From assembly GCA_021788025.1 (NCBI GenBank), contig JAJYLE010000006.1, forward strand, positions 1 to 33,228: a stretch of 33,228 nt of DNA. The letters run 5' to 3'. Position numbers and translations under genes: made by a program. A model generated the notes under the pieces. The model was not told the DNA's origin, did not search any database, and saw only the letters and a list, made by a program, of their open reading frames with translations. This document shows positions 1 through 33,228 of this stretch, piece by piece (the first letter of the stretch is position 1; the number at the start of each line of letters is the position of its first letter). This stretch comes from Nitrospirota bacterium (lineage in GTDB: Bacteria; Nitrospirota; Thermodesulfovibrionia; Thermodesulfovibrionales; JdFR-88).

Positions 1-2394
1 ATCTAAGAAGAAGCCGAAAAGCGTCAGAACGACTATCTGGGCACAGAACACCTCCTGCTTGCACTCTTAAGAGAAGAGGATTCCCTTCCGGTTGTAATCA
101 TCAAGAAAATGGGGCTGTCCATCGATGAATTAAAACTCGAGGTTGAAAGGAACATCCCGGCGGGCAACAATGTGCTCACATTCAGCGATGTCCCGTTCAC
201 CCCAAGGGCCAAGAAAGTGCTGGAACTGGCAGTGGAAGAGGCCAGGCTGCTTGGGCACAATTACATTGGCAGTGAGCACCTGCTGCTTGGCATAATCCGG
301 GAGGACGAGGGTATTGCGGGCAAGATCCTGCGCACCTTCGGGGCCAACCTGCTTGGGGCCAGGCAACTTACAATAAACCTCTCCATGAAGGCTTACACGC
401 AGCCCAAGGAGAAGAAGAGCAGCACGCCCGCCCTTGATGAATTCGGCAGGGACCTTACCCAGATGGCGCGCGAGGACAAGCTTGATCCCGTTGTGGGCAG
501 GGAAGACGAGATAGAGCGCATCATGCAGATACTGGGCAGGAGGATAAAAAACAATCCAGCCATTATCGGCGAGCCCGGCGTAGGCAAAACGGCCATAGTG
601 GAAGGGCTTGCGCAAAGGATAGTTTCGGGCGATGTGCCTGAAAACCTGCTTGGCAAGCGCATAGTTGGCCTTGATCTGGGCGCGCTGATAGCCGGGACGA
701 AGTACCGCGGCCAGTTCGAGGAGCGGTTAAAGGTTGTAATGAAGGAGATCGCGGCTTCCGATAACGTGATCATGTTCATAGATGAGTTCCACACGATAAT
801 AGGAGCCGGTGCCGCTGAAGGGTCTGTAGACGCCTCCAGCATGCTCAAACCCGCCCTATCCAGGGGCGAGATACAGTGCATCGGGGCAACAACGCCCAAC
901 GAATACAGGAAGTATATCGAAAAGGATGGCGCGCTGGAGCGCAGGTTCCAGCCGGTTTATGTGGAGCCGCCCCAGATAGAGCAGGCCGTAGGCATACTGA
1001 AGGGGCTCAGGAACAGGTATGAGACCCATCACAGGGTGAAATACACCGACGAGGCCATCGAAGCCGCGGCAAAGCTGTCGGAGCGCTATGTGGCCGACAG
1101 GTTCCTGCCGGACAAGGCCATAGATGTTATAGACGAGACCGGGGCCAGGCTCCGGCTGAAAAGATACACGCCCCCGGCCGAGCTGAAAGAGCTGGAAGGC
1201 GACCTTGAAAGGCTTGCCAAGGAGAAGGGACTCTATGTAAGACTGCACGACCTTGAAAAGGCAGCTTCCGTCCGCAGCGAGGAGGAGCGCCTGAAGAAGC
1301 TTTACGACCAGCTCAAGACCCAGTGGCGGGCCAATCTCCAGAAGGAGATACCCGTTGCAACTGAAGAGGATGTGTCCTACACGGTTGCCAAGATGACCGG
1401 CATTCCCCTCATCAAACTTGAGGAAAAGGAGTCCGAAAAGCTCCTGCGCATGGAAGACGAGATGCACAAGAGGATAATCGCGCAGGACGAGGCCATAAAG
1501 GTGATCTCCAGGGCCGTAAGACGCTCCAGGGCGGGAATAAAGAGCAGGCGCAAGCCGATAGGCTCTTTCTTCTTCCTCGGGCCAACAGGCGTGGGCAAGA
1601 CGGAACTTGCCAAGGCACTGGCGGAGTTCCTCTTTAACGACGAGAACGCGCTTGTGAAGATAGACATGTCCGAGTACATGGAGAGGTTTAACGTCTCCAG
1701 GCTAACCGGCGCGCCCCCAGGGTATGTGGGGTACGAGGAAGGCGGCCAGCTTACGGAAAAAATCCGCAAGCGGCCCTACTCCGTAGTGCTCTTCGATGAA
1801 ATCGAGAAGGCGCACCCGGATGTGTTCAACATCCTCTTGCAGGTGCTGGACGAGGGCGTGCTCACGGACAGCTTTGGAAGAAAGGTGGACTTCAAGAACG
1901 CGGTTATCATCATGACCTCGAATCTCGGCGCCAGGTTCATAGACAAGGCAACGCCGCTTGGCTTCCAGGCGGGCACGAGCGACGAGACATACCTGAAGAT
2001 CAAGGACAGCGTGATGGACGCCCTTAAAAAGACGTTCAATCCCGAGTTCTTAAACAGGGTGGACGAGACCGTGGTTTTCCATCCGCTGGAGAAGAAGCAC
2101 CTGGTGGAGATAATAGACCTGCTTGTCTCCGAGACCAATAAGCAGCTTATAGAGCAGGAACTGATGGTGGAGCTTACGCCCGAGGTGAAAGACTGGCTGA
2201 TAGAGAAGTACTTCCAGCCCACCTACGGCGCAAGGCCGATGAGAAGGGCCATACAGAAAGAAATAGAAGACCCGCTCTCCGAGGAGATACTCAGAGGCAA
2301 GTTCAAGGAAGGCACCAAGATAAAGGTGACTCTTGAGGGCAACAACCCCGTCTTCGTGCCGGCTGAAGAGGACGTGCTGAGCGGAGTCAACTGA
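1..2394 (+). CDS. clpC: ATP-dependent Clp protease ATP-binding subunit ClpC-type (5' truncated by window; in-frame TAA at 4-6)
   Basis: Two Clp_N repeats (NDYLGTEHLLLALL; HNYIGSEHLLLGII), Walker A GEPGVGKTAIVEGLA and GPTGVGKTELAKALA, Walker B VIMFIDEFHT. The same reading frame continues upstream of the called ATG at 109 to base 7 with Clp_N-like sequence. Confidence 0.95.
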
Positions 2395-2402
2395 TAATGC
2401 CA

Positions 2403-2448
2403 GGGACAAGGGGCAAAATCCGCAGGATTTGTCCCTTGTCCTTTTATT
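2403..2448 (+). terminator. Rho-independent terminator-like hairpin downstream of clpC
   Basis: GGACAAGGGGCAAAATCC-GCA-GGATTTGTCCCTTGTCC (near-perfect long stem) followed by TTTTATT. Confidence 0.7.
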
Positions 2449-2467
2449 GTCCCCTGTTGCCCGGATA

Positions 2468-3001
2468 TTGAAAGCCAGCTTGAAGACCAAAGTCCTGAAA
2501 ACCGGATATCTTGCACTCCTGATAGTTCTTTGCGCGGCCCTTTTTTCCTGCCAGAAACAGCACCTGCCTCTGCAAACTGGAAAACCGGCCCCCGGCTTCA
2601 CTGTTATGGATGCGTCCGGGCAGAAGGTAACGCTTTCCAGTTTGAAAGGCAATGTGGTGCTTGTAAATTTCTGGGCCACATGGTGCGGAGTGTGCCAGGA
2701 TGAGACACCGTCGCTAAACGGCCTTTACAACAAGCTTAAGGCAAACCCTCACTTCCGCATGATCTCGATCCCTTTCAAGGACTCCACTGGGGCCGCCAGG
2801 CAATATCTGAAGGACAATTCTTCCAGCATCCCCGTGTATAAGGACCCCGGCGGAAAGGCCGCGCTTGATTACGGGCTTACCGGCGTGCCTGAAACCTACA
2901 TTGTGGACAAAAGCGGCATACTCAGGCAGAAGGTAATAGGCGGGATGAACTGGAGCGATCCGCGTGTCCTTTCCTACATGCAGGGACTTTTAAGCCAGTA
3001 G
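2468..3001 (+). CDS. TlpA/ResA-family thiol-disulfide oxidoreductase, predicted lipoprotein
   Basis: Hydrophobic N-terminus with lipobox-like LFSC; thioredoxin-fold motif VNFWATWCGVC; VPETYIVDKSG. The ORF track starts at TTG 2429 inside the terminator stem, so a later TTG start (2468 or 2480) is more likely. Confidence 0.85.
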   Translation: MKASLKTKVLKTGYLALLIVLCAALFSCQKQHLPLQTGKPAPGFTVMDASGQKVTLSSLKGNVVLVNFWATWCGVCQDETPSLNGLYNKLKANPHFRMISIPFKDSTGAARQYLKDNSSSIPVYKDPGGKAALDYGLTGVPETYIVDKSGILRQKVIGGMNWSDPRVLSYMQGLLSQ

Positions 3002-3005
3002 AAAA

Positions 3006-3548
3006 GTGAGCAAAAACGAGGCCTTTGCTTCACGTCCGGGGCCGGCGATGCTCCTGGCCGGGCTGCTTTACCGCGAACAATCCGCATTTGAATCAGCCAA
3101 AGAGAAACTTACCTCAAAATTCGGCCCCATCCTTCAGGAAACCGAAGGTTATGAATGGCATTGCAGGCATTACGAGGACGAGCTTGGCTGGCCGGTAACA
3201 AGGAAATTCCTCTTCTTTGAGCGCCTTGTGCCCCCCGAAGACCTGCCTTCAATAAAACAGGCCACAAACGCAATGGAGACGGCGCTTTCAAAGAACGGCA
3301 AGCGGGCTGTTAACATCGACCCCGGCTATCTTACGCTTGCCAATCTTGTCCTGGCCAGCACCAAAGGCTATGGCCACCGCATATTCATGGGCGGCGGAAT
3401 CTATGCCGAAGTGACCCTGCTTTATTCGAAGAAGGAAGGGCGGTATATCCCCCAGATGTTTACATACCGGGACTTTGCGGACGAAAGTAATATCATGGTG
3501 TTTACGGAGATGAGGGGGAAACTTAAAAGGAGGCTTGCAGCCAGATAA
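3006..3548 (+). CDS. DUF4416 family protein
   Basis: Whole-length pattern typical of DUF4416 (ETEGYEWHCRHYEDELGWPVTRKFLFFERLV, NIDPGYLTLANLVLASTK, YAEVTLLYSK); GTG start. Confidence 0.8.
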   Translation: MSKNEAFASRPGPAMLLAGLLYREQSAFESAKEKLTSKFGPILQETEGYEWHCRHYEDELGWPVTRKFLFFERLVPPEDLPSIKQATNAMETALSKNGKRAVNIDPGYLTLANLVLASTKGYGHRIFMGGGIYAEVTLLYSKKEGRYIPQMFTYRDFADESNIMVFTEMRGKLKRRLAAR

Positions 3549-3550
3549 AG

Positions 3551-3940
3551 GCATGTATGACATTCTTCCCATTGACTATGTCATGCATAACTGCGTTATG
3601 ATGGGCTACAGTGGGGCTCAGCCCCCTCTGGTGCCCTTTGAAAGCGGCGGCGGAAGGCTTCCTTAAAAATCCATTTGCTTTGCTTCCTTTTTGCTCTTTA
3701 ATACATCACCGATCCGCTTGGCATCCAACAGCAAATCAGCGGGGGAAAAAACAATAAAAACAAAGACTTGGCAAATGGAACAAACTTCAGGGGACGGAAA
3801 CCCCAAATCCTTTAAAATCATGCACTTAGACATACAACAAAGCTGGGAAAAATGGAACAGACGGAACAAAAATTATTACCCTAACCTGCTAAAAACAAAA
3901 GAAAATTCCGAAATGGCTGGAACATATAAAAAGAAAGGGC
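3551..3940 (-). repeat. Dispersed intergenic repeat family A, copy A1
   Basis: Reverse complement shares ordered blocks with 16135-16640: CTTTTTATATGTTCCA(G/C)CCATTTCGG, TTTTTGTTCC(G/A)TCTGTTCCAT, CTAAGTGC(A/T)TGATTTT, CTTTCAAAG.GCAC, GCATGACAT.GTCAAT.GG-N-ATGTCAT. Confidence 0.75.
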
Positions 3941-4067
3941 TTAAAATCGCGTCTCATTTTCGTTTTCCATGCCACGTATTTACGGCTTACGGCCCACGTA
4001 CACGGCTCTTTTCTTGAATAAAACCCGGTAAATAAATATACTATTAGGCATCCCGAAAGGTTTTTGA

Positions 4068-4073
4068 AAGGAG
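4068..4073 (+). promoter_or_regulatory. Shine-Dalgarno sequence of rplI
   Basis: AAGGAG 10 nt upstream of the ATG at 4084. Confidence 0.8.
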
Positions 4074-4083
4074 ATTTACGCCT

Positions 4084-4527
4084 ATGCAGGTGATACTTAA
4101 AGAGGACGTAGATAATCTTGGAAAGATGGGCGACACCGTCAACGTAAAGCTCGGCTATGCCCGGAACTTCCTTTTCCCGCGCTCCCTGGCCGTTGAAGCC
4201 AGCGCCAAGAACCTGCGCATGCTTGAGCAGGTGAAAAAGGAAATAGCGGCAAAGATTGCAAAGCAGAAGGCGGCGGCGCAGAAGATTGCCTCCGGCCTCT
4301 CCGGCGTAACGCTTACCATAAAGGCCAAGGCAGGCGAGGAAGGCAAGCTCTTCGGCTCCGTAACCAACATGGACATTGAAGAGGCCTTAAAGGCCCAGGG
4401 CTTTGAAGTGGACAAGAGAAAAATAGTCGTTTCCGAGCCGATAAAGAACCTTGGCAGCTACACGGTTACTGTAAAGCTGCCCCGTGAGGTTACGGCCAGC
4501 GTAACCGTAAACGTAGAAGCAGAATAG
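4084..4527 (+). CDS. rplI: 50S ribosomal protein L9
   Basis: MQVILKEDVDNLGKMGDTVNVKLGYARNFLFPRSLAVEAS; full-length L9. Confidence 0.98.
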   Translation: MQVILKEDVDNLGKMGDTVNVKLGYARNFLFPRSLAVEASAKNLRMLEQVKKEIAAKIAKQKAAAQKIASGLSGVTLTIKAKAGEEGKLFGSVTNMDIEEALKAQGFEVDKRKIVVSEPIKNLGSYTVTVKLPREVTASVTVNVEAE

Positions 4528-4590
4528 AAACTGGAGACTGGAAACTAGAAGAGCATGGGTTTTTTTATCTGGTTTCCGGTATCTAGTTTC
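4527..4590. repeat. Long imperfect inverted repeat between rplI and dnaB
   Basis: GAAACTGGAGACTGGAAACTAGA (4527-4549) pairs with TCTGGTTTCCGGTATCTAGTTTC (4568-4590); 23-nt arms, 4 mismatches, loop contains GGGTTTTTTTA. Confidence 0.8.
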
Positions 4591-4601
4591 GGGAAGTAAG
4601 C

Positions 4602-5966
4602 ATGCGCCAGCAGGCCAACATAGAAAAACTTCCTCCTCAGAGCATCGAGGCCGAGCAGTCGGTGCTTGGCAGCGTCCTGATAGACGGCGAATCCATAGTG
4701 AAGGCCGTAGAGATAGTCAGCCCGGATGACTTCTACAAAGGCGCCCACAAAAAAATCCTCACAGTCATGCTCTCCCTGTTTGACCGCAACGAGGCGATTG
4801 ACATAATTACCGTTGCGGACGAACTCAAGAAAAATGGAGCTTTCGAGGAAACCGGCGGGCTTGATTACCTCACAACACTGGCAAACACAACGCCCACCTC
4901 CGCCAATATCATCTACTACGCAAAGATTGTAAAAGACAGGTCCCTCCAGAGGATGCTCCTTCGCACCGCAAGCGACCTGGCCGAAAAGGTATATATTGGC
5001 GACACGGAAACCGACGCCCTGATGGACATGGCCGAGCAGAAGATGTTCGAGATATCGGAGAAACGGGTGAAAAGCACTTTTGTCCCGATGAAGGCCGCCA
5101 TCAAGGACACGTTCAAGATGATAGAGAGCCTGTACGACCGCAACGAGGCCGTAACCGGAGTACCTACCGGTTTCAAGGATTTAGACGAGATTACGGCCGG
5201 CCTGCAGAAAGGGGACCTCGTAATAGTGGGCGGAAGGCCTTCGGCCGGCAAGACCGCCTTTGGTTTGAATATAGCCCAATACGTTGGAATAGAGTTAAAA
5301 GAGCCGGTTGCCATATTCAGCCTGGAGATGTCGCTGAGGCAGATAATATTAAGAATGCTCTGCGCCGAGGCAAAGGTGGACGCATCCTCAGTAAGGCGCG
5401 GGTACATAAAAAACAGCTTTACCAAACTTGCAACCGCTGCCGGAAAACTGATGGAAGCTCCAATTTTTGTTGATGAGACCTCCGGTATTTCGGCACTGGA
5501 GATGAGGGCCAAGGCACGGAGGCTGAAGCGCTCCAACAATATTAGCCTTATCCTGGTGGACTATCTTCAGCTTATGAAGGGTAGCGGCAATTACGAGCAG
5601 AGGGTGCAGGAGATATCGGAAATATCCCGGTCCTTAAAAGCGCTGGCCAAGGAGATAGACGTGCCGGTAATAGCGCTCTCCCAGTTAAACAGGTCTGTTG
5701 AAAGAGAGCGGCGCGCACCGAATATGTCTGACCTCAGGGAATCCGGCGCTATCGAGCAGGATGCCGATGTAATAATGTTTTTGTACAGAGACAAAGAAAA
5801 AAACCAGGAAGATGAACGCGGGGCTTCGGCTGTTGTAAATCTGGACATAGCAAAGCAGCGTAACGGCCCCACTGGCAGCTTAAAACTTACCTTCCTCGCC
5901 AAATATACCCGGTTTGAAAATTATTCCGCGGAGGACGCATCCTACATGGAGGAAGAGGCGTACTGA
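4602..5966 (+). CDS. dnaB: Replicative DNA helicase DnaB
   Basis: LPPQSIEAEQSVLGSVLID N-domain; GGRPSAGKTAFGLNIA Walker A; LILVDYLQLM; SDLRESGAIEQDADVIMFLYR. Confidence 0.98.
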   Translation: MRQQANIEKLPPQSIEAEQSVLGSVLIDGESIVKAVEIVSPDDFYKGAHKKILTVMLSLFDRNEAIDIITVADELKKNGAFEETGGLDYLTTLANTTPTSANIIYYAKIVKDRSLQRMLLRTASDLAEKVYIGDTETDALMDMAEQKMFEISEKRVKSTFVPMKAAIKDTFKMIESLYDRNEAVTGVPTGFKDLDEITAGLQKGDLVIVGGRPSAGKTAFGLNIAQYVGIELKEPVAIFSLEMSLRQIILRMLCAEAKVDASSVRRGYIKNSFTKLATAAGKLMEAPIFVDETSGISALEMRAKARRLKRSNNISLILVDYLQLMKGSGNYEQRVQEISEISRSLKALAKEIDVPVIALSQLNRSVERERRAPNMSDLRESGAIEQDADVIMFLYRDKEKNQEDERGASAVVNLDIAKQRNGPTGSLKLTFLAKYTRFENYSAEDASYMEEEAY

Positions 5967-6790
5967 TGCGGCAAGCCGCAAGGCTGCCAGCCGCCGCCGG
6001 CAGGTTCTACCCGGCTGGCCGTCATGAGCTGGAATCGGCGGTAATGCAGGCCCTTGGCCAAGACAAAGCCAAACGTGAAAAAGCTGTTGCCGCCGTCTGC
6101 CCCCATGCCGGATACATCTATTCAGGGGCGGTTGCCGGTGCCGTATATTCCAGTCTGGAAATTTCAAAAACAGTGATATTGATCGGGCCAAACCATACTG
6201 GCTTCGGCCCGGAGGTGTCGATAATGGACCAGGGCTCCTGGCGGGTGCCCAATGGGGAGCTGAAGGTGGATACATCACTGGCAAAGGCCATAATGGGCCG
6301 CTCGGCGCTGTTTAAAGCCGATTCCTCAGCGCACGTCTACGAGCACTCGCTTGAGGTGCAGGTTCCGTTCATATGCCATTTGAGGCCGGATGCCATGATA
6401 GTGCCAATCACCATAATGCGGGCGGCAAGACAGGAACTTGAGACGATTGGCAAGAGCATCGCCGAAGCCGTCCGGGCAGCATATAACAAAAGGCCTGCCC
6501 CATTGATAATAGCCAGTTCGGACATGAGCCATTACGTTTCCGACAATGAGGCCAGGAATAAAGACGCCCTGGCGATAAGGGACATCCTGGCGCTGGATCC
6601 GGCAGCAATGCTTGAGACGGTCCACAGAAATAATATCTCCATGTGCGGCGTGCTGCCCGTTGCGGCTATGCTGTACGCCGCGATGGAACTTGGCGTCAAA
6701 GATGCCCGTCTTGTTAAATACGCCACTTCCGCCGAAACCAGCGGGGACTTCGAACATGTTGTGGGATACGCCGGGATAATCGTAAAGTGA
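5966..6790 (+). CDS. amrB: MEMO1 family protein (AmmeMemoRadiSam system protein B)
   Basis: VCPHAGYIYSGAVAGAVY, ILIGPNHTGFG, HSLEVQVPFI, SSDMSHYVS, CGVLPVAAML. Start overlaps the dnaB stop (TGATG). Confidence 0.92.
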   Translation: MRQAARLPAAAGRFYPAGRHELESAVMQALGQDKAKREKAVAAVCPHAGYIYSGAVAGAVYSSLEISKTVILIGPNHTGFGPEVSIMDQGSWRVPNGELKVDTSLAKAIMGRSALFKADSSAHVYEHSLEVQVPFICHLRPDAMIVPITIMRAARQELETIGKSIAEAVRAAYNKRPAPLIIASSDMSHYVSDNEARNKDALAIRDILALDPAAMLETVHRNNISMCGVLPVAAMLYAAMELGVKDARLVKYATSAETSGDFEHVVGYAGIIVK

Positions 6791-6844
6791 GTTATTAAAC
6801 CGTTGCATTCACCGCCCACAGTAACACAAATGTTATCCTAGGTT

Positions 6845-7891
6845 ATGGCTCTTTCGGACATCCTTGGGCAGGCAAAGCCAATCGAACTCTTAAAGAAATC
6901 CGCCGCCTCCGGGCGGGTGGCATCGGCATATCTCTTCCACGGCCTCTCCGGCATCGGAAAGCGCCAGACGGCCTTGAATTTTGCAAAGGCCCTGAACTGC
7001 GCGCAGCCTGTCAGCACAGCGGGCCAGACGGACGCGTGCGATGCATGCCCTTCATGCAGGAAAATAAACGCCGGGGTGCATCCTGATGTAATCATCATAG
7101 AGCCGGCAAAGGACGTAATAAAGATTGACGAGATAAGGCAACTTATCGAAACCCTTTCCCTGAGCGCGTTTGAAGGCAGGTTCAAGATCGCCATAGTGGA
7201 CGAGGCGCACCTTATGAACGACAGGGCCGCAAACGCATTCCTTAAATGCCTTGAGGAACCCCCGGCACAAAGCGTGATAATACTTGTAAGTTCCAGCCCG
7301 GAACGCCTCCCGGACACGGTCCGCTCCAGATGCCTGGCGGTAGCCTTCAAGCCGCTTTCAGCCGCCCAGGTGGAAGATATACTCAAAGCCAGGCTGGCTT
7401 CGGATGCAGCGCCGGGCGCTTCCGCCCGGGGGCGGAAAAAAACCGCGGCAGCGCATGATATTGACACCGCACGGCTGGCACGGCTTTCCATGGGCAGGCC
7501 GGGGCTGGCGCTTAAAGGCGAACTGCCGGGCGCTGGCGGGGAGGATTTCATTAACATCCTTTCCCGGATGGCCTCCGGGGTTACGCAACCCTCCTGGGAA
7601 GACAAGGCGGCCATGGCCTCGTTTCTGGACCAGATGGAGCTGTTCCTGCGGGACCTGCTGGTTATGAAAGCAACCGGACAGCCGGGCCTGCTTCTGGACC
7701 CGGAATTCGAGAAACCGTTGTCCCAGCTTGCGCGGTATGTCCCGGAAGAGGTTATAATAGAGACTTACGGCAACATGAACAAGGTCAGGGGCGCCCTGGT
7801 ATACAATCCCAACAAAGCGATCATCTGGAATTACATGGCCTGCCTGGCTCTTAAATTGAATATAAATAAAATAGCATCGAAAGGGTTTTAG
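6845..7891 (+). CDS. holB: DNA polymerase III subunit delta'
   Basis: HGLSGIGKRQTALNFAKALNC, zinc-binding CDACPSCRKI, VDEAHLMNDRAANAFLKCLEEPP, SSSPERLPDTVRSRC. Confidence 0.95.
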   Translation: MALSDILGQAKPIELLKKSAASGRVASAYLFHGLSGIGKRQTALNFAKALNCAQPVSTAGQTDACDACPSCRKINAGVHPDVIIIEPAKDVIKIDEIRQLIETLSLSAFEGRFKIAIVDEAHLMNDRAANAFLKCLEEPPAQSVIILVSSSPERLPDTVRSRCLAVAFKPLSAAQVEDILKARLASDAAPGASARGRKKTAAAHDIDTARLARLSMGRPGLALKGELPGAGGEDFINILSRMASGVTQPSWEDKAAMASFLDQMELFLRDLLVMKATGQPGLLLDPEFEKPLSQLARYVPEEVIIETYGNMNKVRGALVYNPNKAIIWNYMACLALKLNINKIASKGF

Positions 7892-7899
7892 AACGGGAA

Positions 7900-9063
7900 A
7901 TGCCTGAAGTAGTGGGAATAAAATTCCGGCAATGCGGAAAGGTTTACGATTTCGATGCCGAAGGTTTGTCCCTGAAACCCGGCGACGTTGTGGTTGTGGA
8001 CTCTGATATGGGGCTGTCCCTGGGAAAGGTAGTTTCCCACTGCTCTCCCACCCCCGAAAAGGAATACAAAAAAGTACTCCGCGTGGCCACCGGCGAAGAC
8101 AGGAAAGAGGAGCAGGCAAACGCAGACCTCTGCCAGGAAGCATTCGCGTTCTGCCGGGAGCGGATAATGGCCCGCGGACTGGAGATGAAGCTTATCCGCA
8201 CCGAGAGCACACTGGACAGGAAAAGGCTTGTCTTCTATTTCGTGTCAGACAAAAGGATAGATTTCCGCGAACTGGTTAAGGACATGGCCCAGAAATTCCG
8301 TACCCGGATAGAGATGCGGCAGGTCGGCGTACGGGACGAGGCAAAGATGACAGGCGGGCTTGGCCTTTGCGGAAGAAAGCTCTGCTGCTCGGAATTCCTT
8401 GTGGACTTCGCCCCCATCTCCATAAAGATGGCAAAAAAACAGGACCTGATACTGAACACTGGCAAGCTCTCCGGCGTATGCGGCAGGCTGATGTGCTGCC
8501 TGGGTTACGAATACAATAGCGAAAAATGCTGCCGGAAGGGAGCTGCCGCCGGTGAGAGTGCGGAAGAGGCCGGCATGGAAGAAACAAGCCTTGAAGAGGC
8601 CTCATTGAATGAGGCTTTAGCGGAAACGGAAGCGGCCAGCCCGGCAGTTGCTGAATTTCCCTCAAAAGAAAAAACGGAAGAAAAGCCGGCCGGCAGGGGA
8701 CAGATGGGGCGCCGGAGATGGCCACGCGACCGCAGGGGCGCACGGCGCGACCAGGGCCAGAACCAGCAGGGCCCGGTCCAAAGGCGCGAGGACAGAAGCC
8801 CTGACAACAAATTGGCTAACCAGCCCGGACATGACAATCCGGAAGAAAAACCGGCCCACACTAACAGGCCGCAAGCTCAAACCGGGCTGCCTGGAGGGCC
8901 GCAGAAGCAGGCAGAAGGGGAAGACGGGCAGGAAACGCCGAAAGATCCGGAATCACGCAAAAAAAGAAGGTGGCGCAAACGCGGACGCAGAAACAGGAAT
9001 AATAGACCCGGATCCAACGATGGCCCGGGCAACGGCAGCGGCAGCGAAGCCAATCAGGGTTGA
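7900..9063 (+). CDS. ricT: PSP1 domain / RicT (YaaT)-like protein with long basic low-complexity C-terminal tail
   Basis: VVGIKFRQCGKVYDFD; Cys-rich CGRKLCCSEF...CGRLMCCLGYEY; gene order holB-ricT-metG is a known arrangement. Confidence 0.9.
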   Translation: MPEVVGIKFRQCGKVYDFDAEGLSLKPGDVVVVDSDMGLSLGKVVSHCSPTPEKEYKKVLRVATGEDRKEEQANADLCQEAFAFCRERIMARGLEMKLIRTESTLDRKRLVFYFVSDKRIDFRELVKDMAQKFRTRIEMRQVGVRDEAKMTGGLGLCGRKLCCSEFLVDFAPISIKMAKKQDLILNTGKLSGVCGRLMCCLGYEYNSEKCCRKGAAAGESAEEAGMEETSLEEASLNEALAETEAASPAVAEFPSKEKTEEKPAGRGQMGRRRWPRDRRGARRDQGQNQQGPVQRREDRSPDNKLANQPGHDNPEEKPAHTNRPQAQTGLPGGPQKQAEGEDGQETPKDPESRKKRRWRKRGRRNRNNRPGSNDGPGNGSGSEANQG

Positions 9064-9081
9064 GGAAAGAAACCCGCGCCA

Positions 9082-11073
9082 ATGTCCCGGAACCCTGAAA
9101 AATTTTATGTAACTACGCCGATCTATTACGTCAACGACATTCCTCACATAGGGCATGCCTACACAACCATAGCGGCAGACATCCTGGCCCGCTATAACCG
9201 GTTTTCCGGCAGAAAGGTGTTTTTCCTTACCGGAACGGACGAACACGGGCAGAAGGTACAGAAGGCGGCGGAGCAGCGCAGCCTCAGCCCGAAGGAACAT
9301 GCCGATAAAATGGTTGTCAATTTCAAAGAGATGTGGCAAAGGCTGAACATCTCCAATAACGCCTTTATCCGCACCACGGATGAAGGACATAAGGCCAGAG
9401 TCCGTGAGCTGTTAAGCTCCCTTTGGGGAAAGGGCTTGATTGAAAAACGCTCCTACACAGGATGGTACTGCGTGCCTGATGAAAGGTTCTGGACTGAAAA
9501 AGACCTTGTAAACGGAAAATGTCCGGACTGCGGGCGTGATGTGGAGCAAATAGAGGAGCAGAACTATTTCTTCCTGATGTCCCGTTATCATGACGCGCTG
9601 ATAAAGCACATCGAGAAAAATCCATCGTATGTGCAGCCGGATACCAGAAGAAACGAAGTGCTGGGGTTTTTAAAATACCAGCCGCTTGGAGACCTTTGCA
9701 TATCCAGGCCTAAAAAACGCCTGCCCTGGGGCATCCCCCTGCCCTTCGACGAGGAGTTTGTCACTTATGTATGGTTTGACGCCCTGGTGAATTATTATTC
9801 CGGGCCTCAATACCTTGCCTCTGCTGATACGGCATGGTGGCCCGCGGATGTACATATAATCGGGAAAGACATACTGACCACCCATGCCGTGTACTGGTCC
9901 ACAATGCTCATGGCCCTGGGGCTTCCGCTTCCGGGGACTATCTTTGCGCACGGCTGGTGGACAATCGAGGGCAGGAAGATGTCCAAGTCCCTGGGCAACG
10001 TGGTGGACCCGGCGGATGTAGTTAGGGCTTTTGGGGAACGTGGGGTAGATACGTTCAGATATTTTCTTTTCAGAGAGATACCATTTGGTCATGATGGAGA
10101 TTTTTCCAAAAAAGCGTTAGAAATTAGAAATAACAAGGAACTTGCTAATGATCTTGGGAATCTGATTTCAAGAACGTTTACCATGACATCCAAGTATTTC
10201 AGTGGCCTAGTGCCTCAGGCGGAAATAGAGCCCGAAATGAAGACCCTTGCGCATTCCATTCCTGAAAAAGTGGAACTCCACCTTAAATCGCTCCAGTTCC
10301 AGAAGGCCCTTGAAGAGATATGGAATCTGGTCTCTTATACGAACAATTACATTCAGTCCAATGAACCCTGGACACTTGCCAAATCGCCCGAAATGCACGG
10401 CAGGCTTGCGCAGGTCATTTATTCATCATTAGAGGCAATAAAACTTTTAGCTGCATACCTGTATCCCTTTATGCCATCCTGGTCAGAAGCGCTGTGGAAG
10501 GCCCTGGGTTATACGGATGCGCTTACAAAAAACAGTCTTGGGAATTTGATTAAAACGCCTTTGCCCGCCGGCAGAAAATTGGAGGAGTTTAAGACACTGC
10601 TTTTCCCGATTGCATCTTATGCGGAGACGGCGCACGATGTGGACGTAGTTGCCGGTTACGCCTTTGTAGGGAAAAAAGAAGAAAGGAAAAAGAAAGTGGA
10701 GGAAAAACCAGCTGCAAAGCCGAAAATTGAACAGCCCATAAATGAGGGGCTTATCGGCATAGAGGACTTTGCAAAGGTAAAACTGAGGACTGCCAAGGTG
10801 CTTTTGGCCGAGCCGGTGAAAGGCTCCAATAAATTAATAAGGCTTGAAGTTGATCTGGGAGACGAAAAAAGACAGATCGTTGCCGGGATAGGCAAGAGCT
10901 ATTCCCCGGAAGAATTAATTGGAAAGACCGTTGTAATCGTGGCCAACCTTAAACCGGCAAAACTCATGGGCGTGGAATCCAACGGTATGCTGCTTGCCGC
11001 CACCGATGCAGAAGGTACGCTTTCAGCGCTCACAACCGAAAAGGAAGTAAAACCGGGGGCGTCGATAAAGTAA
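9082..11073 (+). CDS. metG: Methionyl-tRNA synthetase with C-terminal tRNA-binding (EMAP/Trbp111-like) domain
   Basis: YYVNDIPHIGHAYTTIAAD, CPDCGRD, RKMSKSLGN, C-terminal VKLRTAKVLLAEPVKGSNKLIRLEVDLG...NLKPAKLMGVESNGMLLAA. Confidence 0.98.
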   Translation: MSRNPEKFYVTTPIYYVNDIPHIGHAYTTIAADILARYNRFSGRKVFFLTGTDEHGQKVQKAAEQRSLSPKEHADKMVVNFKEMWQRLNISNNAFIRTTDEGHKARVRELLSSLWGKGLIEKRSYTGWYCVPDERFWTEKDLVNGKCPDCGRDVEQIEEQNYFFLMSRYHDALIKHIEKNPSYVQPDTRRNEVLGFLKYQPLGDLCISRPKKRLPWGIPLPFDEEFVTYVWFDALVNYYSGPQYLASADTAWWPADVHIIGKDILTTHAVYWSTMLMALGLPLPGTIFAHGWWTIEGRKMSKSLGNVVDPADVVRAFGERGVDTFRYFLFREIPFGHDGDFSKKALEIRNNKELANDLGNLISRTFTMTSKYFSGLVPQAEIEPEMKTLAHSIPEKVELHLKSLQFQKALEEIWNLVSYTNNYIQSNEPWTLAKSPEMHGRLAQVIYSSLEAIKLLAAYLYPFMPSWSEALWKALGYTDALTKNSLGNLIKTPLPAGRKLEEFKTLLFPIASYAETAHDVDVVAGYAFVGKKEERKKKVEEKPAAKPKIEQPINEGLIGIEDFAKVKLRTAKVLLAEPVKGSNKLIRLEVDLGDEKRQIVAGIGKSYSPEELIGKTVVIVANLKPAKLMGVESNGMLLAATDAEGTLSALTTEKEVKPGASIK

Positions 11074-11207
11074 GCCCGTCGTCCGGTTTCCGTTTACGTG
11101 TAGCAAATCACGGACACGTTGTTATTAAAGAACGTGAATTTTACCTTTACCCCCAAAGAGGTTATTGTTATATTGATTTCAGGGAAAGCGCGTCAGGGTG
11201 GGGTTAA

Positions 11208-11241
11208 GGGGGCGGGAGATGGTAAAACATCCCCTGCCCCC
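11208..11241 (+). terminator. Strong GC-rich hairpin 135 nt downstream of metG (terminator-like, weak U-tract)
   Basis: GGGGGCGGGAGATG-GTAAAA-CATCCCCTGCCCCC, 12/14 pairing, followed by TGGTTTTCAG. Confidence 0.5.
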
Positions 11242-11354
11242 TGGTTTTCAGTAAAAATCATTAGGTCCCTGCCACAAACCATTCCTCTTTTTATCCGTTT
11301 CATCCTGTGTTAATATACCTTCAATATTTTGGTTAACTGGCAGTAGGGGAGCTA

Positions 11355-12053
11355 ATGGACGTCCGGAATTTACAGAAAACTGTTTTAGAAGTCCTGAAGA
11401 AACTTGAACTGTTTAAGAATTTATCCAATGATTATCTTGTCCAAATAGCATCTTCCTGCGTCAGAAGATCACACCCAAAGGGCGCGGTCCTCTTCTATCA
11501 GACAGAGATGTCCAGCGACCTCTTTGTAATTCTCTCCGGAAAAGTAAAGGCCACTCTCACAGGCGATGACGGCAATGAGGTAGTCCTTTGTTTCTTCAAC
11601 GATGGCGATTTCTTTGGCGAAATGAGCCTTTTCGATAATCAGGGCAGGTCCGCTACCGTAACGGCGGAGACGGACTGCGAGATGGCCGTTCTGGAGCGGG
11701 ACAAATTCATCGGCCTGCTTATGGACAGCCCCGAAATAGCCATTGAGCTTATAACCACTTTGTCAAAACGCCTCAGAAAGACAAATGAGATGGTTGAATC
11801 CCTGGTATTCCTGGATGTAAGGGAGAGGCTGCTCAAGGAATTCTCCGGGATGGCCGGCCCCGGCGGCGCGGCAGGCAAGGTTTTAAAAGTAGACAAGAAA
11901 ACCCATCAGGAACTGGCCTGCCGCATAGGCGCATCAAGGGAATCTGTATCGAAATGCATGAAGGCCCTTATACATGAAGGCGTAATCGATGAAAAGAAAG
12001 ACCATTTCCTGGTAAACTTGCCGAACGTTAAACCGCGCTGCCCCGGAATTTGA
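11355..12053 (+). CDS. Crp/Fnr family transcriptional regulator
   Basis: cNMP-binding domain (GAVLFYQTEMSSDLFVILSGKVKATL...GDFFGEMSLFDNQGRSATVTAETDC) and Crp-type HTH (HQELACRIGASRESVSKCMKALIHEGVI). I see no N-terminal FNR-type Cys cluster. Confidence 0.93.
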   Translation: MDVRNLQKTVLEVLKKLELFKNLSNDYLVQIASSCVRRSHPKGAVLFYQTEMSSDLFVILSGKVKATLTGDDGNEVVLCFFNDGDFFGEMSLFDNQGRSATVTAETDCEMAVLERDKFIGLLMDSPEIAIELITTLSKRLRKTNEMVESLVFLDVRERLLKEFSGMAGPGGAAGKVLKVDKKTHQELACRIGASRESVSKCMKALIHEGVIDEKKDHFLVNLPNVKPRCPGI

Positions 12054-12318
12054 GCCGCTGCCGGCAAAAAACCCCTCGCCGCAAAAAGCCTGTTTAAAAA
12101 CATTGCCACATCAAACTTTTACCCATATACTTATATGGAAAATCCATAAATAACCGGGCCTACCCTGCATGCCGGGGCGGTTTTAAAGCGTGAAACTTGA
12201 AATTTACTCTTATTATGGATTAGATTAAACGTCCAGACTACAATCATTTCCGGAAGGCTGTGGTGAAAAACCGGCAGTCTGCAAGGGGATGGGATTAATT
12301 TCGACGGAGGGTCTCTTC

Positions 12319-15066
12319 ATGGCTAAGGCAGCGGTGGTTAGGAAAGGGAAAACCCCACAAAAAGCAAAGGCGGTTTCGGGCAAAGCCAGCGCGGGGAAAA
12401 AGGCAAAAGGCCCGAAATACGTCTATTTCTTCGGCATGGGCAAGGCCGACGGCACCGGGCAGATGAAAGACCTGCTTGGCGGCAAGGGGGCAGGCCTGGC
12501 CGAGATGAGCAGGCTGGGAATGCCCGTCCCGGCGGGCTTCACAATCACTACCGAGGCCTGCAACGCGTTTTTCAAAAGCGGCAAGAAATACCCGGCCGGC
12601 ATGTGGGACCAGGCGCTGGAGAACCTGGCCAAGGTGGAAAAGGCCATGGGCATGAAATTCGGCAACCCGTCCAATCCGCTTCTGGTTTCAGTGCGCTCCG
12701 GGGCAAAATTCTCTATGCCGGGCATGATGGACACAGTCCTCAACCTCGGGCTCAACAATGAAACGCTGGCAGGCATCATTAAAAAAACCGGCAATGAGCG
12801 TTTCGCCTACGACGCCTACCGCCGTTTCATAACCATGTTCGGCAACATTGTGATGGACGTAAACAGAAGGAAGTTCGATGATGCCCTCGAAGCGGTCAAA
12901 AAAGAAAAGGACTATAAGGAAGACACTGAGCTTACTGTTGACGACCTGAAGGGGCTTGTTGAGGAATTCAAGAGGATATACAGGGCCGAGACCAGCTCCG
13001 ATTTCCCGCAGGAGCCGCTCAAGCAGCTGCAGATGGCCATAAACGCCGTCTTCGGCTCCTGGTTTGGTGACAGGGCCGTAAAATACCGGAAATTAAATGA
13101 CATCCCGGACAATCTTGGCACCGCCTGCAATGTGCAGACGATGGTATTTGGCAACATGGGCGACAGTTCCGGCACAGGCGTTGGCTTCACCAGAAACACT
13201 TCCACCGGCGACAGAAAGTTGTTCGCCGAGTGCCTTATAAATGCGCAGGGTGAAGACGTTGTGGCCGGTATCCGCACGCCGCTTCACATAGACGAACTTA
13301 AAAGAAGGCTTCCCAAGGCGTATAAAGAGCTTGATTCAATCTACAAAAAGCTCGAAAAGCATTACAGGGACATGCTGGACATCGAGTTCACGGTGCAGGA
13401 AGGCAAGCTGTACATGCTCCAGTCCAGGATTGGAAAGAGGACTGCCAAGGCAGCCCTCAAGATTGCCATAGACCTGGTCAAGGAAAAACAGATAGACAGG
13501 AACACGGCCCTACTGCGGATAGACCCCGCCCAGCTGGACCAGCTTCTGCATCCGATGGTGGATCCCAAGGCCCAGGTAAAAGTGCTTGCCAAGGGACTTC
13601 CGGCATCGCCCGGCGCGGCAGTTGGCAAAGTAGTGTTTACGGCGGAGGACGCCGAGAACTGGGCCGCCAAAGGCGAAAAGGTAATACTGGTAAGGCCTGA
13701 GACCTCGCCGGAAGACATCGGCGGGATGCACGCGGCGCAGGGAATACTCACCGCCAGGGGCGGCATGACCTCCCATGCGGCCGTTGTGGCCAGGGGCATG
13801 GGCAAATGCTGCGTGGCTGGCGCGGGCTCGCTGAATATAGACGAGCACGCAAAAGAGTTCAGCGTGAACTCCACGGTTATCCGCGAGGGCGACCACATCA
13901 CCATCAACGGGACCAACGGCCAGGTTATCATTGGCGAGGCCCCGCTTATCCAGCCGGAGCTTACAAAAGAATTCGGCGTGATAATGAAGTGGGCCGACGA
14001 GGTCAGAAAAATCGGCGTGCGGGCCAATGCGGACACCCCCAAGGATGCATCGGTTGCCATGGGCTTCGGTACGCAAGGCATAGGGCTTTGCCGCACCGAG
14101 CACATGTTCTTCGAAACAGACAGGATAAAGGCCGTAAGGGAAATGATCCTTGCCGACGATACCGAAGGCAGGGGAAAAGCCCTCGCCAAGCTCCTGCCGA
14201 TGCAGAAGGAAGACTTCATAGGCATATTCAGGGAGATGAAGGGCCTGCCTGTCACCATCAGGCTTCTGGATCCCCCGCTCCACGAGTTCCTGCCCCACAC
14301 CGACGAGGAACTTCAGGAACTTTCGCTGGAGATGGGCGTGCCGGTTGACAAGCTGAAGGCCCGGAACAAGATGCTGCATGAGTTCAACCCTATGCTTGGG
14401 CACAGGGGATGCAGGCTTGGCATAACCTATCCCGAGATATACGAAATGCAGGTAAGGGCCATCATGGAAGCCGCTTGCGAACTCAAAAAACAGAAGGTAA
14501 AAGTTACCCCTGAGATAATGATCCCGCTGGTTGCGCACGTAAGGGAGCTTAAAACCCTCCGTGAGATGACCGTAAGGGTAGCCGGCGAAGTACAGAAGGA
14601 GTGCAAGGTAAAGGTGGACTATACCGTTGGCACCATGATAGAGGTTGCCAGGGCAGCTATCACCGCGGACGAGATTGCAACCCAGGCAGACTTCTTTTCC
14701 TTCGGCACCAACGACCTTACGCAGACTACGTTCGGGCTTTCCAGGGATGACGCCGGGCGCTTCCTGCCCACATATGTTGAAAAAGGCATACTTGATGACG
14801 ACCCGTTCGTAACCATAGACCAGGGCGGCGTTGGCCAGCTGATGCAGATTGCGGTGGAAAAAGGCCGCAAGACCAAAAAAGGCCTGAAGATGGGCATCTG
14901 CGGCGAGCATGGCGGCGAGCCGAAGACCGTCGAGTTCTGCCACAGGATTGGCCTTAACTATGTAAGCTGTTCTCCATACAGGATACCGCTTGCCAAGCTC
15001 GCGGCAGCCCAGGCGGCGGCAAAAGAAAAGACAAAAGGCAAGGACCTCTCCAAGTCCACCGTCTAG
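12319..15066 (+). CDS. ppdK: Pyruvate, phosphate dikinase
   Basis: YVYFFGMGKADG, LGGKGAGLAEMSRLGMPVPAGFTI, GGMTSHAAVVARGMGKCCVAG, GFGTQGIGLCRTEHMFF, FSFGTNDLTQTTFGLSRDD. The ATG at 12319 is preceded by GGAGGG; the ORF-track start at 12289 is less likely. Confidence 0.97.
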   Translation: MAKAAVVRKGKTPQKAKAVSGKASAGKKAKGPKYVYFFGMGKADGTGQMKDLLGGKGAGLAEMSRLGMPVPAGFTITTEACNAFFKSGKKYPAGMWDQALENLAKVEKAMGMKFGNPSNPLLVSVRSGAKFSMPGMMDTVLNLGLNNETLAGIIKKTGNERFAYDAYRRFITMFGNIVMDVNRRKFDDALEAVKKEKDYKEDTELTVDDLKGLVEEFKRIYRAETSSDFPQEPLKQLQMAINAVFGSWFGDRAVKYRKLNDIPDNLGTACNVQTMVFGNMGDSSGTGVGFTRNTSTGDRKLFAECLINAQGEDVVAGIRTPLHIDELKRRLPKAYKELDSIYKKLEKHYRDMLDIEFTVQEGKLYMLQSRIGKRTAKAALKIAIDLVKEKQIDRNTALLRIDPAQLDQLLHPMVDPKAQVKVLAKGLPASPGAAVGKVVFTAEDAENWAAKGEKVILVRPETSPEDIGGMHAAQGILTARGGMTSHAAVVARGMGKCCVAGAGSLNIDEHAKEFSVNSTVIREGDHITINGTNGQVIIGEAPLIQPELTKEFGVIMKWADEVRKIGVRANADTPKDASVAMGFGTQGIGLCRTEHMFFETDRIKAVREMILADDTEGRGKALAKLLPMQKEDFIGIFREMKGLPVTIRLLDPPLHEFLPHTDEELQELSLEMGVPVDKLKARNKMLHEFNPMLGHRGCRLGITYPEIYEMQVRAIMEAACELKKQKVKVTPEIMIPLVAHVRELKTLREMTVRVAGEVQKECKVKVDYTVGTMIEVARAAITADEIATQADFFSFGTNDLTQTTFGLSRDDAGRFLPTYVEKGILDDDPFVTIDQGGVGQLMQIAVEKGRKTKKGLKMGICGEHGGEPKTVEFCHRIGLNYVSCSPYRIPLAKLAAAQAAAKEKTKGKDLSKSTV

Positions 15067-15075
15067 GCATATACC

Positions 15076-15096
15076 GGGGGGCCGTTCCGGCCCCCC
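15076..15096 (+). terminator. Perfect 9-bp hairpin just after ppdK (terminator-like, no U-tract)
   Basis: GGGGGGCCG-TTC-CGGCCCCCC 10 nt after the ppdK stop. Confidence 0.5.
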
Positions 15097-15281
15097 AATC
15101 CCCTCACTCAGCTTATAATTCAGCGCCCCCCTTGCTTCTGTCATCTCTCTTTACATTTGGCCATCGTCAGTTGCCCTCTAATTTTTTTGCGGGGACGGTA
15201 TTCGCCTCCGCTTCCCCAGATACGGCAAAAGCAAAGGTAATTCTGTAATGATTTAAATAAGCAACATGACGCTATTTTGGG

Positions 15282-15420
15282 CTCTTCAGGCTTCCCTGTG
15301 GGTAAAAAGGGCCCTTGTATTAGCCGTTTGGGTTTGTCTTTGAAGCACCTGGCAATGCGGGAGCGGTTAGTGAGTGCAGTGGGCCGCGCGTGCGTGCGTC
15401 TGCAAGCGCCCTACCATAAA
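15282..15420 (+). repeat. Dispersed intergenic repeat family B, copy B1 (divergent)
   Basis: TCAGGCTTCCCTGTGGGTAAAAAGGG...AGCCGTTTGGGTTTG...GGCAATGCGGGAGCGGTTAGTGAGTGCAGTGG aligns to B5 TCATGCTTTCTTGTGGATAAAAGGG...AGCCGTTTTGTTTG...GGTAATGCGGGAGCGGCAAGTGAGCGAAGTGG. Confidence 0.75.
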
Positions 15421-15530
15421 CAGCTCCGGCGCGAGTAATGCCGCAGCTATTTTGAGACAAGTTCTAACATTTCTGATAATTAAAATTTGAAGTTGACAGG
15501 GCCTTGCCATTTCTGGTTTTTTATAAGCTG

Positions 15531-16112
15531 ATGACGGACCTGGCACAGGCTAGAAAATATATCACCGAACTGCACAGGAAGCAGAACGACCCTTATTGCT
15601 GGCCGGACTATCTTACCGGGCTTCCGGGCCAGAACGCCATAATCCGGAAGTTGGAAAAGATATACCCCATGCTTGGCACATACGGGATCGCCTACGCTAG
15701 AATATCCAACATCTACCCTTACCTGATCAAGTATGGCTACAAGCACCACGCGGACATCATCGAATGGTCGGCGGCCATATTCAAGACAGCGTTCGATGAC
15801 GTAAAAGACTCTTTCGTTGGCGCAATCGATACGCACGGCTATGTAATAATGGCAAAGTCCAGGGACTTAGACCCGGTTCTGTCGGAATGCGCCAGATTAT
15901 TCGGAAAAAAAACCGGAGCGTATTACTCGCCTGAAGACAGAAAGAAAGGCTCCATACTTTCCTTCCATGCTGAGGGCAAGTGCGTGAGCGTGGGGCTGAT
16001 GGACATAATTTACAGCACAGTCAGGGAGAAGACCAAGATTCCAAGGGGCGATCTGGTCCCGCACCTGGCCTCGATGTGCTCAAAGCTGGAAAGCGAATCC
16101 CTGCAATCATAA
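15531..16112 (+). CDS. Degenerate GGDEF-domain protein (predicted catalytically inactive)
   Basis: DYLTGLPGQNAIIRKLE matches the GGDEF N-terminal DxLTGLPN box; SFVGAIDTHGYVIM occupies the GG(D/E)EF position; YYSPEDRKKGSI...GLMDIIYS matches the C-terminal strands. ATG 15531 preferred over TTG 15504. Confidence 0.65.
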   Translation: MTDLAQARKYITELHRKQNDPYCWPDYLTGLPGQNAIIRKLEKIYPMLGTYGIAYARISNIYPYLIKYGYKHHADIIEWSAAIFKTAFDDVKDSFVGAIDTHGYVIMAKSRDLDPVLSECARLFGKKTGAYYSPEDRKKGSILSFHAEGKCVSVGLMDIIYSTVREKTKIPRGDLVPHLASMCSKLESESLQS

Positions 16113-16134
16113 CCGCATCCGCACCAGCCTTCAT

Positions 16135-16640
16135 TGCCTTTTCTTTTTATATGTTCCACCCATTTCGGGATTCCCTTTTGTTTCCAGCCACTTAGGAGCA
16201 AATTTTTGTTCCATCTGTTCCATCTTTCGCGCTTGTTCTTCACATCTAAGTGCTTGATTTTTAAAGAATTGAAGTTTTTAGTTGAATCAAGCTGGGACCA
16301 AACCTGGAACAGCGCCAAATACCTGTTTTTACGTAGTTTTTTGGTTTTGTGATCTTCACTTTTTACTTTTGCCGCCACCCCGGCGCAGGGCCGGTGCGGA
16401 TCTCCGCGAAAAGCCGCTTCCACCGGGATCCAGCAACTTTGCCACCGGCCGCCATTGCGAGGCCCAATCGACCACGTCAATCCCGCAGTTTGCCGTTTTT
16501 ACTTTCGCAGCCGTTTTCAAAGAGCACATGTGGAGTCCCATCTTGGGAAAAGGTGGCCGAAAGCCGGGGTGTTGCCCTCCCCTACCCCGCCCATCTTAAC
16601 CCGGCACTGCATGACATTGTCAATTGGCGCGATGTCATGG
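16135..16640 (+). repeat. Dispersed intergenic repeat family A, copy A2 (longest)
   Basis: Shares with A1 a 28/29-nt match (16140-16168 versus reverse complement of 3908-3936), the tandem GTTCCATCTGTTCCATC, CTAAGTGCTTGATTTTTAAAG, TTTTCAAAGAGCAC, and the terminal GCATGACAT-N-ATGTCATG. Confidence 0.75.
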
Positions 16641-16922
16641 CCTGTTAGATACCCTTCTCCAAACGGAGTTATGCTGTACGCCGCACACATTCAGTGTGGC
16701 GGCAGGTTGGGCCGCGTTTTCGTTTCCCTGGATTCATCCGAGCCGCCGGGACCCCGTTTTTAAAGACTTGGAGGGGTAATGCGCCAACCGGACCCCGGCC
16801 TGTAAAAGCGTTGCTTTCGGGTAGTAATCCTCGCTTTTGCGGGTCTGCGTTGTGCAGCACCTGGCTGCCGGGGCAAACCTGGACGCAGATGGCAGGTAAA
16901 ATTTTCAACGCCGCTTAATACT

Positions 16923-17822
16923 TCAGGGCACAACACACAACTTGCCAATCAGGACCGCGCATTTCGAATGGTGCAGGACATTCCTGGAAACGCTTCCGAT
17001 CATCCCTTTAAGCCCGGTCAGCCCACGGCAGCCCACGGCTACCAGGTCTGCTTTCATGCCTTCGGCCCCGGCAAGTATTTCACCGGAGGCGTCACCTTCA
17101 ACGGTTGAAACTTCCACTTCGGAAAATCTGTTCTCCAATTTCTGCCGGGCTTCAGACAGGATGCGGGCCGACTCCTGCTTTTCTTTTTCCCTGGCATCCC
17201 GGATTAATCCTGCAAATTGCTCATTTATTTCGGGGACTATGGTAATTGGAAAATCCCATGTCACCGGCCGGATTACGTTCAGCACGGTCAGCCGGGAGTT
17301 TTGCGGAAACGGCATGGAAGCCAAGAGCTCACATGTTGCAGAAGAGTAAGCTGAGCCGTCCGTGGCAAACAGTATCCGCATCCCGCCGCGCTTCACGTTC
17401 AGAGGCGTTTTGACAACCAGCACCGGCACATGGGATTTAATGCTTACAGTCCTGCTTACGCTGCCAAGAAGAACCGATTCTACGCCCTTGGTGCCCCTGG
17501 CCCCCATCACTATCAAATCCATGCCGGCCTCCGCCGCCTTTTCCACAATCACCTGCTTGGCCGGGCCTTCGATAACGGCTGTGCATACCTTCGCCTTAAC
17601 GGGTTTCAGTATCTCCAGCGCAGGGGCAAATATCCCCGGCTCAAACAGTTTTTTGATTTCTTTCAGGGTACTCTGGAAGGCCGCCTCGTTTCTAAGCAGC
17701 CGCCCCACATCAAGCGCATGGAAAACGGTTATCTCGTCTTTTTCAGATAGATCAAGAAAACCCAGAAAACCGGCCGCAGCCTCGGAATACTTTGAACCGT
17801 CAACGGCAAGCAATATCTTCAT
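16923..17822 (-). CDS. Universal stress protein with two tandem UspA domains
   Basis: MKILLAVDGSKYSEAAAGFL...DLIVMGARGTKGVESVLLGSVSRTVSIKSHVPVLVVK and MRILFATDGSAYS...DLVAVGCRGLTGLKGMIGSVSRNVLHHSKCAVLIGK. Confidence 0.93.
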   Translation of the reverse strand: MKILLAVDGSKYSEAAAGFLGFLDLSEKDEITVFHALDVGRLLRNEAAFQSTLKEIKKLFEPGIFAPALEILKPVKAKVCTAVIEGPAKQVIVEKAAEAGMDLIVMGARGTKGVESVLLGSVSRTVSIKSHVPVLVVKTPLNVKRGGMRILFATDGSAYSSATCELLASMPFPQNSRLTVLNVIRPVTWDFPITIVPEINEQFAGLIRDAREKEKQESARILSEARQKLENRFSEVEVSTVEGDASGEILAGAEGMKADLVAVGCRGLTGLKGMIGSVSRNVLHHSKCAVLIGKLCVVP

Positions 17823-17866
17823 ATTGTCCTCCCCGCCAGACAGATTATAGAAAGCAATGGTGAAAC

Positions 17867-19306
17867 CTAGAAGCGCAGATCCAGGGCCATCAGGCGGGGC
17901 TCAGTCATCTCCTCTATCGTGTACCTCACGCCTTCCCTGCCGAAGCCAGACTGTTTCACGCCGCCGTAAGGCATGTGGTCCACCCTGTATGAAGGCACAT
18001 CATTGATAATAACGCCGCCAACCTCCAGCGTTTCAAACGCGGCGAAAGCGTGCTTGAGATTATTCGTAAATATACCCGCCTGAAGACCGTAAACCGAATC
18101 GTTAATGGCCTTCAGCCCGTCCTCAAAACTGTCCACCCTGGTTACGGTTACCACCGGCGCAAACACCTCCATGCAGCTTACCTTCATCTGTGGTGTTGTG
18201 TCTGCAATGACGGTTGGCTCGAAAAAATCGCCCTTGCGGTTCCCGCCGACAAGCGCCTTTGCGCCTGCGGCCATCGCCTCGCCCACCCACGCTGAAACCC
18301 TTGCCAGGTTGTTCTCGTCTATCATGGGGCCTATCCGCACCGATTCGTCCAGGGGGTCTCCCATCTTGAGGGCCTGCACCTTCGGGATGAAAATTTGCAT
18401 GAAGGCGGCATGGATGTTCTTGTGGGCATATACCCTTTGCACCGATATGCACACCTGCCCGGCATATGAAAACCCGCCAGCCAGAACACGGTTTGCAGCG
18501 TATTCCAGATCGCAGTCCTCATCTATCAGCACCCCGGCGTTGCCGCCCAGTTCAAGTATAACCTTCTTGTCGAATGCCGTCTTTTTGAGTTTCCAGCCAA
18601 CGGGGGCGCTGCCTGTAAACGAGAGCACTTTGACGCGCGCGTCCGTGATGGCCGACTGTATCGCATCCACGCTTGTTGGGATAACGGAAAGCCCGCCTTC
18701 AGGCAGCCCCGATTCCATCAAAATCCCGCCCAGCACAAGGGCGGAAACAGGTGTAGAGGAAGCGGGCTTGAGAATTACCGGGTTGCCTGCCGCTATCGCA
18801 GGCGCTATCTTGTGGGCAACAAGATTTAGCGGGAAGTTAAACGGGGTGATGCCAAGCACCGGCCCCGCCGGAAACCGCCTGGTAATGCCCCATCTGCCTT
18901 CAGATGTCTTGTTCCTGTCCAGCGGAATGAATTCCCCGCCTATCCGCACCGCCTCCTCGGCAGCAATCCCGAACGTAAGCGATGCCCTTTCGGCTTCGCC
19001 TCTGGCATCGGCAACCGGCTTGCCGCATTCAAGGCTGATTATTTTTGCCAACTCGTCCCTGTGCGCCAGGATAGTATCGGCCGTTTTGCGGAGTATGCCC
19101 GCCCTCTGGTATGAGGGAATCCCGGCCATTACCGGACGTGCCTTTTCCGCGGCGGCCAGAGCATCTTCCACATCCGCCGGGGCAGCCTGGCAGACCTCGG
19201 TGATTACTGTGCGCCCATATGGGTTGGTTATCTTTACCTTTCCGGCGGTCTCTTTCCATCTGCCCGCCAGAAGCAGGGGATATGAATTTTTTACCTTAAA
19301 ATCCAT
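17867..19306 (-). CDS. NAD(P)-dependent aldehyde dehydrogenase family protein
   Basis: GITPFNFPLNLVAHKIAPAIAAGNPVILKPAS, SFTGSAPVGWKL, ILELGGNAGVLI, catalytic-Cys segment FSYAGQVCISVQRVY, PYGGVKQSGFGREG. Confidence 0.95.
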   Translation of the reverse strand: MDFKVKNSYPLLLAGRWKETAGKVKITNPYGRTVITEVCQAAPADVEDALAAAEKARPVMAGIPSYQRAGILRKTADTILAHRDELAKIISLECGKPVADARGEAERASLTFGIAAEEAVRIGGEFIPLDRNKTSEGRWGITRRFPAGPVLGITPFNFPLNLVAHKIAPAIAAGNPVILKPASSTPVSALVLGGILMESGLPEGGLSVIPTSVDAIQSAITDARVKVLSFTGSAPVGWKLKKTAFDKKVILELGGNAGVLIDEDCDLEYAANRVLAGGFSYAGQVCISVQRVYAHKNIHAAFMQIFIPKVQALKMGDPLDESVRIGPMIDENNLARVSAWVGEAMAAGAKALVGGNRKGDFFEPTVIADTTPQMKVSCMEVFAPVVTVTRVDSFEDGLKAINDSVYGLQAGIFTNNLKHAFAAFETLEVGGVIINDVPSYRVDHMPYGGVKQSGFGREGVRYTIEEMTEPRLMALDLRF

Positions 19307-19387
19307 AAGAAGATTAAATCACAGTGGGAAGACGGTTTCAAGGGTACCCGGTACTTTTTATTTTTTGCCCTCAGTTTTCCGGCAGGC

Positions 19388-19665
19388 CAGCCCCTTTTTT
19401 TATATGTTCAAATGAAAATTTTGAAACCCGCGTTTTTAAATTATTTTTGGATTTTTCTCGTTCAAACCGTTCAAAACCGCCGCTTCTTTTGCAAACCCAT
19501 ACCTTTAAAAATCCAGGGCAGATACCGTCCGCCCCCTTTCAAAGATTTTCGCCAGGTCCATTGCTGGAGGGTGGCTGGAGACCGGGGTGGGTTTCCCCCT
19601 CCACCCGTCATCATAAAACTCTTTACCAGTGCATAATAGTGGAGGCAATCAATAAGGCATAAAGG
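19388..19665 (+). repeat. Dispersed intergenic repeat family A, copy A3 (divergent)
   Basis: TTTTTATATGTTCAAA, tandem CTCGTTCAAACCGTTCAAAACCG in place of TTCCATCTGTTCCATC, TTTAAAAATCC, CTTTCAAAGA, GGGTGGCTGGAGACCGGGGTG, CATCATAA...GTGCATAATAG in the same order as A1 and A2. Confidence 0.5.
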
Positions 19666-19756
19666 ATATTGAAAATCCAGGCAGGCTGCCGCATTCCACT
19701 TAAGGACACCCGGTGATAGACTTCAGGTAAAGCTGAAAAAGGAGGCAAAACACAAA

Positions 19757-19996
19757 ATGCCGGAAAACATTATGAAAGAGCTTGATGTATCCAAACTTCT
19801 TCCCCCCCAAAGACATCCCCTTATATTCCAGACCTTCGACGGACTCCAGAAAGGAGATTCATTCCTGCTCATAAACGACCACGACCCCAAACCCCTCTGG
19901 TACCAGTTTCTTCATGAGAGGGAAAACATGTTCTCGTGGGAGTACGTTCAGCAAGGCCCTGACCTGTGGAAGGTAAAGATTACGAAAAAGGCCTGA
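19757..19996 (+). CDS. DUF2249 domain-containing protein
   Basis: ELDVSKLLPPQRHPLIFQTFDGLQKGDSFLLINDHDPKPLWYQFLHE...FSWEYVQQGPDLWKVKITK; upstream AAAGGAGG. Confidence 0.88.
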   Translation: MPENIMKELDVSKLLPPQRHPLIFQTFDGLQKGDSFLLINDHDPKPLWYQFLHERENMFSWEYVQQGPDLWKVKITKKA

Positions 19997-20110
19997 AGAA
20001 ACAGGGACACGTTTTCAGTATGTATTTGACGGCGGGAAATGAAAAACACTGGCCCCGTTTGCACAGAGTGTCTGCCAAAAACAAAAAGGCTGGGTTAAGC
20101 CGGAAATATT

Positions 20111-21514
20111 TTATCCCCGTTTTCCCGGCCTGGTCATCTTGCCAGGTTTTAAAATCCCGTCCGCCTTCTTCCTTTCGAGAAAGCCCAGCTCCACCACCAC
20201 CTGCCTGATGGGTTTTTTGTCCCTGAACGCCTTCTTGACGGCCTCGGCTGTTTTGTCATAGCCGATAACAGGGGCCAGTGGGGTGGCGATAACCGGGTTC
20301 ATCTCTAAAAATTCCGCCATGTGCTCCGTGTTGGCCTCAAAGCCCTCAACAGTTCTGGTTAATAGAAGCGCGGCATTGGCAAGAAGCGAAATTGAAACAA
20401 GGATATTAAATGCGATAACCGGCAGCATCGTGTTAAGCTCGAACTCGCCCATAGAATTTGCGGCGGCTATCGTTGCGTCACACCCGATTATCTGGGCGCA
20501 CATCATCCTTGCGGCCTCCGGCAGCACCGGGTTTACCTTGCCCGGCATGATAGAGGAGCCCGGCTGAAGCGGCTTGAGCCTTATCTCGTTCAGGCCGGAA
20601 ACGGGGCCGCTGTTCATCAACCTCAAATCATTGGAAATCTTTATAAAGGAGGTTGCGGCCGTCCTTAACTGCCCGGAAAGCTCCGCAACGGCGTCCTGGC
20701 AGGCCTGCGCCTGGAAGTGGTTCCTGGCCTCAACGAATTTTATCCCGGTCAGTTGTTTAAGCACCTTGCAGACCTTTGCGCCAAATCCGGCGGGCGTGTT
20801 TATCCCTGTGCCCACCGCAGTGCCGCCTATGGCAAGCTCTGAAAGCCGGGGCAGGGCCGCCTTTATCCTTTCAATCGAGTAGTCCGCCTGGGCCGCCCAT
20901 CCGGACATTTCCTGCCCAAGGGTGACGGGCACGGCGTCCATCAGGTGGGTCCGGCCTGTCTTTACAGTTTTTGCGTAAGGGGCGGCCTTCGATTTTACGG
21001 CCTTTGAGAGCCTGGCAAGCGACGGCATAAGGTTTTCATTCACCAGCATATATGCTGAAACATGTATTGCCGAAGGGATTACGTCATTGGAGGACTGGCC
21101 CAGGTTAACGTGATCGTTTGGGTGCACAGGGGATTTGGTGCTTTTCCTGCCGGTAAGCATCTCGTTTGCGCGGGTGGCTATGACCTCGTTTGCATTCATG
21201 TTGGTGGACGTGCCGGAGCCGGTCTGAAAAACATCCACGCGGAATTCGCTGTCCAGCTTACCGCTGATCACTTCACCGGAGGCCCGCATGACGGCTTTTG
21301 CGATTTTTGCAGGCAATAATCCAAGCCCCAGGTTTACCGATGCGCAGGAAAGCTTGATCTGCCCCAGGGCGCGATAGAAAACCGGGGGAAATTCCAGCCC
21401 GTTTGCCGGGAAATTATCCATGGCCCTCTGGGTGCTTGCTCCCCAGTAAGCCCCGGAGGGGACTTTAACCTGCCCCATGGAATCAGACTCTGCCCTGAAA
21501 TCCCTGCCCGCCAT
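20111..21514 (-). CDS. fumC: Class II fumarate hydratase
   Basis: SDSMGQVKVPSGAYWGASTQRAMDNFP, GSGTSTNMNANEVIA, SSNDVIPSAIHVSA, SSIMPGKVNPVLPEA. Confidence 0.95.
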   Translation of the reverse strand: MAGRDFRAESDSMGQVKVPSGAYWGASTQRAMDNFPANGLEFPPVFYRALGQIKLSCASVNLGLGLLPAKIAKAVMRASGEVISGKLDSEFRVDVFQTGSGTSTNMNANEVIATRANEMLTGRKSTKSPVHPNDHVNLGQSSNDVIPSAIHVSAYMLVNENLMPSLARLSKAVKSKAAPYAKTVKTGRTHLMDAVPVTLGQEMSGWAAQADYSIERIKAALPRLSELAIGGTAVGTGINTPAGFGAKVCKVLKQLTGIKFVEARNHFQAQACQDAVAELSGQLRTAATSFIKISNDLRLMNSGPVSGLNEIRLKPLQPGSSIMPGKVNPVLPEAARMMCAQIIGCDATIAAANSMGEFELNTMLPVIAFNILVSISLLANAALLLTRTVEGFEANTEHMAEFLEMNPVIATPLAPVIGYDKTAEAVKKAFRDKKPIRQVVVELGFLERKKADGILKPGKMTRPGKRG

Positions 21515-21567
21515 CAGATCTCCTTTTTAACGCATCGATTTCAAACCGTTTTAATAATAACAGGTTA

Positions 21568-21712
21568 TTCAGGCATTCGTGTGGAGAAAAGGGGTTTTCC
21601 TCATAAGCCGTTTTGTTTGTTTTTGAAGTACAGGTTAATACGGGAGCGGCAAGTGAGTGGAGCGGCCTGACGAGCCATACCGGACGTTTGGCGCAGAGAT
21701 GGCCCAAACCAT
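21568..21712 (+). repeat. Dispersed intergenic repeat family B, copy B2
   Basis: TTCAGGCATTCGTGTGGAGAAAAGGGG...AAGCCGTTTTGTTTGTTTTTGAAGTACAGGTTAATACGGGAGCGGCAAGTGAGTGGAGCGGCCTGACGAGCCATACCGGACGTTTGGCGCAG; close to B5. Confidence 0.88.
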
Positions 21713-22156
21713 TTATTGAAATATTCTCAGCGCCCTGCCCGATGGAATGGCCCCCGCCGCACTGCCGGCCTTGTGGCATTTGTAGCACGGGGCGGGCGGA
21801 CTGGCCAGAAGCATCTGTGTATCCGAAAGTATCCATACACCGGCAATTACCATTATTGCCGAAAGTATTATCAAGGCGGATTTTACCGCTGAAAGCACAC
21901 GCTCCTTTTTTAAATACTCAAGCGCAATGCCCCACAATCCGTAAGCGGCATGATAGATAATCGCCAGAAGGAATACGGCATAAAATGCCATCCACCCGGG
22001 GTGGGACAATCTCATCATCACCACCCCATGCTCCGAGGCGTCCGGGCGTTCGAAGTGGTTTGCAAAAAAATGCACCGCCAGCCCGGCCACAAGCACAACT
22101 GCGCTTGCCCTGCTTAATAACCATCCAAAGGCCGTCTTCTTCATCTTGCGCCCCAC
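21713..22156 (-). CDS. sdhD: Succinate dehydrogenase/fumarate reductase membrane anchor subunit (SdhD-like) with C-terminal CxxCH
   Basis: Three predicted TM helices with conserved-type His, position immediately after sdhC; tail LLASPPAPCYKCHKAGSAAG. Confidence 0.8.
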   Translation of the reverse strand: MGRKMKKTAFGWLLSRASAVVLVAGLAVHFFANHFERPDASEHGVVMMRLSHPGWMAFYAVFLLAIIYHAAYGLWGIALEYLKKERVLSAVKSALIILSAIMVIAGVWILSDTQMLLASPPAPCYKCHKAGSAAGAIPSGRALRIFQ

Positions 22157-22485
22157 ATCATATGGGGAATGGAAATCAGCAATATCAGGGCACCCGCTGA
22201 AAGGGCTGTCCAGAAGAAGACTTTTTGCAGCCTTGTGGGAGCGCCGGCCTCAAGAAGAATCAGCCTTATGCCGTTTAATCCGTGGGCAAGCACTATGCCA
22301 AGAAGCGCCAGCTCGGAAAACCGCATAACAGGCGTATTGTAAAAGTCCCTTATCGCCTCGTAGCGGGCCGCGTCCCCGATGAAATAAAGGCTGAAAAAAT
22401 GCGGTATGAGGAAAACGGCCAGGATTACACCGGAGAGCCTGTTTAAGATAAATGCGAAAAACCCGGTGGTAAGCCTGTATCTCAT
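22141..22485 (-). CDS. sdhC: Succinate dehydrogenase cytochrome b556-like subunit
   Basis: Start MRYRLTTGFFAFILNRLSGVILAVFLIPHFFSL; GIVLAHGLNGIRLILLEAG; ATG overlaps the sdhB stop (ATGA). The longer ORF to 22596 overlaps sdhB and is rejected. Confidence 0.88.
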   Translation of the reverse strand: MRYRLTTGFFAFILNRLSGVILAVFLIPHFFSLYFIGDAARYEAIRDFYNTPVMRFSELALLGIVLAHGLNGIRLILLEAGAPTRLQKVFFWTALSAGALILLISIPHMMWGAR

Positions 22486-23195
22486 CGCGCCCCCCTTAAC
22501 CCGCGCTTTAACGTCTGGCGCTTGAGTATCGCGATGTGCCTGGTTACATCTATGTCCCTTGGGCACGCCTCCACGCAGTTGTATATCGAATGGCACCTGG
22601 CGGCGCCATGCGCCCCGGATACCAGATCCAGCCTTGCCTTGCCCCCCCTGTCCCTGGAATCCAGGACAAACCGCGCGGCCTTCACAAGGGCCGCCGGGCC
22701 AAGGTACTGCTTATCGCCCCAGTAAACCGGGCAGGAGGACGTGCAGCAGGCGCATAATATGCACCGTATTGAATCCAGTATCTTTTCCATCTCCTCGGGG
22801 CTCTGGGGGCGCTCACGGCTGGGAAGTGGCTCATCATTTACAAGATATGGCATCACGGACTTTATTTTTTCAAAAAACGGTTCCATGTCCACTACTAAAT
22901 CCTTTATCACCGGGAATGCCGGCAAAGGCTCAAAGACAACCAATTCAGGCATGTCACCGGCAAGCGTCTGACAGGCCAGCCTGCTTCTGCCGTTTATCTT
23001 CATCGCGCAGCTGCCGCACATCCCGTGCGCACAGGACCGCCTGAATGTAAGGCTGCCGTCGGTAAACTCCTTTGTCCTTACAAGCCCGTCCAGAAGCCGC
23101 TCGTGGGGGCCAAGCTCCACGGGAAAATCCTCCCACCTGGCAGCGTTGTCCTTTTCCGGATCAAACCTCTTTATCCTGAATATCTTGTCCATCAA
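22482..23195 (-). CDS. sdhB: Succinate dehydrogenase/fumarate reductase iron-sulfur subunit
   Basis: CAHGMCGSCAMKINGRSRLAC, CILCACCTSSCPVYW, CVEACPRDIDVT. Confidence 0.96.
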   Translation of the reverse strand: MMDKIFRIKRFDPEKDNAARWEDFPVELGPHERLLDGLVRTKEFTDGSLTFRRSCAHGMCGSCAMKINGRSRLACQTLAGDMPELVVFEPLPAFPVIKDLVVDMEPFFEKIKSVMPYLVNDEPLPSRERPQSPEEMEKILDSIRCILCACCTSSCPVYWGDKQYLGPAALVKAARFVLDSRDRGGKARLDLVSGAHGAARCHSIYNCVEACPRDIDVTRHIAILKRQTLKRGLRGAR

Positions 23196-23198
23196 GTT

Positions 23199-24920
23199 CT
23201 AGTATTGCCGCTTTTCAGGCTTGAATTTTGTGATGCAAACGGGTTTGAAACTGAAACGTATTTCCCCGTCCTTTTTTCTTATGAAAGTATGCTTCAGCCA
23301 GTTTTCATCGTCCCGCTCCGGATAATCCTGCCTGCAATGGGCGCCTCTGGACTCGGTCCTCTGAAGCGCGGAATGGACGATTGCCTCACCAAGGTTCACA
23401 AGGTGAATGGCCTCGATAGCCTCAAGCAATTCCGTGTTGAATTGTTTACCTTTATCATCAATCGAGATATTGCCCGCCTTCTGCCTGATGGTCTCTATCT
23501 CTTCAGCGGCCGCCTTCAGGCCCGCATCGGCCCGGAACACGGAGCATTTGTCCATCATCAATTCCTGGAGCTCCTTCTTTACGGCCCCCGCGCGTACGCC
23601 GCCTTTATTGTTCAGAAGCGCGGAAACCGCTTCCCTTGCCCGTTCCATTGCGCCTGGCGGCATGCCCGGGCCGCTTTTGTCCTTTTGCTCCGCCGCTTTC
23701 ATGCCTGCACGCCTGCCAAAAACCACCGTATCCAGAAGCGAATTGCAGCCAAGCCTGTTTGCCCCGTGCACGGATACGCAAGCGCATTCCCCCGCAGCAA
23801 ACAGGCCATCAACCACCGCGCCGCTTTCGGTTATCAGCACCCTGCCGTCCCTGTCAGTAGGTATGCCGCCCATGGCGTAATGTGCGGTGGGCGCAACCGG
23901 AATGGGTTTTTCGGATGGGTCCACACCCATATAAATATTCGAGAACGTCATTATCTCCGGCAGCCTGGTCTCAAGAGTTTTTTTAGGGACGTTTCTTAAA
24001 TCCAGGTATACGTAATCGTTGCCGCCGATGCCCCTGCCTTCCTTTATCTCGGTAATTATCGCCCTGGACACCATGTCCCTTGGCGCAAGGTCCTTTATCC
24101 TCGGGGCGTACCTCTGCATGAAAGTCTCCCCGTTGCCGTTTACAAGCACGCCGCCTTCTCCCCTGGCCCCCTCGGTTACAAGTATCCCAAGCCCCAGAAG
24201 CCCGGTTGGGTGGAACTGAAAGAACTCCATATCCTCAAGCGGCATCCCCTTTGAATAAAGAATCCCAAGCAGGTCGCCGGTGCTTGCCATCGCGTTGGAT
24301 GTGGTTTTAAAAACTCTCCCATAGCCTCCCGTGGCTATAATGGTGGCGCCTGCCTCAAACGCACAAATCTCGCCGGTCTTTAATTCCAGGGCAACGGCCC
24401 CCAAACACCTGCCGTCTTCTATCACCAGATCCAGCACGTGATATTCTGGGAAGAACATCACCGGCTGTTTTTCGCATTGCTCGTAAAGCGTGTTTACCAT
24501 CGCAAGCCCCGTCCTGTCAGCCGAATAGCAGGCGCGCCTTACCGGGGCCGCGCCAAAATCCCTTGTGTGCCCGCCAAAACGTCTTTGGGCAATCTTGCCT
24601 TGCGGTGTGCGTGAAAAGGGCACGCCAAGATGCTCCAGCCGGATAACGGTTTTTATGGCGTCTTCGCATAATGTTCCGGCTGCGTCCTGGTCCGTAAGAT
24701 AATCGCCGCCTTTAACGGTGTCGTAGACGTGCCATTCAATGGAATCCGGCTCCTCATTGCCAAGCGCGGCGGCTATGCCGCCCTGAGCAGCCGAGGAATG
24801 GCACCTTGTGGGATAAAGCTTTGCTATTACGGCAACTGTCCCCTGCAACGAGGCCTCGATGGCCGCGCTGAGGCCGGCAAGTCCGGAGCCGATTACAAGC
24901 GTATCGAAGCGGTGGACCAT
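23199..24920 (-). CDS. sdhA: Succinate dehydrogenase/fumarate reductase flavoprotein subunit
   Basis: VIGSGLAGLSAAIEAS, CHSSAAQGGIAAALGN, GGHTRDFGAAPVRRACYSADRTG, HPTGLLGLGILVTEGARGEGG, HGANRLGCNSLLDTVVFGR. Confidence 0.97.
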   Translation of the reverse strand: MVHRFDTLVIGSGLAGLSAAIEASLQGTVAVIAKLYPTRCHSSAAQGGIAAALGNEEPDSIEWHVYDTVKGGDYLTDQDAAGTLCEDAIKTVIRLEHLGVPFSRTPQGKIAQRRFGGHTRDFGAAPVRRACYSADRTGLAMVNTLYEQCEKQPVMFFPEYHVLDLVIEDGRCLGAVALELKTGEICAFEAGATIIATGGYGRVFKTTSNAMASTGDLLGILYSKGMPLEDMEFFQFHPTGLLGLGILVTEGARGEGGVLVNGNGETFMQRYAPRIKDLAPRDMVSRAIITEIKEGRGIGGNDYVYLDLRNVPKKTLETRLPEIMTFSNIYMGVDPSEKPIPVAPTAHYAMGGIPTDRDGRVLITESGAVVDGLFAAGECACVSVHGANRLGCNSLLDTVVFGRRAGMKAAEQKDKSGPGMPPGAMERAREAVSALLNNKGGVRAGAVKKELQELMMDKCSVFRADAGLKAAAEEIETIRQKAGNISIDDKGKQFNTELLEAIEAIHLVNLGEAIVHSALQRTESRGAHCRQDYPERDDENWLKHTFIRKKDGEIRFSFKPVCITKFKPEKRQY

Positions 24921-24959
24921 CAACACAATATATCACAACCAAAAAATTAATTTAAAAGG

Positions 24960-25115
24960 ACGGCTGGCGGGGCATCTTGCCGGAGTCCGGGCGACCGCCC
25001 GTCGCCGCTTGACTACCGGCAGGTTCGCCGCGCCCACTTCGCGAAACCGCCCGCTTTCCCAAGGTAAGGCAAACCAACAGCTAACAAACGGAGTCCTTTT
25101 AACTACAAAAATTCC
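24960..25115 (-). repeat. Dispersed intergenic repeat family B, copy B3 (inverted relative to the others)
   Basis: Reverse complement GTAGTTAAAAGGACTCCGTTTGTTAGCTGTTGGTTTGCCTTACCTTGGGAAAGCGGGCGGTTTCGCGAAGTGG aligns to B4 GTGGTAAAAAGCTCCTTTATTGGCCGTTTGGCTTGCCTTACCCTGGAGCAGCGGGGCGGTGGTGAGCGAAGTGG. Confidence 0.75.
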
Positions 25116-25147
25116 TGATTTTTGGCTTTTGCAGGTTGCAACGCCAG

Positions 25148-26488
25148 TTAAAAGATGCTGCCCGCCACGCTGACAACTATCTCGCCGCCGCCGTAGCGGC
25201 CTTTTCGCACCACTGAAAAATTATAGTTATAGGCCAGTTGCAGGCGCGTGTGGAATAAAAACCCGGTGGTCAGCCTGGCGCCCAGAGAGGAGAAAAAATC
25301 GTTCTTGTCCACAGGCCCTCCGGCTTCCATCCGAAGGCGGTCCAGCCAGGCGGCCGAGGCGTCCAGCCCCAGGTACATGAAGAAGACCGGCTCCCACCGG
25401 TACTCGCCGGTGGCGATAATGTAGCGCTTCGGGAAAAACTCCTCCAGCGCTGCCCCAGGCAATACCGGCCTCCATGTGGAGCCGTACTCCTCTCCCATCG
25501 GGTTTAAGCCGCCGCCTATCCGCTGCACGGAAAAGCGGTCCAGCCCGATGCCGCCACCGCCATGCAGCGCACCTATAAGCCTGTGCCGGTCTGAATGCAA
25601 TCCAGGCACTCCGCCAGCGGCAACCAGATACCCTGTGAATAGATAATAATCACGCCCGCCGGCTTCAGCGCCGTTTATCCCCCAGCCGCTCCATTTAAGC
25701 CGGTGGCCGCAGATAATGTCCGCCCCGGCGGCAATCCCCCTGTGTGGAAGCTCCAGGATATTGCGCACCAGCTCATCCAGCCGGAACTGAAGATGGCCGC
25801 GCACCTCGAATGTATCGCCGGGGGCAACAAAATCCTGTGCGGTACGGGAGCCGCGGCCAAAAAACACATAGCCGGGCTCCGCGGTAAGGTCCAGTGCAAG
25901 CATGTTGTCCTGCTTGCCGGGGTAAACCTGCCTTCTGTACCCTATGCCAACCCCTGCCCTCGCGTAGCCCCACAAAAGTTCCTGCGATTTCAGGGCCGTG
26001 CCGTCCACAAGCTGCGCCTGGGGAAACGGGACCGTATAGTTTTCAAAGGTGGCCACCCATTCCAGCGGCCTGACAGAGGCCGGGGAGCGGGCCAGAAAAA
26101 GGTTATTGTCAAAACCCGCCAGCCTTGCCCGAAACAGCCTGAAGTCATCCGGATGCCGCCAGAGATAAATGCTGCCTATTGGCAGCACGGCGGAGCCTTC
26201 GGCCACGGGTTTGGCAAGCGCCGCCCCAATGTCCCAGGCGGTTTCGGAGCGCCGGTTGCGTGGGCGGACCGTAACTTTATGGCCCAGCACCATACCCTGA
26301 TAGCACTGCCCCGCAAGCGGCGTGTGATACGCGGCATCCTGGCAGCCCGCCGTTTTTGATATCACATTTGATATTCCGTCTGCTGATAGCGCCTGCCCCG
26401 GCACGCGTGAATTGCTTCCGGCATGCACTGGAAGCGCCCGGCAGAAAAAGGCAAGGGCAAGCGGCAGGAAGATGATGGCTTTTTTCAT
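25148..26488 (-). CDS. Predicted outer-membrane beta-barrel protein
   Basis: Signal peptide MKKAIIFLPLALAFFCRALPVHA, alternating amphipathic strands, C-terminal segment IVVSVAGSIF ending in Phe (BAM-type signature). Confidence 0.75.
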   Translation of the reverse strand: MKKAIIFLPLALAFFCRALPVHAGSNSRVPGQALSADGISNVISKTAGCQDAAYHTPLAGQCYQGMVLGHKVTVRPRNRRSETAWDIGAALAKPVAEGSAVLPIGSIYLWRHPDDFRLFRARLAGFDNNLFLARSPASVRPLEWVATFENYTVPFPQAQLVDGTALKSQELLWGYARAGVGIGYRRQVYPGKQDNMLALDLTAEPGYVFFGRGSRTAQDFVAPGDTFEVRGHLQFRLDELVRNILELPHRGIAAGADIICGHRLKWSGWGINGAEAGGRDYYLFTGYLVAAGGVPGLHSDRHRLIGALHGGGGIGLDRFSVQRIGGGLNPMGEEYGSTWRPVLPGAALEEFFPKRYIIATGEYRWEPVFFMYLGLDASAAWLDRLRMEAGGPVDKNDFFSSLGARLTTGFLFHTRLQLAYNYNFSVVRKGRYGGGEIVVSVAGSIF

Positions 26489-26521
26489 AACTGAATCAAG
26501 GGGGGCTGTTATCAGCGGTGG

Positions 26522-26995
26522 TCATGGCTCAAGCGCCTTAGAATAGGCCTCAACATTGAAATTTCCCGGCAGTCCGAAGGACCTGTAAATAACCGCATTG
26601 GCGCCGGCGCCGTATTGCAGCGCAATGGCCCGCCTGGGTATTCTTGAAAGCACCTTTGGCCTGGTACCGGCCAGCCGCCCTACAAATATCGAAGCAGGGG
26701 GAAGCGTTCTGCTATGCAGTGCAACCATTCTGAAACATACGCCGCTGGAATTGAATGCGGCATACACGGTAAACCCTCCGATTTTAAAACTGTAATTTTT
26801 GGCCCCTGCGTTCCACAGCCTTTCCGCCTGCGCCGGGGCAAAGGCGCGCTTAAGCGGCACACGCGCCGGAGCGCCATATTTCTGCGCCATTACGTTATAT
26901 GTATCGCCCACTGCGGCCCATGCGCCGCACACCCCGCCGTACACACATATTTGCGCCAGCAATATTGAAAATAAAATTAACAGGGCCTTCTTCAT
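26522..26995 (-). CDS. Secreted hypothetical protein
   Basis: Start MKKALLILFSILLAQICVYGGVCGAWA (signal peptide) preceded by AAGGAGG; the longer ORF-track start at 27133 overlaps the neighbouring gene. Confidence 0.75.
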   Translation of the reverse strand: MKKALLILFSILLAQICVYGGVCGAWAAVGDTYNVMAQKYGAPARVPLKRAFAPAQAERLWNAGAKNYSFKIGGFTVYAAFNSSGVCFRMVALHSRTLPPASIFVGRLAGTRPKVLSRIPRRAIALQYGAGANAVIYRSFGLPGNFNVEAYSKALEP

Positions 26996-27014
26996 CACGC
27001 CTCCTTTTTTCAGC

Positions 27015-28229
27015 TCAAGGGAATTTGATTCCGATGCCGTAAGGCGATACCTGCCAGTACATAGGCTGGGTGAGCAGGTAAGGAAGCCCCATAAGCTCCA
27101 GCCCTCCATCGTCCGGCTGGGGATTGACTGCATTGCTAATCAGGATATACCCTCCGGACGGCACGCCCGTAAAGGCAGATGCCGGAAATTCAAAGTTCGC
27201 GCTGGAATCATTGGGGCTGGTAACAAAACTGGCCCTGCTGTCAAAGACGCTTCCGGTATAAAACCCAACGGAAAGATTAAGACCGCCTTTTACCAGGGTT
27301 ATGCTTCCTATTACAGGCGTGCTTGACGGCAACTGGTATTCGTGGCTGGCAAGGGCGTTCTCTCCTATTCCGGCAGCATTTGCGATAGCGCTGTTTTCCA
27401 TGAAGATGAAATTACTGCCCGTATCCAGAATGCTTTTGTACTTGTTTCCGGAGGGGTTTTTGGAAAGCCCTCCGGATTCCGAATCTATTACCGGATAGCT
27501 CTGCGTCTGGGACGGATCATTGGGGAAAAATGAAAACCCTGATGTGCTGTTGTCCGGCTGGGAATTCAGCCCGAATATAAGCTGTCCGGAGCCGCTGTAG
27601 CTGTAGCCATCGCCATTGAGGCCGGGGCTTAGCTGCATGAGAAACCCGTTATTGAAATTGCCGTTTTCAATCCCCTGCACCAGCGACGGGGTAGGCACGG
27701 CCCCCCCGCCAAAGAGGCCAAATGAAACGGAACTGGAAAGCCCCATCCCGAAGTCACCCTGCAAAGCGCTGCTTGAGGGAAACGCGTTGCCGCCGGTGTC
27801 CACCGCTATCTGAAAATTGCTTGTGGTTGAAAGCCCCCCCGAAGCCAGCGTAGAGACCTGGGCTCCGTTTACAAAACCCGAAAAAGTTGTGCCGTCGGCG
27901 AATGAGCCGCTGAAGGTATTGCTGTTTGGGGCCATATTGATTCCGGCGGCCTGCAGGGCGGACTGGTTTACAAGTATGCCGGTTACCCCGGTGTCCAGAA
28001 GAAGGTTAAAAGGCTTCCCGTCTATGTACACCGTAACGTAAGGAATGTCCGGCCCGTCCGCGCCGGAAAAGCATACGGGCATCGTGTTGGATGGACCAGC
28101 CGGCGAGTTGCAAATGGCCAGAGAAACGGGAGCTGGTGGCGTTCCTCCTCCGCCACCGCCGCCACCGCAGCCTGGCAACCAAAGAAACAATAGAAAGATG
28201 GCCGGGATAAGACGTATTAATCTTCTCAT
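27015..28229 (-). CDS. Pepsin/DUF3443-like lipoprotein with two Asp-Thr-Gly motifs
   Basis: Signal and lipobox LFLWLPGC followed by eight Gly; FNLLLDTGVTGILVN and YKSILDTGSNFIFM; GSGQLIFGLNSQPDN resembles DUF3443. Confidence 0.7.
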   Translation of the reverse strand: MRRLIRLIPAIFLLFLWLPGCGGGGGGGGTPPAPVSLAICNSPAGPSNTMPVCFSGADGPDIPYVTVYIDGKPFNLLLDTGVTGILVNQSALQAAGINMAPNSNTFSGSFADGTTFSGFVNGAQVSTLASGGLSTTSNFQIAVDTGGNAFPSSSALQGDFGMGLSSSVSFGLFGGGAVPTPSLVQGIENGNFNNGFLMQLSPGLNGDGYSYSGSGQLIFGLNSQPDNSTSGFSFFPNDPSQTQSYPVIDSESGGLSKNPSGNKYKSILDTGSNFIFMENSAIANAAGIGENALASHEYQLPSSTPVIGSITLVKGGLNLSVGFYTGSVFDSRASFVTSPNDSSANFEFPASAFTGVPSGGYILISNAVNPQPDDGGLELMGLPYLLTQPMYWQVSPYGIGIKFP

Positions 28230-28294
28230 CCTCCTCCTCTATAAAAATTCTATAATGGCAAATAAGGCTGGCTAGTTCAGATATTGCGTTTTTA

Positions 28295-28515
28295 TAAATG
28301 CCCTTTTCCGTGGTAAAAAGCTCCTTTATTGGCCGTTTGGCTTGCCTTACCCTGGAGCAGCGGGGCGGTGGTGAGCGAAGTGGCCGGGCGAGCCGTACCG
28401 GACCTTTGGCGCAGCGTTGGCAGTTTGCCGTATTCATGTGAGCCGCGCGGCAAAAACCCGAATTTAATCGACCAGAGACGGGGCCAAACGGAGGCGAACG
28501 CCGCCCGTGGGAAAA
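28295..28515 (+). repeat. Dispersed intergenic repeat family B, copy B4
   Basis: 28371-28456 (86 bp) is identical to 29429-29514; flanking modules also similar to B5. Confidence 0.93.
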
Positions 28516-28699
28516 AAACAGAAAGCAAACTGGCATTGGCAAACGAATCAAGGGTGACAGAACCGAAGCCTCTGGCCTCCGGCTTTCGCCGGGGTGAGTG
28601 CCATTGGGAGCACCACACATAACAACAGGAATCCCGGAAGAGCCTTATAAAGTTTGATACGGCAGGCAGAGGGGTGCGCCAAAGACGGGAACAGGCGGC

Positions 28700-29284
28700 C
28701 TATTTGCCCCTGATCCACCAATCGCTTTTGTCCGAAAACCACCACAGGGAGGAGTCCGTCTCCAGGATGTCTGCGGCCAGTTTCCTGGCAACGCCAGTCC
28801 GGAGGCGCTTCATTGAAAAGCCAAGCCATTCTTCGGCATAAGGCGAGCCGGTGTCCTTGTATTCCTTCAGGGCCAGGATCATTTCAAGCTGGTCGGCATC
28901 ATAGGCCAGCACGGCCTCCTTCGTCTGTCCAAGCTCGAATTCCTTTATAAGCAAGCTAAGCTCATCCCCAAACGGCACACCGGATGCAAGCTCAGCCAGG
29001 GCCTTTTCGTTGTCCACCTTAACGTATTTCTTGTTTACGTAGTTAAGGTCGCCGGTGCGGGCCTCAAGCAGGTCGTGAAAAAGGCACATCCTCAGAAGCC
29101 GGTCCCTGTCAATTGTCCCCTCTCCGGCCGCCTCGCTAAGAGAGCCTAGGACAAAGCCTATGCAGGCGGTGCGGAAGGCGTGCTCGGCAACCGATTCGGC
29201 CCCGGCCCCCAGGAACTGGAAGCCGCTTCTGGGCGTGCGCTTGAGCATGCCCACTTCAAAAAGGAAATTGGCAATGTTCTTCAT
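28700..29284 (-). CDS. HD-domain phosphohydrolase (YfbR/HDDC2-like 5'-deoxynucleotidase family)
   Basis: SVAEHAFRTACIGFVL, CLFHDLLEARTGDLNYVNKKYV, AYDADQLEMILALKEY. Confidence 0.88.
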   Translation of the reverse strand: MKNIANFLFEVGMLKRTPRSGFQFLGAGAESVAEHAFRTACIGFVLGSLSEAAGEGTIDRDRLLRMCLFHDLLEARTGDLNYVNKKYVKVDNEKALAELASGVPFGDELSLLIKEFELGQTKEAVLAYDADQLEMILALKEYKDTGSPYAEEWLGFSMKRLRTGVARKLAADILETDSSLWWFSDKSDWWIRGK

Positions 29285-29345
29285 TGAAGCTATATTTTAA
29301 AACAAATACAAAAACAACGGCAGGAACAAAATAAAATTTGATTCC

Positions 29346-29575
29346 TCATGCTTTCTTGTGGATAAAAGGGATTTCTTTTAAAGCCGTTTTGTTTGCTTTT
29401 GGCGTACAGGGTAATGCGGGAGCGGCAAGTGAGCGAAGTGGCCGGGCGAGCCGTACCGGACCTTTGGCGCAGCGTTGGCAGTTTGCCGTATTCATGTGAG
29501 CCGCGCGGCAAAAAACCTTTCAATTAACGAAGCGAGACGAGGCCCAACCGTAGCGAACGCCGCCGCAAACCCACT
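29346..29575 (+). repeat. Dispersed intergenic repeat family B, copy B5
   Basis: 86-bp identity with B4 (29429-29514); GTGGATAAAAGGGATTTCTTTTAAAGCCGTTTTGTTTGCTTTTGGCGTACAGGGTAATGCGGGAGCGGCAAGTGAGCGAAGTGG closely similar to B2. Confidence 0.93.
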
Positions 29576-29822
29576 AATCCCCTTTTGTTTTCTTTTTACC
29601 TTTATGGCCGCCCACGTGCGCCTGGGCCATCTCTTCATGGCCGGTATGCCGGGGCTCTTTCTCCTGATAATGCGTTCCGGCTGGTCTGCCCTGTATCTCC
29701 TTGAGTATGCTCTGGATAAGCTCCGCCCTGCCCTTCACCATCGGCAGTTCCAGTTCCAGCGCAAGCTTACTCAGTTCCAGATCGTTCATCTTCTCAAGCT
29801 CTTTATGCCTTTTTTCTTCCAT
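29574..29822 (-). CDS. Small SAP-like-motif basic-tailed protein
   Basis: MNDLELSKLALELELPMVKGRAELIQSILKEIQG resembles SAP / Rho-N type motifs; GGGAGGT ribosome-binding site upstream of the ATG. Confidence 0.6.
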   Translation of the reverse strand: MEEKRHKELEKMNDLELSKLALELELPMVKGRAELIQSILKEIQGRPAGTHYQEKEPRHTGHEEMAQAHVGGHKGKKKTKGD

Positions 29823-29899
29823 GGCGTTTTGACCTCCCGTGGAGATGGCCTCCGGTTAAATTATACACCTGTGTTCGAATTTCCAGAACCAGACAGGCT

Positions 29900-32545
29900 C
29901 TAGTGGGCCTGGGCCCAGTTTTTTCCGTACCCGGCATCCACAACTACGGGCACGGCCAGCCCGGCGGCCTTTTCCATCTCCTCCCGTACTATGGCGGCAT
30001 ACTCTTCGGGGCGGTCTTCCGGGCACTCGATTACAAGCTCGTCATGCACCTGGAGTATAAGCCGCGCCCTGCCGTTACACGAATATCGTTCGTCTTGCAG
30101 CCTGGCCGAAAGCCCGATCATAGCTTTTTTTATGATGTCCGCCGCTGTCCCCTGGATGGGGGAGTTCATTGCAAGCCGTTCGCCAAGGGCGCGTATGCGC
30201 CTGTCCTTGCTTTTTAATTCAGGGATTGGGCGTTTCCTGCCGCAGAGCGTGCGGCAATACCCTGTGCGCCTTGCCTCCCCAATGGCCGAAGCCAGATATG
30301 CTTTTACGCCCGGATGTCGCTCAAAATATTTTTCTATGTAGATCGCCGCCTCGCCTTTTTCCACCCCCGCCGATTCGCTGAGGCCAAAAGGCGTTATCCC
30401 GTACACTATCCCGAAGTTGATGCCTTTGGCCGCCCGCCTCATCTCCGGCGTAATGTCCGCCGTGGCAGCGCCGAATATCCCGGCGGCGGTTGTGGCGTGT
30501 ATGTCCGCCCCGGCCTTGAAAAGCCTTATCAGCTCTTCATCCCGGGACAGATGGGCAAGCACCCTTAACTCTATCTGCGAATAATCGGCTGAAAGGATAA
30601 GAAAACCTTCCTCCGGGACGAAAGCCTCCCTTATCTTCCTGCCCCATTCGCCTTTTATGGGGATGTTCTGGAGATTGGGGTCTGTTGACGATAGCCTGCC
30701 GGTTGCGGTTACCGCCTGCTGGAAAGACGTATGTATCCTCCCGGTTTTAGGGTTTACAAGATTGGGCAGCACGTCAACATAAGTGGATTTCAGCTTGAAA
30801 AGGGCGCGCCACTCCAGCACTTCGCGGGGCAGCTCATGGGATTTGGCAAGCTCCTCCAGAACGCCCACATCCGTTGAATAGCCCGTTTTTTTCTTCTTCC
30901 CAGGCGCAAGCCCAAGCACGTGAAAGAGAATGTGCCCAAGCTGCCTGGGGGAGTTTATGTTGAATTCGCACCCCGCATGGAAATATATCCTCTGTTTAAG
31001 GCCCTCCAGGGCGCGGCCCAGCTCGCCCGAGAAATTCTCCAGCCGCGGGCGGTCCACCTTCACGCCGGCCAGCTCCATCCGGGCCAGCACGTTTATAAGC
31101 GGCATCTCTATCGCGTTATAACAACCGTCCAGATTTTCTTCCGAAAGTTTTCCGAAAAGCACCGGCCTCAGCAAGGCCGCCAGGCCCGCCTCCTGGCAGG
31201 CAAACCCTGCCGCCTTGTCCACATCCACGCGGCCAAAAAGCCCGCCTTTGCCCCTTAGCTCGTCCATGGTCTGTTTTTTCATTCCCAAAAATTCAAGCAC
31301 GGCGCTCTCCAGGCCGTGCTCTCCCCTTACAGGGTTTGCAAGGTAAGAGGCAAGCATAGTGTCGTACAGCGGCCCTTTAAGCGTTACGCCTCTGGCGGCA
31401 AGGAATTCCGCCTCGCGTTTGAGGTCATGCCCGGTCTTTGGAACGGATTCATCCTCAAGCAAAGGCTTTATCAACTCAATCGCTTCGCAAGGCTCCATCA
31501 TGCCAGGATGCCCGAAAGGGACATAAAAATTTTCCGTTGCGGGCTCTGTATCCGCCGCAATCGCCAGGCCGGAGATCTGCCCGCTTATTGGCGGCAGGTC
31601 CGATTCTATCTTCAGTGCAAACCCCTTTTGCAGAAGCGGCAGGATGCGCCTCAGGTCTTCAGTGGCCCGGATAATCTGGCACCGGGCCTCCCTTGGCGCA
31701 GCGCCGGGGATGTATTTCATCAGGGAGGTAAACTCGAAGTCCTTGAACATCGGAAGCAACTGCCGCCAGTCCGGCTCCTGCAATTCAAGCTCGCTGGCGC
31801 GAATGTCCAGGGGCAGGGCCCTGTCCACGGTGGCAAGCCTTCTGGAGACCCTGATTGCCTCCATGCCCTCTTCTATCAGCTTCCTGGTCCTTTCCTTTTT
31901 TATCTGTTCCGGGTGCTCCATTATCCCGTCCAGGCTGCCAAACTGCGCAAAGAGAGCGCGCGCTGTCTTCTCGCCTATGCCCTTTACTCCGGGGATATTG
32001 TCTGCGGCGTCGCCCACAAGCGCCATGTAGTCCGGCACCTTCTCCGGCGGCACGCCGAAACGCTCCAGCACGTAACCCGCGTCAAAGACCGCGTTTTTCA
32101 CCGGGTCATAAACCTTGATATCTCCGTTTACAAGCTGAAGCAGGTCCTTGTCCGCTGAAACCACAAATACCTTGTTGCCCTCTTTCGAAAGCCTTTCGGC
32201 CAGCGTGGCTATAACATCGTCGGCCTCGCACCCCGGCAGCTCAAAACGCTTTATCCGGAACGCCTCCACTATTTTTTTTATTGCGGGTATCTGCACAACA
32301 AGGTCGCCTGGGGTCTCGGGCCTGTGCGCCTTGTATGCCTCGTAAATCCTGTGCCTTTCCGTGGGCTGGGGCGTGTCGAACACCATTGCCATGCCGCCCG
32401 GCTTCAAGTCCCTGATAACCTTTAAAAGCATGTTGGTGAAGCCGAATATAGCGTTTGTAGGGCGCCCGCCGGAGTCCGTCAATCCACGCACCGCAAAATA
32501 CGCCCTGTAGATATAGGAACTGCCGTCGATAAGATAAATGTCCAT
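29900..32545 (-). CDS. polA: DNA polymerase I
   Basis: N-terminal 5'-3' exo MDIYLIDGSSYIYRAYFA; polymerase motifs LSADYSQIELRVLAHLS, RRAAKGINFGIVYG, LILQVHDELVIECP. Confidence 0.98.
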   Translation of the reverse strand: MDIYLIDGSSYIYRAYFAVRGLTDSGGRPTNAIFGFTNMLLKVIRDLKPGGMAMVFDTPQPTERHRIYEAYKAHRPETPGDLVVQIPAIKKIVEAFRIKRFELPGCEADDVIATLAERLSKEGNKVFVVSADKDLLQLVNGDIKVYDPVKNAVFDAGYVLERFGVPPEKVPDYMALVGDAADNIPGVKGIGEKTARALFAQFGSLDGIMEHPEQIKKERTRKLIEEGMEAIRVSRRLATVDRALPLDIRASELELQEPDWRQLLPMFKDFEFTSLMKYIPGAAPREARCQIIRATEDLRRILPLLQKGFALKIESDLPPISGQISGLAIAADTEPATENFYVPFGHPGMMEPCEAIELIKPLLEDESVPKTGHDLKREAEFLAARGVTLKGPLYDTMLASYLANPVRGEHGLESAVLEFLGMKKQTMDELRGKGGLFGRVDVDKAAGFACQEAGLAALLRPVLFGKLSEENLDGCYNAIEMPLINVLARMELAGVKVDRPRLENFSGELGRALEGLKQRIYFHAGCEFNINSPRQLGHILFHVLGLAPGKKKKTGYSTDVGVLEELAKSHELPREVLEWRALFKLKSTYVDVLPNLVNPKTGRIHTSFQQAVTATGRLSSTDPNLQNIPIKGEWGRKIREAFVPEEGFLILSADYSQIELRVLAHLSRDEELIRLFKAGADIHATTAAGIFGAATADITPEMRRAAKGINFGIVYGITPFGLSESAGVEKGEAAIYIEKYFERHPGVKAYLASAIGEARRTGYCRTLCGRKRPIPELKSKDRRIRALGERLAMNSPIQGTAADIIKKAMIGLSARLQDERYSCNGRARLILQVHDELVIECPEDRPEEYAAIVREEMEKAAGLAVPVVVDAGYGKNWAQAH

Positions 32546-32593
32546 ATTGTTTATATTAACTCTTTGTGAAATGCGGGAGGAAACTTTACAGGG

Positions 32594-33228
32594 CTATGCG
32601 CCCGGTATGGTCCGTATGGTGCAGTGTACCTCTCGCTCCTTGTTGCCCGCGTCCCCCATGGAAGACCCGCCAAACGGGAAATGCAGGCGGAAGGCAGTCC
32701 CCCGCCCTTCCTGGCTGTCAAAACAGATGAAGCCGCCATGGTCCTCAACTATCTTCTTGCTTATTGGCAGGCCAAGCCCGGTCCCGCGTCCAAGGGTTTT
32801 GGTGGTGAAGAAAGGCTCGAAGATCATGGCCGCCTTGTTTTCGGGTATCCCCGATCCGGTGTCCGCAATCTCCAGAATCAGGTACGGGATTTCATGGAAC
32901 TCTTCTTTTCTTGTGGATAATGAAAGGACCCCTCCGCCTTCCCGCATGGCCTCTATTGCGTTCAGTATGAAATTATTCAGGGCCTCTTTCACCTGGAAAC
33001 CGTCTATCATTACCTGCGGCAGGTCCGCAAAATTCTTTTTTACAGCTATGCCGTTGGTCGCGATCATCTCGCCGAAGGTCCTCAGGCATTCCTCCACAAT
33101 CTCGTTCATGTCCTTTGGCTCCAGCACCAGCCTGGCCTCCCTGGAGTAGGAAAGCACGCTCCGGAGTATCCTTTCAAGATTGCCGGCCTCGGAGGCTATA
33201 ATCCCGGCAAACTCGTTCTCCTCGGTGC
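32594..33228 (-). CDS. Sensor histidine kinase, C-terminal part (truncated by window end)
   Basis: N box NNFILNAIEAM, G1 DTGSGIP, F box IFEPFFTTK, G2 GRGTGLGLPISKKIVEDHGG; frame stays open to the window edge (TEENEFAGIIASEAGNLERILRSVLSYSREA). Confidence 0.93.
   Translation of the reverse strand, partial: TEENEFAGIIASEAGNLERILRSVLSYSREARLVLEPKDMNEIVEECLRTFGEMIATNGIAVKKNFADLPQVMIDGFQVKEALNNFILNAIEAMREGGGVLSLSTRKEEFHEIPYLILEIADTGSGIPENKAAMIFEPFFTTKTLGRGTGLGLPISKKIVEDHGGFICFDSQEGRGTAFRLHFPFGGSSMGDAGNKEREVHCTIRTIPGA

Follow-up and report, generated by a model that had tools for sequence, protein, structure and literature searches.

What are the non-coding repeats that lie between the genes of this stretch of Nitrospirota DNA (the whole 33,228 bp analysed, hereafter the window), and why do two neighbouring ones carry an identical core? 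The original prediction described a dispersed family of five copies and offered two readings, a MITE/REP-like non-autonomous element or a structured RNA. The repeated pieces are a MITE family with no gene of its own. Below, we describe its structure and its copies, the insertion sequences that most likely move it, and the exchange of sequence between copies to which the identical cores point.

A MITE family with terminal repeats and target duplications

MITEs are short elements, under about 500 bp, that do not code for a transposase. Full-length copies of the present family are about 300–345 bp long (303–345 bp measured), likewise contain no transposase gene and differ from each other by frame-breaking indels, such as one of 8 nt in copy L034. 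Aligning complete copies together with their flanks brings out sharp element ends, the typical left end being GGCTCTTCAGGCTTTCCTGTGGG and the typical right end, read inward, GGCTTTACCGGGTTTCCTGTGGG (both judged by eye). Imperfect terminal inverted repeats of about 23 bp are seen directly in at least nine copies, as are AT-rich target duplications of 8 bp, which are perfect in six copies at five independent sites and agree at 7/8 positions in three more. Perfect duplications next to terminal repeats flank L031 (TTTTCTTT), L034 and its ortholog L032 (TAAATATA), L035 (AAAAAAAG) and L044 (TGAATTTT), and a 139-bp internal deletion derivative (L074/L126, G000:C2:10038-10176) has kept both ends and the duplication TTTATAAT; the 7/8 duplications belong to L041, L042 and L057, which also have terminal repeats.

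The original prediction had proposed a comparison with orthologous empty sites, and three were found in the closest relative, Nitrospirae bacterium WY4.bin81 of the same genus (G001). There, the sites of L031, L044 and L074 each consist of a single 8-bp target with no element, the flanks aligning with an 8-bp overlap, which is direct evidence of insertion. Together with the terminal inverted repeats and the 8-bp target duplications, these empty sites bear out the MITE half of the first reading. L032 and L034 are one insertion, flanked by one and the same duplication, found in each of the two species; hence, some copies are older than the species split, and others are recent.

The copies fall into three subfamilies, which have in common the ends, a GCCGTTTGGTTTGCC-like stretch and the two arms of a long-range stem, while the interior of the stem differs. 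Type A copies and several of type B (L031, L034, L035 and others) carry a recurrent module, GATTCAGGCATAYCGGCGAACGCCGC, ahead of their right end; this module may be an independent small palindrome.

The REP-like variant of the prediction found no such backing. REP and REPIN sequences are palindromes of about 20–40 bp, tied to a RAYT gene and without target duplication. Many copies do have GC-rich intergenic palindromic segments close to their 3' side, for instance CGGCGAACGCCG, as would be expected of REP/REPIN- or BIME-type repeats mobilised by a RAYT (IS200/IS605-like) transposase. However, REP is not supported because the elements are over 300 bp long and have transposon ends with terminal inverted repeats and 8-bp target duplications. 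The empty sites with their 8-bp duplications contradict such an origin as well, since IS200/IS605-like transposition is not known to duplicate an 8-bp target, and we regard it as extremely improbable.

Copies in the window and in the source genome

Searching the window by blastn with full-length family members recovers copies at 15280-15445 (+), 21568-21704 (+), 24990-25114 (-), 28300-28644 (+) and 29340-29570 (+), so that the three places named in addition to the identical pair do carry related copies, and each of the five is located between main ORFs. The search also returns a sixth piece, a fragment of the 3' part of type C at 15134-15193 (-), and zero family matches in the reversed window used as a control. 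The boundaries given originally are not the true element ends: of the five copies, 28300-28644 alone is complete, the rest being truncated or decayed at the right end. Nor is the family confined to five copies, a restriction that would have counted against the original prediction. Two genome-wide searches, merged, place at least 46 loci of the three subfamilies on 34 contigs of the 2.53-Mb source assembly, a count that is a lower bound because several copies lie at contig ends; many copies are also present in G001.

The only full-length copy in the window (28300-28644, +, 345 bp) has the right terminal repeat GGCTCTTCCGGGATTCCTGTTGT, which is the reverse complement of its last 23 bp, and its left end is partly eroded. 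It can be aligned up to the right end with the type C copy L057 (18–342) and lies between the target-site duplications TTATAAAT (28292-28299) and TTATAAAG (28645-28652), which match at 7/8 positions. In the type B copy at 29340-29570 (+), the left terminal repeat, GATTCCTCATGCTTTCTTGTGG, can still be recognised, and the right end is decayed or deleted. Only the left part remains of a second type B copy (21563-21704, +), an ancestral insertion common to G001, and of a type C copy (24990-25114, -) that does not exist in that form in G001. The latter fragment is located between the start of an sdhA-like gene (24926, minus strand) and the gene upstream. At this site G001 has other sequence, apparently a different MITE remnant, and therefore the region upstream of the sdhA-like gene differs between the two species.

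The type A copy at 15280-15445 (+) consists of the left 166 bp only, with an intact left terminal repeat, a missing right part and 99.4% identity to the full-length L031. It is flanked on the left (15271-15279) and on the right (15446-15454) by the same 9 bp, GCTATTTTG, comprising the 8-bp target duplication CTATTTTG and one more matching base. A perfect repeat directly at the truncated side of a copy this close to a full-length one could reflect one-ended transposition rather than later loss of the right part. However, a deletion up to the duplicated target after insertion or aborted excision would give the same product, this is the single such case seen, and the sequence to the left of the site is unlike that of G001, which therefore offers no clean empty site here. 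One-ended transposition is thus a possible but rather doubtful origin of this copy.

A second repeat family occurs in the window in inverted orientation, the segments 3798-3940 and 16136-16277 being 75–79% complementary in two adjoining blocks. A GGTTGGAACAAATGGAACAACAATTTGG stretch beside copy L025 (G000:C97) may belong to it, judged by eye only.

As far as tested, the MITE family is confined to a single Nitrospirota genus; one other genus of this bacterial family gives faint matches. Among 61 genomes, the matches outside the genus are three weak partial ones in a single genome of that other genus (G009), and an exact 20-base core pattern matched only WY4.bin81 in a genome collection that may omit the genome of the window. 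The three loci in G009 (L033, L036 and L039) are short matches to the GTATTCATGTGAGCC core. One of them, L039, has ends beginning GGCTCTTCAGAG and GGTTCTTTCGGG that are 289 bp apart and lack a matching duplication; it is perhaps an old relative of the MITE.

Probable mobilisation by ISL3-family transposases

The ends of ISL3-family insertion sequences begin with GG, are about 15–39 bp long and are accompanied by an AT-rich duplication of 8 bp. The MITE ends fit this description in their GG start, their length and their 8-bp AT-rich duplication. G001 encodes an ISL3 transposase (PF01610, E 7e-63; 369 aa, no stop), which is flanked by the ends GGGTCTTCGCCCAACCGAGTGGG and GGGTCTTCTCCAAAGTGAGTGGG and the 8-bp duplication AATATTCG. 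This element (G001:C37, around 43863-44585) resembles the MITE in its approximately 23-bp ends (GGxTCTTC...GTGGG), its 8-bp duplication and the presence of GTGGGTAAA at the inner edge of one end. Unlike the MITE, ISL3-family elements are about 1.3–1.4 kb long and carry a transposase gene.

The similarity of the ends can be observed directly. When the left 45 bp of L031 are aligned with the left end of the G001 element, the alignment, which takes in GTGGGTAAAAA at the inner edge of the repeat, beats 2000/2000 shuffles; for the left end of L035 the match is weaker (16/2000 shuffles as good), and the right end of the MITE, compared alone with the right end of the same element, shows no significant similarity. 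ISL3 matches are present in 43/177 genomes of the order. Three of the four ISL3 elements with located ends match the MITE ends at 13–18 of 23 positions, namely L146 (18/23 on both sides), L136 (15–16/23) and the G001 element (13–15/23; 13–14/23 in the test applied to the other two), and the fourth, L132, matches at 11/23. L136 and L146 are both ISL3 elements of the same order, and their ends were located without reference to the MITE. Most other fetched ISL3 loci yielded no end pair with a duplication by the same scan, and no autonomous ISL3 element with exactly the MITE ends was found among the fetched loci of the order. Among the fetched loci there was likewise no candidate transposase gene between two MITE ends with a matching duplication, and a search with the terminal-repeat pattern returned many two-mismatch matches, few of them new MITE ends. 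The interior of the MITE has no evident similarity to an ISL3 element; therefore, a simple origin by deletion from such an element is not demonstrated.

Other transposases were considered as mobilisers and rejected: no IS1595 transposase was found in five genomes of the bacterial family, the genome of the window has neither IS256 nor IS66 transposases, and the loci of these two in G001 show no MITE-like ends.

From the shared ends we infer that an ISL3-family transposase most likely mobilises the MITE. We hypothesize that the element, having no transposase, would be mobilised in trans by an ISL3-family enzyme that recognises the approximately 23-bp ends and probably also the GTGGGTAAA motif at their inner edge, and that its targets would be AT-rich stretches of 8 bp, which in this window lie between genes in every case. 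Homologous exchange (gene conversion) between dispersed copies would then swap the inner cores, producing both the identical 86-bp core and the variable tails. Taken as a whole, namely a non-autonomous family moved in trans by an ISL3-family transposase into 8-bp AT-rich targets, with inner cores swapped by gene conversion, we hold this account with high confidence. The ISL3 transposase gene of the window's own genome (L101, G000:C179:10321-11041) is broken by stops, the open copy being L100 in G001, and the species of the window may therefore no longer be able to mobilise the MITE.

Identical cores and the question of a structured RNA

The 86-bp tracts at 28371-28456 (+, within copy 28300-28644) and 29429-29514 (+, within copy 29340-29570) are identical, as originally reported, and the match stretches to 89 bp at 99%. 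The next-best relative of this core in the fetched DNA is 87% identical. The same two insertions exist in G001, with flanks 90–96% identical and elements only 67–70% identical; in these orthologues the left ends of the elements are kept and the cores are different. The four other copies common to both species are 87–95% identical. Given that the flanks of both insertions are conserved in G001 and the cores are not, the best reading of the 86-bp identity, from comparison of the two genomes, is recent gene conversion between neighbouring copies 1,058 bp apart; this reading draws on two of six shared sites and hence on a small sample. Functional constraint on the core fits poorly, since the orthologous cores differ.

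Alternatively, the family, while spreading as MITEs, might also carry in its conserved core a functional structured RNA or an mRNA-level regulator kept by host or element. The long-range inner stem is indeed kept in the subfamilies with double-sided changes, GGGCCGCG/CGCGGCCC in type A and GGGCGCGG/CCGCGCCC in type C (read by eye after moving one gap), and the arms of each copy pair better with each other than arms shuffled over all copies (0/5000 shuffles as good). Within subfamilies, however, arm pairing is weak (743/20000 shuffles as good, with labels that split type A by one base), so that compensatory changes are clear between subfamilies A and C and weak inside them. The covarying changes amount to few independent events, and conversion can homogenise hairpin arms. 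Folding energies also lie within the range of shuffled sequences (z -0.27, -1.41, 0.03 and -0.81), and the comparison with Rfam that the original prediction had suggested gave no match to a curated family: no part of the window reached the gathering score, and at a relaxed E-value the full-length copies produced just one match, far below the threshold. On these three counts, Rfam, folding and limited covariation, the structured-RNA half of that prediction is not borne out, and an additional role of the core as an RNA appears improbable. We read the stem as palindromic ancestry with some homogenisation, which does not establish an RNA. We give equally little credence to a scheme in which fixed MITE copies serve as sites of repeated exchange of inner-core modules between dispersed copies, the long-range stem being kept by compensatory change and the core being functional as RNA or single-stranded DNA.

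Relation to known MITEs and implications

In Microcystis aeruginosa PCC 7806, a 187-bp MITE with the end GGCTCTTCG and 8-nt repeats has been attributed to ISL3 (PMC11448079). That element and the family described here both lack a transposase, have an end starting with GGCTCTTC and 8-nt direct repeats, and occur in tens of mostly intergenic copies alongside similar-ended ISL3 elements in the same genome (PMC11448079). Our family is longer (300–345 bp), comprises three diverged subfamilies and resides in a Nitrospirota host, and the two are likened by their ends and repeats, not their interiors. A MITE of Methanosarcina acetivorans, associated with ISMac21 of the ISL3 family, is alike, by description only, in its ISL3 attribution and, on our reading of the table columns, in its inverted repeats of about 22 bp and its duplication of about 7 bp, and differs in its length of 179 bp, its 6 copies and its archaeal host (PMC3852290). 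QMITE2 of Coxiella burnetii shares the architecture of terminal repeats (23–29 bp), direct repeats (7–9 bp) and a non-coding stem-loop core, but this core is shorter (113–145 bp) and the review in question mentions no ISL3 link (PMC10969869).

MITEs moved by ISL3 elements have thus been published before; the family described here is new and so far belongs to one Nitrospirota genus. With its ends, target duplications and empty sites mapped, a conspicuous unannotated repeat of a little-studied Nitrospirota lineage is explained, and one more family joins the few ISL3-associated MITEs reported so far. Nearby copies may have identical cores without any functional constraint on them, as local exchange between copies looks alike.
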